Source: Bdellovibrio sp. NC01
GTDB taxonomy: Bacteria; Bdellovibrionota; Bdellovibrionia; Bdellovibrionales; Bdellovibrionaceae
DNA: 64,000 nt
Assembly (NCBI RefSeq): GCF_006874625.1
Contig: NZ_CP030034.1
Span: forward strand, 2,294,001 to 2,358,000
Direction: 5' to 3'
Positions within the stretch are counted from its first letter, which is position 1. Each line of letters starts with the position of its first letter. Shown here piece after piece: positions 1-64,000 of this stretch. The translations under genes were made by a program, and so were the position numbers. A model generated the notes under the pieces. That model searched no databases, was not told the DNA's origin, and worked only from the letters and a program-made list of their open reading frames with translations.

Positions 1-858
1 GCTGACAATCTGCAAATCAGTCAAATTCGCAAACACATCCTCCAAGCGAAGAATCACGAAAATGCTGGATTTCAGAATACTCACTCTGGCCCCGCACGTA
101 TTTTAATTATGGATGAAGATGTACCCTTGGGATTGGATCTTAAGATCTTCCTGACGGATCGTTTCGCAAACAGCGAAGTGTATGTTTATACTAACTTCGG
201 CCAATTGCTTTCCGACCTAGCCGACAAGGATACGCCTAATCGTCAGCAGCTACCGCTGAATTTTGATTTCGTATTTGCAAACTACGAATTATTTGAAATT
301 GAAAAACAAAAACGCTGGGACCAAATTTCCGACTACTTAAAAGAGCGCCACAAACGTGCCGGTCAAGAAATGAAGGAATTGCCTTCACTCTTTATGATTT
401 CGCGTAAAAAAGTTCCTCTTGATGAGATTCGCGAAATTGGTAAGTGGACGAAAGACATTTTCTTCACGCCACTTGATAAAGGATATATCGCTAAAAAGCT
501 TACGAACGAGCAAAGCCGTTTTGCTAATAAAATCCCAGTGACGATTGCTTCTTTAAAAGAGCTTTCTGTTCTTAAAGTCGCAAACCCAGTGGAAATCAGT
601 CAGATCTCAGAAGCTGGCCTAGTCATGAAATACTATCGTGCGATCAGTGTTGGCGCCTTCCGCGAATTTATCTTGTGGCGTCCCGAAGAAACTGAAACAC
701 CGGAAATCATCGGCACTGTGAACTACACCGAAGAAGATCGCGGTGGCAAAGAGTTCTTCCACAACCACTTTGTGTTCTTTGGAATGAAAGATCACTATCT
801 TAAACACATCCGTTTGTGGTTACGCGAAGCTTACATCAAACAAAAAGAAAAAGAGTAG
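1..858 (+). CDS. Receiver-like/PilZ-like protein, 5' end outside window
   Basis: The frame is open from base 1, so the gene begins upstream; the ATG at 109 is internal. The stretch ARILIMDED near residue 32 looks like the first strand and acidic cluster of a response-regulator receiver domain. The strand that should carry the phospho-accepting Asp reads FDFVFANYE, with Asn where Asp is expected, so the receiver is probably not phosphorylated. The last 110 residues hold VEISQISEAGLVMK, resembling the SxxG core of PilZ (cyclic-di-GMP) domains, but the Arg motif is missing and the usual first Asp/Asn is Gln. A signalling adaptor is likely; family assignment is tentative. It converges on copA and shares a terminator with it. 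Confidence 0.55.
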   Translation, partial: ADNLQISQIRKHILQAKNHENAGFQNTHSGPARILIMDEDVPLGLDLKIFLTDRFANSEVYVYTNFGQLLSDLADKDTPNRQQLPLNFDFVFANYELFEIEKQKRWDQISDYLKERHKRAGQEMKELPSLFMISRKKVPLDEIREIGKWTKDIFFTPLDKGYIAKKLTNEQSRFANKIPVTIASLKELSVLKVANPVEISQISEAGLVMKYYRAISVGAFREFILWRPEETETPEIIGTVNYTEEDRGGKEFFHNHFVFFGMKDHYLKHIRLWLREAYIKQKEKE

Positions 859-876
859 TCGCAACGACTACTCTTT
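850..876. terminator. Bidirectional hairpin containing both stop codons
   Basis: A perfect 12-bp inverted repeat with a 3-base loop (CAA) lies between two convergent genes. The TAG stops of both genes sit inside the two arms. Leftward transcripts end in a good U-rich tract (the complement of 841-849); rightward transcripts have a shorter TTT tail. Confidence 0.8.
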
Positions 877-3057
877 AAGTTTGTAGCGCTTCAATAATAA
901 TGAATTCGAAACAACTGACACGGAACTCATAGCCATAGCCGCACCGGCGATAACCGGGTTCAAAAGACCGAACGCTGCCAACGGAATACCCAAGACGTTA
1001 TAGATAAAGGCAAAGAATAAATTCTGACGAATTTTCTTTAACGTCACTTCCGATAAGTGCAAGGCGTGAACGACAGATTGCAAATCATTCTTCATCAAAG
1101 TCACATCGGCAGTTTCGATGGCAACATCCGTACCTGATGACATTGAAAAACTCACGTCCGCCATCGCTAATGCCGGCGCATCATTCACACCATCACCCAC
1201 CATCGCGACGATCTGTTTTTTGCGTTTAAGTCCTACGATAACATTTGCTTTATCCGAAGGCTTCACACCCGCTTTAAAATCAGTAAGACCTGCCTGTTTT
1301 GCGATTTCTCGAGCTGTGCCTTCGTTATCGCCTGTTAACATGATAACTTTCACGCCGCGCGATTGTAACGCATGAATCGCTGCTTTCGAGCTTTGACGAA
1401 TTTTATCAGCGACACCGATATAAGCCAGAATGCGCTCTTCACTCGATAAGACCATGATGGTATTGCCCGACGCTTCTAAATCACCCATCACAGCTTGATC
1501 CAAAAATGCGCCATCAGCACTCCATGCAGCTTGTCCCAAACGATATTTCTTTCCACTCACGACACCTTCAATACCATGACCTTGGCTTGCAGTGAAATTC
1601 TGAATGGGCAACAGAGACAGTTCATTTTTTTTCGCGCGATCCAAAATCGCATGTGCTAATGGATGCGAAGAACCGTTTTCAAGACTGGCGGCAATTTGCA
1701 GGACATCAAGTTCTCGCGCACCAGACACAAGATGGATGCGTGTGACAACCGGTTTACCTTCAGTGATAGTGCCCGTTTTATCTAAGACCAGGACATCGAT
1801 TTTTTCAGCCAACTCTAACGCTTTGGCGTCACGGAATAAAATTCCGGCTTGTGCTGCCTTTCCGATTCCAACCACAACAGCAGTTGGCGTTGCCAATCCT
1901 AAAGCACACGGACAAGCGATCACTAAAACGGACACCGCTGAAACGAAGGCCACCTGCAAATCACCAAGAATCAACCACGTCGCGATAAAAGTTAAGACAG
2001 CAATACCTACAACAACAGGGACGAAAATTCCCGAAACCTTATCGGCCAATCTTTGAATTGGCGCTTTAGAGCCTTGCGCAGCCGTGACTATTTTTATGAT
2101 TTGCGCTAACTGAGTTTTCGCGCCCACCCCCGTCACTTGCACCTTTAACAATCCATCTTGATTGATCGTTGCCGCATACACGTGATCGTCTTTAGATTTC
2201 GCGACCGGCATACTTTCGCCAGTTAGCATTGATTCATCGACGCTCGACGCTCCATCTACCACAACACCGTCAACGGGAATGCCTTCACCATTTTTTACTA
2301 AAACGATATCGCCCGGCTGTAACTCTTCAATCGCGACTTGCACAAAATTTCCGTCTTGTTCACGCAACGCCGTTTTCGGTTGAAGTTTTACTAAACCTTC
2401 AACCGCTTCTGATGTTTTACCTTTGGCGCGACTTTCAAGAAGTTTACCTAAAAGAATTAAAGTAATAACAGCTGTGCTGGCTTCAAAATAAAGGTGATAA
2501 TTTTCCCAACGTGCAAGGATCACAATCACGCTTAACAAATAAGCCATCGAAGTTCCCAATGCGACTAACACGTCCATATTTGCACTCTTATTGCGAAGAG
2601 CATAATAAGCCCCGCGATAAAAACGCCAGCCAATCCAAAACTGCACAGGGGTTGCAAGCAACAACTGCAACCATGCTGGCAAAAACATATGATGTGAGCC
2701 CGTGAACATCATGCCCATCTCAAAAAGAAACGGCAAAGTTAGCACGGCTGAAACTATGAAATGTGTTAGGTCTTTACGATACTCTGCTTGAGCGCGCTCT
2801 TTGATTTCTGCGGCAGAGCTTTCTTCATCGATCGTGAAAGCCTGATAACCAATTTCACGAATCGCTTTAAGAAGTTCATCTGTGTTCGCAACACCATCTG
2901 TGAACTCGACGTGAGCTTGCTCTGTCGCAAAATTGACCTGCGCCTTTACATTCGGGAATGAGTTGAGCGTTTTTTCAATTTTCGCCGCGCAATTCACGCA
3001 CGACATACCGATCAGTTGTAAGTCCGTACTTTGCTTTTCAGATGAAACGATTTCCAT
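868..3057 (-). CDS. copA: Copper-translocating P-type ATPase (CopA-like)
   Basis: A P1B ATPase of about 729 residues that pumps Cu(I) out of the cytoplasm at the expense of ATP. It has an N-terminal heavy-metal domain (GMSCVNC, residues 17-23), the actuator TGES, the membrane metal site CPC near residue 383, the phosphorylation motif DKTGT near 426, the SSHPL motif of the nucleotide domain and the hinge GDGVNDAPA. The last helix carries MSSVSVVSN, the pattern of Cu(I) rather than Zn/Cd pumps. I start at 3057 because AGG lies just upstream; an ATG four codons earlier has no ribosome site. Single N-terminal metal domain. It diverges from a His-rich exported protein that may be a partner. Confidence 0.93.
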
Positions 3058-3185
3058 AATTAACCTCACACCCTAGATATACGGCAGAATTTCTCTTCAA
3101 CCCAAGAAGTATATATTTTTTTGGTTTGTCACAAATCTCCAACCTCGCTCCTAGAGTTAAACGAACGATATGCACAGGAGTATTC

Positions 3186-3623
3186 ATGCGTTTGGCCGTC
3201 TCATTTTTTATATTGGTTCTTAGCTTCTCTTTGAATGTCTTTGCTCATGGTGAAGAAAAACCGGGACCTCATGGTGGTCACATCAAAATGCCTGGTGGTT
3301 TCCATACAGAGCTAGAAATGGACCCCCAACAAGGCGCACACATCTTTCTTGTGGATATGAACTTCGAAAATCCCACTGTAAAAGATTCAAGCATCCAAGC
3401 GCGTTTCAAATCCGGAAAAACCGAGATTCCTTTCACGTGTTCTGTGATGGGTGGCAATCATTTCCACTGCGTACCAAGCAAAAAACTACCAGCAAGCGGT
3501 CAATTGCTTATTAAAGCCACTCGTGAAAAATTCGTTGGCAACGAAGTCGCATATGATTTGCCACTGAAAGCTTTCGCCTCCACGGACGCCCCGGCAAAGA
3601 CTGAAGACCATAGCCACCATTAA
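3186..3623 (+). CDS. Exported His-rich protein next to copA
   Basis: About 145 residues with a clear signal peptide ending in FAHG. The mature N-terminus carries HGEEKPGPHGGHIKMPGG, rich in His and Met, and the C-terminus ends in EDHSHH, both suggesting periplasmic metal binding. Two Cys lie in the middle (FTCSVMGG and FHCVP). The start at 3186 follows AGGAG; the frame is open 20 codons further upstream but without a ribosome site. It is divergent from copA across 128 bases, so joint metal control is reasonable. I do not recognise a named family; a copper chaperone or scavenger is an inference from composition and position. Confidence 0.7.
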   Translation: MRLAVSFFILVLSFSLNVFAHGEEKPGPHGGHIKMPGGFHTELEMDPQQGAHIFLVDMNFENPTVKDSSIQARFKSGKTEIPFTCSVMGGNHFHCVPSKKLPASGQLLIKATREKFVGNEVAYDLPLKAFASTDAPAKTEDHSHH

Positions 3624-3702
3624 TATCAGTACTGGCTTATTTGTTTGCCCTTAAAAGCCAAATAAGCCATACCTTCCTCACATCAAACCAGTGAGGATAT
3701 TC

Positions 3703-4281
3703 GTGAAGTTCGTATCTGCTTTAGTTGCGTTGTTTGTTTCCGCTGCCGCGTTTGCCGCTCCCACTCTTGAGCAAGAAGTAGCGGCGCTTAAAGATGCTCC
3801 CCGTGATTATTTCGACACAGGAGCTATCTGCGAAGAAGTGGCACGCCTTGAACTTCAGAATGAATTCCAAGCCCCACAATACAAAGTGCTAACTGGTATT
3901 TCTTATGACAATGGTGATGGCACTGCTGGCGAATTAGACGTGATTGTTTTTGATAACAACACAAACAAAGTTATTAAAATCGCTGAAGTGAAATGCTGGA
4001 ACAAATTGGATGCTGGCCTTGTGAAAGCAAAAAAACAAAGAGCACGTTTCATGGGTTACCGTGCTAACGCGAAAGAGTTGTCTTTCAAAAAAACTCACAG
4101 CACAGAAACTTTCACGAAAGATCAATTCGCTTACGTGAATGACTTCATCACAATCGGCCAACAAGGCGCGGTTGCACGCGGATACGATCGCGAGTTGGAA
4201 TACTCATTACGTGACCTGATGACCTTAAGAGAAATGATGATGAAGTGCCAACACGATGGAAAGTGCGCAAAGCAAAACTAA
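3703..4281 (+). CDS. Exported PD-(D/E)XK nuclease-like protein
   Basis: About 192 residues, GTG start at 3703 preceded by GAGGA; a second GTG four codons upstream overlaps that ribosome site. A signal peptide ends near AAAFAA. The mature protein shows a helix with Glu (CEEVARLELQNEF), then GELDVIVFD, then IAEVKCW: Asp79, Glu95 and Lys97 with the order and spacing of the PD-(D/E)XK catalytic core. A basic helix with Lys-Lys-Gln-Arg follows. Four Cys (43, 98, 182, 188) could form disulfides after export. A secreted or periplasmic DNase would suit a predator, but function is inferred from motif only. Single gene ending at a strong terminator. Confidence 0.65.
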   Translation: MKFVSALVALFVSAAAFAAPTLEQEVAALKDAPRDYFDTGAICEEVARLELQNEFQAPQYKVLTGISYDNGDGTAGELDVIVFDNNTNKVIKIAEVKCWNKLDAGLVKAKKQRARFMGYRANAKELSFKKTHSTETFTKDQFAYVNDFITIGQQGAVARGYDRELEYSLRDLMTLREMMMKCQHDGKCAKQN

Positions 4282-4324
4282 TCCCTAGGATATTTTTGCT
4301 TTTGATTTTCTGGTGTATGAAATA

Positions 4325-4356
4325 AAAAAAGGCTGCCCAAGAGCAGCCTTTTTTAT
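4325..4356. terminator. Bidirectional intrinsic terminator
   Basis: The arms AAAAAGGCTGC and GCAGCCTTTTT surround a 6-base loop, with A-run and T-run on the two sides. It serves the nuclease-like gene from the left and the long queA-to-DUF366 operon from the right. Confidence 0.9.
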
Positions 4357-4378
4357 TAGAACTTTTGAAATTTAAAAA

Positions 4379-4948
4379 CTAAGGCACCGGGCGAACTTTT
4401 TGTGTCGCTTGTACGATCTCACCATACTCAATTTTAAATAGATGCATAAGATCCTCAGCAACGGTCTTTGGATTGAGCTTCAAATCCCCTAAACTTGTCG
4501 TTTTAACTGGCGTGCCTTCGTTCGTTACGTTCATCGCAAAGTGCACCATCACTGACACTGGCGAGCGAGTCGCAATGCTGATTGAAAGCTTGCGGTCTTG
4601 CCAATAAATATCGTCGCCGTTACGTACAAGCTGTTGGCCATTTAAAGCGCCCGCTGCTTTTGTTTGCAAATAATCGCGCACAATAGAGGCAAACAATCTT
4701 TGAATCGCCACACCTGAAAACAGATCGCGATCAAAGATCTCGATGATAAAATGAAGCATTTCATCACTTTCGATCACCGCTTGTGCTAAAAGGTCCTCAC
4801 CATCCACCATGTGAGTAAACGGAATATCACAAGCACCCTGCCAAGAAATAATCGATGGACCTAAGATGCCGTGATCAAGATACGCAAACAACGAACGCAA
4901 TTGACTGCCGTCGTAAGCAAATTTTTTATCAATGAATAATGATTCCAC
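4379..4948 (-). CDS. DUF366 family protein
   Basis: A 189-residue cytosolic protein with the family signatures as I recall them: YDGSQLRSLFAY near the start, GPSIISWQGACDIP, HMVDGEDLLA, MLHFIIEIFD and a QRL segment. The function of DUF366 is unknown. GTG start two bases after queC, whose end supplies an AAGGAG ribosome site, so the two are translationally coupled. It is the last gene of an operon that also holds queA, tgt and queC, which suggests a part in 7-deazaguanine (preQ0/queuosine) metabolism; that is inference from position. Confidence 0.8.
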   Translation of the reverse strand: MESLFIDKKFAYDGSQLRSLFAYLDHGILGPSIISWQGACDIPFTHMVDGEDLLAQAVIESDEMLHFIIEIFDRDLFSGVAIQRLFASIVRDYLQTKAAGALNGQQLVRNGDDIYWQDRKLSISIATRSPVSVMVHFAMNVTNEGTPVKTTSLGDLKLNPKTVAEDLMHLFKIEYGEIVQATQKVRPVP

Positions 4949-4950
4949 GC

Positions 4951-5649
4951 TTAGGCTCCTTTAAAAAGATGGGCTACATCGACACCCGCAGAAGCAAAGG
5001 CACGCTTCGCACGTTGGCAGGATTCACACTGCCCACACCATTGATCGCCCGTAAAATAACATGGCCAGATCAAATCCCATGGTACTTTCAAACCTTGCCC
5101 TAAACGCACGATAGCTGGTTTATCCAAATGAGCGGTGTAACAACCCACCGTCACGTGATTCGCCGTTGAATACCACAACGATTTCGTTGCAGCTTCCAAG
5201 AATTCACGGGAATTATCTGGGAATGTCGCAGCCTCTTCCGCATTGAACCCGGGAATAACGGCATCAGCACCCAACGCTTCTGCATAAGCAGCCGCGATGT
5301 TAATAAAGATCCCATTACGGTTGGGCACCCACACCGACTTTGCTGTGTCGGCTGATTTTTGCAAGTTATCAATTTCAACAGCACTGCCTGTTGGCACTTC
5401 TTGATCTTCAACGATCAAAGACGACTTATTGAAATCTTTAAACCATGTCACATCCATCACTTTGTGTGGGATGTTTAGGTGTTTACAAATTTTCGCAGAT
5501 TGTTCGATTTCTTTTGCCGCAGCTCTTTGACCGTAATTAAACGTCAACGCCAAAACGACTTCATGGCCATGCTTGATGGCTTCAAATACGTTCACCGTCG
5601 AGTCAAGACCCGAGGAAAGAAGGGCAACTACTTTTTTAGATGATCTCAT
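4951..5649 (-). CDS. queC: 7-cyano-7-deazaguanine synthase QueC
   Basis: Converts 7-carboxy-7-deazaguanine to preQ0 with ATP and ammonia, the last step before preQ0 reduction in queuosine synthesis. The 232-residue protein has the PP-loop SSGLDST near residue 13 (family usually SGGxDS) and the zinc-binding cluster CGQCESCQRAK near the C-terminus, plus the conserved FNAEEAATFPDNS segment. Its ATG overlaps the recJ stop as ATGA. queA and tgt of the same pathway lie at the head of the operon; queD, queE and queF are not in this window. Confidence 0.95.
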   Translation of the reverse strand: MRSSKKVVALLSSGLDSTVNVFEAIKHGHEVVLALTFNYGQRAAAKEIEQSAKICKHLNIPHKVMDVTWFKDFNKSSLIVEDQEVPTGSAVEIDNLQKSADTAKSVWVPNRNGIFINIAAAYAEALGADAVIPGFNAEEAATFPDNSREFLEAATKSLWYSTANHVTVGCYTAHLDKPAIVRLGQGLKVPWDLIWPCYFTGDQWCGQCESCQRAKRAFASAGVDVAHLFKGA

Positions 5650-7376
5650 GTCGCAGCCTTTAGATCACGAATAAGAATTTGGATAGATTTCTGACCAGCG
5701 AAGTAATTCCACTGAAGCTCGCCCAAGATATCATAGAATCCAGGAACTGACTGCAGAGTCTCCACTTGTCGAGGTGTCGGAGTAAAGAGCAAAGCTTCCA
5801 TCGAAGTGTGCGTTTCAGGATCAGCCAACTTCAAACGAAGATGCCCGCCTTTCAGTTCGCGTTTCGATAAAACTTCGACTCTAGAAAAATGAATCAACGG
5901 GATCGAGAATCCCGCACCAAAAGGCCCCACGAAATCGTACCACTTCATCAAGCCCGAACTGACTTCTGGCAGTTTTGCTTCGATGTCGTAGTAAATTTCC
6001 AAAGGCTTTGGTTTTTCGCGCAAATCAGAAAAATGCGAAGACAGTCTTTCAACTAGACTTGGCACTTTCGTTTCCGCAATTTCAAAACCCGCCGCCGCCG
6101 AGTGACCACCAAAACGGCTCATCAATTCTGCCGCTGAACCCATCGCTTCAACAAGACAGGCTTCCTGTCCTTGCGGAAGTCGGGCACTGCCGACGATCAT
6201 GCCGTCATCACCCAATGAGCCCACGAACGCCGGTTTGTTGTAAACTTGAGTCAACTTCGTTGCGATCAAACCTACAACACCGCGATGGAAATTTTTAGAA
6301 GCAACGAAAACAAAGTCTTTATGAGGCCACTCTTTAAGTAGTTCTTGAGCTTCTGTTTCCGCATCACTTTGCAATTGCACACGAGTGGAATTGTTCTTCA
6401 TGACCTGACGAACCATATCTCGCGCATTTGCAGGATCTTCTAAAAGGAAAATATCAATTGGCAAGATACCTGATTCCATACGCGACAAAGCATTCAACTT
6501 TGGCGCAAAACGAATCGCAACATCTTGGCTTGTTAAAGGACGACCGGTTAAATCCAACTCTTCAAGTAAAGCTCGAAGTCCTGCTCTTTTAGTTTCAGCA
6601 AGCTTCACCAATCCGTGTTTCACTAACACACGATTGTCGTCAACTAGCGGTACCATATCGGTCAAAGTGCCGATCGTGAAGTAGTCGAGCACTTCTTTCA
6701 AATCCCAATTGTTTTTAGGCAGTTGTGGGTTGTCTTGAAAGTATCTTTTCAAGCCACGGAGCAAGTAAAACGCAACGCCCGCCCCGCACAAATAACCTAA
6801 ACCACTTTCGCAAGTTCCCTGATTCGGGTTCACAACGACAAAGGCATTGGGAATAGTTTCTGTAGGCAAATGGTGATCCGTTAAAATCACATCAACACCC
6901 AACTCCTGGGCGCGATCAACTGCCGCGTGAGCAGTAATACCCACGTCAACGGTGATGATCAAACTTACACCTTGGGCTTTCAACTCTTCCACTGCGTGTG
7001 CGTGAAAGCCGTAACCTTCAGACAGACGCTTCGGTTGATAATGTAGAACGTGTGGGAAACCTAAAGCCAACATGCCCGTTTTTAAAAGAGCTAGACCTGA
7101 AGTTCCATCCAGGTCGAAGTCAGCATAGATGCAGATTTTTTCGCCATTTAAATAGGCCTGGCCTAGACGCTCAAGAGCTTGAGACATCCCCTTTAAAGCA
7201 AGAGGATCTTTCAAATCAGCGAGCTTAGGAAACAAAAGCTTGTCAACTTGTTGAGCCTCAGTGAATCCGCGAGCTGCGAGAAGCTTGCTAATCAGTGTCG
7301 GCCACTGCTGACCTTCCACTGGTGGAGGCGTTGCCACCTCCGTCTCACTTTCTCGCAATTTCCATAACGGATTCAC
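5646..7376 (-). CDS. recJ: Single-stranded-DNA exonuclease RecJ
   Basis: A 576-residue 5'-3' ssDNA exonuclease of the DHH superfamily, used in recombination and mismatch/base-excision repair. Motifs: ADFDLDGTSG near residue 85, TVDVGI near 145, LTDHHLP near 167, and the DHHA1 motif GGHSAAAGFEI near 433; the C-terminal OB-like domain follows. GTG start with GAGG upstream. It sits 17 bases after secF and overlaps queC, inside the sec/queuosine operon. Confidence 0.95.
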   Translation of the reverse strand: MNPLWKLRESETEVATPPPVEGQQWPTLISKLLAARGFTEAQQVDKLLFPKLADLKDPLALKGMSQALERLGQAYLNGEKICIYADFDLDGTSGLALLKTGMLALGFPHVLHYQPKRLSEGYGFHAHAVEELKAQGVSLIITVDVGITAHAAVDRAQELGVDVILTDHHLPTETIPNAFVVVNPNQGTCESGLGYLCGAGVAFYLLRGLKRYFQDNPQLPKNNWDLKEVLDYFTIGTLTDMVPLVDDNRVLVKHGLVKLAETKRAGLRALLEELDLTGRPLTSQDVAIRFAPKLNALSRMESGILPIDIFLLEDPANARDMVRQVMKNNSTRVQLQSDAETEAQELLKEWPHKDFVFVASKNFHRGVVGLIATKLTQVYNKPAFVGSLGDDGMIVGSARLPQGQEACLVEAMGSAAELMSRFGGHSAAAGFEIAETKVPSLVERLSSHFSDLREKPKPLEIYYDIEAKLPEVSSGLMKWYDFVGPFGAGFSIPLIHFSRVEVLSKRELKGGHLRLKLADPETHTSMEALLFTPTPRQVETLQSVPGFYDILGELQWNYFAGQKSIQILIRDLKAAT

Positions 7377-7393
7377 TAAAACCTCAGCGCCGC

Positions 7394-8344
7394 TTACGCA
7401 GCTTTTTTCGACGTCAATCTATCCATCAACAACACGATAGGTGCCGCAACGTAGATTGAAGAGTACGTACCGAATACGATACCGATGCAAATCGCAAAAG
7501 CGATATCAGCCACTGTACCACCAGAGAACAAGTACAAGCACAACGCTGACGTGAATACTGTACCTGAAGTGATCAATGTACGGTGAAGCATATCATTGAT
7601 TGCTTTGTTGATGATGAATTTATAGCCCTTATCGTGGTAATGAGAGTCTGTCTCACGAATACGGTCGAATACCACGATCGTGTCATTCAACGAGTAACCG
7701 ATCAAAGACAAGATCGCCGCCAAGATAGGTACGTTCACTTCTTTACCAACCATAACGAAGATCCCCAAAGTGATCGCAGCGTCATGGAACAAGCAGAATA
7801 CTGCGCCTGGAGCGTATTTGAAATCGAAGCGAACTGCTACGTAGATCAAGATCACAAGCAAGCAATAGAATACCGCAAGCAAACCGTTACGTTTCAACTC
7901 AGCACCTACTTGAGGTCCCACTGTATCTACGCGGCGGATTTCAGGATTGTTCGCAGTGAATTTTGAAAGAACAACTTCTTTAATTTTCGCGATATCCGCA
8001 TTCAAGATGTCATTCGTTTCTTTATCGTTAGCGCCTTGTTTACCTTGGAAACGGATGATGAACTCATCTGTGTCGCCGATAGATTGAACGCCCACTTCAC
8101 CAAGATGCAATTCTTCAACTGCATCACGAACCTGAGCGATTGTTACACCTTTATCAAAGCGAACTTGAAACTCAGTACCACCTTTGAAGTCGATACCGTA
8201 GTTGATTCCGCGTACAGCCAAGAAGCCCAATGAAAGAACCACAAGTAAAACTGAAATACCTGTGAAAAGACCTACTTTACCGACGAAGTCATATTTGCCA
8301 GATGAGTCTGCTGTCGTTTGTTTATTTGCCATTTGTGCACCCAT
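7394..8344 (-). CDS. secF: Protein translocase subunit SecF
   Basis: Partner of SecD in the proton-driven membrane complex that helps pull preproteins through SecYEG. 316 residues, six membrane spans with a periplasmic domain between the first and second. Visible signatures: NYGIDFKGGTEFQV after helix 1, IGYSLNDTIVVFDRIRE, and the late TSGTVFTSALCLYLFSGG. The start at 8344 is coupled to the secD stop (TAATATG); an ATG four codons later is also possible. Confidence 0.95.
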   Translation of the reverse strand: MGAQMANKQTTADSSGKYDFVGKVGLFTGISVLLVVLSLGFLAVRGINYGIDFKGGTEFQVRFDKGVTIAQVRDAVEELHLGEVGVQSIGDTDEFIIRFQGKQGANDKETNDILNADIAKIKEVVLSKFTANNPEIRRVDTVGPQVGAELKRNGLLAVFYCLLVILIYVAVRFDFKYAPGAVFCLFHDAAITLGIFVMVGKEVNVPILAAILSLIGYSLNDTIVVFDRIRETDSHYHDKGYKFIINKAINDMLHRTLITSGTVFTSALCLYLFSGGTVADIAFAICIGIVFGTYSSIYVAAPIVLLMDRLTSKKAA

Positions 8345-8345
8345 A

Positions 8346-10040
8346 TTAGATAGACAACTTCTTAACGTTAAATTTAGTGATCAATTGATCGACGATAACT
8401 TTAGATACGAACACGTTCGCAAATAGAGTCGTCAAGATACCGATCAACAAGTTCACTGCGAAACCACGTACTGGACCAGTTCCGAAGTACAACAATACAA
8501 CTGCAGTTGCACCTGTCGTTACGTTCGAGTCGATGATCGCAGACATCGCATGACGGTAACCTTCTTGGATCGCCACTTTCAAACTGTGACCCATTGCCAG
8601 TTCCTCTTTGATACGTTCGTTAATCAAAACGTTCGCATCGACCGCAAAACCGACCGTCAAAGCGATCGCCGCGATACCAGGCAAAGTCAAAGTTGCACCG
8701 AATGAAGTCAATAGAGCGAAGACACCCAAGATATTGATCAACAAAGATACGTTCGCGATAACGCCCATGCCTTTGTAGTAGATCATCATAAATAGAACGA
8801 TCAAAGCCGCACCAATGTAGGCGCCCAATTTCGCTTTATTGATAGAGTCAGCACCCAAAGTTGGACCTACACGACGCTCTTCCAATTGCTCCAAAGATGC
8901 AGGCAATGCACCCGCACGAAGAGCTGTTGAAATCATTTTCGCTTCATCCATCATACCGTTACGGTCACGACCACCACCCAAAGTGATAACCGCTTGGCCG
9001 CCAGCGATACGATCGCGGATGCTTGGCGCAGATTTAACGACTTTATCTAGAACGATCGCCATTTGTTTACCAACGCTTGCGCCAGTCAAATCAGCGAACT
9101 TCGCAGCACCTGCTGTATTGAAGTGCAAAGAAACTTGTGGACCACCGTATTGGTCGTAACCAACAAAGGCGTCATCCAAAGCGCCACCACCAAGATCTGT
9201 ATCAGTTCTTAGCAAGAATGGAACAGCGCCCGACTCCATGTTCGCGGCATTGGCTGCTTTTTCGAAGTAAACAACAGTTTTTTCTGGAAGTTTACCTTTC
9301 AAATCCGCATTCAATTTAGTCACATAATCAGAGTACTTCATGTCAGCCATTTTGTAGTTACCCGCTTTTTCCGCATCAGCGATCAAAGCTTGCAACTCTT
9401 GTGGAGTCTTTTCAGTAGATACGATCATGAAATCAAGTTTCGCAGTTGTATTGATCAACTGTTTTGCTTTTTCAGCATCGGCCATACCTGGCAATTGAAC
9501 CAAGATACGGTTTGAACCTTGTTGAGAAATCGAAGGCTCTGCCACACCGAATTCATCGACACGGTTACGGATTGTTTCAATCGCTTGTTGAATCACGCGA
9601 TTTTTATAATCGTTCAAGTATGAATCGAAATAACGAGCTGTGATTGTGTTGTCAGTTGAACCCACAACTTGAAGTTGTGTTGGGTATTTGTCTGCCAATA
9701 CTTTTTCAGCTTTTTTCTTCGCGTCTGCATTTGCAACAGTCACGATGATTTCGCCCGCTTCAGGTTTATCCGCTTTCACGTCGACACCTTCAACGCCATC
9801 TTTAGCCATATCTGCTTTCACAGAAGCCATCATACGAGTTGTGGATTCTTTCACCACACCGTCAACGTCTACGCCCATTACCAAGTGCAAGCCACCTTGG
9901 ATATCAAGACCGTAGTTCAAAGTTTGCTTTGAAGGCCACCAAGAGTTCTCACCGAATTTTACGATATTTGGCATGACCCAAACTAGGGCCAAAACAATAC
10001 CCGCTGCCGCGCCGATTGTTCTCCAACGAAGTCCGTCCAT
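8346..10040 (-). CDS. secD: Protein translocase subunit SecD
   Basis: A 564-residue inner-membrane protein with a large periplasmic domain. LDIQGGLHLVMGVD follows the first helix, QLPGMADAEKAKQLI is the conserved P1 segment, and the C-terminal half has five more spans with TVGFAVDANVLINERIKEEL, which includes the Asp of the proton path. Its ATG overlaps the yajC stop by one base. Together with SecF and YajC it forms the SecDF-YajC complex. Confidence 0.96.
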   Translation of the reverse strand: MDGLRWRTIGAAAGIVLALVWVMPNIVKFGENSWWPSKQTLNYGLDIQGGLHLVMGVDVDGVVKESTTRMMASVKADMAKDGVEGVDVKADKPEAGEIIVTVANADAKKKAEKVLADKYPTQLQVVGSTDNTITARYFDSYLNDYKNRVIQQAIETIRNRVDEFGVAEPSISQQGSNRILVQLPGMADAEKAKQLINTTAKLDFMIVSTEKTPQELQALIADAEKAGNYKMADMKYSDYVTKLNADLKGKLPEKTVVYFEKAANAANMESGAVPFLLRTDTDLGGGALDDAFVGYDQYGGPQVSLHFNTAGAAKFADLTGASVGKQMAIVLDKVVKSAPSIRDRIAGGQAVITLGGGRDRNGMMDEAKMISTALRAGALPASLEQLEERRVGPTLGADSINKAKLGAYIGAALIVLFMMIYYKGMGVIANVSLLINILGVFALLTSFGATLTLPGIAAIALTVGFAVDANVLINERIKEELAMGHSLKVAIQEGYRHAMSAIIDSNVTTGATAVVLLYFGTGPVRGFAVNLLIGILTTLFANVFVSKVIVDQLITKFNVKKLSI

Positions 10041-10384
10041 TATTTCTTTTCCTCTGCTGTTGCTGCTTTCTGAGTTGTTGCGATTTGAGTACGTAACATT
10101 TTAACTTTCACGCCATCAGCAATTTCCACAGTCACGAATTGATCTGTGATGCCTTCGATACGGCCCAAGATGCCTGAAGCAGTGATCACTTCGTCGCCAC
10201 GTTTAAGCTCCGTCAAAAACTTTTGGTGCTCTTTTTGACGTTTAGATTGTGGGCGAATGATCAAGAAATAGAAAATAACGAAGATGAAGATGAACGGAAC
10301 AAACATCTCGAATGTAGATGGAGCGCCGCCAGCAGGAGCTGCGGATTGAGCATAAGCTGTAGATACTAGTAGACCGAATAACAT
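10040..10384 (-). CDS. yajC: Sec translocase accessory subunit YajC
   Basis: A small single-span inner-membrane protein of about 114 residues. A hydrophobic segment (FVPFIFIFVIFYFLIIRPQ) is followed by RPQSKRQKEHQKFL and a small beta domain with LKRGDEVITASGILGRI, the diagnostic YajC block. I place the start at 10384 (MLFGLLVST), directly after GGAGG; the frame stays open 15 codons further upstream without support. It follows tgt by 96 bases and overlaps secD by one. Confidence 0.93.
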   Translation of the reverse strand: MLFGLLVSTAYAQSAAPAGGAPSTFEMFVPFIFIFVIFYFLIIRPQSKRQKEHQKFLTELKRGDEVITASGILGRIEGITDQFVTVEIADGVKVKMLRTQIATTQKAATAEEKK

Positions 10385-10480
10385 TGAATCCTCCGAAGTT
10401 GCTTTCGCCCTTGCCGGCACAGCCAGCAAAGGTAACGCTAAAATTCAGCATTATTCCATCGGAGAATCAATACTTTAACT

Positions 10481-12660
<2,180 letters not shown>

Positions 12661-12801
12661 AGGAGCTTTTGTAGTGCAAAGCCCCAATTCGGGCAACAGC
12701 TTTTCCTGCCTTTCAACACTTCAAAACGAATTTATATGTCCCTTAACCTAGTAAACAGTCTTCGCTTGAGCGAGCTTTGCTAGACTTGATAAAAATTGCT
12801 C

Positions 12802-14214
12802 ATGCAAATTGCAGGAACTCTTTTATTTATTCTTATAGCCTGTCCCGCTCTTGCCGCTCAAAATTTAAGCCTGAGTCAGGCCATGGAAAAAACCTTGCGC
12901 GATAATCGTGAAATTAAAGCCTCGGACTCTGCCGTTGCAGCGGCTAAGGCCGATCGCGATGGAGCTTTCGCGAAATATCTTCCCAGCGTCAGCGTGACGG
13001 CGGCCTATACTCATCTGAACGATGATATTGAAATTGATTTACATGATCTGCGTTCGGCCATGATTGCGTCATCTGCGGCTTCGGCAACCGCAGCTTCGGG
13101 CAATCCCGCCGTTGGGAATGCAGTCGCAAACCAATTGAATGCGGCTTTGCCTAACTTTGTTTTGCCAATTCAAAAACAGGATTTCACTTTTGCGACGGTC
13201 AACCTGATGCAACCGCTTTTTACTGGTGGAAAAATCACCGCTAACAAACGTGCGAAGGAAGAACTTTATAACAACTCGCAAACAGAAAGCACGGACACTC
13301 AAGGGCGTATTTTGGTGGAGCTGGTGCAACAGTATTTTACTGTGCAACTGGCAAGCAAAGTTCGCGAAGTGCGCAATGATTCACTGACCACGTTTAAAGA
13401 GCATCAGCGGATTGCCGCGGCTCTGGTCAAACAAGGCCAACTTTCACGCGCGCAAAAAATGAAAGTGGATGTTGCGGTGGCTGATGCTGAAAGTGCATTG
13501 TCCAAATCTATTCGCGATGAAAACTTGGCCAAAAAGGTCTTAGCGAACACACTCGAGTTGTCTGATACCGATTTCAATTTAACCACGCCGCTTTCATTAA
13601 AGCCGCTAAAGCCCATGGAAAGCTATTCCAGCACTGCGGGCAATGAAAACTTCAGTTTAAAACAAATTCATCACAAGCGCTCACTGTTAGAGGCGAAACA
13701 AACGGCAGCCCGATCTGAGTTTTATCCGACCTTGGCCTTAATCGGCAGTTACGAGTTTTACGAAAAAGATCTGACAGAGCTCGCACCGAAATGGTTTGTT
13801 GGCGTCGCTCTTAAAATGAATATCTTTAACGGTGGCGGCGACAAAAGTGATTTGAATGTTATCAGCCAACAAAAAGTGTATTTGGATTATTTCGAAGGCC
13901 ACGCAAATACTTTAGTAAACATCGGCGTTGAAAAATATTATTCAGAAATTCTGAACGCCAAAGAACAATACGACACTCTTCAAAAAACCAAAAGTCTAGC
14001 TGAAGAAAGTCTGCGTTTAAATAATTCAGCCTTTAAGAATGGCTTTTCAAAAAGCACGGACGTCATCGATTCCGAACTCGCTTTACTTTCCGTTCGTCTG
14101 AATGAGCTGAAAGTTCTTTACGACTACAACAGCAACTACGTTCAACTCTTAAAATTCAGCGGTCAAAAAGATGAAATCGTTGCCATCTATAAAGCTGAGG
14201 AGAAAACGCCATGA
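12802..14214 (+). CDS. TolC-family outer-membrane efflux protein
   Basis: Outer-membrane channel component of a tripartite exporter, about 470 residues. A signal peptide (cleavage near ALA/AQN) is followed by the two repeated outer-membrane-efflux units: LSLSQAMEKTLRDN at the start of the first and a second starting near residue 280, each mostly long helices. VNLMQPLFTGGKI and VALKMNIFNGG are the strand-forming segments typical of the family. An ATG at 12802 is preferred to TTG at 12796. First gene of a four-gene exporter operon; overlaps the next by ATGA. Confidence 0.9.
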   Translation: MQIAGTLLFILIACPALAAQNLSLSQAMEKTLRDNREIKASDSAVAAAKADRDGAFAKYLPSVSVTAAYTHLNDDIEIDLHDLRSAMIASSAASATAASGNPAVGNAVANQLNAALPNFVLPIQKQDFTFATVNLMQPLFTGGKITANKRAKEELYNNSQTESTDTQGRILVELVQQYFTVQLASKVREVRNDSLTTFKEHQRIAAALVKQGQLSRAQKMKVDVAVADAESALSKSIRDENLAKKVLANTLELSDTDFNLTTPLSLKPLKPMESYSSTAGNENFSLKQIHHKRSLLEAKQTAARSEFYPTLALIGSYEFYEKDLTELAPKWFVGVALKMNIFNGGGDKSDLNVISQQKVYLDYFEGHANTLVNIGVEKYYSEILNAKEQYDTLQKTKSLAEESLRLNNSAFKNGFSKSTDVIDSELALLSVRLNELKVLYDYNSNYVQLLKFSGQKDEIVAIYKAEEKTP

Positions 14215-14990
14215 AATTTCTCTGTCTGACATTGTGTTTAAGTCTTTGTGCATGTACCGAAAAACAAGATTACTTTTATGGCGAGGTCGCAGCCACTGAG
14301 GTCGATGTCGGTGTGAAAATCCCTGGACGTATTAAAGATATTCAAGTCAGCGAAGGCCAAGCGGTCAGTAAAGATTTTGTCATGGGTTTTTTGGAAAGTC
14401 CCGAAGTGGCAGCGAAAATGATGTCCGCCAAAGCCGGCAAAGGTGCCGCACGCGATCAGTTGAAACTGGCGCGCACCACTTATGAACGCGTTGAAAAACT
14501 TTATGAAGAAGGGGCCGTCACCAGACAACAGCGTGACGAAGCACGCTTTAAATATGAAGCGTCCCGCGCACAGTTGTCAGCATCAGAAGGAGTTGTCGGA
14601 GAAGTCACAGCCGCCGCTGATGAAACCCAAATTAAATCGCCTATCGAAGGCGAGGTTTTACAAATCGTTTCTAACGTTGGTGAACTTATTTCCCCAGGTT
14701 ATCCCGTGATCACGGTCGTCAATCTGAAAGACCAATGGGTTGTGTTTAACGTTCGCGAAGATCGCCTGAAAGATTTTAAAAAAGATCAAACCGTGAAAGT
14801 TAAAATTCCCGCACTCGATAAAGAGTATTCCATGAAGATCACCTATATTTCCGCCTTGGGAGCTTTCGCCAAATGGAAGTCAACAAACGAGCAAGGACGT
14901 TTTGATTTAAAAACATTCGAACTTCGCGCACGTCCCTCTGAAAGCATTGAAGGTTTACGTCCGGGAATGACTGCTCTAGTTTCTTTATAG
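14211..14990 (+). CDS. HlyD-type membrane-fusion lipoprotein
   Basis: Periplasmic adaptor, 259 residues, with a lipoprotein signal ending LSLCAC. GVKIPGRIKDIQVSEGQAV is the first half of the biotinyl-lipoyl-like domain, then a helical hairpin around EKLYEEGAVTRQQRDEARF, then IKSPIEGEVLQIVSNVGELI, the second half. A beta-barrel domain with VVFNVREDRLKDF and GLRPGMTALV ends the protein. It links the upstream TolC-like channel to the two downstream permeases. AGGAG precedes the ATG. Confidence 0.9.
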   Translation: MKFLCLTLCLSLCACTEKQDYFYGEVAATEVDVGVKIPGRIKDIQVSEGQAVSKDFVMGFLESPEVAAKMMSAKAGKGAARDQLKLARTTYERVEKLYEEGAVTRQQRDEARFKYEASRAQLSASEGVVGEVTAAADETQIKSPIEGEVLQIVSNVGELISPGYPVITVVNLKDQWVVFNVREDRLKDFKKDQTVKVKIPALDKEYSMKITYISALGAFAKWKSTNEQGRFDLKTFELRARPSESIEGLRPGMTALVSL

Positions 14991-14999
14991 GAGTCTTCT

Positions 15000-16151
15000 G
15001 TGAAAGATTTGGCCACGGTCTGGAAATTAGAATGGCTGCGTCTGACTTCAAATCGCGGTCTGCTTTTTCTGGTGGTGGCGTGGCCCCTGCTTTATGCATT
15101 TTTTTTTGGCGGAATCTTTTTAGATCGTGTTGTCAATCACATGCCCACGGCCATCGTCGATCTGGATAACAGTGCGCTGTCTCACACCTACTTGCGTTTT
15201 TTGGAAAGCAATCGATCCTTTCGTTTGGATCAGTCGTATAGCAGTCCTGAAGAACTTAAGAATGACTTTTTAAGTGGCAAATGGGCCGTCGCCGTGATCA
15301 TTCCCAAAGATTTTCAAAGAAATATAAAACGGGGTCATCGCGTGCAGATCACGGCGTGGATCAACGCCACCAATCTGATTGTCGCCAACCTTGCCGCTTC
15401 AGAGCTTGCGACTCTGACTGGAACTGTTGCGGGTGGCGTGCAGTTAAAAGTCTTGCGCAAAGGCGGACTGTCGCTCGTTCGCGCGATGAATATGATTCAA
15501 CCTATTCCGCTCGAAATGGCGCGTCTTTATAATCCGGGACTTAACTATTTAAATTACCTGACCCCGGGTATTTGGGCCGCGATCTTACATCAAGTTTTAA
15601 TTTTATTGGGCGCTTTATGTTTTGTGCCTCATCAACAGCGTCAGGAAATCCCAGCACTCTTAGCGCAGGTTAAAAGTTCCAATTCCTTTTTTTGGGGAAA
15701 ATGGACTTTTTATTTTGCTGTAGGTCTTATCAGTTTTGAACTTTTCTTTCGGGTTGTCTTCCCCCTCTTTAATGTGGGACTTCATGCTCCCGTTTATCAG
15801 CTCTTAATATTTTCAAGCCTCCTGACCGCAACCGCTCTGTCACTGGGTTGTTTGATCTCGCTTGCTTCTTCGCGCACGGTGGGTGCGATGAAAGGGGTCT
15901 TACTTTTAGCGTCCCCCGCATTTATTTTATCAGGATATACTTTTCCAATTAAAGAGATGCCCGCCGTTTACGAATATATCACCGCGATATTCCCTCTGAC
16001 GCCGTTCATTTCCGGTTATCGCAAAATCTATCAAGAAGGCGCCACTTTACACGAGGTCACTCCAGAGATGCTTCATCTTGCCCTATTGCTGGTCGTATAT
16101 TTAGGCCTGGCCTTGTTATTCTATCGCAAGAAATGGAGAGCGCCGTCATGA
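15000..16151 (+). CDS. ABC-2 type transporter permease (first of two)
   Basis: 383 residues, GTG start with a good AGGAG. One N-terminal membrane span, then a large extracytoplasmic domain beginning TAIVDLDNSALSHTYLRFL (the recurring VDxDxS...S opening of this family), then five or six spans with PLTPFISGYRKI near the end. Architecture matches the YhhJ/YbhR-like ABC-2 exporters that work with HlyD-like adaptors. No ATPase gene is adjacent. Confidence 0.88.
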   Translation: MKDLATVWKLEWLRLTSNRGLLFLVVAWPLLYAFFFGGIFLDRVVNHMPTAIVDLDNSALSHTYLRFLESNRSFRLDQSYSSPEELKNDFLSGKWAVAVIIPKDFQRNIKRGHRVQITAWINATNLIVANLAASELATLTGTVAGGVQLKVLRKGGLSLVRAMNMIQPIPLEMARLYNPGLNYLNYLTPGIWAAILHQVLILLGALCFVPHQQRQEIPALLAQVKSSNSFFWGKWTFYFAVGLISFELFFRVVFPLFNVGLHAPVYQLLIFSSLLTATALSLGCLISLASSRTVGAMKGVLLLASPAFILSGYTFPIKEMPAVYEYITAIFPLTPFISGYRKIYQEGATLHEVTPEMLHLALLLVVYLGLALLFYRKKWRAPS

Positions 16152-17311
16152 AATACTTTTTTAAAATTTTCCTCTCAGAGCTGCAAAAAGTATTTCGGAA
16201 TCACGACATTCTGCTCATGGTTCTTGGTGCGCCAATTTTGTATGGTGTGGTTTTAAGTTTTGCCTACACTCAAGGGCGCGTTGAAAATGTTCCCGTGGCT
16301 GTGGTTGCTCAAGATTCATCTGCATTCACACAAAATCTTCTTCGTCAGATCGATGCAACCGAAGAGGTGGCATTGACCGACTCGTTTACAACAATTCCCG
16401 AGGCTACTCACGCTATAAAAAATGGTGACAACGTCGCCTTGCTTTACGTGCCAAAAAACTTCACCAAAAGACGTCTGCGCCTGCAAGCAAGTCCCCTATA
16501 TCTTGCGACTAATACTTCCAACTTCGCACTTTCAAATCCCGCCATGGTGGGAACGGCAACCGTCACTCAAACTTTTGGAGCTGGGACCTTAATGGCCCTT
16601 ATGCGCAAAACCGGGCAAACCAAAGAAAAAGCTTTCAACCTTGCAAGTCCGATCGCTTTAGATACCCGGCAGATTTTTAATCCTCTTCTGAATTACAGCT
16701 TCTTTTTTGTCCCAGGACTTATTTACGCCATTCTTCAACAAATCATTCTTGTGGGACTTTGTTTTAGCCTGACTGAAGAAAAAGATCGTCGGGTCTGGCA
16801 ACCGCCGCAATCTTTTGGCATGGTTGCGCCGTATATTGTGGGTCGCTGTCTGCCCTATGCGCTGATCAATCTTTTATTCTCGCTCGCCTATATCTATATT
16901 TTACTGCCGTGGATTCATTTAAATGTCTCGTATACGCAGTTGGGCCTTATCACGGTTTTTGGTTTTGCATTTGTGTTTGCAAGCTCTGCCATGGCATTTC
17001 TGTTTGGACTTTTATTTAAAGATTCCGTCACGGCGATTGTGGCTTTGATGTTTTACTCGATGCCGGCATTTTTAATTTCAGGAATGTCTTGGCCTTCATT
17101 TAATCTGAGCTTACCACTTAAGATTTTAAGCTGGTTCACTCCTATCACACATTTTGGTGAAGCCATTCGTCGTATTCTGCTAGAGCCTGAAGTTGGTTTT
17201 CAGCACGTGCTGACTTCATTTTTGAATACGCTGTTATTTGCGATTGTCGTTGTGGGAGTTTGTATTTGGATTTTAGTTCGGAACAAAGCAGATCAAACGA
17301 AATTAACGTAA
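16148..17311 (+). CDS. ABC-2 type transporter permease (second of two)
   Basis: Paralogue of the preceding permease, about 387 residues. After the first span comes PVAVVAQDSSAFTQNLLRQI, then the helical extracytoplasmic domain and the C-terminal membrane block with WFTPITHFGEAIRRILL. I set the start at 16148, where ATGA overlaps the previous stop and GGAG lies 9 bases upstream, rather than at 16133. The two permeases probably form a heterodimer; the ATP-binding subunit must be encoded elsewhere. Confidence 0.88.
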   Translation: MKYFFKIFLSELQKVFRNHDILLMVLGAPILYGVVLSFAYTQGRVENVPVAVVAQDSSAFTQNLLRQIDATEEVALTDSFTTIPEATHAIKNGDNVALLYVPKNFTKRRLRLQASPLYLATNTSNFALSNPAMVGTATVTQTFGAGTLMALMRKTGQTKEKAFNLASPIALDTRQIFNPLLNYSFFFVPGLIYAILQQIILVGLCFSLTEEKDRRVWQPPQSFGMVAPYIVGRCLPYALINLLFSLAYIYILLPWIHLNVSYTQLGLITVFGFAFVFASSAMAFLFGLLFKDSVTAIVALMFYSMPAFLISGMSWPSFNLSLPLKILSWFTPITHFGEAIRRILLEPEVGFQHVLTSFLNTLLFAIVVVGVCIWILVRNKADQTKLT

Positions 17312-17367
17312 GCGGCAACGAATACCAAAAGAACGATGAATGGAATGTGCAGTTTCATTGAACTCAT
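17293..17367 (-). CDS. Possible 24-residue membrane peptide
   Basis: A short reading frame, MSSMKLHIPFIVLLVFVAAY plus four residues, is almost wholly one hydrophobic helix. It has a strong ribosome site (GAGGGG, about 5 bases before ATG). Its end overlaps the end of the convergent permease gene by 19 bases. No homologue is known to me. The good ribosome site and the helix argue for it; the length argues for caution. Confidence 0.4.
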   Translation of the reverse strand: MSSMKLHIPFIVLLVFVAAYVNFV

Positions 17368-17490
17368 AAAAACCCCTCTGATAAATGCTAATAAGAATAC
17401 GGCTGTTTTCAAGATCACTATCAGCGGACTGCCAAAGGACAAGTTGGCTGCGATTCGTTCGAGCGTTAACCTAACTGGATAGGAGGCTGC

Positions 17491-17997
17491 ATGGACAACA
17501 AATCACAACATAGCTCTGATCCCGAAATTCGAAAATTAGGTGAACTGATCAAAGACGTGAAAGTGGCAATGCTCACAACAAAGTGCGCGGATAATACGCT
17601 CCACTGCTCTCCATTGATGACTCAACAAGTGGATTTTGACGGCGACTTGTGGTTCATCATCGCGAAAGATTCGCACAAAGTGAAAGACATCAGCGGCGAC
17701 GATCATGTGAATTTATCTTATTCAAATGCGCACGGCACTTATGTGTCCGTCACAGGCACCGCTGAGCTAGTTGATGATAAAGAAAAAGTTCATCAACTGT
17801 GGAGCAAGTTCTATCAAGCCTACTTCCCCCAAGGCGAACTTGACCCGAACATTCAATTATTGCGTATCAACGTCGACAAAGCAGAATATTGGGACTCACC
17901 TTCAAATCCGATCGCGAAAATTTTAGAGTTCACGCGTCTCGCAACAGGCAAGCCTACAAAAATGGGCGAACACGGTACGTTGAATTTAAATCATTAA
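17491..17997 (+). CDS. Pyridoxamine-phosphate-oxidase-like (general stress 26) protein
   Basis: 168 residues of split-barrel flavin-binding fold: IKDVKVAMLTTKCADNTLHCSPL, then GDLWFIIAKDSHKVKDI and VNLSYSNAHGTYVSVTG, then LLRINVDKAEYWD, the usual order in the general-stress-protein-26 family. Substrate unknown; FMN or a related flavin is the expected cofactor. AGGAGG precedes the ATG. Its end overlaps the convergent trmO by four bases. Confidence 0.85.
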   Translation: MDNKSQHSSDPEIRKLGELIKDVKVAMLTTKCADNTLHCSPLMTQQVDFDGDLWFIIAKDSHKVKDISGDDHVNLSYSNAHGTYVSVTGTAELVDDKEKVHQLWSKFYQAYFPQGELDPNIQLLRINVDKAEYWDSPSNPIAKILEFTRLATGKPTKMGEHGTLNLNH

Positions 17998-18731
17998 AGA
18001 ATGGCGTAGACGTAGAAATGGCCTTCGCGGATTTCGTATTTGACGTCGTTGCCTAGCATATCGAAGCCATAGCGTGTGCCCCATTGAGCTGGATCTGTTG
18101 ATGGGGCTTGGCGTTTTTTGAAGGCTGGGCGTGGATCGAGTTCTAGCACTTCGATGATCAAGGCTTTGAGGTTTTGTTCGCCGTTGGGATCGCGTTTTGC
18201 GATCTCTGCTAAAGCTTCATCGCTGAACTGCACAGGAATGCGCGTGATCGCGTCTGATGCCCACCCTGGATTAGCATCGGGAATTGAATCAGCGTACGGG
18301 ATATAAGGCTTTAAATCCAAAACCGGAGTGCCATCTAAAAGATCCACACCTGCGACGTGAATTTCAACACCACCTTTTGCTTCCCAATCGACCTTTTCCA
18401 AGATGACCGCAGACATTCCGATCGGATTCGGGCGGTGCGGTGAACGCGAAGCTAGAACTCCAACCTTGCGATTCCCACCCAATCTTGGAGGACGAATGCT
18501 CGGCTTCCAGTTCTTACCACCGTGTTCATGAAAAACAAAAACGATCCACAGATGGGAAAACTCCTCTAAAGATCTTAGGGCGGTTTTCAAATCGGGATCG
18601 TCTTGCATTTTGATGACACCCTTCGCTTGTGAAACAAGTCCCGGCTGTCTAGGAATTCCAAATTTATCTTTAAACGGAGTCTGCACATGACCGATAGCTG
18701 CAAATTCAAAAACTTCTCCATGCTTCTTCAT
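17994..18731 (-). CDS. trmO: tRNA (t6A37) N6-methyltransferase TrmO
   Basis: SAM-dependent enzyme that methylates N6-threonylcarbamoyl-adenosine at position 37. 245 residues with the TsaA/TrmO signatures IGHVQTPFKDKFGIPRQPGL, LWIVFVFHE, VGVLASRSPHRPNPIGMS and a C-terminal GTRYGFDMLGNDVKYEI. AGAGG precedes the ATG. Sixteen bases after ileS on the same strand, so probably one operon of tRNA functions. Confidence 0.92.
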   Translation of the reverse strand: MKKHGEVFEFAAIGHVQTPFKDKFGIPRQPGLVSQAKGVIKMQDDPDLKTALRSLEEFSHLWIVFVFHEHGGKNWKPSIRPPRLGGNRKVGVLASRSPHRPNPIGMSAVILEKVDWEAKGGVEIHVAGVDLLDGTPVLDLKPYIPYADSIPDANPGWASDAITRIPVQFSDEALAEIAKRDPNGEQNLKALIIEVLELDPRPAFKKRQAPSTDPAQWGTRYGFDMLGNDVKYEIREGHFYVYAIL

Positions 18732-18747
18732 TGCAGCCTCTGTCGAA

Positions 18748-21700
18748 CTATCTAGGTAACGCCGTCACGCCGATTTTAAGCACCTTGCCGTCGATATCAG
18801 AAGTTTCAGTGTGTTTACCTGAAGGCTCTGTATTCATCGCCATGATGTTCAACGTGTGAGTCAACGTTTCGCTAGTAACCATGTCCTTGTGCGCTTCAAG
18901 AGCCTCGAGCAAAGCACCATCACACGCGATGTTCAAAGTGATCTTGTCGTCCAATTTAAAGTCAGCCGATTTACGTGCCGCTTGGATCTTACGCATGATC
19001 TCGCGAGCCAAACCTTCACGTTCTTGCTCTGGAGTCACTGTTGGATCGACTTCGATAGATACAACCTGATGAACTGACAAGTTCGCGTTGTCACCTTTTG
19101 GCGCGCGACGAATTTCTACGTCGGCCAATTGGATCTCTTCACCTTCAACAGTGATTGCTTCACCTTTTTCAAGTTTCAAGATCTCGTTCAATGAAAGTTT
19201 TTGGATGCCCGCACCCACCGCTTTCATTTTAGGTCCCAGACGTTTACCAAGAACCGGGAAGTTTGCTTTCGCAGTCACTTGTACGAACTGATCTTCGTTC
19301 GGATTGTATTCCACTTTGCGGAAGTTCAATTCATCGATGAACAAATGCTCGAACTTTTTCAAAGTCTCAAGAAGCTCTGCACTTCTGTGGATGATTTTGA
19401 TTTCGTTCAACGGGATTTTCGCTTTCACGCCGATTTTTTCACGGTGATTACGTCCCAATGTTACAAGTGTATCCATGGCTTTCACAGCTTCTTCCAATTC
19501 AGGACGAAGCATAGACAAATCAGCTTCTGGGAAAGTTTCCAAGTGCACTGATTCTTTTTTGCCCGGCAATACTTGCGACAAGTTTTTATAAGTTACTTCA
19601 GACATGAACGGAGCAAAAGGTGCCATTAAACGTGACAACGTCACAAGCACTTCATGCAAAGTCTCGTAAGCGTAACGTTTTGTTTCAGGCATGCCTTCTT
19701 GCCAGAACAAGCTTCTGTTGAAACGGATGTACGTGTTCGTCAGGTCTTCAATAAATTGAAGCAAGTGCGGAACAACGTTGTACAAGCGATAAGCGTCCAT
19801 CTCTTGACGAGTGTTTGCAATCAAACCATTCAAACGAGAAAGAACCCATTGGTCCAAGATGTTTGGAGATTTTTTCGCATCGCCTTTTGGAACAAAATTA
19901 TCGATGTTCGCGTAATTCGCAAAGAACGAATACGAGTTCCACCATCTTAACAAGATCTTACGAACGATATCGTAAACGCCTTTTTCAGAGAATTTCAATT
20001 CCTGCGCTTTAACGACTGGAGAGTCGATCAAATACAGGCGCAAAGCATCGGCACCGTGTTGATTCAAAACTTCCATTGGATCTGGATAGTTTTTCAAAGA
20101 CTTCGACATCTTGCGACCGTCTTCAGCAAGCACTAAACCATTCACAACCACGTTTTTGAACGGAGCTTGATTGAATAATGCCGTACCGATGATCGACAAC
20201 GTGTAGAACCAACCGCGCGTTTGATCCAAACCTTCCGCGATGAAATCTGCTGGGAAAGCTTTTTTAAATTCTTCCACTGAAGTTTCAGGATAACCCCACT
20301 GTGCGTAAGGCATTGAGCCTGATTCAAACCAGCAGTCCAAAACGCCATCCACACGCTTCAATGGTGATTTACCAGTTGGCGATGGGATTGTGATTTTATC
20401 AACGAATTGAATATGCAAATCGTCGACTTTTTGACCCGACAATTTTTCAAGCTCTGCACGAGAGCCCACACAGATCACTTCGCCTTCAGCATTTCTCCAA
20501 AGTGGAAGCGGAGTCCCCCAGAAACGGTTACGAGAGATCGCCCAATCACGAGCGCCTTCCAACCAGTTACCGAAACGACCATCACGAAGATGATCTGGAA
20601 CCCATGTCGTGTTTTTATTGTTGGCGATCAATTCTTCTTTGATTTTTTCAACCGCAACAAACCATGAAGACACCGCACGATAAATGAGCGGAGTATCTGA
20701 ACGATAACAGAATGGGTAACTATGTTGAATTGTATCTTGTTTGAACAAGTTACCGCGTTTTTTCAAATCAGCGATGATGTCTTTATCGGCATCCTTCACA
20801 CGCTTACCCGCGTAGTCAGGAACTTCTGAAGTGAACATACCATCGTCATCAACAGGGTTCACAAGTGGAATGCCCGCTTTTGAACACGCGTAGTAGTCTT
20901 CCTCACCGAATGCAGGCGCCATGTGAACAACACCTGTACCGCTGTCAGTCGTTACGTGATCAGAAGAAATAATTCTGAAGGCGCCTTTGTCGGCGCGATC
21001 TGCGAAGTACGAGAACAGCGGCTCATACGTCATGCCGACCAAGTCTTTACCCTTCATCATTTGCAAAACTTCAACTTCTTCATCTGGTTTCTTAAACACA
21101 GACGGAAGCAACGCTTGGCCCAAGATCAATTTGCGACCTGTCGCTTTTTCTTGAACTTTCACGTAGTCGATATCCAAACCAACAGCCAAAGCTAAGTTCG
21201 ATGGCAATGTCCAAGGAGTCGTCGTCCAAGCCATCACCGCTGTATCAGGTTGGTTTACCAACTTGAACATCACAGTGATCGCAGGGTCTTGCACCATTTT
21301 ATAGTTTTGATTCGCTTCGAAATTTGAAAGCGAAGTCGAAATCCCTACAGAGTACGGAACAACTTTATAACCTTCATAGATCAGGCCTTTTTCAAAAAGT
21401 TGTTGGAACACCCACCACACGCTTTGCATGAAAGAAACGTCCATTGTGAAGTATGGATTTTCCATATCCACCCAACGACCTACTCTGCGGACTGTTGTTT
21501 TCCACTCTTCGGAATAACGTTTCACGATAGACTTACAAGCGTCGTTGTAATTTTCGACACCCATTTTGAAAACGTCTTTGCGTGATTCGATTTTATGAGT
21601 CTTGTTGATTTCGTACTCAACCGGAAGACCGTGACAGTCCCAACCGAAACGACGAGGCACTGTGTAGCCCTTCATTGTCCAGTAACGAGGAACAACGTCT

Positions 21701-21921
21701 TTCAAAACACCCGCAAGCAAGTGACCATAGTGAGGCAAGCCCGTTGCGAACGGAGGGCCGTCGTAAAAGCTGTAAGTTTTTTTGCCAGCAGGATCGAGAG
21801 TCTGTTTAAAAATCTGCGCTTGATCCCAGAAGTTAAGAATTTGTTCTTCTTGTTTTGAAAGTTGAACATCTGGTTTTACTGCTGAATATGGAGTCGAACT
21901 TGTGCTGTTTGCGTTTGTCAT
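18748..21921 (-). CDS. ileS: Isoleucyl-tRNA synthetase, IleRS2 type
   Basis: 1057 residues, charging tRNA-Ile. FYDGPPFATGLPHYGHLLAG carries the HxGH signature, WDCHGLPVEYEINK follows, and GRKMSKSLKNY is the KMSKS loop; the editing domain has MAWTTTPWTLPSN. The C-terminus lacks the CxxC zinc finger of ordinary bacterial IleRS1 and instead has the long eukaryote-like tail. That makes it the IleRS2 class, which is known for low sensitivity to mupirocin. AAGGA before the ATG. Confidence 0.95.
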   Translation of the reverse strand: MTNANSTSSTPYSAVKPDVQLSKQEEQILNFWDQAQIFKQTLDPAGKKTYSFYDGPPFATGLPHYGHLLAGVLKDVVPRYWTMKGYTVPRRFGWDCHGLPVEYEINKTHKIESRKDVFKMGVENYNDACKSIVKRYSEEWKTTVRRVGRWVDMENPYFTMDVSFMQSVWWVFQQLFEKGLIYEGYKVVPYSVGISTSLSNFEANQNYKMVQDPAITVMFKLVNQPDTAVMAWTTTPWTLPSNLALAVGLDIDYVKVQEKATGRKLILGQALLPSVFKKPDEEVEVLQMMKGKDLVGMTYEPLFSYFADRADKGAFRIISSDHVTTDSGTGVVHMAPAFGEEDYYACSKAGIPLVNPVDDDGMFTSEVPDYAGKRVKDADKDIIADLKKRGNLFKQDTIQHSYPFCYRSDTPLIYRAVSSWFVAVEKIKEELIANNKNTTWVPDHLRDGRFGNWLEGARDWAISRNRFWGTPLPLWRNAEGEVICVGSRAELEKLSGQKVDDLHIQFVDKITIPSPTGKSPLKRVDGVLDCWFESGSMPYAQWGYPETSVEEFKKAFPADFIAEGLDQTRGWFYTLSIIGTALFNQAPFKNVVVNGLVLAEDGRKMSKSLKNYPDPMEVLNQHGADALRLYLIDSPVVKAQELKFSEKGVYDIVRKILLRWWNSYSFFANYANIDNFVPKGDAKKSPNILDQWVLSRLNGLIANTRQEMDAYRLYNVVPHLLQFIEDLTNTYIRFNRSLFWQEGMPETKRYAYETLHEVLVTLSRLMAPFAPFMSEVTYKNLSQVLPGKKESVHLETFPEADLSMLRPELEEAVKAMDTLVTLGRNHREKIGVKAKIPLNEIKIIHRSAELLETLKKFEHLFIDELNFRKVEYNPNEDQFVQVTAKANFPVLGKRLGPKMKAVGAGIQKLSLNEILKLEKGEAITVEGEEIQLADVEIRRAPKGDNANLSVHQVVSIEVDPTVTPEQEREGLAREIMRKIQAARKSADFKLDDKITLNIACDGALLEALEAHKDMVTSETLTHTLNIMAMNTEPSGKHTETSDIDGKVLKIGVTALPR

Positions 21922-22015
21922 AGGTCCTTAATAACTATCAGGTTTTCCCAACTCGTGCACCATTTAGATGAAAGCAAATTTGGAAAAATCCTGACAGTCC
22001 AGACCGAGCGCTGCG

Positions 22016-22573
22016 TTAATACGGCTTTTCCTCTGAAATTCCCGGCCCAAGAACCCCTTCAATATAGCGTTTGAGCTCTGAGAACTTGTACGGTCCCGTA
22101 TATTTTACGCCGTTGATGTAAAAAGCAGGAGTTCCATCGACCCCACTTTTTTCACCGGACTGATAATCCTCTTTCACGTGGGCCAGCAACCCTTCGTTGC
22201 TGATGTCGCGTTGAAATTTGCGAACATCCAACTTCAAAGCGTTCGCATAAGCGATCAGGTCTTCGGGCTCTAAAGCTGATTGGTTTTCATAAAGCATGTC
22301 GTGCATTTCCCAAAACTTACCCTGAAGTCCAGCTGCCTCCGCAGCCAGTGCTGCCGTCACGGCATAGCGATGCGAATGCACGAGCGGAAAATTTCTGAAC
22401 ACGAAACGCAGTTTATCACCGAAATGATTCTGCAAAGTTTTAATCATCGGATATGCGGCTCCACAAAATGGACATTGATAATCGCCATACTCGACAAGTG
22501 TGATAGCGGCGTTCTTATTTCCTTGAATATGATCCGAGTCAGTCACCGCACGACTGAGATTTCTTGCACCCAT
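22016..22573 (-). CDS. DsbA-family thioredoxin-fold protein, cytosolic
   Basis: 185 residues with VEYGDYQCPFCGAAYPMIK (active-site CPFC near residue 35) and the helical insertion and cis-Pro region GVDGTPAFYINGVKY, as in DsbA/DSBA-like oxidoreductases and the thioredoxin_4 family. There is no signal peptide, so it acts in the cytoplasm, perhaps as a thiol oxidoreductase. AGGAG lies upstream of the ATG. Confidence 0.85.
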   Translation of the reverse strand: MGARNLSRAVTDSDHIQGNKNAAITLVEYGDYQCPFCGAAYPMIKTLQNHFGDKLRFVFRNFPLVHSHRYAVTAALAAEAAGLQGKFWEMHDMLYENQSALEPEDLIAYANALKLDVRKFQRDISNEGLLAHVKEDYQSGEKSGVDGTPAFYINGVKYTGPYKFSELKRYIEGVLGPGISEEKPY

Positions 22574-22688
22574 ATTTTTTCTCCTGCCACTGTTATGATA
22601 AGGGACGCGGCTTCAACTTGCCTATTTGCTTTATCGCATATTGAACATCCCCACAGCATCTCGGAAAATTTCGACAGAGGGATTTCAT

Positions 22689-24743
22689 ATGGCGAGTTCT
22701 AGTATTGTGATTGAATCGCGAGTCCAACTTTTCTCGACTTTGGCAGAAGCGGCCGAACTTGAGCACAACTTCATGTGCTTATACTTGTATGCCATGTTGG
22801 GATTAAAACGCTCAGAAGACGAAGGCCTGACCAAAGAAGAACTCGCCGCTGTCGATCGTTGGCGCCGGGTGATTTTGGGAATTGCCCTGGAAGAAATGAC
22901 TCATCTTTCGCTGGTATCGAATCTTTTTGTGTCGATGGGCTCAACTCCCCATTTTTCGCGCCCTAACTTTCCCGCTTATCCCGGGATGTATCCCGCAAAC
23001 ATCGTGGTCGAGCTTGCACGCTTTGACATGAGTACACTGGATCATTTTATTTTTTTAGAACGCCCGCGATCACTAGAAGTGCACGATGGCGAAACCTTCG
23101 TTCCAAACAAACAGTATAGCCGCCAAGCTCCCCAACACACTTTGATGGCGCACACTGGAGATTACGATACTGTCGGTGATTTGTACGACACTTTACATGA
23201 ATGCATTTCTCAGCTGTGCGAAAAACTAGGTGAGCAGCAATTGTTCTGTGGAAATCCTGCACAGCAAATCGGTCCATTGGATTCGCCGTTGCCAGGACTG
23301 CTCATCATTAAAGACAAAGCCACAGCCTTTCAAGCTTTAGACACAATCATCAGACAAGGCGAAGGAGCGACGGAAGAAGCGGGCTCTCACTTTGCGCGCT
23401 TTAATGCAATCAAAACTGAATATGCGGAATTACTGGCGAAGAATCCCAATTTTGAACCATCACGTCCCGTGGCTCGCAATCCGATCATGCGTAAACCGGT
23501 TGAGCTTGGCAATCGTGTGTTTGTTGATGAACCGTTGGCTGCGCAATTCATGGATGTCGCAAACGCGCTTTACATTTTCATGTTAAAAACTTTGATCCAA
23601 ATTTATGCCATCGAAAATCGCAGCAACGTCGAGAAAAAAGAAATGCTGGGTATTGCCTATGCCCTTATGCACGCGATGGCGACTGTGGGGGAACTACTCA
23701 CACACCTGCCGGCCTCACCAAACAACAACTGCAATGCCGGGATGAGTTTTGCTATGGCTAGATCCTTATCACCACTGTCACCCAGTGGCGAGATGGTGAT
23801 TATGAACGAACGCATTGATCAAATTAAAGACGCCATCACACGACTGAGCGAAGAATTAAAACGCCAGAAAGCCAACAACCCGCACATTCAAGCATGCCTC
23901 GATCAGCTTGAAAGCACACAAGGTCAAATCAAAGAAATCTATCAACGCGCGCAAAAAATTTCTGGAACGAATGACGACAAAGCTCTTCAAAAAACTGGAA
24001 CCAGCAATGCCACGTCTTTAGCTGCGGTCGCGGAGTCTAGCAAAGCAAATCCCATCGAGATCGCAGACTCGCCAGCAATTGCCGTTTCTTTTGAAGGCAA
24101 AAAATGTATGCACGCGCGCCATTGTGTCACACAATTACCCGGAGTCTTTTTAGCGAACACTCCCGGAAAATGGATTTTGCCTGAAAAAGCCAATGCCGAC
24201 GAATTGGCTTCAGTCATTCGCCAATGTCCGTCAGGAGCTTTGAAATACAAAAGTAAATCAAAAGATCTGCATGATGAAACTGCACCTGCGGTCAATGTTT
24301 TGCGTTTACGTGAAAACGGACCTTACGCCGTTCTTGGTGATATGGAGATCGATGGCAAAAAAATCGGTTATCGCGCAACACTCTGTCGTTGTGGTCAATC
24401 ACAAAACAAACCCTTCTGTGATGCCGCCCACGTTGCTTGTAACTTCAAAGCTAGCGGCGAGCCCGAAACAGTCGATGCCACTGAATTACAGAATCGTGGT
24501 GGTGTCTTAAAACTCGATCGTATCACCGATGGTCCCCTTTCTGTTTCGGGAAACCTTGAATTATGCACTGGCACCGGACGCGTGGTTCTGCGCACTGAAA
24601 GCGCCCGCCTGTGTCGTTGCGGAAATTCAAAGTCAAAACCCTTGTGCGACAGTTCTCACTTGGCCGCTGGCTTTAAAGACACGGTCCGTATCAATGAACC
24701 TCCCCCACCATTGCCACCTCATCCCGGAAGTGCGAGTTTGTGA
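22689..24743 (+). CDS. Ferritin-like / ferredoxin / double CDGSH fusion protein
   Basis: 684 residues. Residues 10-345 form a ferritin-like di-iron domain of the iminophenyl-pyruvate dimer synthase type (EAAELEHNFMCLYLYAM, LGIALEEMTHLSLVSNLF, EEAGSHFARF). Residues 465-520 match a short divergent ferredoxin domain with Cys473, Cys479 and Cys513. Two CDGSH [2Fe-2S] motifs follow: Cys566, Cys568, Cys577, His581 and Cys642, Cys644, Cys653, His657. A Pro-rich tail ends it. Start at 22689 after AGAGGG. The combination suggests a redox enzyme with its own electron relay; the substrate is unknown. Stop overlaps the next gene. Confidence 0.85.
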   Translation: MASSSIVIESRVQLFSTLAEAAELEHNFMCLYLYAMLGLKRSEDEGLTKEELAAVDRWRRVILGIALEEMTHLSLVSNLFVSMGSTPHFSRPNFPAYPGMYPANIVVELARFDMSTLDHFIFLERPRSLEVHDGETFVPNKQYSRQAPQHTLMAHTGDYDTVGDLYDTLHECISQLCEKLGEQQLFCGNPAQQIGPLDSPLPGLLIIKDKATAFQALDTIIRQGEGATEEAGSHFARFNAIKTEYAELLAKNPNFEPSRPVARNPIMRKPVELGNRVFVDEPLAAQFMDVANALYIFMLKTLIQIYAIENRSNVEKKEMLGIAYALMHAMATVGELLTHLPASPNNNCNAGMSFAMARSLSPLSPSGEMVIMNERIDQIKDAITRLSEELKRQKANNPHIQACLDQLESTQGQIKEIYQRAQKISGTNDDKALQKTGTSNATSLAAVAESSKANPIEIADSPAIAVSFEGKKCMHARHCVTQLPGVFLANTPGKWILPEKANADELASVIRQCPSGALKYKSKSKDLHDETAPAVNVLRLRENGPYAVLGDMEIDGKKIGYRATLCRCGQSQNKPFCDAAHVACNFKASGEPETVDATELQNRGGVLKLDRITDGPLSVSGNLELCTGTGRVVLRTESARLCRCGNSKSKPLCDSSHLAAGFKDTVRINEPPPPLPPHPGSASL

Positions 24744-25111
24744 TGCATGATCCAGAACTGTTAGTCACAGTCGAAGATCTTCTGCGATTGCGCGAACTCG
24801 ATGGCGGAGAGATGGAACTTATGAAATCCGTCAGCGACTATTTTTTCAAAACGATCTTTCAGGATTTTGAAAGAATACAAAAACTTAACGAACAAGAAAA
24901 ACTTTTTGAGGCGCAAGAAGAAGCACATCGCTTGCGCGCCTCTTGTCTAAGCTTAGGGCTTCGTCCACTAGGGGAATTATTTGGAGCGATAGAAAAAAAC
25001 TTCGTACTGTGGGATGAACACGGCCGGCGTGAACACCTGGTCCGCATTGAGTTTTGCTTGAATCAAAGCACCAAAGAATTAAGCAAAGTTTTAGAAAGTT
25101 TGCTTGGATAG
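24743..25111 (+). CDS. HPt-domain phosphotransfer protein
   Basis: 122 residues, all helical. EEAHRLRASCLSLGLRPLGELF has the HPt pattern, with His62 as the likely phospho-acceptor and the Gly-Leu turn after it. ATG overlaps the previous stop by one base (TGATG), so translation is coupled to the iron-sulfur protein. It would pass phosphate between a hybrid kinase and a response regulator; neither is adjacent. The family call rests on the helix pattern alone. Confidence 0.65.
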   Translation: MHDPELLVTVEDLLRLRELDGGEMELMKSVSDYFFKTIFQDFERIQKLNEQEKLFEAQEEAHRLRASCLSLGLRPLGELFGAIEKNFVLWDEHGRREHLVRIEFCLNQSTKELSKVLESLLG

Positions 25112-25358
25112 CACGCCCAACACTCATGCCCGAGATTCTTAATTCCCGTCTAAGAATTAGATTTAAACGTGTTTAATTTTATTAAATAGCGCTCACACAA
25201 TTTTGCGTTCCATGACTGCTTAGACACTCATCCACTTGTAAGGTCTTAGCATTTCGAACAATTGCACTACCGTTCCAGATTTCTTGATCTCATTCTGATA
25301 CAAACGACACTTATGCCCTGTTGTTAAAATTCCGACAAGTATTCATAAGAGGACCATG

Positions 25359-27323
25359 ATGCTTCGGAATTTACTGAACGTAATCGCACTATTTTCGAGT
25401 TTGTTTCTAACAGCTTGCGCGCTGGACGTGAGTTTATTCAGTTCAAGCGCCAAACTTCCTTCCTCAACGCAAGTTACTTCGGGACCCGCGACATATATTC
25501 CAACGGGGAACTACACTCTTTCTCTGGCTAAGACGCTTGGTAAAAACAAATGGGTCGGCGCTTGGGCGCAAGGTACTGGTAACGGAAAAGGTTTTGTTGA
25601 TAATGCAAAGAACTTCACCATGATTGGCGATGGCGGCATCATCACTTTCGACGCCACCGGCGCAACTCTTAATACAATTCCGATCGACTTCAACACTTAT
25701 CGTCGCTGGGTTGCGGGCCCTAATCCATTTTTTAAAACTCCGAGTGGTGATTATTATATCGGTAGTTCCATCGACTGGAGCCAACCCGTTCCAAATGGAA
25801 TTCTGAAAGTAACTGCCGCTGGCGCGATTTCGCAATTGCCACTGACTGCGGGTCATCAACTTGAAAACGGCGTTTGGGATTTAAAGCCCGTTAAATTCGC
25901 TGATAACAGCGACGGCATGATGTCGGCCAATTTTAACACCGGGGCCACAGTCTATGGCTCCGTCGATCCGACAACGATTGACCTTTATGATCTGAATGGC
26001 AATTACATCCGATCTATTGGTGCAGCCCAAAACACAACACTCAAGATCTTTTCACAAAATCCAGTGACAAAAGATATCTGGGCTCTTTCCAATAATTATC
26101 CCAATTATATTTATCAATACCACATTGATGGCACACTCGTGCAAATTCACGACCTGACAGGTGGCGCCATCGAGTCCTTTATCGACGTGACCTTTGATGC
26201 TTCAGGAAAAATGTATGTCACTGGCTTGGGCGACCCGAATGACTATACCAATGGTGGCACCACTCGCGGCATTGCCATTTACGACGTTTCAAGTGGTACG
26301 CCGTCTTTGTTAAGTGCAATTCACTCGAACAGTTCACGCACTCTGCGCGTGACATATCTTGCGATATCACCCGACGGCCAAACATTTGTTGTCATGAACA
26401 ATGCCTATCGTGCCACGGGTTTAGCCGAACGCTGGGAATATTCATCCGGAGCCTTTCAATATGTTACGAGTCTAGATTCTTCAGGCAGTGGCGTAAATGA
26501 TTTTAACTCGAGCTCTGGTGTCGGTGTGATGGCCTTAGACAGCTCTGAAAATGTTTATATCGATGACAATGGCAATAAGCGTGTCAAAGTCTACACCAAA
26601 GATGGCACATACTTGCGCAGCTTTTCAGTCGACGATACAAACATCAACTATTGGGCCATCCATTCGCTGGCAGCCACTTCAACTGGTAAAATCGTTGCTA
26701 GCGGTTACAACTACGATCTTGGCAATACAACCCAAGTCACTATTATATTGAAAAAATATTCCACGACTGGCGTCTTAGAAGATACCAAATCGTTATTCAT
26801 GCCTTCTGTTGCGATGATTCCGCAATTTATGGGTATCGATTCACAAGATCGCATCTGGTATGACGACGGCACCACTCTTTATGCAGTCACACTCGATGGC
26901 ACACTTGATACGACGTTAAGTCGCAGCGATGCTTCATTCAATGTCACAGGTGGGGTCTTTGGCCCGCAGATCATTGGTACGAAAATTTATTATCTCGACA
27001 TTGCTGATTATTCTCTGCACGTGCGCGATCTTGACGGAACTCACCAGGTTATTTCGTCGGCTGCACAAAATACCGCGGCAGGATTGATTCTTATTTACCC
27101 AGCTGGCGGTATTCAGCCGTTGCGCGATGGGAAATTGGCTTGTTTAGCTGTGACGACTTCAATGACGGGTCAGTATCTGGTGCTCGAACCAGATAACAAT
27201 TATTCAATCGCTTCTAAAATCACGATCAATGATATCAATGCCTTTGGTTTGATGATTTGGACGTCGGCAGGATTATTCGTTCGCGCCACTTACGATCGTT
27301 TCTTGCTGTACTCTCTGCAGTAG
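25359..27323 (+). CDS. Beta-propeller (NHL-like) lipoprotein
   Basis: About 654 residues. Lipobox LTAC at residues 17-20 predicts a lipid-anchored protein. The remainder is a run of beta-propeller blades: MALDSSENVYIDDNGNKRVKV is a typical NHL repeat, with similar units near VTFDASGKMYVTGLGDPN and FMGIDSQDRIWYDDGTTLYAV. Two ATGs are adjacent (25356, 25359); the second is better spaced from AGAGGA. No catalytic motif is evident; surface binding is a guess. Confidence 0.8.
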   Translation: MLRNLLNVIALFSSLFLTACALDVSLFSSSAKLPSSTQVTSGPATYIPTGNYTLSLAKTLGKNKWVGAWAQGTGNGKGFVDNAKNFTMIGDGGIITFDATGATLNTIPIDFNTYRRWVAGPNPFFKTPSGDYYIGSSIDWSQPVPNGILKVTAAGAISQLPLTAGHQLENGVWDLKPVKFADNSDGMMSANFNTGATVYGSVDPTTIDLYDLNGNYIRSIGAAQNTTLKIFSQNPVTKDIWALSNNYPNYIYQYHIDGTLVQIHDLTGGAIESFIDVTFDASGKMYVTGLGDPNDYTNGGTTRGIAIYDVSSGTPSLLSAIHSNSSRTLRVTYLAISPDGQTFVVMNNAYRATGLAERWEYSSGAFQYVTSLDSSGSGVNDFNSSSGVGVMALDSSENVYIDDNGNKRVKVYTKDGTYLRSFSVDDTNINYWAIHSLAATSTGKIVASGYNYDLGNTTQVTIILKKYSTTGVLEDTKSLFMPSVAMIPQFMGIDSQDRIWYDDGTTLYAVTLDGTLDTTLSRSDASFNVTGGVFGPQIIGTKIYYLDIADYSLHVRDLDGTHQVISSAAQNTAAGLILIYPAGGIQPLRDGKLACLAVTTSMTGQYLVLEPDNNYSIASKITINDINAFGLMIWTSAGLFVRATYDRFLLYSLQ

Positions 27324-27361
27324 AGGGTCCAGGATCTCTTGAGTATTAACACTAATAGGCG

Positions 27362-27391
27362 TTGCACTCGGTATTGTGATGAGTTTAAGAT
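27362..27391 (+). promoter_or_regulatory. Putative sigma-70 promoter
   Basis: TTGCAC and TAAGAT separated by 18 bases, 28 bases before the ATG of the 27419 gene. The TAAGATTTTAT run recurs at the dps promoter. Confidence 0.4.
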
Positions 27392-27418
27392 TTTATAGTT
27401 ATCCATTGGAGGGACAAC

Positions 27419-27871
27419 ATGAAATTCTTAATCATCACGAGTGCATCTTTGTTAATTGGTAGCATGTCACAGGCCGCGAAACTTCACTGCGAAGGAACTT
27501 ATTTCTTCTATAAGATCACAGCTGACACGACAACTTCTGGAAATCAGATCGCGAGCGATATCATCGTTAAGGTGAATGGCGGATCTAAATACACGGGCAC
27601 AATGCAAGCGACTTCAAGTGACATCCAAGAAGGACGTTACATTCGCGCGATTGGCGAAGGTGCCGACGGCTCTGGCAAATTGAATGCGAACTTCAATGCG
27701 CGCACAAAAACTTATGATGGAACTTTAGATGCGGCGACGTCTGTTGGTAACGCCAATGTCGACGTGACTTGCACAATGACGAACAGTGCAAACCCTGCAT
27801 TCGACATCACTCCTGAAGAGGCACGTGCTCAAGGACTTTACCCTGTTCAAAACAACGTAGAACTTTACTAG
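27419..27871 (+). CDS. Small exported protein of unknown function
   Basis: 150 residues with a signal peptide ending SMSQAAK and an otherwise beta-rich mature part. Two Cys, in LHCEG near the mature N-terminus and VTCTM near the end, could form one disulfide. GGAGG precedes the ATG. No family recognised; it lies after a putative promoter of its own. Confidence 0.7.
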   Translation: MKFLIITSASLLIGSMSQAAKLHCEGTYFFYKITADTTTSGNQIASDIIVKVNGGSKYTGTMQATSSDIQEGRYIRAIGEGADGSGKLNANFNARTKTYDGTLDAATSVGNANVDVTCTMTNSANPAFDITPEEARAQGLYPVQNNVELY

Positions 27872-27893
27872 TTTTTCGTTTTCTGTATTTATC

Positions 27894-27923
27894 AAAAAAA
27901 ATGGGGGAGCTCATCGCTCCCCC
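27894..27923 (-). terminator. Intrinsic terminator for the 39-aa gene
   Basis: Arms GGGGGAGC and GCTCCCCC with a 5-base loop. Read leftwards the stem is followed by eight T residues, so it stops minus-strand transcription coming from 27989. Confidence 0.85.
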
Positions 27924-27988
27924 GGACTGTAGAGGGGAACCACCAAACCCTCTATCAATCACCAAACTAAATTATCTAAATTAAAATT

Positions 27989-28108
27989 CTAACGTTTATT
28001 GCGTGCTACAGCTTTTGCGGGTCTTCTCCCAATGGTGAGCCACAACGAGTACATCACAACACCAGAGTAGAAGAGGCAGAACATCGCTACGTCATGTAAT
28101 TCAGTCAT
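27989..28108 (-). CDS. Small membrane protein, 39 residues
   Basis: MTELHDVAMFCLFYSGVVMY continues into SLWLTIGRRPAKAVARNKR: one membrane helix followed by a positively charged tail, so the tail should stay in the cytoplasm. GGGAG sits at the right distance from the ATG, a hairpin lies in the leader, and a strong minus-strand terminator follows 66 bases later. This full transcription-unit layout makes it more credible than length alone would. No homologue recalled. Confidence 0.6.
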   Translation of the reverse strand: MTELHDVAMFCLFYSGVVMYSLWLTIGRRPAKAVARNKR

Positions 28109-28436
28109 CGCTCACTCCCTTCCCTATCGTTAGCACTCCGACTTCGTCGGAGTAATCTAGTTAAAAAAACTTCTCCTTGAATCGGCCTTCCTTGGCCTCG
28201 GTTGCTTGAAGCGCCATCCTAGCTCTTCTTGCTTCCGTTGTAAGAGCGTCCGTGCTCTTGTTGTATTGACCAAAGAGTTGTCAGTTGGGGTTAAAAACTT
28301 TTGCTAAAAATGTGGGCAAAAGAAGGTCTAGTTCGGTGAAAAGCCGCGGCAATGCGTTTATTTGACTCTGAGGGGTCAAAATGCTTAAGTATTTATTCCC
28401 TCTATCAGATTTATTTATCTGGTTTCTTTGCGGTGC
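28109..28436. other. Gene-free region between the small protein and tRNA-Leu
   Basis: No convincing reading frame. It holds the leader of the 39-aa gene with a perfect hairpin at 28135-28153 (7-8 bp stem), a GC-rich inverted patch near 28184-28198 followed on the minus strand by seven T residues, and the upstream part of the tRNA gene. A small minus-strand RNA ending at that T-run is possible but unsupported. Confidence 0.4.
28135..28153 (-). promoter_or_regulatory. Leader hairpin
   Basis: ACTCCGA and TCGGAGT arms around CTTCG, 27 bases upstream of the ATG of the 39-aa gene. Could stabilise the mRNA or tune translation. Confidence 0.4.
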
Positions 28437-28519
28437 GCGCCGGTGGTGGAATTGGTAGACACGTACGTTTGAGGGGCGTATGCGCAAGCGTGGGGGTTCA
28501 AGTCCCCCCCGGCGCACCA
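28437..28519 (+). tRNA. tRNA-Leu (anticodon GAG)
   Basis: Acceptor arms GCGCCGG (28437-28443) and CCGGCGC (28509-28515), discriminator A and encoded CCA to 28519. The anticodon loop TTGAGGG places GAG at 28471-28473. Long variable arm TGCGCAAGCG and T-loop TTCAAGT, as expected for leucine. 83 bases. Confidence 0.95.
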
Positions 28520-28543
28520 CTTTCCAAATCGCAACTCTCCGCC

Positions 28544-29260
28544 CTAGTTCACCTTGTATCGAGAATAAAAGATATTCACCGGCAATTCGAATTCGCTTCC
28601 CTGAGACTTTAAGTAGCTGACAAGCTTATCAAAAGGATCGTGATCTTTAAATTGCATCGCCAACTCGTCAGTCCAAGTGGAATGAGCCAAAATAAAATGA
28701 GCCAACTCCTTTGCAGAAGGCGACAGAATAATTTGCTCCTTACGAACGATTTCTTCTTTGAACTCTGGCCAGTCAGATATGTTCACTTCATGATCGTAGC
28801 CTGACGACTCGATTTTACTGAGGTTCAATCCAATGGCGGATAAAAATTCGCTCGCCCTTACTTCAAAATCATAAATAACAATCAATCCGTTATCGCGACT
28901 GATTCTTTTAAGTTCAGATCGTAGCTTTTCATTTTTACAGTAAAAGAGCGAACCTGCAAAAGTGACGATCGCAAATTGTTGATTTTTAAACTGCGCGAGA
29001 CTTTCTTCGTTCCCACAAATGTAAGTCACCGAAGGAAGTTTTTCCGCGTTGTCGATCATGGTTTGACTGGGATCTATTCCAATCACTTCTTTGCAAAATA
29101 ACTTCAAGGCCTTTGATGATTTTCCGGTTCCACACCCTATATCAAGGCCAAGATCAAAATGTCCATTTTGCTCTATCGCTTTGGATAAAATCATCGCATG
29201 TAAAGGTGGGCGATATTGCGAATAATGAAATGCTACTGATTCGTTATAATCTTTGCTCAT
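28544..29260 (-). CDS. Class I SAM-dependent methyltransferase
   Basis: About 238 residues. LGLDIGCGTGKSSKAL is the SAM-binding glycine loop, EVIGIDPSQTMIDNA the acidic ribose contact, FAIVTFAGSLFY the post-II strand. The start at 29260 (MSKDYNESVAFHYSQYRPPLHAMI) has AGGAG upstream; a longer frame exists without one. The N-terminus resembles Methyltransf_11 enzymes acting on small molecules; substrate unknown. Convergent with the tRNA gene. Confidence 0.85.
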   Translation of the reverse strand: MSKDYNESVAFHYSQYRPPLHAMILSKAIEQNGHFDLGLDIGCGTGKSSKALKLFCKEVIGIDPSQTMIDNAEKLPSVTYICGNEESLAQFKNQQFAIVTFAGSLFYCKNEKLRSELKRISRDNGLIVIYDFEVRASEFLSAIGLNLSKIESSGYDHEVNISDWPEFKEEIVRKEQIILSPSAKELAHFILAHSTWTDELAMQFKDHDPFDKLVSYLKSQGSEFELPVNIFYSRYKVN

Positions 29261-29445
29261 CAAAGCTCCTAGGCAACACGCAGACAATCGCTCAACAAAT
29301 TTAATCCGCAAGCACTCACGTCAAAATTCAAGCGATTCTCCCGGCTGAACATTACAGATGAGATCTCGTTTCGTTTTTATATTGGCAAGCTCACTAGAGT
29401 ATAAATACTGTTTTTTCTTTTTCAAAAAAAATTAACAGAGGATCT

Positions 29446-30921
29446 ATGAGCGTTAAAATTCCAGTCAGCCCCATTCCTTGTTTGAATTTTGTGTCAGGAA
29501 AATTTGCTCCTGCGCATGGTTCCAAGCGCCAAGTGACGAGCCCTTATAACGGCAACGTCATCGGTGAATTTCATGAATCCACAGCGGAAGATGTTGACCA
29601 AGCCGTGCGTGAAGCTTCAATCGCACAAAAACTGTGGGCTGAAGTTCCTTTGAAAGAACGCACTAAAATTCTATTTAACTTCCGCGAAATTTTAGTTCGC
29701 GATCTTGATGAAATTGCACACTTAAAATCTTCTGAATCAGGAAAAACTTTCGCTGAAGGAAAAGCAGGCCTTCTAAAAGGTATCGAAGTTTTAGAATTCG
29801 CGACCGCTCTGCAAAATATGGACATGGGTGGCAAGATGGAAGTATCCCGCGGAGTCAGCTGCGAGTATCGCCGCGAACCACTGGGCGTCGTCACAAGCAT
29901 CACTCCTTTTAACTTCCCAGCTATGGTTCCTATGTGGACCATCCCTATAGCTTTGGCATTGGGGAACGCTTATATTTGGAAACCGTCAGATAAAACTCCC
30001 CTGACTTCAATGCGTATCGCGGCCGCTTTAAAAGAGGCCGGTCTTCCTGACGGACTTTTCCAAGTTCTGCAAGGTGGGCAAGGAACGGTTGAAGCTTTGA
30101 TTGACCATAAGGATGTTAAAGCCGTCGCCTTTGTCGGATCAACAAAAGTGGCCCGCGCGGTTTTTGATCGCGGAACAAAATTAGGAAAACGCGTTCTGGC
30201 ATTAGGTGGCGCAAAAAATCATATCGTCTTATTGCCTGATGCCAACCCAGAATTAGCAGGTCCTGGAATCAGTGATTCCTTTACAGGGTGTGCCGGTCAA
30301 CGTTGTATGGCAGCCGCCGTGCTTTTAGCTGTTGGTGACGTCGACAAACATATTCAAAAAATTATCGAGCGCGCAAAGTCGTTGGAACTTGGTAAAGATA
30401 TGGGTGCGATTATCTCGAAAGCCCAAGTTGAATTTTTACACAATGCTATCACGAAGGCCGAACAACAAGGAGCCAAAATCCTTGTTGATGGGCGCAAGGC
30501 CACCGTTCCCGTGGGACATGAAAAGGGTTTCTGGATGGGGCCGACAATCTTAGACAATGTCGCAGCCAACAGCGAAGTGGCACAACTCGAACTCTTTGGT
30601 CCGGTGTTAAGTATTATTCGCTGCAAAGATATTTCTGAAGCGATGAAAATCGAAAACAGCAATCCTTATGGCAATGCCTGTTCGGTCTTCACTTCCAACG
30701 GGGCACTTGCTGAAAAAGTTATTCAGAACGCCTCGGCAGGCATGGTCGGAGTCAACGTCGGCGTTCCAGTACCACGAGAACCGTTTGGTTTTGGTGGCAT
30801 TCGTGAATCCAAATTCGGTCAAGGCGACATCACAGGTCACCACTCTTTGGATTTCTGGTCGAACATGAAAAAAGTAACGATGAAGTGGGAAAAGCAACAA
30901 GACAGTAACTGGATGTCATAA
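29446..30921 (+). CDS. mmsA: CoA-acylating (methyl)malonate-semialdehyde dehydrogenase
   Basis: 491 residues of the aldehyde-dehydrogenase fold. The signature GGAKNHIVLLPDA and GCAGQRCMAA (catalytic Cys287) are specific to the MmsA/IolA branch, which oxidises malonate or methylmalonate semialdehyde with NAD and CoA to acetyl-CoA or propionyl-CoA and CO2. VTSITPFNFPAMVPMW is the NAD-site approach. AGAGG precedes the ATG. It heads the operon of URC1, URC4, upp and udk with only 16 bases to the next gene, so malonate semialdehyde from uracil is the likely substrate (inference). Confidence 0.92.
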   Translation: MSVKIPVSPIPCLNFVSGKFAPAHGSKRQVTSPYNGNVIGEFHESTAEDVDQAVREASIAQKLWAEVPLKERTKILFNFREILVRDLDEIAHLKSSESGKTFAEGKAGLLKGIEVLEFATALQNMDMGGKMEVSRGVSCEYRREPLGVVTSITPFNFPAMVPMWTIPIALALGNAYIWKPSDKTPLTSMRIAAALKEAGLPDGLFQVLQGGQGTVEALIDHKDVKAVAFVGSTKVARAVFDRGTKLGKRVLALGGAKNHIVLLPDANPELAGPGISDSFTGCAGQRCMAAAVLLAVGDVDKHIQKIIERAKSLELGKDMGAIISKAQVEFLHNAITKAEQQGAKILVDGRKATVPVGHEKGFWMGPTILDNVAANSEVAQLELFGPVLSIIRCKDISEAMKIENSNPYGNACSVFTSNGALAEKVIQNASAGMVGVNVGVPVPREPFGFGGIRESKFGQGDITGHHSLDFWSNMKKVTMKWEKQQDSNWMS

Positions 30922-30937
30922 TTCACAAGGATATATT

Positions 30938-32194
30938 ATGAGTGAACACAAAAGATCCGCACATGTCATTTTGACTTCGCATTCAAGTCAGATATTTCAA
31001 GACAGCCTTCCAATTCAATGGGGCGAAAAAGATCCCTTGAAGCGTGGACCCATTGTGGGTTCGTTGACCGATACGAAAAAACGCAATGCCATTGGAACAC
31101 ACAGTGGTAGCTATGCCGTGTATCGTGCGCTTTCAATTGCACAAGGAAGATATTCAACTTCACACAAACCGGATTTACATAACACGGAAAGTCCGGTTGA
31201 AATCGGTCCGTTCCCGTCTTGGTATGATCAAGACAAAATTGTTTCTTTAGATCCATGGGGCTTCGACGTTCCGATTCACTTTAAGAAATATTATGATGCA
31301 GGCTATGACGTGCGCCCGACGATTGCGGTGACTCAAGCGCGTCTGCAAATTCCAGAAATTCAAAGTGCTATCGATGCCGGCCGCCTGAAAGTGGACGGAA
31401 AAATCGTCACTGAAAATCACGACATCAAAGTGACAAAGATCGCAATTGAACCCGTGTGGTATTTGCCTGGCATCGCCAAACGCTTGCGTGTCGACGAAGG
31501 TGATCTTCGTAAAATTCTATTTCAAGAAACTGGTGGCATGTTCCCAGAGCTTGTCACAAGACCCGATCTGAAAGTGATGCTGCCGCCTATTGGTAGTACG
31601 ACGGTCTATGTTTTCGGTGACGTCAAAGATTTATCGAACCCTGATGTGGAACTGACTTGTCGTGTGCATGACGAATGCAACGGTTCCGATGTTTTTGGTT
31701 CTGATATTTGTACATGCCGTCCTTATTTGATTTACGGTATCGAAGATGCGGCTCGCACCGCACAACGCGGTGGCGTCGGTCTGATTGCTTATTACCGCAA
31801 AGAAGGTCGCGCTTTAGGCGAAGTCACCAAATTTTTGGTTTACAATGCTCGTAAACGCCAAGAAGGCGGCGATTCGGCAGCGACTTACTTCCACCGCACA
31901 GAATGTGTTGCTGGTGTTGAAGATGCTCGCTTCCAAGAATTAATGCCCGACATCTTACAATTCTTTGGCATCACAAAAATTCACAATCTGCATTCAATGA
32001 GCAACATGAAATACGATGCCATCGTAAAAAGCGGCATTGAAGTGGTGAATCGCATTTCAATTCCTGCCGATCTTATTCCGCCGGATGCTCAGGTCGAAAT
32101 CGAAGCTAAAAAAGCGGCTGGTTATTTCAACCCAGGCGACAAAAAATCCAAAGAAGAATTGGCCCTTGTAACAGGAAGACCTATCGATGAATAA
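30938..32194 (+). CDS. URC1-type GTP cyclohydrolase II homologue
   Basis: 418 residues. The C-terminal half is a GTP-cyclohydrolase-II domain: RVHDECNGSDVFGSDICTC has zinc Cys247, Cys258 and Cys260 in exactly the RibA spacing, and YYRKEGRALGEVTKF matches the RibA EGRG segment in altered form. The N-terminal 200 residues are not part of RibA and are typical of URC1, the uracil-catabolism protein that opens the pyrimidine ring of a uridine nucleotide. It is not beside riboflavin genes, but overlaps URC4 by 8 bases. AAGGA before the ATG. Confidence 0.88.
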   Translation: MSEHKRSAHVILTSHSSQIFQDSLPIQWGEKDPLKRGPIVGSLTDTKKRNAIGTHSGSYAVYRALSIAQGRYSTSHKPDLHNTESPVEIGPFPSWYDQDKIVSLDPWGFDVPIHFKKYYDAGYDVRPTIAVTQARLQIPEIQSAIDAGRLKVDGKIVTENHDIKVTKIAIEPVWYLPGIAKRLRVDEGDLRKILFQETGGMFPELVTRPDLKVMLPPIGSTTVYVFGDVKDLSNPDVELTCRVHDECNGSDVFGSDICTCRPYLIYGIEDAARTAQRGGVGLIAYYRKEGRALGEVTKFLVYNARKRQEGGDSAATYFHRTECVAGVEDARFQELMPDILQFFGITKIHNLHSMSNMKYDAIVKSGIEVVNRISIPADLIPPDAQVEIEAKKAAGYFNPGDKKSKEELALVTGRPIDE

Positions 32195-33395
32195 CTATTC
32201 TGCACAAGACATAGATTTTTTATTATCACCGGAAGCCATTCGCCATAGTGCCGGGCATATTTTAAAGCTGACTGAACAAGGCGAAACTCACTTCAACTAT
32301 CATCCAGAAAAATTCGATCATCTGGTGAATTATGTTGTTGAGGTGATTCGCGAAAATTACCCAACTTTAGAAATTCCGTTTCACTCACGTTGGGGTCACT
32401 TCCGTGCGGGCGGCCTGGATCGCACCGCCATCCTGGAAGATAAAATCAAAGACCTAGAACCCATGGAGCGTGCACGTATCAAGCTTGATCTGGTCATCAC
32501 TTCGGTGTTGCTGGATGCAGGTGCTGGAACTGTGTGGGCTTATAAAGAGGAAAGCACTGGGCAAAGCATTCAACGCTCTGAAGGCTTGGGTGTTGCAAGC
32601 TTTTATCTTTTCATGAATGGTCAGTTATCGCATAAAGAAGAAAAACCACTGCGTGCGACGGCTCAAGGTTTAAAAAATCTGAAACTTGAAACATTGGCCC
32701 AAGCGTTTCAAGTGACTCCACAAAATCCCCTTATCGGTCTTGAAGGTCGTTTAAGTCTTCTGCGCAATCTGGGTGAAACCGTTGCCAATAAGCCAGAGCT
32801 GTTCCCGTTAGGTCGCCCTGGAAGCATCGCCGATTATTTAAAAACTCGCTATGGTATGACCGTCACAGGTCCACAACTTTTGCGTGCAGTTCTAGATGGC
32901 CTTGGAGATATCTGGCCAGGTCGTTTACAGGTGGATGGCGTGAACTTAGGTGACATTTGGAAATACTCGAAGGTTCCAGGTGGTCTTGCAGCCTTTCATA
33001 AACTTTCACAGTGGATGACTTATTCGTTGATGGAGCCTTTGATGGAAGCGGGCTTCACGTTGACTCACGTTGAACAACTGACGGGACTTGCGGAATATCG
33101 CAATGGTGGATTGTTGTTAGACTGTGGTTTGATCTCTTTAAAAGATCCAAAAATGGCAGAGCAAGCACATCATCCCGAATCTGAACTTGTTATTGAATGG
33201 CGTGGACTGACGGTCAGTTTGTTGGATCGAATCGGTCAACAAGTGCAAAAACACTTAAACAAAACCGCAGCTGACTTCCCGTTGGCAAAAGTTTTAGAAG
33301 GTGGCACTTGGTGGGCTGGAAGAAAAGCCGCAAAAAGCTTACGTCCCGATGGTTCGCCTCCGTTAAAAATTCAAAGTGACGGCACTGTCTTCTAA
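32187..33395 (+). CDS. URC4/DUF1688 family protein
   Basis: 402 residues. LLSPEAIRHSAGHILKL, IPFHSRWGHFRAGGLDR, ESTGQSIQRSEGLGVASF and the C-terminal GGTWWAGRKAAKSLRPDGSPPL are conserved DUF1688 blocks. The family is URC4 of the yeast uracil-degradation pathway and is required there together with URC1; its exact reaction is not something I can read from sequence. It overlaps the preceding gene by 8 bases, so the two are translationally coupled. Confidence 0.9.
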   Translation: MNNYSAQDIDFLLSPEAIRHSAGHILKLTEQGETHFNYHPEKFDHLVNYVVEVIRENYPTLEIPFHSRWGHFRAGGLDRTAILEDKIKDLEPMERARIKLDLVITSVLLDAGAGTVWAYKEESTGQSIQRSEGLGVASFYLFMNGQLSHKEEKPLRATAQGLKNLKLETLAQAFQVTPQNPLIGLEGRLSLLRNLGETVANKPELFPLGRPGSIADYLKTRYGMTVTGPQLLRAVLDGLGDIWPGRLQVDGVNLGDIWKYSKVPGGLAAFHKLSQWMTYSLMEPLMEAGFTLTHVEQLTGLAEYRNGGLLLDCGLISLKDPKMAEQAHHPESELVIEWRGLTVSLLDRIGQQVQKHLNKTAADFPLAKVLEGGTWWAGRKAAKSLRPDGSPPLKIQSDGTVF

Positions 33396-33415
33396 TTTCA
33401 CTGGAGAATTATTTT

Positions 33416-34048
33416 ATGAATAAAAATACTTTCGTCATTAATCATCCTCTTTTGAAACACAAATTAGGATACCTACGTGATCGTACAACTTATTCCCACG
33501 AATTCCGCGAACTTGTAAAAGAAGTTTCAAAAATTCTTGTTTATGAAGCCATGAAAGACTGGGTTCACCTTGAAGAAGTTCAGATTGAAACTCCGATCAC
33601 TTCTGCAAAGGCTGAACGCATCGTAAATCCGCCGGTGGTGGTTTCGATCATGCGTGCCGGTAACGGGATGCTCGATGCCGCTCTTTCGATGCTCCCTTTC
33701 GCCAGCACGGGCTTTATTGGCATTTACCGAGATAAATTCATACACAACACCGTTGAGTACTATTTCAAAATGCCCCATGACGTAAAAGGCAAAGAGATCT
33801 TGCTTTGTGACCCTTTAATTGCGACGGCAGATACGATTTTAGCGGCCATTGACCGTTTAAAAGCATATGGCGTAGGCCGAATCAAAGTGATCAGCATCCT
33901 GGTCAGTGCCTCAGGTTTGGAAAAAATTTATCACTATCATCCTGATGTTGAGCTTTACACGATCAACGTAGAAAATGAGATGAATGAAATGGGTTATCTA
34001 GTGCCGGGTCTAGGAGACGCTGGCGATCGCTTGTTCCAAACGAGGTAG
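33416..34048 (+). CDS. upp: Uracil phosphoribosyltransferase
   Basis: 210 residues, making UMP from uracil and PRPP. HPLLKHKLGYLRDRTT, the mid-protein VVSIMRAGNGMLDA and the PRPP loop CDPLIATADTILAAIDRL are visible, as is the C-terminal VPGLGDAGDRLF uracil-binding segment. GGAG before the ATG. In this operon it probably feeds the URC1/URC4 route, the role of URC6 in yeast, as well as salvage. Confidence 0.93.
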   Translation: MNKNTFVINHPLLKHKLGYLRDRTTYSHEFRELVKEVSKILVYEAMKDWVHLEEVQIETPITSAKAERIVNPPVVVSIMRAGNGMLDAALSMLPFASTGFIGIYRDKFIHNTVEYYFKMPHDVKGKEILLCDPLIATADTILAAIDRLKAYGVGRIKVISILVSASGLEKIYHYHPDVELYTINVENEMNEMGYLVPGLGDAGDRLFQTR

Positions 34049-34053
34049 GCTTG

Positions 34054-34674
34054 ATGCAAAGACCACATATCATCGGTGTCGCTGGCGGCAGTGGTTCCGG
34101 TAAAACATACTTCGCGAAAGCACTCCAAAAACAACTTGGAGAAGAAAACTGCTCGATCATTTATCAAGATAATTACTATATCGATCAATCTGCAAAGTTT
34201 GATGGCGATGGTGGTTCGGTGAATTTTGATCATCCGAGCAGTTTAGACTTTTCATTGCTTGCGCAAGGCTTGAATTTACTGAAATCCGGCGTGCCTTTAG
34301 CGATCCCGATATATGACTTTGTCACCCACTCGCGCAAAAAAGAAACTTTGCTGGGCAAACCAACCAAAGTCATTATCGTCGACGGCATCTTGATTCTTCA
34401 TTCTCACGAAGTCCGTGCCGAACTTGATGAAGCGATCTTCTTTGATACTTCAGAAAGCTTACGTTTTGAGCGTCGCCTGAATCGCGATGTCAAAGAACGC
34501 GGCAGAACTCCTGAAGGTGTGCGCAAACAATTTGAACTGCAGGTTCGCCCCATGCACAACGAATTCGTCGAACCTTCTAAAGAACACGCCCACATGGTTA
34601 TCAAAGATCATGGCGATTACGACGAAATTCTAAACCAAATGCAAAGCCGCTTAAGACAACGCTTTTCCATCTAG
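34054..34674 (+). CDS. udk: Uridine kinase
   Basis: About 206 residues, phosphorylating uridine and cytidine. Walker A GVAGGSGSGKTYFA near residue 8, IIYQDNYYIDQ, NFDHPSSLDF and IIVDGILILHS are the standard Udk blocks, and RRLNRDVKERGRTPEGV is the lid. Start at 34054 with GAGG upstream; TTG at 34051 is an alternative. Last gene of the uracil operon: it would turn uridine from RNA into UMP, the same pool that Upp feeds. Confidence 0.93.
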   Translation: MQRPHIIGVAGGSGSGKTYFAKALQKQLGEENCSIIYQDNYYIDQSAKFDGDGGSVNFDHPSSLDFSLLAQGLNLLKSGVPLAIPIYDFVTHSRKKETLLGKPTKVIIVDGILILHSHEVRAELDEAIFFDTSESLRFERRLNRDVKERGRTPEGVRKQFELQVRPMHNEFVEPSKEHAHMVIKDHGDYDEILNQMQSRLRQRFSI

Positions 34675-34770
34675 CGTCTTAATCTGTATTCTTCAGAGAT
34701 ATTTAATTTTTCTTTGCTAAAATATCGTTGAATAATAAATCCTTCAGATAACGCCAGTCATGGAGGATTC

Positions 34771-35355
34771 ATGCGCAAACTTATTGTGATTTCGTTTCTG
34801 ACTCTTGATGGAGTTATGCAAGCCCCCGGCGCCAAAGAAGAAGATCCCGAAAACGGCTTTCCCTATGGCGGTTGGCAGTTGCCGTTCTTTGGTGATGACG
34901 ATGACCGTGTTGCTGAAGAAATGCAACAAGCCGGAGCCCTGTTAATCGGGCGGAAGACCTATGACATCTTTGCTGGCTACTGGCCCACTGTCGGTCGTGA
35001 TATTCCCGTCTTTGGCGAGTTCATGAATAAGATTCCCAAATATGTCGCTTCAAAAACTTTGCCCGCGGTTGAATGGGAGAATTCAACACTGCTAGAAGGT
35101 GATACTGCTAAAGCAATTGCAAAACTCAAGACCGAGCCCGGCAAAGATATCTACATGTTTGGCAGTGGTGATCTGATTCAAACGTTGATGCGTGAAAAAC
35201 TGATCGATCAATATATTTTGATGCTCTACCCGCTTGTTTTGGGTACGGGTAAAAAACTATTCCGCGAAAACAGTGCGAAACAAGATTTGGAACTGATCAA
35301 ATCTAAAACGACGCCCAAAGGGGTCTTAATTCTCGATTACAATTTAAAGAAATAA
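34771..35355 (+). CDS. Dihydrofolate-reductase-like (RibD C-terminal domain) protein
   Basis: 194 residues with the family opening RKLIVISFLTLDGVMQAPG, LIGRKTYDIFAGYWP and DIYMFGSGDLIQTLMREKLIDQYILMLYP broken over the usual strands. Members bind NAD(P)H; their substrates are mostly unknown. GGAGG before the ATG. Followed 27 bases later by a VOC protein, a common pairing for this family. Confidence 0.87.
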   Translation: MRKLIVISFLTLDGVMQAPGAKEEDPENGFPYGGWQLPFFGDDDDRVAEEMQQAGALLIGRKTYDIFAGYWPTVGRDIPVFGEFMNKIPKYVASKTLPAVEWENSTLLEGDTAKAIAKLKTEPGKDIYMFGSGDLIQTLMREKLIDQYILMLYPLVLGTGKKLFRENSAKQDLELIKSKTTPKGVLILDYNLKK

Positions 35356-35382
35356 ATTCCCCACTCTTCAAGGAGTTCCACT

Positions 35383-35856
35383 ATGACTGAATTAGTAACA
35401 TGTGTGTGGTTCGACCACGGCGAAGCAAGCAAAGCCGCAAAATTTTACGCCAATACTTTTCCCAACAGCAGCGTGGGCCAAGTCAATCTTGCTCCTGGTG
35501 ATTTTCCCGACGGTAAAGAAGGTGTCGAGCTGACAGTTGAATTCACGGTGCTAGGTCGCAAATTCGTAGGACTGAATGGCGGGCCTATTTTCAAACCGAA
35601 CGAATCCGTCAGCTTTATGATCATCACTGAAAACCAAGAAGAAACGGATCGCTACTGGAATGCGATCGTCAATAATGGCGGTCAAGAAAGTGAATGTGGC
35701 TGGTGCAAAGATCGCTGGGGCTTTTCGTGGCAGATCACGCCAAGAATTTTGTTGGACCTAACAACAAGTTCAGATCGCGCACTGGCCAAGCGCGCTTTCG
35801 ATGTGATGATGACAATGAAAAAGATCAACATCGCAGCTCTTGAAGCTGTTAAGTAA
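35383..35856 (+). CDS. VOC family (PhnB/3-demethylubiquinone-like) protein
   Basis: 157 residues: [58 protein letters not shown] and [20 protein letters not shown] are the standard blocks of the 3-demethylubiquinone-9 methyltransferase-like VOC group. These do not carry a methyltransferase fold; the activity is unknown. AAGGAG before the ATG; probably co-transcribed with the RibD-like gene. Confidence 0.88.
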
Positions 35857-35861
35857 TACTT

Positions 35862-36638
35862 TTAAATTTTCGTGATTGTGCCGAGCCACTGCAAAATCTG
35901 CGCAGTGATCGGCACAAAATAAGTTGCAGCGGTTCCACACGGATGATTTGAAATCGCGTTTTCCACTCCGATAAATTTCAGCACACCGTCTTGATCAATC
36001 AAATAAGCACTGCCACCCGAATCACCGTGACAGGCACTGGGACCAGAGCGCTGATATTCCCCGACTTGCAAACCATCGTATCCGTTCAAACTGCGCAGTG
36101 GTAATGACATCAAGGACTTTGTTCCTTTAGGCCCTTGGTTATCAGTCATACCATAACCCACGTGAATCAATTCACGACCGATCATTGATTTATCCGCCAC
36201 CGCAAGCGGCGCTATTTGAATCTGATAATGTTGCAAATCAACAGCTTCATTTAATTCCAGCACTGCCAGGTCACTAAAAATAGAATCGTTCTGTGGAGGC
36301 ATAAAGAAACGCACCGTTTGAAATTGCGCCGGCAACAAAGGTCGAGTGGACTCCACCTGCGAATCACCCACATAAATCCACGTGCGCTTTTGAAATTCGT
36401 CTGTCGTGAGTTTGAATTGTTTTGCACCCAGCACCAGACAGTGAGCCGCCGTGATCACATATTTTGCATTCAACAAGGTGCCGCTACAATAAGCTTCGCC
36501 TTGCGACTCTGAAGCGGAGTTCTTAAAAACCAGTGCAACACTTTGGCGAAACGATCCGTCAGTAACGGGGCGACCACCAACGATGGCATGGGCCGAACTC
36601 AGACTCAAAAATGTTAAGATACTCACCAGCGTTTTCAT
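35862..36638 (-). CDS. Exported trypsin-fold serine protease
   Basis: 258 residues from MKTLVSILTF. The signal peptide ends AHA and the next residues are IVGG, the N-terminus of active trypsin-fold enzymes, so there is no propeptide. Catalytic His66 (TAAHC), Asp123 (SDLAVLEL) and Ser207 (GDSGG). Cys51-Cys67 and Cys203-Cys234 match the conserved disulfides. The residue at the base of the S1 pocket (six before Ser207) is Ser, so specificity should be chymotrypsin- or elastase-like. The frame extends upstream, but residues 1-20 of the longer form do not look like a signal peptide. Confidence 0.92.
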   Translation of the reverse strand: MKTLVSILTFLSLSSAHAIVGGRPVTDGSFRQSVALVFKNSASESQGEAYCSGTLLNAKYVITAAHCLVLGAKQFKLTTDEFQKRTWIYVGDSQVESTRPLLPAQFQTVRFFMPPQNDSIFSDLAVLELNEAVDLQHYQIQIAPLAVADKSMIGRELIHVGYGMTDNQGPKGTKSLMSLPLRSLNGYDGLQVGEYQRSGPSACHGDSGGSAYLIDQDGVLKFIGVENAISNHPCGTAATYFVPITAQILQWLGTITKI

Positions 36639-36815
36639 GGGGCCGTTGTAATTAGAAATACATGGCCTGCCAATAAAAAATACCCAAGAGCGGCGCACAA
36701 AAGTCAGCTTGGTTTCAACCGATTTTCATTTATCTGTCTTCCGCGAAAAAATCGCGGATTTCTTTGCCATCTTAAGTGCACTCAAGGAATCTTCTGCGCA
36801 CACATTGGAGGATTC

Positions 36816-37256
36816 ATGAAATCAGTATTCGCATTGGCAATTCTTTTTGCTTCATCTGTTTCTTTCGCTCACGTACAAGCCGGCACTTTCACTGGTAAAG
36901 ACCAAAACGGTAAAGCTTGCTCTTTCACAGTTGGTGAAGAGTACTTTGAAAACAATCAACCTCACCCGTTGAACGAACGTCTTCCAGTTTCAGGAATTCA
37001 ATTTGATGGCCAAACTGTTGCCGCCAAAGAGTGGAAAGTTGGTCACCCACCTGTCGTGAATATCGAAAAAGGCTTGGTGCGTTTTAATCACGACTATTTC
37101 CAAGGTCTCGTCACGACTAAAACAGGTGCGGCTTCTTTGATTCTTTTAAAAACAGAGGAAGAAGTGCCTGAAGGTCACGCGCCTATTGGCATCAAATATA
37201 TCGAAGACAACTATCGCAACCGCCAAGAGTCTAAAATTTTGACTTGCACGCTTTAA
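36816..37256 (+). CDS. Small exported protein of unknown function
   Basis: 146 residues. A signal peptide ends SFAHV. The rest is beta-rich with two Cys, in GKACSFTVG and the very C-terminal LTCTL, able to form a disulfide. GGAGG precedes the ATG. No family recognised. Confidence 0.7.
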   Translation: MKSVFALAILFASSVSFAHVQAGTFTGKDQNGKACSFTVGEEYFENNQPHPLNERLPVSGIQFDGQTVAAKEWKVGHPPVVNIEKGLVRFNHDYFQGLVTTKTGAASLILLKTEEEVPEGHAPIGIKYIEDNYRNRQESKILTCTL

Positions 37257-37334
37257 CTCCCGAGTTTTGACTCTAACGGTCGAACCTTGTCCGCACACTT
37301 TAGGGTCAGAAACTGGCCCCTAGTAAAATTTAAA

Positions 37335-37364
37335 TTTCAAACAACAGCCTCTTTAGTCTAAGAT
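37335..37364 (+). promoter_or_regulatory. dps: Putative dps promoter
   Basis: TTTCAA and TAAGAT with an 18-base spacer, 25 bases before the dps ATG. The 11 bases TAAGATTTTAT also occur at the 27362 promoter. Confidence 0.4.
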
Positions 37365-37389
37365 TTTATCTGCGACTTTAGGAGGCTGC

Positions 37390-37866
37390 ATGAAAATCAA
37401 TATCGGTATCAGCGACAAAGATAGAAAAGACATTGCTCACGGTTTATCAAAACTTTTGGCAGACACGTATTCTCTTTACCTTCAAACTCATAACTTCCAC
37501 TGGAACGTGGAAGGTCCCATGTTCCAAACTCTGCACTTGATGTTTGAAACTCAATACAACGAATTGGCTTTAGCAGTCGATTTGATTGCCGAGCGTATTC
37601 GTGCTTTGGGGCACTATGCTCCAGGCACTTATTCAGAGTTCGCAAAACTTTCTTCGATCAAAGATGTTCCAGGTGGCAAAATCAACGCGACAAAAATGAT
37701 TGAAACACTTGTTGTGGGCCAAGAAACTGTAGCACGCACAGCTCGTGAGTTGTTCGACGTTGTTGAAAAAGCCAGCGACGAACCAACAGCCGATTTATTA
37801 ACGCAAAGACTTCAAGTTCACGAAAAAACAGCGTGGATGTTAAGAAGTTTGCTTGAGAAAAAATAG
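37390..37866 (+). CDS. dps: Dps ferritin-like DNA-protection protein
   Basis: 158 residues. Forms the 12-subunit cage that oxidises Fe(II) with peroxide and shields DNA. The inter-subunit ferroxidase residues are visible as His37 and His49 ([15 protein letters not shown]) and Asp64 and Glu68 (AVDLIAERI), with the same spacing as E. coli Dps. Short N-terminus without the Lys-rich DNA-binding tail of E. coli. Perfect AGGAGG before the ATG. Confidence 0.94.
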
Positions 37867-37875
37867 ACCCTATCG

Positions 37876-37903
37876 AAAGGGCCTTCACAAAGGCCCTTTT
37901 ACT
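37876..37903. terminator. Bidirectional terminator after dps
   Basis: Arms AAAGGGCCTT and AAGGCCCTTT with a 4-base loop and a T-run on the right. The stop of the convergent 38456-start gene lies in the right arm. Confidence 0.88.
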
Positions 37904-38456
37904 TTTGCTCTTCAGTAAAACGAATCATTGGGTTTAACAGAGTTTCCTTCCCGTTCTTCACGGCCTTCATGAACTCATCACCCTTATTCAATCCCAAACT
38001 CACAGTCGCTACTTGATAAAGCTGTCCTGTCGGATCGCGCATCACCACATAATAAATAGGACCGGAACCGGAATCCATCGTCGTAATGCCATGCTTAGTG
38101 ACGGCTACAACTTCCATGGGATAAAGATTCAGTCCTGACTTCACATCGATGTATTCGATTTTTCCATTTACGACCGAGGTGCGATAATGATCAGCATATT
38201 GAGCCTCAACCAACATGTTGCGAATCTGCCCCATGTGCGGCAAACACTTATAATCGGCACTCTCGCCGCGGACAACGGCGACGGATTTTGTAAGAATAAA
38301 AACGGAATCGGTAAATTCCGCAGTTAACGGCAATTCTTTTTCAGAATAGATACACGAACTAAAAACCGCGCCGTAATAACAATAGCGCAGGCCCACTAAA
38401 ACAAAAATCACAATGAAGATCGCAAGCAAGTAGCGTTGATTCTTTAGCGTTGGCAT
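37899..38456 (-). CDS. Membrane-anchored protein of unknown function
   Basis: 185 residues, one N-terminal hydrophobic helix (YLLAIFIVIFVLVGLRYCYY) that can be an uncleaved signal anchor, then a globular beta-rich domain with YYVVMRDPTGQLYQV. Cys in SSCIY and YKCLP. AGGAG precedes the ATG at 9 bases. No family recognised. Confidence 0.7.
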   Translation of the reverse strand: MPTLKNQRYLLAIFIVIFVLVGLRYCYYGAVFSSCIYSEKELPLTAEFTDSVFILTKSVAVVRGESADYKCLPHMGQIRNMLVEAQYADHYRTSVVNGKIEYIDVKSGLNLYPMEVVAVTKHGITTMDSGSGPIYYVVMRDPTGQLYQVATVSLGLNKGDEFMKAVKNGKETLLNPMIRFTEEQK

Positions 38457-38516
38457 CTCTGAAAACTCCTAAGACTATCTTCAGAACTCGCGGCTAAAGA
38501 ATCAACAACTATATTG

Positions 38517-39266
38517 TTAAGTGCCGGTATCCCCCTGCATTTCTACGAGCTTATTCATTTCAATAAAGTACATGTCTTGTACCGAATCGAACGTCAGATC
38601 GTAGTGCGTTGGGTATTGTCCACTTTTATGCACTTTCGTAGGTGTTGGAAAGTCAGTTCCAGCTGGCATTTTTGAGAGCATAAAATCGCGTGTGATCATG
38701 GGCTCAACAAAAGCCATTTTGCCATCATAAAAACCGTAAATCATCGTCGCTGTGAACGGCTGACCATGAAACTCACCAGAGCGAGTATCAATCCAATGCC
38801 AACCCATTTGCGGAACACCGGCTGGAGTTGGTGCAAAATATTGAGGCGTATAATCAGCACCTGGATCTTTCACGCAGACGGCCGCATCATCACCCATACA
38901 AGTGATCTTCATACGGTCTTCGTTGCTCATCATATAAAAGTGGAAATCGAAATGAGGCGCGCCATAGATTTCGATAGGGTCATGACCATGAGGATTCCAA
39001 TTTAGCATCACATGTTCAAACGGAGGCAAATTGTAGAATTCAGGCATTGGCAAAATATAATCGTACATATGCATTTGCGAAGGCAGTCCATCTAACGTTG
39101 CGCCTTGCATACCAATGCCAATGGCTGTGGGTTTACCATCGCAATCAAGATTAATGTAGGTACGCGCGAGGCCGTTACCAACGGGCAAACCAGCTCCCCA
39201 CACTTTGACGTCAGCTTGCGCATGAACGCTTAATAGAATTCCTATTCCAAGTAAGAATGCTTTCAT
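38517..39266 (-). CDS. Exported protein, resembles DUF5602/TTHB210-like
   Basis: About 249 residues from MKAFLLGIGI with a signal peptide ending QAD. HMYDYILPMPEF, NWNPHGHDPIEIY and APHFDFHFYMMSNEDR recall the DUF5602 (TTHB210-like) family, whose His-rich HFDFHFY strand is its hallmark; I give the name tentatively. Several His are close enough to bind a metal. The start at 39266 is supported by the signal peptide; a longer frame upstream is not. Confidence 0.7.
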   Translation of the reverse strand: MKAFLLGIGILLSVHAQADVKVWGAGLPVGNGLARTYINLDCDGKPTAIGIGMQGATLDGLPSQMHMYDYILPMPEFYNLPPFEHVMLNWNPHGHDPIEIYGAPHFDFHFYMMSNEDRMKITCMGDDAAVCVKDPGADYTPQYFAPTPAGVPQMGWHWIDTRSGEFHGQPFTATMIYGFYDGKMAFVEPMITRDFMLSKMPAGTDFPTPTKVHKSGQYPTHYDLTFDSVQDMYFIEMNKLVEMQGDTGT

Positions 39267-39433
39267 AAATATTCCCTTTCCACTCCGACTGCACCGGAGC
39301 ATACGCCTCAAGGATGGCGCCAACGGGAATAGAAAGAAAAAGCAATCAAGCATTCATTGGAAATGACATGCTCACCTAATTAGTTTTGGCAATGGTTATG
39401 AATTTTGTAATTGAGTAGCGACAAGAACTGGTC

Positions 39434-42400
39434 TTAACGACAGAACTCCGTTTTACCGAGCTCACAAAGCGCTTTCTTCATCGCTTCCATTTGCGCAGCT
39501 TGATCTTTCATCTGCTGGTCTTTTAATTCCATTTGCTTTTGCAAATTTTGAATTTGCTGATCGTTTTGCACAAATAAATGTTTAAGCTCTTTAATCGCAT
39601 TGATCATCGGAGCGATCAGCCCCGTATAATTTACCGACTTAAAACCTTCTTTATCAGTTTTAACTAGATCAGGAAAAATGGCTTCAACCTCTTGAGCGAT
39701 GACACCATACTGCTTATTCGATTCTTTTTGTGGATCGATCCAATTGTAAGTGACACCACGAAGACCTTCGAGTTTACGTAAAGAATCCGGAATGGTTGCG
39801 ACATCTCTTTTCAATCGCATGTCCGATGCTTGCGTCAAGGCACCAGTTAGTTTCGCGCTACCATCACTATTCAAAGTGAACAAACAAGTACCAATACCAA
39901 AACACATCGCATTGGCTCCAAGAGGTGCACCTGTCGATGATGAATACCAACGCCATTGATTTCCGCCGGCACCTGCGTTGTCATTCGAAATAATCGTGTA
40001 ACCACCAGGATTGTTAGAATACGCATGCAGGTTCACCGCAGGGTTCGATGTACCAACGCCCACGTAACCAGCGCTACTAATATGAAGCGCTTCCGACAAC
40101 GTTGTAGAGTTATCGCGCTTCACGGAAAATGCCATCTCCGTTCCAAATCCAGCGGCACCGCCTGCACCATCAAGAAATACTTGAATCGCAGCGTCCCCGT
40201 AAATACTTGTAGAAGCCGGATTGTTTTTTGAAACAAACTCGACTCCACCTAAAAGATTTCCTGCGGCAGGCGTTGTTGTATCGCCACCCAATCTTAAAAT
40301 ACCAGCAGAATTTGAAGCGCCCGATCCAGATCCCGTCACACTGAAATATCTCATATTGCCGTTGGTTCCATGACCAAGACCTGGCGATGCTCCCACACCA
40401 ATTCCCAATGGAGCAGAAGTACTTATATAAAACTCAGAGTTTGCTAGGGTGTTTGCCGCTGTATAATAAGGAATTCGACCACTGGTACCTGCACCCGTCA
40501 GAACATTCGATGGTAAATCTGTCGTCGTCAACGCGCGGAAACTAGGTACGCCAGCACTGCCCGATGGCGCTGCAAAAATAGTATTCGCAGTTTGCGATCC
40601 AAAACTGACTTGCGAACTTGTGACTGCGATATTCGTGCACGACAAATTGTCTGTCGCCGCAGTCCAAGTCAAAGTCTGACCTGCGGTACAACCCACACCA
40701 CCAAAGGCACTTGTGCCAGTGACCGTCGAGCGTAAATCAAACATACTAACAAAATTCGGGGTCCACTTTGTACCATCATAACGAAGTACTTGGCCTGCGG
40801 TACTTGGAGCCGTACTATTCACTGCGACACCTTGAAGTTTTACGACTGAGTACGCACCCGCATTCGTCATTGTAACATCGCCGCCTGGTGTGACGGCAGT
40901 TGGCGTGCCGGTTTGGCCAACCCAAATTTTTCCATCTGCTAATGAACTTGCCAGCAAGCCTGTCGTCGCAATAGTAATCGCCCCGGCCGCTGGGGTGATC
41001 GTAATACCCGTACCCGCTGTTAATGAAGCTGCCACTGGTGCAGCGCCAGTAGAGCCCACAAGTAATTGTCCATTTGTCAGCGCAGGACCTTCAACAATCG
41101 CAGTGCCGTTTGAGACCATCACTTTATTGCCAGTTAATGCCGTTGAACTATTCGTACCGCCATTCGCAACTGGCAACACACCGGAATAACTTGTTGCTGT
41201 TGTCGAAGGTGTTGTCCACGAAAGATTTCCTGAAGTATCAGACGTCAACATCTGCCCGCCGACACTAGCCACTGCAGCCGGTAAACGCAAAACATAACTT
41301 GTCGTCACAGTTGTCGGCGCTTGCACCGTCACCGTCTTTGTGCCCGAATCTTTTAACACAACACTTGTCAAAGTCGCAGAAGAACCATTTTGCACAGAAT
41401 TCGTGATACGCGAATCATTACCTGCCGCAACTGTATTAACTCCAGTCCCCACATTTAACGTCAAAGCCGGAGTCGTCGTATTATTAGCAACAACAAGGTA
41501 ACTGCTTGTTGATGTGACGGTCGTGACTGTTCCCGCATTTCCCGCAGGCAACGTCGACGGCGACCACGTTGTCCCATCCCATTGCAATACTTGATTTGAT
41601 GTCGGCGCCGTCGTTGATACCGCTCTGCCTTGAAGAGCTGTGACTTTCGTCGTTGCGATTCCACCGCTGACATCACCAGCAAATGCCAACGTGATGTTTT
41701 GACACATGAACTTGCTTGAAACCGAATTCCAATACAGGGTTTCATCCGCATTGCATGTGCCACTTGCAACCGCGGTGTTAAAAGCGGCTTGAGTTAAATA
41801 ACCACTCAACGTCGTACTTAAATTCGTAACGTCAGAAATTGCAATCGCAGCAGGAGTCCAATTCGTTCCTGAATATTTAAAGAACTGCCCCGAAGTCGGC
41901 GCTGTCGCACTGACTGCAACACCACGAATTTGTGCAACCGTTGGACTTGGATATGTTCCTGTTAAATCACCCGACGCCGTCGCGCCTGACTGAATAGCGT
42001 TAACGATACGCGAGTCATTCCCCGCAGCCACCGTATTCGCCACAGTTCCCACATTGACTGTCAATTGCGGAGTCGCCGCCCCATTCACCACGGAAAGATA
42101 AGCATTGCTTGAAGTAACATTCGTCACCGTTCCGCCCGAAGCACCGCTGACACCAGAACATCCAAACGTTTGCGTCGTCGCATCCCACGTTAGGAAATTA
42201 CCACTGCTACACGAAACATTGCCATTCACTTCTGCTTTCAAAACAAAGTCACTTGCGGCTTTGGTTCCAAGCTTTTGCGCTGACATCGCATAACCAGCAA
42301 AAGGTACCGAGCGAATCACTGCATCGGGAGAAATCGTCTTCCAACCACTGCCATCATAAAACGCCACGCGCAGTTTTCTGGTATCTGCGATCGCTGCCGT

Positions 42401-42787
42401 ATAAACGGAACCACTGTTTGAACAAGAATAACTGCTACCACTTGCGACACAGCTGCCACATTGAAATGTCGATGAATTATTGAAGGCATCAAGAATTGTA
42501 AAAAGACCTGACGAAGGAAACTGCACGGCACCGTTACCAATCGCGATGTCGAACACGCCACCCGAGTTCACCATGTTGTAACCATTAACTTGCTCTTGAT
42601 AGATAACGCAGGAACCAGAAAAATCAGTGACTTGAAACAAGAATGAAACGGAACTGTACTCAAGCGCAGAACCATCCGCCTTCAATATACGGCCTTGATA
42701 TGTCAATGCACTTGGTGCGGCTTGCACCACACTAAATGCGAACATAATAAGAAAAAAACCAGCAAACGTACATGTTCTCATGAACAT
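39434..42787 (-). CDS. Giant exported fibre-like protein with S74 self-cleaving chaperone
   Basis: 1117 residues with a signal peptide (cleavage near VVQAAP). The Gly/Ser/Thr/Ala-rich body has repeats: a 47-residue unit at 219-265 and 419-465, and a 26-residue GxAVxxTAPTS unit at 288-313, 386-411 and 652-677. The C-terminal 130 residues form the intramolecular chaperone of phage tail spikes and endosialidases (peptidase S74): Ser988-Asp989 and Lys993 in SDMRLKRDV, then YGVIAQEVEAIFPDLV. The last 50 residues are a coiled coil. S74 domains trimerise fibres and cut themselves off. Expected to be a surface or secreted trimeric fibre, perhaps a prey adhesin (inference). Confidence 0.85.
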   Translation of the reverse strand: MFMRTCTFAGFFLIMFAFSVVQAAPSALTYQGRILKADGSALEYSSVSFLFQVTDFSGSCVIYQEQVNGYNMVNSGGVFDIAIGNGAVQFPSSGLFTILDAFNNSSTFQCGSCVASGSSYSCSNSGSVYTAAIADTRKLRVAFYDGSGWKTISPDAVIRSVPFAGYAMSAQKLGTKAASDFVLKAEVNGNVSCSSGNFLTWDATTQTFGCSGVSGASGGTVTNVTSSNAYLSVVNGAATPQLTVNVGTVANTVAAGNDSRIVNAIQSGATASGDLTGTYPSPTVAQIRGVAVSATAPTSGQFFKYSGTNWTPAAIAISDVTNLSTTLSGYLTQAAFNTAVASGTCNADETLYWNSVSSKFMCQNITLAFAGDVSGGIATTKVTALQGRAVSTTAPTSNQVLQWDGTTWSPSTLPAGNAGTVTTVTSTSSYLVVANNTTTPALTLNVGTGVNTVAAGNDSRITNSVQNGSSATLTSVVLKDSGTKTVTVQAPTTVTTSYVLRLPAAVASVGGQMLTSDTSGNLSWTTPSTTATSYSGVLPVANGGTNSSTALTGNKVMVSNGTAIVEGPALTNGQLLVGSTGAAPVAASLTAGTGITITPAAGAITIATTGLLASSLADGKIWVGQTGTPTAVTPGGDVTMTNAGAYSVVKLQGVAVNSTAPSTAGQVLRYDGTKWTPNFVSMFDLRSTVTGTSAFGGVGCTAGQTLTWTAATDNLSCTNIAVTSSQVSFGSQTANTIFAAPSGSAGVPSFRALTTTDLPSNVLTGAGTSGRIPYYTAANTLANSEFYISTSAPLGIGVGASPGLGHGTNGNMRYFSVTGSGSGASNSAGILRLGGDTTTPAAGNLLGGVEFVSKNNPASTSIYGDAAIQVFLDGAGGAAGFGTEMAFSVKRDNSTTLSEALHISSAGYVGVGTSNPAVNLHAYSNNPGGYTIISNDNAGAGGNQWRWYSSSTGAPLGANAMCFGIGTCLFTLNSDGSAKLTGALTQASDMRLKRDVATIPDSLRKLEGLRGVTYNWIDPQKESNKQYGVIAQEVEAIFPDLVKTDKEGFKSVNYTGLIAPMINAIKELKHLFVQNDQQIQNLQKQMELKDQQMKDQAAQMEAMKKALCELGKTEFCR

Positions 42788-43005
42788 CTTATCGGTTTGT
42801 TTGCTTATATTTTTAATTATTATGAAGAATAATCATCACTTAAGCGTTCCAGTCTCATCCTGAGACACGAAACATCCTAAATTACCAGACGCCGCATGTT
42901 TATTTGCAAAAAACGTCGAGGTCTTAAAAGGCTGTAACTCAACTTTATGAGAGTGAACTTCAACAGAACAAAAGATAGAAAAAAGAACTTCACAAAGGAG
43001 TTCAC

Positions 43006-43428
43006 ATGAAAAAAATATTCTTTGTTTCCTTCGCGGCAGTCGCCTTAATGATGTCGTCCGCATTCGCCCAAGAATTGGGTTCGTCTGCTTCTTTAAAACA
43101 AAACATGAAGCAACTAGGGACGCTCTTCAAAGCGATCGGCAGCAGTGTTGCTGACTCTTCTCAAAATTCAAAAAATCTAGAAAAAAGTCAGCAGATGACG
43201 GTGCTTTTTAAAATCGTGGCTCAACAAGTCCCGGAAACAATCGCTGATCTTCCAGATGGAGAAAAAGAAGCCGCTCTTAAAGATTATCAAGACTTGATGT
43301 CGCAGGAAGTAGCGTTGTCTGAACAATTGCAACAAGCGTTCGCAAACAATGACAATGCAATGGCCGCTAAAATCTTGCAGCACATGGGCGACATTCGCAA
43401 AAACGGTCACGGTAAATACAAAGAATAA
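43006..43428 (+). CDS. Periplasmic cytochrome b562-like protein
   Basis: 140 residues with a signal peptide ending SAFAQ and a four-helix bundle. LKQNMKQLGTLFKAI aligns with the first helix of cytochrome b562 and keeps the haem-ligand Met (Met34); the end RKNGHGKYKE aligns with the last helix and keeps the His ligand (His135). The two ligands are 101 residues apart here, 95 in E. coli. It would carry electrons in the periplasm with noncovalent haem. AAAGGAG before the ATG. Confidence 0.8.
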   Translation: MKKIFFVSFAAVALMMSSAFAQELGSSASLKQNMKQLGTLFKAIGSSVADSSQNSKNLEKSQQMTVLFKIVAQQVPETIADLPDGEKEAALKDYQDLMSQEVALSEQLQQAFANNDNAMAAKILQHMGDIRKNGHGKYKE

Positions 43429-43436
43429 TTGCCAAG

Positions 43437-43467
43437 ACAGGTTGTCTCGGTTCAGACAACCTGTTTA
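43437..43467. terminator. Bidirectional terminator
   Basis: A perfect 11-bp stem (ACAGGTTGTCT/AGACAACCTGT) with a 6-base loop lies between cytochrome b562 and the convergent esterase, whose stop codon immediately follows the right arm. Confidence 0.82.
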
Positions 43468-44493
43468 GAAGTTCTTTAAGAAATTAAAAATCTCGGTCTT
43501 CAGATCCAGGCCGGTGTCGCCGGCAAGATTCGTTAAACATGGCAAGCTGACGTCACTTGCTGATCCCAGACAATGATCGCCTCCTGTTGGGTTCAAAGCC
43601 GTTCCCGTTGAAGCAATAATCATTAGCTTTAACGAACCAGAACAATCACCATAAGTCGTAACTTGTCCTGATACCGTTGGCGTTGCAGGCGTCGTGGCAC
43701 ATTTTAAATTCGTTCGAACAGAATAATACAATTTATCGTTCAACACCGTTGGGCTTGCGTCATACCAAGCGCTTGGCTCTGTAACCAAATTAGAATTGAT
43801 AGTCCAAGTTGCTGCAGCCATATTATTGGTCGTGGCCAAAACACGATCGCGATCCCCGACAATGCTTATGAATGGTTTTACGGTACTAGGTGCGCAGGGA
43901 TGATCACTACTTGCATCCAAATGAACGGATGGAGGTCCCGCCAAAGCAGCATAACCATCAAATGTCGATGGAGATTCGCACCACATACGATTCGCCATCA
44001 TTCCGCCATTAGAATGTCCTGCCAAATACACTTTAGTCACAGATGGATAATTTGCTTTAATCGAAGTCACCAATGCTTGAAGAAATGCCACATCGTCTGC
44101 GCCAGAAATCATGACGTAATTTGACCAAGTCCAATTATTACCCGTTACGTTTTGTCCTTGGGGAAAAACCGCCATCACATGATTATTAGCCAGCCACGTC
44201 TGTGCGCTTGAGGTCAGTACATAAGACGTTGTGGTATTTGTAGTTTTAAAGCCCAAGGAATATTCGATGCCTTCCTTTTTACCACCACCACCGTGAAGAA
44301 AGACGATCGCCGATGTCGCTCCACTTGGAATGTAGAAATCAATCTTATGGGGATAAATGCCAACCGTCTGATTGGTAGAACTCGTGATACCTGAAGACGG
44401 ATCTTGAGTCGTCGTCGAGTCGTTTGAAGAAAACTTGTTACAAGATGACAAAACCAAAAACAGAACTACGCATAATTTCTGAGCTGCCGACAT
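43465..44493 (-). CDS. Lipoprotein alpha/beta-hydrolase (LpqC/PHB-depolymerase-like)
   Basis: 342 residues. Lipobox LSSC at residues 15-18. IVFLHGGGGKKEG forms the oxyanion region, AGHSNGGMMANRMWC carries nucleophile Ser161, Asp214 or Asp216 (VGDRDR) and a His near 320 (GGDHCLG) complete the triad. It matches the COG3509 group of poly(3-hydroxybutyrate) depolymerase and feruloyl-esterase-like enzymes. CGGAG before the ATG. Substrate unknown. Confidence 0.88.
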   Translation of the reverse strand: MSAAQKLCVVLFLVLSSCNKFSSNDSTTTQDPSSGITSSTNQTVGIYPHKIDFYIPSGATSAIVFLHGGGGKKEGIEYSLGFKTTNTTTSYVLTSSAQTWLANNHVMAVFPQGQNVTGNNWTWSNYVMISGADDVAFLQALVTSIKANYPSVTKVYLAGHSNGGMMANRMWCESPSTFDGYAALAGPPSVHLDASSDHPCAPSTVKPFISIVGDRDRVLATTNNMAAATWTINSNLVTEPSAWYDASPTVLNDKLYYSVRTNLKCATTPATPTVSGQVTTYGDCSGSLKLMIIASTGTALNPTGGDHCLGSASDVSLPCLTNLAGDTGLDLKTEIFNFLKNF

Positions 44494-44558
44494 GAAAACT
44501 CCGCTACTAAAATGCTAACGGTTTCCCTGTTCTGGACGCAAACAAATTCCCCGGCGCT

Positions 44559-45146
44559 TTAGACTTTGTGTTCGCCCAATAAGATTTTCTCAATACGACG
44601 GTCTGGAACTAACCACATCGCGGCGACAGAAATGTAAACCGCATAAGAAATCCACGAATGATAGAAAGCCGCTGCAATCGCAATCGCGTATGCCACAACT
44701 GAAATCTTGCCTTTATAGTCACACTTCACCGCTTGCGCTAAATTAGAATCTGCACCTTCAGAGCGCAACAACACATAAGTTAAAATCGTATAAGCGATCC
44801 CACACATCATCAGGTTCACGCCATAAATCACAACGGGAACTGTGGGGAAATGATTTTCGCCCATCCACGATGTTGTAAACGGCACCAAAGATAACCAAAA
44901 CAGCAGATGCAAGTTCGCCCACAGAATTCCACCATTCACTTTATGAATTGAATGCATTAAGTGATGGTGATTGTTCCAATAAATACCCACATAAATGAAA
45001 CTTAGAATATAGCTGATGAACACCGGAATAAGTTCTGACAACGCTGAAAGATCCGGAGAGTGCGGAACTTTTAGTTCCAACACCATGATCGTAATGATAA
45101 TTGCAATCACACCATCACTAAATGCTTCCAGACGTCCCTTATTCAT
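44559..45146 (-). CDS. TMEM175-family potassium channel
   Basis: 195 residues with six membrane helices and the family motif GRLEAFSDGVIAI in the first, where the FSD residues line the pore; YWNNHHHLM follows helix 3. Bacterial members are K+-selective leak-like channels. An ATG at 45146 is preferred to GTG at 45152 on ribosome-site spacing (AGG). Confidence 0.9.
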   Translation of the reverse strand: MNKGRLEAFSDGVIAIIITIMVLELKVPHSPDLSALSELIPVFISYILSFIYVGIYWNNHHHLMHSIHKVNGGILWANLHLLFWLSLVPFTTSWMGENHFPTVPVVIYGVNLMMCGIAYTILTYVLLRSEGADSNLAQAVKCDYKGKISVVAYAIAIAAAFYHSWISYAVYISVAAMWLVPDRRIEKILLGEHKV

Positions 45147-45188
45147 TTGCACTACCTTGCTGAAAATTTAAATTATCTTACGACGGCA

Positions 45189-45210
45189 AAGCCGGTGTGT
45201 AAACCGGCTT
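45189..45210 (-). terminator. Hairpin at end of osmC-like gene
   Basis: Arms AAGCCGGT and ACCGGCTT with a 6-base loop, overlapping the osmC-like stop codon. Read leftwards it is followed by only a short T run, so termination may be partial. Confidence 0.5.
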
Positions 45211-45589
45211 ATACCATTGTTGAAGTGATTGTGATGTGGCTTTCCAAAAGATTGTGGATAGGACATTTTTCTGCGATTTCAAACAAACGCTGTTTTTGTT
45301 CGGCATCCAATTCGCCTTTAAACGTCAACTCGCGCGAGATTTTTGATTCCGTTTTACTTTCCGAATCGATCGTGATTTTGACATCGGTCGATTCCAGCTT
45401 CCAACCTTTACGGTTCGCATACATCTGCACTGTGATGATCGTGCAAGCAGCAAGGGCCGCTTCCAGAATTTCATGAGGACTTGGGCCTTCGTCACCGCCG
45501 CCTTTTTCTTGCGTGACACCAGCCGTGATCTCGAAATGTCCTGCTACGATCTTTGCTGCTAAATCATTATAACGTTTGCCCTGAACCAT
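45209..45589 (-). CDS. OsmC-family peroxiredoxin-like protein
   Basis: 126 residues. GPSPHEILEAALAACTIITVQMYA carries the first active Cys of OsmC/Ohr proteins; the second lies in EIAEKCPIHNLL. These reduce organic hydroperoxides with two Cys. Its start, with AGAGGA nearby, overlaps the end of the preceding gene by 23 bases, so it is part of the same transcript. Confidence 0.9.
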   Translation of the reverse strand: MVQGKRYNDLAAKIVAGHFEITAGVTQEKGGGDEGPSPHEILEAALAACTIITVQMYANRKGWKLESTDVKITIDSESKTESKISRELTFKGELDAEQKQRLFEIAEKCPIHNLLESHITITSTMV

Positions 45590-46004
45590 TTAACTGTCCT
45601 CTTTCTAACTTTTTCTTACCTGAATCTAACTTAATCAGCGCTTGGCGCAAACTAGAATGTAATAACACGAACTCTGGATCTTCACTTAAATGATGCTGAT
45701 AGCGATGATAGATCGCTGCCTGCGGATTTTCTTTATGCAACACGAAATCAATTTGTTCCCTGATGCAGTCCAAATCCGCTTGCGTCACTTCTTCGCTTTC
45801 ATCAGCGAAGGCATCGATCTCTGCAATCAGAGCCGAAAACGGTTGCAACCACTTAAAGCTCTGCTCGTGAGTCAACATCTGTAAAAAATCGAAAGGAGAA
45901 ATTCTGCGCTCAAAGTATTTCTCGGCCTGTTGTCTTTCTCTTTCAAGAAAGCGGCGATGAAGATCTTTAAGGCGTTTGCTGACCTCGACGATTTGCTCTT
46001 TCAT
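45567..46004 (-). CDS. Helical protein of unknown function
   Basis: 145 residues, mostly helix, strongly charged, with QQAEKYFERRISPFDFLQML near the start and a coiled-coil-like first 35 residues. No signal or membrane segment. AAGGA before the ATG. It overlaps the osmC-like gene by 23 bases. No family recognised; a role with OsmC is only suggested by coupling. Confidence 0.72.
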   Translation of the reverse strand: MKEQIVEVSKRLKDLHRRFLERERQQAEKYFERRISPFDFLQMLTHEQSFKWLQPFSALIAEIDAFADESEEVTQADLDCIREQIDFVLHKENPQAAIYHRYQHHLSEDPEFVLLHSSLRQALIKLDSGKKKLERGQLNGSGQTL

Positions 46005-46041
46005 AATGGCATCCTTTCTGCTTCTCTGTCTGCGGCCCGAC

Positions 46042-46740
46042 TTACGGAAGATCGAAAACGATAAATTCCGCGTCTTTGCTCCATTGAAGTTTTACGGATT
46101 CAACTTCTTGGATTGCGGCGCCATCGCCCGCTTGCAAAGCAGTTCCGTCGGCTGTTACGTCACCTTTAATCACTTGCACCCAAATGTGACGATGTGGGTA
46201 CGTTTTCAATTTTTTCTCACCAATGTCTTGCGCTTTCACTGCATACATATCGACGTCTTGGTTGATTGTAATCGAACCATTGCGACCGTCGCGTGATGCC
46301 ACCAGAATCATATCGCTGCATGAAAAATCATTTGCGAAAGATTTCTGACCATAGCTTGGAGTGATTCCTGTTTTTTCTGGAGTGATCCAAATTTGCAGGA
46401 AGTGCGTCTCTTTATCGCTCAAGTTATTATACTCTGAGTGACGAACACCTGTGCCAGCACTCATTCTTTGTACTTCGCCAGGTTTGATCACTGTGTTAGT
46501 ACCCATTGAGTCTTGATGCTTTAACTCGCCCTCGATAACGTAAGAAATAATCTCCATATCGCGATGGCCGTGGGTATCGAAGCCCGTCGCACCCGCGATG
46601 CGGTCTTCGTTAATCACGCGCAAGTTACTAAAGCCCATAAAACGTGGATCGTAATAATCCGCGAAAGAGAATGTGTGGCGGGATTTCAACCAACCGTGTT
46701 CTGCGTTGCCTCTGTCTGCTGATTTTCTAACTGTGATCAT
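46042..46740 (-). CDS. Pirin-family bicupin (YhhW-like)
   Basis: 232 residues. HGWLKSRHTFSFADYYDP, GFDTHGHRDMEIISYV and GTGVRHSEYN are the pirin N-terminal cupin blocks, including the His, His, Glu and His metal ligands. Bacterial relatives such as YhhW open quercetin; the natural substrate is often unknown. AGAGG before the ATG. 37 bases upstream of the helical protein gene on the same strand. Confidence 0.92.
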   Translation of the reverse strand: MITVRKSADRGNAEHGWLKSRHTFSFADYYDPRFMGFSNLRVINEDRIAGATGFDTHGHRDMEIISYVIEGELKHQDSMGTNTVIKPGEVQRMSAGTGVRHSEYNNLSDKETHFLQIWITPEKTGITPSYGQKSFANDFSCSDMILVASRDGRNGSITINQDVDMYAVKAQDIGEKKLKTYPHRHIWVQVIKGDVTADGTALQAGDGAAIQEVESVKLQWSKDAEFIVFDLP

Positions 46741-46987
46741 ATAAACCTCTCTTAAAGTTTGTTTCGTTGATGAATTAAGATTAGGCCTTTTTGCCGTTAA
46801 AGGAAATTACTAGTTTTTTATCTTCTTTATAGTTTTCATTTATATAGTTTGAACTGAGATGCGCCCTATTGCAGCTCGCCGCATTATGAATGTCGTTTCA
46901 CAAGTTCTGGACCTCTCAAAAGCGCTCTGATTTGAGACACTTTATAACGTTATGAAACGCCTCAATTTTCCGATAAGTCAGTAAGAT

Positions 46988-47926
46988 ATGTCTTCAGCAA
47001 GCGCTCCGCAGAATTTGCGTCTTTACGAGTGGAACTCTGGGCACACCCTGGCTCCAATGGTCATCCCTGTTCGAGTTGATGAGACTCCCGAACAAGCTGC
47101 GCGTCGCTACTTAAGCGAGATGGCTAAAAACTCCTGCCTGATGAATCTTTTTGAAAATCACATTCCGCAACTCCCTTTGGATGGTTTTTCTTTGCTTGAA
47201 GAAAACCGCTGGGAGCCACGGGTATTGATGATCGCAAACTTGCCGTTCGATTATTCAATGCATTCGCCACGCATTCTTGGTTTTCAAAAGGTCTTTCATC
47301 GTATGAAAGAACGCTGCTTCATTCTGCCGATCAATGCCAACCTGGGATTGACGTACGAAGAAACCACAGAGTTCTTCCAGTTAATTTCAAACCACTTCCC
47401 GTTCATGGTTGCCATGGGTGGTGATGACGTTGATCCAACCTTGTATCGCCAAATCAACTCTCATTGCCGCAAGGTCACTCCTTCGCGCGATCAGTTCGAA
47501 GCTGCGTTGATTAAGTCTTACGTGGAAAAAGATCAGGGCTTCTTACTTGGCGTTTGCCGCGGTTCACAGATCGCTTCAGTGGCGCTGGGTTATCAGTTGA
47601 TTCAAGACGTGCCTGAACAAATCGGTCACAAAGTTGCACACGCCAATGACTGGCACACGATTGAAATCCAAGGCACAAGTAATAATATTTTGCGCTCTTT
47701 GAGTTCAAACAGTTCACAAATCTTGGTGAACTCTATTCACCATCAATCTGTCGTTTATCGTGAAGGCGGCTTGCTTGAAATTGCTGCGGTTGCATCAGAT
47801 GGTGTCACTGAAGCGACGGAATTTAAGAACGGCAAAGGCTTGCTTTTGCAGTTCCATCCAGAACTTATGAATAACGATTTAGGCGAAGAGATCTTGATGC
47901 TCGCTTTGAATCAAAGAAAGAAATAG
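46988..47926 (+). CDS. Class I glutamine amidotransferase-like hydrolase (peptidase C26)
   Basis: 312 residues. An extra N-terminal part of about 70 residues precedes the fold. VAMGGDDVDPTLY, LLGVCRGSQIASVALG with nucleophile Cys190, and QFHPEL near 290 with the His-x-Glu pair place it with PuuD-like gamma-glutamyl hydrolases. No synthetase partner is adjacent, so it probably hydrolyses a gamma-glutamyl compound by itself. Confidence 0.88.
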   Translation: MSSASAPQNLRLYEWNSGHTLAPMVIPVRVDETPEQAARRYLSEMAKNSCLMNLFENHIPQLPLDGFSLLEENRWEPRVLMIANLPFDYSMHSPRILGFQKVFHRMKERCFILPINANLGLTYEETTEFFQLISNHFPFMVAMGGDDVDPTLYRQINSHCRKVTPSRDQFEAALIKSYVEKDQGFLLGVCRGSQIASVALGYQLIQDVPEQIGHKVAHANDWHTIEIQGTSNNILRSLSSNSSQILVNSIHHQSVVYREGGLLEIAAVASDGVTEATEFKNGKGLLLQFHPELMNNDLGEEILMLALNQRKK

Positions 47927-47947
47927 TGCGGTCGCCAAAAGACCGCA
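47927..47947 (+). terminator. Hairpin after the C26 hydrolase
   Basis: TGCGGTC and GACCGCA arms with a 7-base loop directly after the stop codon. There is no T-run, so strength is uncertain. Confidence 0.45.
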
Positions 47948-48001
47948 GTATGACATCAAAATACTCATTGCCTCAGTCTTCTTAAGATCTAAAATAGAGT
48001 T

Positions 48002-49405
48002 ATGTTTGAACAACTCTATCTCCATCAAAAACAGTACAGCCTGCAACTGCGTAAAGAAGCGATTGATTTGCGTCTTGAGCATTTAAAGACCTTAGAAAAT
48101 CTGATCGATTCAAATCAAAAAGAATTTGTTCAAGCACTCAAAGAAGACTTCAACAAACCAGAAATGGAAACGCTGACGACAGAGATTTACCCGCTTCTTA
48201 TGGAGCTTCGTCACGCTCAAAAACAGTTACGCAATTGGGTGAAACCGGAACGTGTTCCTGCTCCATTATTTTTAAAAGGTTCGCAAAGTTACATTCACTA
48301 TGAACCGCGCGGCGTATGCTTAGTGATCTCGCCGTGGAATTACCCGGTGCTCTTGACTTTGGGACCTGTGATTTCTGCCATCGCTGCCGGTAACACGTGT
48401 GTGGTTAAACCTTCGGAATACACGCAGGCGACGACAACCTTGATCGCGCGATTATTAAATGGCGCTTTCGCCGAAGAATTCATTCGTGTCGTCGAAGGCG
48501 GTCCCGAAACGACGCAAAATCTTTTGAAACAACCTTTCGATCACATCTTCTTCACCGGGAGCACACAGATCGGCAAACTTGTGATGGAAGCAGCAGCTAA
48601 AAATCTAAGCAGCGTCACTTTAGAGTTAGGTGGCAAGTCCCCGACAATCATCGACAACACTGCAGATTTAGATTTAGCGGCAGAAAAATTACTGTGGTCG
48701 AAATTTATGAATGCCGGGCAAACATGTGTGGCCCCCGACTACCTCTTCATTCAAGAAACCGTCTATCCATCTTTTGTGCGTTTATTTACGCAAAAACTTG
48801 CAAACATTTTCGGAAAAGAACCCGCACAACGAAAAGCTTATGCCGATTATGCTCGCATCATTTCGCACAAACACTGCCTGCGTTTAAAAGAAATGCAGGC
48901 CGAAGCCCTTGCACAAGGGGCCGGGATTTTATTCGGTGGAGAGAGCGATGAAAACACGCGCTACTATTCGCCAACAGTTATAGAAAATGTGGACGTTCAT
49001 TCACGCCTGATGCAAGAGGAGATCTTTGGACCCATCTTGCCACTTATGAAATACAAAGACATCACCGAAGTGATTCACTTTATCAACGAAAGACCAAAGC
49101 CTTTAGCACTTTACGTTTATTCTCACAGCGAAATGACAATTGAAGCCGTACAAAGCCAAACGTCATCCGGTGGCTTGGTGATTAACGATTCCGTGATTCA
49201 TCTTGGCAATGATAACCTGCCATTTGGCGGCGTTGGCGAAAGCGGCATGGGCACAAGTCATGGCATTCATGGCTTTAAGACGTTTTCTCACGGCAAATCG
49301 GTATTACGTCAAGGCTGGGGCGGAAAACTTTTAGGCTTGATGTATCCGCCTTACACGAAACAAAAAATGGAAGTAATCAAAAATATGATTCGCTGGCGAG
49401 TTTAA
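48002..49405 (+). CDS. Class 3 aldehyde dehydrogenase
   Basis: 467 residues of the ALDH3 type, with the N-terminal helix bundle, VISPWNYPVLLTLGPVISA, TLELGGKSPTII (catalytic Glu209) and NAGQTCVAPDY (catalytic Cys242). NAD(P)-dependent oxidation of fatty or aromatic aldehydes is the usual role. The ending PPYTKQKMEVIKNMIRW is typical. It converges directly on the antiporter gene, with a single base between the frames. Confidence 0.92.
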   Translation: MFEQLYLHQKQYSLQLRKEAIDLRLEHLKTLENLIDSNQKEFVQALKEDFNKPEMETLTTEIYPLLMELRHAQKQLRNWVKPERVPAPLFLKGSQSYIHYEPRGVCLVISPWNYPVLLTLGPVISAIAAGNTCVVKPSEYTQATTTLIARLLNGAFAEEFIRVVEGGPETTQNLLKQPFDHIFFTGSTQIGKLVMEAAAKNLSSVTLELGGKSPTIIDNTADLDLAAEKLLWSKFMNAGQTCVAPDYLFIQETVYPSFVRLFTQKLANIFGKEPAQRKAYADYARIISHKHCLRLKEMQAEALAQGAGILFGGESDENTRYYSPTVIENVDVHSRLMQEEIFGPILPLMKYKDITEVIHFINERPKPLALYVYSHSEMTIEAVQSQTSSGGLVINDSVIHLGNDNLPFGGVGESGMGTSHGIHGFKTFSHGKSVLRQGWGGKLLGLMYPPYTKQKMEVIKNMIRWRV

Positions 49406-51628
49406 TTACGCCAGCTCTAAAATACTATCGCGATCTCCGACGATCCATAATAGATCCCCGACTTGCAAAACCTCTAACGAATCGGGATTTAAAATACGCT
49501 GACCATCACGCTCCAAACCCACAACCAAACCGTGAGTTTTCTCGCGCAAGCCACATTCACGAATCGTCTTATCAACGCAATCTGAATCGGCTGTGACTAA
49601 ATACTGCTCAAGACTGTAATCAGGAGTTTCTTCAAGTGATAAGCCACTGATAACTTCTTCGGATTCGATAAAAGTTTTAAACTTCATTAGCTGCTCATCC
49701 GTGCCGATCACAAATACTTTATCGGCAGGCATAAACGAATCATCACCGCGTGGAGCCGCAATTCGACGTTTACCGCGTTCAATTAAGGCCACTGTAATAC
49801 CAAAATGTTCGCGAATTTTTAAATGTTGCAACTCGGTCCCCACATAAGGCGCTTCGGCAGGCACGACGAACTCGGTCAAATGGGCATCCCATGGGGCCAA
49901 TGTATGACTGTGTTTCTTCGCATGAACCTTGTGACTTTCGTCTTCCAAATTCGACAAGAAACGACTTTCAAACCACGAATAGATTTCGCGAAGCTTGGTC
50001 GCAAACACATACCCTACAACCACGACCATCCACACCGTGATACCTACAGCCCACCAAATCGGTACAAACTGTGCCACCATCGCACCAATAAGGCCGACAG
50101 CAACCATCACACGAGACACCATGAACACATAGTTATGCGTATTCTTGCCATCAGTTTCCATCATCGCATCAAAGTGACGAGTCCTTCCGAAAGCAAGCGC
50201 CCACAAGAAGGGCGCTGTCCCGATCAACGTGACCGATAACGTCAGAAACTTCGCAGAACGTTCATCCATTTGGCGTTCCAACAAGAACGGCAAGAACACT
50301 CGTGCCATTAATAGAAACACCCCAATGATAATGACTGAATTCAGGAAGATTTTTAAAACATATGCACGGACTTGCTCGCGCCATTCTTTATTCGACGCCA
50401 GTGAAAATGAAATCATGCTATAACGATCAAGTGCCACGACAAAACGCTCGGGCAAAATCTTTTCAAGGAAGCGATACACGGCGCCTGAAGATTTCATCAT
50501 GTACGGAGTTGTAAACGCCGTCACCACACACACAGCCACCGCCAATGGATAAAGCTGGGCGCTGACGACTTTTAAACTTAAACCCACCGTCGCGATGATG
50601 AAAGAAAACTCCCCGATTTGCGCGATACTCATGCCCGTTTGCAAAGAGGACTTAAAAGTCTGTCCTGAAAGAATGGATCCGACAGTGACGGCAATTGTTT
50701 TTCCGAAAATCACAACCGCTGATAAAATCAAAACCACACGCCAATGTTCTGTTAACACTGCAGGGTCAATCAACATGCCCACGGAAATAAAGAACACGGC
50801 AGAAAATAAATTTTTAAGCGGCGTAATCAAATGATGAATACGCTCCCCTTCGATAGTTTCTGCCAGAACCGAGCCGGTAATGAAAGCCCCCAAAGCTGAC
50901 GAGAATCCGACTTTGTTGGCAAAGACCACCATCAATAGACACAAGCCCACTGCCACGACCAAGATCGTTTCTTCATTCAGAATTTTTTGTGAGCGCTTCA
51001 AGAACGTTGGCAACAAGAAGATCCCCGTCACGAACCACAAACATAAGAAGAATGCGAGTTTCAAACTAGAAAACAACATCTCCATGCCGGCGAAGTCACG
51101 AGTCACGGCGACGGTTGTTAACAAAACCAACAATAAAACCGCAACTAAGTCTTCGATCACTAAGATACCCAGCAAGACACCCACGAAGCGGCGATTTTTA
51201 AATCCTAATTCGTCTAATGTGCGCACCACGATAGACGTTGAAGAAATTGAAAGGATACCGCCTAAAAACAGGCTGTCCATAAAGTTCCAGCCCAACAGAT
51301 GACCTGTTGTAAATCCAAACAAGATCATACAGCTGACTTCAAATAAGGCTGCGACACTGGAAGCACCGCCGACGCGCAATAATTTTTTAAAACTGAATTC
51401 AAGACCTAATGCGAACAGAAGAAAGATCACACCGATATCGGCCCACAATTGCACACCTTCAGAACCAGAAATCGAAGGCAGCATAGTCGTCTTTGGACCC
51501 ACAATAAAACCTGCAACCAGATATCCCAACACGATCGGTTGATTTAACTTTTTAAAAAGCAAAGTAACAAAACCTGCTGTTGCCAAGATGAGAGCTAAAT
51601 CAGTAATCGCGGTAGGTAAATGCTGCAT
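49406..51628 (-). CDS. KefB/YbaL-type cation:proton antiporter with RCK_C domains
   Basis: About 740 residues. A CPA2 membrane domain of 12-13 helices (VLGYLVAGFIVGP, FLLFALGLEFSFKKL, SSTSIVVRTL, IGEFSFIIATVG) is followed, after a further membrane block, by two TrkA-C/RCK_C regulatory domains (about 590-670 and 680-749). There is no TrkA-N NAD-binding domain between them. Exchanges K+ or Na+ for protons. The start at 51628 is a choice by family N-terminus; no ribosome site is evident. Confidence 0.87.
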   Translation of the reverse strand: MQHLPTAITDLALILATAGFVTLLFKKLNQPIVLGYLVAGFIVGPKTTMLPSISGSEGVQLWADIGVIFLLFALGLEFSFKKLLRVGGASSVAALFEVSCMILFGFTTGHLLGWNFMDSLFLGGILSISSTSIVVRTLDELGFKNRRFVGVLLGILVIEDLVAVLLLVLLTTVAVTRDFAGMEMLFSSLKLAFFLCLWFVTGIFLLPTFLKRSQKILNEETILVVAVGLCLLMVVFANKVGFSSALGAFITGSVLAETIEGERIHHLITPLKNLFSAVFFISVGMLIDPAVLTEHWRVVLILSAVVIFGKTIAVTVGSILSGQTFKSSLQTGMSIAQIGEFSFIIATVGLSLKVVSAQLYPLAVAVCVVTAFTTPYMMKSSGAVYRFLEKILPERFVVALDRYSMISFSLASNKEWREQVRAYVLKIFLNSVIIIGVFLLMARVFLPFLLERQMDERSAKFLTLSVTLIGTAPFLWALAFGRTRHFDAMMETDGKNTHNYVFMVSRVMVAVGLIGAMVAQFVPIWWAVGITVWMVVVVGYVFATKLREIYSWFESRFLSNLEDESHKVHAKKHSHTLAPWDAHLTEFVVPAEAPYVGTELQHLKIREHFGITVALIERGKRRIAAPRGDDSFMPADKVFVIGTDEQLMKFKTFIESEEVISGLSLEETPDYSLEQYLVTADSDCVDKTIRECGLREKTHGLVVGLERDGQRILNPDSLEVLQVGDLLWIVGDRDSILELA

Positions 51629-51665
51629 ATAAAAATTATGTAAAGAACCACGCACTTGCGCAAAT

Positions 51666-51701
51666 AAAAACGGCTCCTCTTACACAGAGAAGCCGTTTTA
51701 A
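51666..51701 (-). terminator. Intrinsic terminator of the first subtilase
   Basis: Arms AAAACGGCT and AGCCGTTTT with an inner CTCT/AGAG pairing; leftward reading gives a T-rich tail. Confidence 0.85.
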
Positions 51702-51721
51702 ATGAAAAACAAACAGAGATC

Positions 51722-53344
51722 TTAGTGAATCACCGTCATCTCTACCGGTTGAGCCTGAACTTTGCGTGACTGCACCGCTGCGTTAACAGCAGCTTCTGCA
51801 TTCACAAGACCCGCACCGTATTGATTTTGCTGATTTGGTCCCAAAGGTTGTGCTGTTCTTTTCAACAAATCTTTAATTTGTGAAGGAGTCAGCGCCTTGT
51901 TCGTTGCGCGCACTAACGCAACAACACCCGAAACATGTGGCGTCGCCATTGATGTCCCTGGGAATTCTGTGTAATCCGTCGCAATCGTTTTCAAACTCGC
52001 TTTCACTGTTTTACCAGCTTGAATGTCAGCGATGATTTTTTGACCAACAGCTTGCTCAACCATGAAGGCTGCAACTGGAAGTGTTGAACCATCAGCCGTC
52101 AATGCACCTTGAATCAGACCTGGAACGTTATTGTAGATAACAACACCCAAAGCTCCTGCTGCACCGGCATTTTTAGCTTTATCAGAAAACAAGATCTCAC
52201 CACGAGATACCAACGCGTATTTACCTTTGACGTCGATTCCCTTGAAGTCTTCAGGTTTACCAAGTCCTGCAGGCACCAACACATTTGTTTCGCCTTGGAA
52301 GACTTCGCGAGCCCCTTGGAATGACGTCGATTTAACTTTTTCATTCGACTGACCGTTATCAATCGAAACTTCAGCGTCACGACCTGTGCCGCGCGGAACA
52401 CATGAAAGAACGTCTACGCCCGGAGCAACAAGCGCTAATTCAGGTCCGTATTGCGAGAAGTCTGCTTTGACAAGGTTTTCAGCCACTGCACCCACAGCGA
52501 TCACTGTAGGCAATGCTGCTGGATAAGAAACTTTGCTTGAGCCGTCATTACCTGAAGCCGCAACAACAACCACACCCGCTTTATCAGCTTTTGCGACAGC
52601 ATCACGTTCAGCAGGAGTCGACCATGCGCCACCCAATGACATTGAAACCACATCTACTTTTTGTGAAATACCCCAGTTGATCCCTTGAACGATCGCAGAG
52701 CTTGAACAACCCAAAGTCGAACACACGCGACCCATTAAAAGTTTTGCTTTAGGAGCAACACCCGTGAAGCCCGTTTGATCAAGAACCGCAGCTACAGTTC
52801 CCGATACGTGAGTTCCGTGCCCAACAAGATCCGCAAAATCATCACCCGAACTTCTGCCCGTGAAATCTTGACCACGTTCAAAGTTGGATTTGATCGCAGG
52901 ATGATCTTTATCGATACCGGTATCAAGCACCAGAACTCGAGCGCCTTCGCCTGATTTCGATTTATCCCAAGCCTGTGGCGCTTTCACAGCCATGATTCCC
53001 CATGGAGTACGTGCTCCTGGCAAATCTTTTACGCTAACGGGTTTACCCAAGTACCCACGAATAGGTGCCGGCGCTGGATGAAAAGTTTCTTTTTCTACCA
53101 ACATCACGCCAGGTTGTTGTTTCATATTTTCAATATCGGCATCTGAACGAACAGTTCCAACGAAGGTATTTAAATAATCCAAGTTGTGTTCAACATGGAA
53201 ATCACCTGCCGATTTTAAAACGAAAGCAGAGCGCGCTTGCAAATAAGACTGAGCATCTTTCATCACAACGATCACTCTTTGATCCGCGTTGGCCACCGAC
53301 GCCAACCCTACTGACAGAAGCACTGAACATAGACGTAACTTCAT
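51722..53344 (-). CDS. Exported subtilisin-like serine protease with PA domain (copy A)
   Basis: 540 residues: signal peptide ending ANA, inhibitor-I9 propeptide (to about residue 90), then the S8 catalytic domain with Asp141 (LDTGID), His176 (GHGTH) and Ser465 (GTSMATPH). A protease-associated domain is inserted at about 335-455 (GKYALVSRGEILF, LGVVIYNNVPG). Cys208 and Cys213 could form a disulfide. Start at 53344 after GGGAG; TTG at 53356 is in frame. Paralogue of the next gene; secreted proteolysis of prey protein is the plausible role. Confidence 0.94.
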   Translation of the reverse strand: MKLRLCSVLLSVGLASVANADQRVIVVMKDAQSYLQARSAFVLKSAGDFHVEHNLDYLNTFVGTVRSDADIENMKQQPGVMLVEKETFHPAPAPIRGYLGKPVSVKDLPGARTPWGIMAVKAPQAWDKSKSGEGARVLVLDTGIDKDHPAIKSNFERGQDFTGRSSGDDFADLVGHGTHVSGTVAAVLDQTGFTGVAPKAKLLMGRVCSTLGCSSSAIVQGINWGISQKVDVVSMSLGGAWSTPAERDAVAKADKAGVVVVAASGNDGSSKVSYPAALPTVIAVGAVAENLVKADFSQYGPELALVAPGVDVLSCVPRGTGRDAEVSIDNGQSNEKVKSTSFQGAREVFQGETNVLVPAGLGKPEDFKGIDVKGKYALVSRGEILFSDKAKNAGAAGALGVVIYNNVPGLIQGALTADGSTLPVAAFMVEQAVGQKIIADIQAGKTVKASLKTIATDYTEFPGTSMATPHVSGVVALVRATNKALTPSQIKDLLKRTAQPLGPNQQNQYGAGLVNAEAAVNAAVQSRKVQAQPVEMTVIH

Positions 53345-53474
53345 TTGTTCTCCCAATTCCGTGGTAGTTTTTTTTTCGAGACCCTCACCTTGACGGCCTT
53401 ACAGATGAAAAGTTCATTATTCCTAGTCACGAAAAACAACTTACAAGAACGAAATTAACTATGTCCAAAACGAC

Positions 53475-53502
53475 AAAAGGCCCTGGTTTCCCAGAGCCTT
53501 TC
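53475..53502 (-). terminator. Intrinsic terminator of the second subtilase
   Basis: Arms around CCCTGG-TTT-CCAGAG with AAAGG/CCTTT extensions lie after the stop of the 55160-start gene; leftward tail is T-rich. Confidence 0.8.
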
Positions 53503-53525
53503 GTGAATTTGATTTTTAAATCAGA

Positions 53526-55160
53526 TTAGTTTGCTGCTTTTGCTGCGTTTACAGCTGCTTCAGCATTAACAACACCAGAACCGTACTCATTGTTAGAGTT
53601 TGGACCCAATGCAGTCGCAGTTTGTTTCAAAATTGCTTTAACTTGCGCGCCAGTCAATTTTTTGTTTGTCGCTTTGATCAAAGCTACAACACCAGCAACG
53701 TGTGGAGTCGCCATTGAAGTACCTTGGAAAGAAGCGTAGTCAGTTGCAACAGTTTGAACAGTTGCTTTTACAGCTGTGTTAGCTTTCAAAGCCGCTACCA
53801 ATTGTTGACCAACAGTTTGTTCGATCATGAATACTGCTGCTGGCAATGTTGAACCATCAGAAGTCAAAGAACCTTGCAACAAGCCTGGAGCGTTGTTGTA
53901 GATGATCGCGCCAGTAGCACCTGCAGCGATAGCATTTTTGATTTTATCGCCGAAAGAGATTTCACCGCGAGAGATCAAAGCGTATTTACCTTTAAGGTCT
54001 TTACCTTTGAAATCTTCAGGTTTACCCAAACCAGCATCAACCAATACGTTCGTTTCGCCGTTCAAAACTTCGCGAGCGCCTTGGAATGTAGCAGAGTTAA
54101 CTTTCGCAGATTTTTGACCAACGATCAAAGTTACAGAAGACTCACGGCCAGTACCTTGTGGAACTGTAGACACAACGTCAACGCCAGGAGCAACAACTGC
54201 CAACTCAGGACCGTATTGAGAGAAATCAGCTTTCTTAAGAGTGTTATCAACTGCACCAACTGCGATTACAGAAGGAAGAGCCGCTGGGTAAGAAACTTTG
54301 TTTGAACCGTCGTTACCAGAAGCTGCTACAACAGTAAGACCTGCTTTATCAGCTTTAGCAACTGCATCTCTTTCAGCAGGAGTCGACCAAGCGCCACCCA
54401 AAGACATAGAGATTACATCAACTTTTTGTTGGATACCCCAGTTGATACCAGCAGCGATTGCAACGTTTGAGCAACCATCGTCAGAGCATACACGGCCCAT
54501 CAAGATTTTTGCTTTAGGAGCAACACCTGTGAAACCAGAAGAATCCATCACGCCTGCGATTGTACCAGAGCAGTGAGAACCGTGACCAACGTGGTCTGTG
54601 AAATCAGAACCATCGCTAGCACCAGTAAAGTCTTTACCTTGTTCGAAGTTAGCTTTCAAAGAAGGATGGTTTGCATCGATACCTGTATCAAGAACAAGAA
54701 CGCGAGCGCCTTGACCTTGTTTTGAAGTAGCCCAAGCTTGTGGAGCTTTAACAGCTACGATACCCCAAGGAGTATTTTTGCCAGGGATTTGAGTTTGTTG
54801 AGAAGACTTAGCAGCTGGAGTAGACAACCAACCTGCAACCGGACGTGGTGCTTCGTGGAAAACTTCTTTCTCTACGTATGCAACTGAAGGATCAGCTTGC
54901 AACTTAGAAACTTCAACGTCGTCTTTCGCGTTAACGATCAACGTGTTCAAATTTTCTAGAGACTGCTCAACTTGTCCATCAACTTTAGACAAAGTGTTCA
55001 TGCCTGAATTTTTCAAGCTGTAAGAGCCTTTAGCTTTATAAGCCATGTTTGCAGCTTTGAACGTTTGTTGATCTTTCATGATCACGATCACACGTTGGCT
55101 TGCTTGGGCCGACGTCGCTAGCATCACAGACAAAACTAGTGAAAATGCATTTAGTTTCAT
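53526..55160 (-). CDS. Exported subtilisin-like serine protease with PA domain (copy B)
   Basis: 544 residues with the same order as copy A: signal peptide ending AQA, I9 propeptide to about residue 100, catalytic Asp158, His193 and Ser482, PA domain at about 350-470. Here HGS-H-C places a Cys at 197, absent in copy A; Cys225/Cys230 match the copy A pair. Wording such as STPAERDAVAKADKAG is shared exactly. Third bases favour a narrow codon set (GCT, GTT, AAC) more than copy A, as in highly expressed genes. Strong GGGGG ribosome site. Own terminator, so the two copies are separate units. Confidence 0.94.
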   Translation of the reverse strand: MKLNAFSLVLSVMLATSAQASQRVIVIMKDQQTFKAANMAYKAKGSYSLKNSGMNTLSKVDGQVEQSLENLNTLIVNAKDDVEVSKLQADPSVAYVEKEVFHEAPRPVAGWLSTPAAKSSQQTQIPGKNTPWGIVAVKAPQAWATSKQGQGARVLVLDTGIDANHPSLKANFEQGKDFTGASDGSDFTDHVGHGSHCSGTIAGVMDSSGFTGVAPKAKILMGRVCSDDGCSNVAIAAGINWGIQQKVDVISMSLGGAWSTPAERDAVAKADKAGLTVVAASGNDGSNKVSYPAALPSVIAVGAVDNTLKKADFSQYGPELAVVAPGVDVVSTVPQGTGRESSVTLIVGQKSAKVNSATFQGAREVLNGETNVLVDAGLGKPEDFKGKDLKGKYALISRGEISFGDKIKNAIAAGATGAIIYNNAPGLLQGSLTSDGSTLPAAVFMIEQTVGQQLVAALKANTAVKATVQTVATDYASFQGTSMATPHVAGVVALIKATNKKLTGAQVKAILKQTATALGPNSNNEYGSGVVNAEAAVNAAKAAN

Positions 55161-55515
55161 TATTAGGTCCCCCCTAATTCCTTGGACTTCACCCTTTTGA
55201 AGTCCTTATGGAGACGCAGTTCATTTCACGATGAAACATTTATCAAGTACTCTTTTGGAACCACCTAAAAATAATTTTTAAGCAGAAAAAGTGAAAAAAT
55301 CTGTCATGAGTGACGTAGTTCCAAAGTGGAACCCCAGTTCAAAAATAGAACCAGTTCAGCCCTTATTATAAGATTTGGTTATAGTTGCCATGAGTTAAAC
55401 GCATTTATGGTGCTTAAAATTAATTCATTGTAAATGACGCGATGCTTTCCGTAATTCAACAAAAAGGCAGGATAGTTCGTGTCACTGATAATGGCGTGAG
55501 CAGTCTTTGAGCAGC
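55161..55515. other. 355-base intergenic region with an inverted repeat
   Basis: No credible gene. It contains the promoter region of subtilase copy B and an inverted repeat GTTCC-AAAGT-GGAAC at 55318-55332, with further GGAACC/GAACC copies at 55257-55262 and 55348-55352. These could be a regulator site; nothing else is visible. Confidence 0.4.
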
Positions 55516-56235
55516 TTATTTTAGACGAAAACGCAGTTTCCAAACAGTAAAGAACATTTCCAAACTGTCTCTGAACATGCGCACACGAGAGGCTTCTTGA
55601 TGCGCCCAACGAATCGGTACTTCCAGGATAGATTTTTTGTGCTTTTGCATCTGTAAAATCAGCTCTACGTCCCACGCAAAGCGATCGACATACAAAGCTG
55701 GTAAAATATTTTTTTTGAACGCTTCATCTTTGCGCACGAGTTTGAAACCACATTGCGTATCATGAAATGGCAAGGAGACAAGACTCTTTAATATCTTATT
55801 AAATGTCTTTCCCATGCTTTGACGAATCCAATGCTGACGAACTTCAATCTGACTTTGTGGCAAACCGCGCGAACCCATAACTAATTGATAGCTCTCGCTG
55901 GGAATAACAAATTTATTCACTTCATCCCAGGGTGTCGCCATATCCGCATCAGCAATCAGCACCCACTCACCGACCGCGGTTTTCAATCCCGCACGAACAG
56001 CGGCCCCTTTGCCTTGATTCACCGACAAATCGACAAGCTTTAACAACGGAAACGTTTTCGCCGTTTCAATGACAAGTTTCGCGGTGCCATCGGCTGAGCC
56101 GTCATTCACAACCAGCACCTCAATCACATTCCATTGCAATTCCTTGTGCGCGATCATCGCCTGCAAAACTTCAAGAGTGCGAGGAAGACGCGCTTCTTCG
56201 TTATAAGCTGGAATAACAATAGACAGATCTTTCAT
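55516..56235 (-). CDS. Family 2 glycosyltransferase
   Basis: 239 residues, dolichyl-phosphate-glucosyltransferase-like. SIVIPAYNEEARLPRTL opens the GT-A fold, VVNDGSADGTAKLV follows, DADMATPWDEV contains the metal-binding DxD, and DTQCGFKLVRKDE and FAWDVELILQM are the usual later blocks. No membrane helix. It would make a polyprenyl-phosphate-linked sugar for envelope glycosylation. Its ATG overlaps the Gcr-like stop by one base. Confidence 0.9.
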   Translation of the reverse strand: MKDLSIVIPAYNEEARLPRTLEVLQAMIAHKELQWNVIEVLVVNDGSADGTAKLVIETAKTFPLLKLVDLSVNQGKGAAVRAGLKTAVGEWVLIADADMATPWDEVNKFVIPSESYQLVMGSRGLPQSQIEVRQHWIRQSMGKTFNKILKSLVSLPFHDTQCGFKLVRKDEAFKKNILPALYVDRFAWDVELILQMQKHKKSILEVPIRWAHQEASRVRMFRDSLEMFFTVWKLRFRLK

Positions 56236-58325
56236 TAGTGCGAGCGCCCTTCTGCAGTCGATTTTGAAACCGCTGCACCAACTGGGAGTAAGAAAGTCAG
56301 AGGATGATGCACAAGGCGTTTTAAAACCGCATTGCGAAGCGCACGACGTTGTGTCGTATTGATCGCACGAGCACGAATGGCAACTAACAAGGCCAAACCA
56401 AAACTGACTGAAACGTTAAATGTACCAATAAAGAAGATGCCGATGATGGCGCGCCAGAATTCCCAGTTATGAAGGTACTCAGAACCCATCACAGGAATTG
56501 CCGCACCCAACGTGCCTGAAGACAGCGTCACGTGGCGCACGTCTAAAGGAATGCCCACGAATTTTAAAATCTCTGGCACCATACCCAACATCACACCCAG
56601 AACAATGTTACCCACAAGACCGGAAATGTTCTTTTCAAAGAACAAAGCAATTCGGCGTGCATTCACTTTACCAAAAACCACTTTCAAAGTCGGCGAACGC
56701 GCCAATGTCTTACGTAAAGAGTAAAGCGCATACCAGTTGTCTCCCCAACCCGCAGCGATACTGGATAGCCATAATAAGACACCCGTAAATGCGGCATATA
56801 AAACAGCCGGGCCCGCAATATCAACCGCTTCGAAGGAGTGGTGAGCCGTTTCGTGCGACATGATGTGATGACCAAATAAAAAGAAAAACGCCGTATCAAT
56901 CAGTAAAGTCACTGGCACTACCAGAAGAACGTTTCCTGCAACCGACGCCACTTGCGAACGAATAATATGAGTCACTTCATCAACGAAGCTTTCCATTCCT
57001 TCCGGAGTATCAACGTCGCGCATTTTTTCTGCCAAAGCAGGTGCTGTCATTGCTGGTTGCTTAGTTCCCAGCGTAAAGCCCGCTAAATGAATCGTCACGA
57101 AACTGATCGCGTAATTCAAAGACGCAAAAAAACCGGTCATGAACCCCGAAAGTCCCAACGCCAGGATCGCCGTCTTAATATAGACAGTTCCTGCCGTGAT
57201 CGCACCACCGCCGGCAGCAGCCGAAACCATACGACGATATTCTTCTTTCGTGCGTGTGATGTAGTGCTCACCCGTTTCCGCGGCACGCTCTACTACTTTT
57301 CGGGCTAGCAAAGTGGAGTTTTGTGAAATCAAAGAGCGAATACTGCGCAGATCGTGATTTTCTTCGACTAAAGTTGCAAGGAAATGCGTGACCTTCTTAT
57401 AGTCGACTTTTTCAGTGATCAAAATCTCAACCAAATTATCGATGCGCTTTAGATACGCTTGTAAACGCGCCATCTGGAACACCAGATTAATACTGACACC
57501 GTATTCATCTAAATGTTTATGAACTTGCGCAAGCTCACGACGACATTCCCACAACACCAGGCGCAAGCGCGAGGCTCTTTCAATGAAACCTTCACGATTC
57601 TCTTGGCGATAGGAAATTTGGAATTCCTCGAGGGCTCGCATTAAAGCGAAAAAAGCGGAATCACGGAAATTAGGTTTATCCATGCGATGACGGAAAGCTG
57701 GCGACAAACCGATGGCGCGAGTTTGAATGACCAAATACGCCAGAGCATCTTCAAGATCATCAATAAAACGATTCCAGTCGCCTTCTTCACTTGAGACTTC
57801 ATAGTTAAAAAGCTCAATCACCTTCTCAAAGGTATTGTGATCAATAGAGGCAATCCACACGGGATCTTTCTCGTCTGGGAACAATGCCCAAAACAAATAA
57901 CCCAGCTCATAATCCAAGGGCGGAGTTGGCAACATCTTCATCGTCAAACGATCCCAGATCTCGCCCAAGACACCCACTTCACGCGGTAACCCAGTTTCCG
58001 TATAAAGTTCGATACCACTGACGTTTTTCACAACCGAACGCAAGATCACCGCAACGGATTTCTTCCATTCCAGGTTGCGATCCAAAACCATCGTCAAATA
58101 ACGAAGACGTGCTGAAGGAATCTTGCCCGTCTCTGTTTCGATATGCGAATCGACGTGGCCTTCGTAGCGCACCCATTGTAAAAGCCGCACAAGCCATTGC
58201 AGCCTGTCTTCCAAAGTTCGTTGTTCAGAGGCAGATGACAATAAAACATCAAGATCACTGTGGATTTTACCACTGCGTTTGTACTGTCTAAATCGGATGA
58301 GGTAGTCTTTAAGCTGCTTAAACAT
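56235..58325 (-). CDS. Gcr/SpecificRecomb family membrane protein
   Basis: 696 residues. An N-terminal half of soluble helices (residues 1-360) is followed by six or seven membrane helices and a C-terminal GLALLVAIRARAINTTQRRALRNAVLKRLVHHP block. It matches the family often annotated as a site-specific recombinase (Gcr), although the membrane helices and lack of recombinase motifs argue against DNA recombination. Overlaps the glycosyltransferase by one base. True role unknown. No clear ribosome site before the ATG. Confidence 0.75.
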   Translation of the reverse strand: MFKQLKDYLIRFRQYKRSGKIHSDLDVLLSSASEQRTLEDRLQWLVRLLQWVRYEGHVDSHIETETGKIPSARLRYLTMVLDRNLEWKKSVAVILRSVVKNVSGIELYTETGLPREVGVLGEIWDRLTMKMLPTPPLDYELGYLFWALFPDEKDPVWIASIDHNTFEKVIELFNYEVSSEEGDWNRFIDDLEDALAYLVIQTRAIGLSPAFRHRMDKPNFRDSAFFALMRALEEFQISYRQENREGFIERASRLRLVLWECRRELAQVHKHLDEYGVSINLVFQMARLQAYLKRIDNLVEILITEKVDYKKVTHFLATLVEENHDLRSIRSLISQNSTLLARKVVERAAETGEHYITRTKEEYRRMVSAAAGGGAITAGTVYIKTAILALGLSGFMTGFFASLNYAISFVTIHLAGFTLGTKQPAMTAPALAEKMRDVDTPEGMESFVDEVTHIIRSQVASVAGNVLLVVPVTLLIDTAFFFLFGHHIMSHETAHHSFEAVDIAGPAVLYAAFTGVLLWLSSIAAGWGDNWYALYSLRKTLARSPTLKVVFGKVNARRIALFFEKNISGLVGNIVLGVMLGMVPEILKFVGIPLDVRHVTLSSGTLGAAIPVMGSEYLHNWEFWRAIIGIFFIGTFNVSVSFGLALLVAIRARAINTTQRRALRNAVLKRLVHHPLTFLLPVGAAVSKSTAEGRSH

Positions 58326-58432
58326 ATAAAAATTTTAGCGAATATGGTCCCTGCACACAATCGCTCCGTGTCATAACAAGGCAACCAAATGTGGCGTTGT
58401 TTTCAAAGAGCATTGTGATAGAAAAAATCTCT

Positions 58433-58990
58433 ATGAAAACTGCCTTTCTTTTAGTCATTACTCTATTGCTCCAATTTCACGCACAAGCGGCAGAAAAATT
58501 AAGCCGTATTGAAGCGAATGACGTTATCACTGGGAACACTCTGACAGTTGAACTGAATGACAAAGAGAAAAAGGGCAGCGTGCTGGTGTTCTTGTCAGCA
58601 AAATGTCCATGCTCTGCAAGTCATGAAGCTTTGCTTAACGAGCTTTCGGCAAAATATCCTGACTTCCGTTTTGTCGGAGTTCACTCCAATGCAGATGAAC
58701 GCCCCACTGAAACAAAAGAGCATTTCGAAAAAGCCAAACTTGCTTTCCCTGTGATTCAAGACAGTAAAAACAAATGGGCCAACGAATTGGGTGCCCTTAA
58801 GACACCTCACGCCTTTGTGTTTAATTCTTCAGGTGAATTGCTTTATCAAGGTGGCGTGACAGACAGTCACGTGGGGCCTTCTGCGAAAAAACAATTCCTT
58901 AAAGATGTTCTTGATGACATTGAAGCTGGAAAATCTCCTCGTATCAAAGAAGGCCGCGCACTAGGCTGCTTCATTCAAAGAGAGGACTAA
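58433..58990 (+). CDS. Exported redoxin-family protein
   Basis: 185 residues from MKTAFLLVIT with a signal peptide ending AQA. Peroxiredoxin/thioredoxin fold: SVLVFLSAKCPCSASHEALL places Cys58 and Cys60 where the active thiols lie, then LKTPHAFVFNSSG with the cis-Pro, and a C-terminal GRALGCFIQR Cys motif seen in this redoxin subgroup. It should act on periplasmic thiols. First of a three-gene operon; its stop overlaps the next start by one base. Confidence 0.85.
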   Translation: MKTAFLLVITLLLQFHAQAAEKLSRIEANDVITGNTLTVELNDKEKKGSVLVFLSAKCPCSASHEALLNELSAKYPDFRFVGVHSNADERPTETKEHFEKAKLAFPVIQDSKNKWANELGALKTPHAFVFNSSGELLYQGGVTDSHVGPSAKKQFLKDVLDDIEAGKSPRIKEGRALGCFIQRED

Positions 58991-59439
58991 TGAAAGCTTT
59001 ATTCTTCGCTGCTCTTTTAGGTTTGTCTGCCTGTGCTCGTCCCGATTATATCGATCCAAAACAAGTTGTTCAGGAAGACAACAATACTCACTCAGCTTCT
59101 TGCCCGGTTTTGTTTTTAACAAGCAATCAATGCGCAAGTATTGAATGGGTTCAAGGTCCGCGCAGCTCGAGCGAGTCTGAGTTCATTGTGAAGTTCTGGA
59201 ACAAAGGACTTGCAAGCATGCAGGGCCCTTACACGGATCCGGTTCAGTCTTTATCGATTGTTTTATGGATGCCGTCCATGGGTCATGGTTCCTCACCTGT
59301 AAAAATTGAAAAACTTCAGGACGGTGTCTTTCGCGTGCGCAAAGTGTTTTTCATTATGCCTGGCGATTGGGAAATTCGTTTCATTTATAAAAATCAAAAT
59401 CTTATCGTCGATCAAGACGCCATTGCCTTAGTTATATGA
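58990..59439 (+). CDS. YtkA-like lipoprotein
   Basis: 149 residues with lipobox LSAC at 12-15. VLWMPSMGHGSSPVKIEKL and FFIMPGDWEIRFIY are the two blocks of the YtkA/FixH-like beta-sandwich; the Met and His of MPSMGH are candidate metal ligands. A second Cys pair (SCPVLF, NQCASI) could form a disulfide. AGAGG before the ATG; overlaps the next gene by ATGA. Confidence 0.78.
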   Translation: MKALFFAALLGLSACARPDYIDPKQVVQEDNNTHSASCPVLFLTSNQCASIEWVQGPRSSSESEFIVKFWNKGLASMQGPYTDPVQSLSIVLWMPSMGHGSSPVKIEKLQDGVFRVRKVFFIMPGDWEIRFIYKNQNLIVDQDAIALVI

Positions 59440-60335
59440 TCCAGGTTCTTTTTGCTTTCGTTATTCTATTTTCTTCATTGCAAACATATGCTGCCAGCTG
59501 CTGCGGTGGTGGCTTTGCGTTTCCGGCTCTGATCTTGGGTGATGATAAAGCCCAAGTGACAGCCTCTTATAGTTATGGACAAGTCACTGACGACGTTCTT
59601 GCGAATGGCAAATGGCTTCATCGTGATGACGACAATCAAAGTCAGACTTATAAAATTGAAGCCGCGATGCTGTTATCCGATGCGTGGCAAGCGGGCCTGA
59701 CGGTTCCTGTCGTGTATCGCAAGGTCGCAAATGAAAACAGCACAGGTCTTGGTGATGTTTCTGGCGGAGTTGGCTACGAATTTTTGCCGGAACTAAGTTA
59801 TTCTGCGTGGAAACCTAAAGGCATTGCGTACTTGCAAATCACTTTACCTACGTCGCCGTCAGTTTATGATTCCGATAATATTTTTGCGACAGACTCGCGC
59901 GGGCGTGGGTTCTTTACAGTCGGCAGTGGCGCTGTCTTTACCAAAGTTTTTGGAAGATGGGATGCCAATGCCAGCGCTGAACTTCATAAATCCTTTGAGC
60001 GCGAATTTGACAATGCGGGAGCCGGTGGAAAAATAACGGCGACTCCAGGTTGGGGTCACAGCTTCACAGTCGGTGGCGGCTGGAGTTACGGCGATCTTCG
60101 TTTGGGCTCGAGTCTTTCATCAATGTCTGAAGACGCCATTCGCATCAGTGGCGCGCAGAGCTCCAATGGTTCTATTCAAAAAAATATGACGTGGTCGATG
60201 ATTGCGAATTATATGCTTGGTTTAGAGTCGGCACTGACTCTTTCGTATGCGGATCAAACACTCTTTGGTGCGCCGGAAAATTCCAGCTTATCTAAAACGG
60301 TCACTCTTAGTTACCAGCAGCGCTGGCAAAGGTAA
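59436..60335 (+). CDS. Outer-membrane beta-barrel protein
   Basis: 299 residues. A signal peptide is followed by AASCCGGG, a Cys-Cys pair right at the mature N-terminus. Many alternating-hydrophobic strands (QVTASYSYGQVT, GLTVPVVYRKV, IAYLQITLPTS, SFTVGGGWSYGDLRLG) suggest a 12-strand-like barrel, of the kind annotated as a transporter. The C-terminal strand ends KTVTLSYQQRW. Third gene of the redoxin/YtkA operon, which suggests a periplasmic metal or thiol function, unproven. Confidence 0.75.
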   Translation: MIQVLFAFVILFSSLQTYAASCCGGGFAFPALILGDDKAQVTASYSYGQVTDDVLANGKWLHRDDDNQSQTYKIEAAMLLSDAWQAGLTVPVVYRKVANENSTGLGDVSGGVGYEFLPELSYSAWKPKGIAYLQITLPTSPSVYDSDNIFATDSRGRGFFTVGSGAVFTKVFGRWDANASAELHKSFEREFDNAGAGGKITATPGWGHSFTVGGGWSYGDLRLGSSLSSMSEDAIRISGAQSSNGSIQKNMTWSMIANYMLGLESALTLSYADQTLFGAPENSSLSKTVTLSYQQRWQR

Positions 60336-60341
60336 TCCACA

Positions 60342-60366
60342 CTCCGGTCTTATTTACTGACCGGAG
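60342..60366 (+). terminator. Hairpin after the barrel gene
   Basis: Arms CTCCGGTC and GACCGGAG with a 9-base loop, followed by ATTTT at a short distance. Lies between two convergent genes, so may serve both. Confidence 0.6.
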
Positions 60367-60387
60367 CATAGATTTTAAATCACTCGA

Positions 60388-60900
60388 TTAAAGTGGTGTG
60401 ATGCGAAGATGCTCGATACCAACTTGAGCACCCAAGCCTTTAACCAATTTCAAACCGATGTTCACAGCGATTTCTGGTGGTTTTACACGAACTGCTGCGA
60501 ATGTGCCTGCACCACCGATGATTGCGCCTTGACCGTGAGCTACTACGTAGCTACCGAACAAAACTTCTGGGCTGCAGTTAAATAAGCTGATCTCTGAAGA
60601 AAGACCTGCGAATTTAAAATAGCCAAGCCCTACAACAGGACCGATGAAGTGTGAACCCATAGAGATTTGCACACGACGTGACCAGTGATTGCCTTCCAAA
60701 TCAACGCAACCAAGAGTTCCTGTTGCTTCAGTTGTGAAGTGACCAAGAACCACTTTCACGCCGTAAGATGAACCTGTGAATTTCAATCCACATGTCCAGC
60801 TAAGTTTACCTTTTGCAACCATCTCATCATTGTTCACATCGTTTGCGTGAGCAAACATACCAGTCATTGTCAGAGCAAGAGCAACTAAAATCCCTTTCAT
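60388..60900 (-). CDS. Exported protein, weakly DUF992-like
   Basis: 170 residues, signal peptide ending MFAHA, then a Gly-rich beta domain. Pattern WTCGLKFTGSS near the start, LFNCSPEVLFGSYVVAHGQ and GAIIGGAGTFAAVRVKPPE near the end resembles DUF992 in outline (paired Cys, Gly-rich strands, exported); I am not sure. AAGGAG precedes the ATG, which I place at 60900 rather than six codons upstream. Confidence 0.65.
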   Translation of the reverse strand: MKGILVALALTMTGMFAHANDVNNDEMVAKGKLSWTCGLKFTGSSYGVKVVLGHFTTEATGTLGCVDLEGNHWSRRVQISMGSHFIGPVVGLGYFKFAGLSSEISLFNCSPEVLFGSYVVAHGQGAIIGGAGTFAAVRVKPPEIAVNIGLKLVKGLGAQVGIEHLRITPL

Positions 60901-60972
60901 AGATCTTCTCCTTATCAAGAATCGTTAAAAAAGTTTTCGTTATCCCTAGTGGTACTTTTATTAAAGGTCGTT

Positions 60973-61034
60973 GGTAAGTAGCCCCGATGAAAGACATATC
61001 GGGTGTGTTCCACTTACCACGGCGAACTGGTAAG
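60973..61034. promoter_or_regulatory. Overlapping alternative hairpins
   Basis: GGTAAGT (60973-60979) pairs with ACTTACC (61012-61018), enclosing an inner CCCGAT/ATCGGG hairpin (60983-61003). The same ACTTACC segment, as CTTACCA (61013-61019), can instead pair with TGGTAAG (61028-61034). The two structures are mutually exclusive. Located between the end of the RND gene and the 60900 start. Confidence 0.5.
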
Positions 61035-61044
61035 ATGAGTTGTA

Positions 61045-64000
61045 TCAGTGGAAAAAATCAAAGAAGCCTTTTCGTTTTCTGTGTAGTTTATCGGGTTTTT
61101 CTACGGCATCTGCTTTCTCCGGAAACTCCGATTTCAAATTTTCTTTCGCGTTTCTTTTTCGATTTATATGCGAAGGTTTCGTTTCACTACTTAAGTCTTC
61201 GTCCTCGATCTCAGTTGAATGTGCTTCGTTATCGAAATCATCGATATACATTTGCGCATCTTTTGCTTGCCCTGGCTTCGCAGCACCAGCAAAAGCCCCA
61301 GCACCCGACTTCATCATCGCAGATAAATCTGCTTCCGCTGGTTTCCCATCGGCATTTAATAGCGGCGCACTACCCGATACACCTTCGCCACTCTCATTTT
61401 GGTCAAATGGCATTGAAGTCGCATCACCGACATTTTCAAACGCTTCAGCGACTTCTTGTTTTCTGACGTCACGCTTTCTAAAACGATCGACTAACGAATA
61501 TGTCACCGGGACCACATATAACGTCAGCAACGTTGAAACAAACACGCCACCGATCAACGTGATCGCCATCGGTCTAAATGTTTCAGAACCCGCACCGGTT
61601 GCTAAGGCTGATGGGACCGCCGCAGAAATGGTTGCAACTGACGTCATGATGATCGGACGTAAGCGCACAGGACATGCTTCTTTTAATGCTTCATTCGCGT
61701 GTGCATTCGGATTGCGATCGCGAACAGAGTTGGTAAAGTCAATTAACAGGATGGAATTCTTTTTCACGATCCCCATCAATAGCAAAATCCCGATCATCGA
61801 ATACATATTGATCGTTTGTCCCGTAATCAGCAGCGCAAAGAAGGCTCCGCTAAAACTAAACGGCAACGCCATCAAGACAGTCATGGGATCTAAGAACGAG
61901 TTAAACTGCGTTGCTAGCACCATGTAGGCAACAATGATCCCCAAAGCCAACGCAAAGATCAGACTGTAAAACGATTCCGAGAACGTTTTAGCGGCACCCG
62001 ATTGTTCTACGAAGTACGTCGGCGGAAGTTCTTTCGCTTTATGTGCAATAAAATCTAAGGCCGCTTGCTGTGAAGCCCCCGGTGCTAAGTTTGCAAACAA
62101 GGTCACAGCACGCTGCCGATTCACACGGGAAATTTGTTGCAGCGAAGGTTTGGTATTTAACTCTGCCACTTTTGATAGCGGAATCAGATTGTTTTTATCG
62201 TTAGAAATTAACAACTCACTGAACTCTTCCCTCGGATCGGCTTTTTTCTCGAGCTGCACATAGATGTCGTAGCGATGCCCATTCTTCGTGTACTGACCGT
62301 TCTTCACGCCACCGATCAGCGCTTGAACGGTGTTACCGATGGCATCAACACTGACACCACGTAAGGCCGCCTGATCACGTCTGGGCACGACCTGAACCTC
62401 TGGCATGCCTTCTAAATAATCTGAATCGACGTCGGCCATCAGGCCAGATGCCTTCATGTCATTGATCATTTTTGTATTCAGCTCTGATAACTTGGCCCAA
62501 TCAGGACCTTGCAACGAAAATTCAATCGGATAACCACGACCAGTTGAAAAACCTCGTGACGACAGATCCATCATAAAAATCAATGTATCAGATACTTGTT
62601 TCGACAACTCACTGCGCGCCAGTCCCATGAATTGTTGTTGTGTCAGTTCCTTCCCGGTTTTTGGATCTTTACCGCGTTGACCTTTATCCTTCATGGTTAC
62701 GAACATCATCCCCGTATTTGAGTCACTGCCCCCACCCGAACCAGTACCACCGACAGCGGTATACATGTGCGCCACTTCACTGCGACCTTTCAACCACTTT
62801 TCAATTTGCTTTGATTTTGCATCAGTAAAATCCAACGACGCCCCGACCGGAGTACGATAGCGCAAAATGAATAAGCTCTGGTCTTGAACCGGAGTCATTT
62901 CTTTATTTAAAAAAGTAATTGCATAAAACGAAACTCCAACAAAGACGACGGATGCTAGCAACACCATCACCCGATGCCCCAAAGTCCACTCAAGAGTTTT
63001 AGAATAAAAATCGCGCCATTTATCCATGCCCGCATCGAAGGCTTTACCGATACGAGTAGTGCGATGTCCCGAATGCACGAAACTAGAACAACGCATAGGC
63101 GTAATCGTTAACGATTCAATCAACGACAACAACACCGCCAGCGAAATCGTAATCCCGTATTGCAAGAAAAACTTTCCGATCACCCCTTGCATGAAAGCGA
63201 CAGGCAAAAAGATCGCGATGATGGCGACGGATGCCGCTAACGCTGCAAATGTAATTTCGCGCGCACCAATGATCGCGGATTCGATGGGTCGTAGTCCCTT
63301 TTCGTTATATCTAAAGATGTTTTCCAGAACCATGATGGCATCGTCGACGACGATACCGATGGCCAGGGTGAGCCCCAATAACGTGAACGTATTCAACGTA
63401 AAACCCGCAAAGTACAACCCGATGAATGCACCCATGATTGAAGTCGGAATTGCCAGCAAGACGTTTAAGGTCGCAGTCCAACTGCCCAAGAAAACCCAGC
63501 ACACAATCGAAGTTAACAACACTGCTAAGATCAAGTGCTTGATCATCTCGTGCACAGATTGTTCGATAAATCGAGTCGAGTCAAAATTCACGCCGACTTT
63601 CATTCCTGGCGGCAGCGTTTTTTGCACCTCATCGATTTTTGCTTTCACTCCTTGCGCCACTGCGACAGCATTTGAGCCCAACTGCTTTTTAATCCCAAGA
63701 CCTAACGCTTGAATGCCATCAAAGCGCGAAATGCGATAAACTTCAGCAAGGCCTTCTTTCGAATAACCAAGATCTTTTACTTTGATAACGTTGAATGGAT
63801 CTTGAATGACCTGGCCCGCACGGCGATTGATGATCAGCTGATCGAAACCTTTACTGTCTGTGAACTCTCCCAAAGTGCGAACGTTAAATGCTTTTTCAGA
63901 ATTTTGAATGAAGCCGCCAGGAATCTCTGCATGTTGTGAGGTGATTGAACTCATCACATCGGTCACAGAAATATTATTTTTCAAAAGTTTATCGGACTTA
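61045..64000 (-). CDS. RND (AcrB/HAE1-type) efflux pump, 5' end outside window
   Basis: The frame is open at the right edge (no start within the window), so the N-terminal part lies beyond 64000. Signatures of the inner-membrane pump are all present: GIVVDDAIMVLENIFRY in the fourth helix region with the paired proton-relay Asp residues, a large periplasmic porter domain, VRDRNPNAHANEALKEACPVRLRPIIMTS and the second helix bundle. After the last helix a roughly 145-residue cytosolic tail (61045 to about 61480) is Asp/Glu-rich, then Lys/Arg-rich, ending KRKGFFDFFH; ordinary pumps end soon after the last helix. No membrane-fusion or TolC partner in this window. Confidence 0.92.
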   Translation of the reverse strand, partial: KSDKLLKNNISVTDVMSSITSQHAEIPGGFIQNSEKAFNVRTLGEFTDSKGFDQLIINRRAGQVIQDPFNVIKVKDLGYSKEGLAEVYRISRFDGIQALGLGIKKQLGSNAVAVAQGVKAKIDEVQKTLPPGMKVGVNFDSTRFIEQSVHEMIKHLILAVLLTSIVCWVFLGSWTATLNVLLAIPTSIMGAFIGLYFAGFTLNTFTLLGLTLAIGIVVDDAIMVLENIFRYNEKGLRPIESAIIGAREITFAALAASVAIIAIFLPVAFMQGVIGKFFLQYGITISLAVLLSLIESLTITPMRCSSFVHSGHRTTRIGKAFDAGMDKWRDFYSKTLEWTLGHRVMVLLASVVFVGVSFYAITFLNKEMTPVQDQSLFILRYRTPVGASLDFTDAKSKQIEKWLKGRSEVAHMYTAVGGTGSGGGSDSNTGMMFVTMKDKGQRGKDPKTGKELTQQQFMGLARSELSKQVSDTLIFMMDLSSRGFSTGRGYPIEFSLQGPDWAKLSELNTKMINDMKASGLMADVDSDYLEGMPEVQVVPRRDQAALRGVSVDAIGNTVQALIGGVKNGQYTKNGHRYDIYVQLEKKADPREEFSELLISNDKNNLIPLSKVAELNTKPSLQQISRVNRQRAVTLFANLAPGASQQAALDFIAHKAKELPPTYFVEQSGAAKTFSESFYSLIFALALGIIVAYMVLATQFNSFLDPMTVLMALPFSFSGAFFALLITGQTINMYSMIGILLLMGIVKKNSILLIDFTNSVRDRNPNAHANEALKEACPVRLRPIIMTSVATISAAVPSALATGAGSETFRPMAITLIGGVFVSTLLTLYVVPVTYSLVDRFRKRDVRKQEVAEAFENVGDATSMPFDQNESGEGVSGSAPLLNADGKPAEADLSAMMKSGAGAFAGAAKPGQAKDAQMYIDDFDNEAHSTEIEDEDLSSETKPSHINRKRNAKENLKSEFPEKADAVEKPDKLHRKRKGFFDFFH

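What the first reader, a model, noticed from the sequence alone, without database searches (positions are those of the whole stretch)
3703..4281. Exported protein with a PD-(D/E)XK nuclease core
A signal peptide precedes an Asp79 ... Glu95-x-Lys97 pattern with the right strand/helix context. PD-(D/E)XK nucleases are nearly always cytosolic; a secreted one with four Cys would be a candidate prey-DNA-degrading enzyme and I recall no named family with this layout.
Basis: partly seen in the sequence, partly recalled or inferred. Interest (0 to 1): 0.65.

Follow-up and report, generated by a model that had tools for sequence, protein, structure and literature searches.

The report
Exported nuclease family of predatory bacteria
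A small exported protein of a Bdellovibrio predator has the fold and all catalytic residues of a DNA-cutting enzyme superfamily that normally stays inside cells, belongs to an unnamed family that we found only in the Bdellovibrio phylum, and has relatives in which the chain is circularly permuted; it may help digest prey DNA, but its activity is untested.

Summary
ORF 3703-4281 (+) encodes a 192-aa protein with a Sec-type signal peptide. The Asp79...Glu95-x-Lys97 pattern alone is chance-level (32 of 54 window ORFs carry such a pattern), but Glu44, Asp79, Glu95, Lys97 and Gln112 are invariant in 57 of 57 relatives. The AlphaFold2 model (pLDDT 94, pTM 0.87) has the alpha-beta-beta-beta-alpha-beta core, and nearly all leading structural matches are PD-(D/E)XK nucleases. 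The family passes no Pfam or NCBIfam cut-off; closest are DUF6602, NERD, HamA and YraN. It occurs as 1-4 copies in about half of the same-family genomes; we found it only in Bdellovibrionota. Unexpectedly, a second branch carries the C-terminal strand-helix module at the N-terminus: a circular permutation, supported by profile alignment (score 43.3 against at most 16.7 in 100 shuffles) and predicted secondary structure. Cys43 and Cys98 flank two catalytic residues; both are Cys in every canonical member and non-Cys in every permuted one, suggesting a disulphide. Most likely it is a disulphide-stabilised, metal-dependent nuclease acting outside the predator's cytoplasm, plausibly on prey nucleic acid. 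Activity, substrate and role in predation are inferred, not shown. The three HD100 homologues are probably not among the exported nucleases already studied.

The parts
3703..4281 (+). Gene for exported PD-(D/E)XK-fold protein, 192 aa, GTG start
   Evidence: ORF and family alignment; model
3693..3697 (+). Ribosome-binding site GAGGA, 5 nt before the GTG at 3703
   Evidence: read from sequence
3703..3756 (+). Sec-type signal peptide, residues 1-18, cleavage after AFA
   Evidence: sequence; hydrophobic N-terminus in all 57 members
3817..3864 (+). helix alpha-A (39-54) with invariant Cys43 (3829-3831) and Glu44 (3832-3834)
3922..3954 (+). strand beta2 (74-84) with invariant G76-E77-L78-D79; Asp79 at 3937-3939
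3967..3993 (+). strand beta3 (89-97) with catalytic Glu95 (3985-3987) and Lys97 (3991-3993); Cys98 follows at 3994-3996
4006..4068 (+). helix alpha-B (102-122) with invariant Lys108 and Gln112 (4036-4038) and nearly invariant Arg115-Phe116
4105..4254 (+). C-terminal strand-helix module (residues 135-184), the part found at the N-terminus in the permuted relatives
4246..4266 (+). Cys182 and Cys188, second conserved Cys pair
4325..4354 (.). stem-loop with T-rich flanks on both sides, likely shared terminator with the convergent gene 4379-4948
   Evidence: 1 site found, 1.1 expected by chance, so weak; sequence

Best explanation
A Sec-exported, metal-dependent PD-(D/E)XK nuclease. The signal peptide takes the chain across the inner membrane. 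There Cys43-Cys98 probably form a disulphide that ties helix A to the active-site strand, and Cys182-Cys188 a second one in the C-terminal tail. Asp79 and Glu95, possibly with Glu44, hold one or two divalent metal ions; Lys97 orients the attacking water; Gln112 on helix B completes the site. The enzyme cuts phosphodiester bonds of DNA (less likely RNA) outside the predator's cytoplasm: in its own periplasm, or after release into the prey. Dependence on a disulphide would keep it inactive in the predator's cytoplasm, so no immunity partner is needed. Shown: the gene, the invariance of the residues and, by confident prediction, the fold. Inferred: disulphides, metal, catalysis, substrate, site of action and role in predation. 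Confidence for 'active exported nuclease' is about 0.8; for 'acts on prey nucleic acid' about 0.45.
For: E44, D79, E95, K97 and Q112 are 57/57 invariant, and the matching E131, D167, E183, K185 and Q197 are 10/10 invariant in the permuted branch. The model has pLDDT 94.2 and the right topology. Foldseek and VIA leading hits are mostly PD-(D/E)XK: 3ijm, BstEII, BpuSI, NucC, Card1, Can2, Hachiman 8zue (Z 7.5), XisH, McrBC. The PADLOC PD_DExK model matches the window protein at 1e-5 and 38 of 57 members at E up to 1. The commonest weak Pfam hits of the members are mostly families I know as PD-(D/E)XK: DUF6602, NERD, HamA, HSDR_N_2, UPF0102. Profile alignment puts Asp79 on the Asp, and Glu95/Lys97 on the ExK, of DUF6602, NERD and YraN. 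Spacing of 15 residues between D79 and E95 equals EcoRV Asp74/Asp90/Lys92 (my knowledge). N-terminal export signals occur throughout. C43/C98 are Cys/Cys in all canonical members and Leu / Leu-Ala-Val in all permuted ones.
Against: No single sequence or fold match is individually strong (best Foldseek E 2.2e-3; best VIA Z 7.5, inside the range the tool warns may be a common arrangement). Some PD-(D/E)XK-fold proteins are not nucleases. There are no activity, expression or localisation data. Copies are absent from about half of the same-family genomes, two of the window's own genus among them, so the family is not essential for the lifestyle.
Confidence: 0.78

Rival explanations
1. Periplasmic housekeeping or barrier nuclease: it stays in the predator's own periplasm and degrades incoming DNA (phage, free DNA, prey DNA taken up) rather than being released into prey.
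For: The signal peptide alone predicts only crossing of the inner membrane. Defence nucleases (HamA, Card1/Can2, NucC) are among the nearest folds.
Against: Several paralogues in many Bdellovibrio genomes fit a degradative repertoire better; no defence-gene neighbours were seen at the loci read.
Confidence: 0.3
2. PD-(D/E)XK fold without nuclease activity, for example a DNA-binding or structural exported protein.
For: Some members of the superfamily have lost catalysis (general knowledge); no activity data exist.
Against: All five active-site residues are invariant in 57 canonical and 10 permuted members, which a non-enzyme would not need.
Confidence: 0.12
3. The motif is a coincidence in an unrelated fold.
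For: The bare motif is common by chance (32 of 54 window ORFs).
Against: Model topology, fold matches and invariance.
Confidence: 0.03

Closest known systems
DUF6602 (PF20247)
   Same: Profile alignment in register: Asp of beta2 with Asp79, ExK of beta3 with Glu95/Lys97; 34 of 57 members give a weak hit, best 3.2e-4
   Different: Window protein 13.2 bits against a cut-off of 27; in the three true DUF6602 proteins read there is a longer insert between D and ExK and no obvious signal peptide
NERD (PF08378) and YraN/UPF0102
   Same: PD-(D/E)XK core; D and ExK align with Asp79 and Glu95/Lys97; NERD also has Trp after ExK ('ETKNW' against 'EVKCW')
   Different: Below cut-off (14.3 against 22.1 bits); known as cytosolic or membrane-anchored proteins (my knowledge)
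HamA nuclease of Hachiman defence (8zue)
   Same: Top VIA match, Z 7.5, rmsd 4.0 over 157 residues, 5% identity; weak HamA hits in Pfam and PADLOC for some members
   Different: Cytosolic partner of helicase HamB; here a signal peptide and no helicase next to the window gene
Known exported nucleases of B. bacteriovorus HD100 (Bd0934, Bd3507, Bd1244 Endonuclease I; Bd1934, Bd1431 SNase)
   Same: Sec-exported nucleases in the same organism group, expressed in stages of predation (PMC3593177, PMC7925074)
   Different: Unrelated folds; the three HD100 homologues at 1214194, 1489179 and 2070042 are probably none of the listed nucleases
T6SS-delivered toxins with a VRR-Nuc domain, TseV (PMC9635880)
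   Same: Nuclease of this superfamily leaving the producing cell
   Different: Delivered by a dedicated machine as part of a larger toxin; here a stand-alone domain with a Sec signal peptide, and no immunity candidate was seen beside it

Membership tests
PD-(D/E)XK nuclease superfamily | alpha-beta-beta-beta-alpha-beta core | tested here: met
   AlphaFold2 model pLDDT 94.2 with this order of elements; fold matches
PD-(D/E)XK nuclease superfamily | Asp on beta2 and (D/E)-x-K on beta3, conserved | tested here: met
   D79, E95, K97 57/57; positions; distances in the model not measured
PD-(D/E)XK nuclease superfamily | acidic residue on alpha-A and Q/K on alpha-B (common extra features) | tested here: met
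   E44 and Q112 57/57
PD-(D/E)XK nuclease superfamily | metal-dependent phosphodiester hydrolysis | not testable with these tools
   needs biochemistry
NERD (PF08378) | curated Pfam cut-off 22.1 bits | tested here: not met
   14.3 bits; no NERD match in own genome at E 1e-5
DUF6602 (PF20247) | curated Pfam cut-off 27 bits | tested here: not met
   13.2 bits; the family member found by the DUF6602 search (G172) 22.2 bits, below cut-off
HamA / Hachiman | HamA domain above cut-off, helicase HamB next to it | tested here: not met
   no HamA match for the window protein and only weak hits in other members; neighbours are a P-type ATPase, a small exported protein and a queC-type gene
Endonuclease I / SNase exported nucleases of Bdellovibrio | their Pfam domains | tested here: not met
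   no such Pfam match

The most novel reading that the evidence does not exclude
A Sec-exported, disulphide-dependent PD-(D/E)XK nuclease family specific to Bdellovibrionota, which exists in two circularly permuted architectures with the same active site, and serves to digest prey nucleic acid outside the predator's cytoplasm, self-protected because it folds only after export.
Probability: 0.4. Interest if true: 0.68.

Novelty: new variant of a known kind. Interest (0 to 1): 0.55.

Why it matters
How Bdellovibrio digests prey DNA is open: deleting bd1244 and bd1934 together, or bd0934 and bd3507 together, leaves predation intact, and an unidentified extracellular nuclease has been considered possible (PMC3593177, PMC7925074). 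This family is a concrete candidate, probably missed because no annotation model recognises it; HD100 has three copies. The two chain orders of one exported nuclease, with paired Cys switching between them, also give a natural case of circular permutation in the PD-(D/E)XK fold.

Tried and rejected
Phages, plasmids and IMG/VR viral contigs: no relatives, so no sign of a mobile or viral origin. A profile search of PDB sequences gave only chance hits, so the assignment rests on fold and invariance. Foldseek on the permuted model gave no meaningful hit; I expect this for a permuted chain and did not count it against the fold; VIA listed Card1, Cdn1 and Can2-type nucleases first, at Z about 4. I considered that Bd1501 (an exported 'ATP-dependent exoDNAse') might be a family member: tag spacing from pilA (Bd1290) and bd1431 puts Bd1501 near 1.41 Mb in HD100, where no family match exists, so it probably is not; its gene was not itself identified. 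A search for HD100 expression data failed because the exact locus tags could not be read off. Searching other phyla with the genome search was not possible; the restriction to Bdellovibrionota rests on one pattern-based scan of 84,980 species. A literature search for circularly permuted PD-(D/E)XK families gave nothing usable, so I do not claim that this is the first.

Full report
Where it lies. The window is part of a 3,975,853-base single-contig Bdellovibrio-type genome. The genus is inferred from relatives: genome G003 is B. bacteriovorus HD100, since a published bd1431 primer matches it exactly and its length, 3,782,950, equals that of HD100 as I remember it; G003 is in the same genus as the window's genome.

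The observation. ORF 3703-4281 (+) starts with GTG after GAGGA and encodes 192 residues with an evident Sec signal peptide. The motif by itself is worthless as evidence: 32 of 54 window ORFs and 86% of shuffled copies of this protein contain a comparable D...[DE]xK. Conservation is what counts. In 57 canonical sequences (the window protein and 56 relatives), G40, C43, E44, Y68, G76, E77, L78, D79, E95, V96, K97, C98, K108, Q112 and G155 do not vary at all.

Fold. The AlphaFold2 model from these 57 sequences has mean pLDDT 94.2 and pTM 0.87, with helix 39-54, strands 60-69, 74-84 and 89-97, helix 102-122, strand 147-152 and helix 169-184. That is the PD-(D/E)XK core. Foldseek and VIA-align matches are individually weak but mostly of this superfamily. 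Sequence methods agree: the PADLOC PD_DExK model matches 38 of 57 members at E up to 1, best 4.2e-7; weak Pfam matches are mainly to DUF6602, NERD, HamA, HSDR_N_2 and UPF0102; and profile alignments with DUF6602, NERD and YraN proteins put their catalytic D and ExK on D79 and E95/K97 (the scores are low because the target alignments hold one to three sequences).

The family. The own genome has three members, HD100 three, other genomes one to four; 33 of 66 same-family genomes and 50 of 291 sampled genomes of the phylum have a match. A scan of 84,980 species found relatives only in Bdellovibrionota, and phage, plasmid and viral collections gave none. In the tree the window gene is a single long branch inside a clade of 24 that also holds the own 1713k copy; its neighbours (ATPase, queC- and recJ-type genes) are not those of the HD100 relative, so it looks like a lineage-specific extra copy. 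Another clade sits directly upstream of mutL in 12 of 14 loci.

The permuted branch. Distant hits (L069-L080) contain the core but end after helix B, and carry the '...G..GxxxGFxxE....R' module before it. The cores align with probability 99.5% and E 2.5e-22. The C-terminal module of the canonical form aligns with the N-terminal module of the other with score 43.3, E 3.4e-9; 100 column shuffles reached at most 16.7 and other segments at most 11.0. The predicted secondary structure of the two modules follows the same order: strand, short helix, short strand, helix. This is best read as a circular permutation. Full-length permuted members occur in 25 sampled genomes and two of these genomes (G176, G186) hold both forms. 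The active-site residues are invariant in the ten permuted sequences aligned.

Cysteines. Canonical members have four Cys in the mature part in 51 of 57 cases. C43 precedes Glu44, C98 follows Lys97; in the permuted form both positions are non-Cys in 10 of 10 (Leu at the first; Leu, Ala or Val at the second), and another invariant pair (C41, C176) appears. C182 and C188 are present or absent together. This pattern suggests two disulphides, and agrees with an oxidising, extracytoplasmic site of action.

Mechanism and rivals. I take it as an exported nuclease of the one-metal or two-metal PD-(D/E)XK type. That it meets prey nucleic acid is plausible but not shown; a role in the predator's own periplasm is the main rival. 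Earlier work on exported HD100 nucleases covered Endonuclease I and SNase proteins and Bd1501 (PMC3593177, PMC7925074); the homologues of this family are at other map positions and have probably never been tested.

Limits. No coordinates of the models were available to measure distances; signal peptides were judged by sequence, not by a dedicated predictor; the permuted model rests on ten sequences; restriction to the phylum rests on one pattern scan.

Noticed in passing
L042 2617-3204 and 3260-5167; L085 (HD100) about 5180-5733: The third paralogue clade lies directly upstream of mutL in 12 of 14 loci, a conserved pairing of an exported nuclease-like gene with a mismatch-repair gene.
   Followed up: partly
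L069-L080, L113-L132: Circularly permuted relatives with the strand-helix module moved to the N-terminus and a different Cys pair.
   Followed up: yes
window 868-3069 (-) and 3126-3623 (+): Heavy-metal P-type ATPase next to a small exported His-rich protein (ends DHSHH), perhaps a metal-handling pair.
   Followed up: no
window 4325-4354: Stem-loop with A-run and T-run on both sides between convergent genes, likely a two-way terminator.
   Followed up: no
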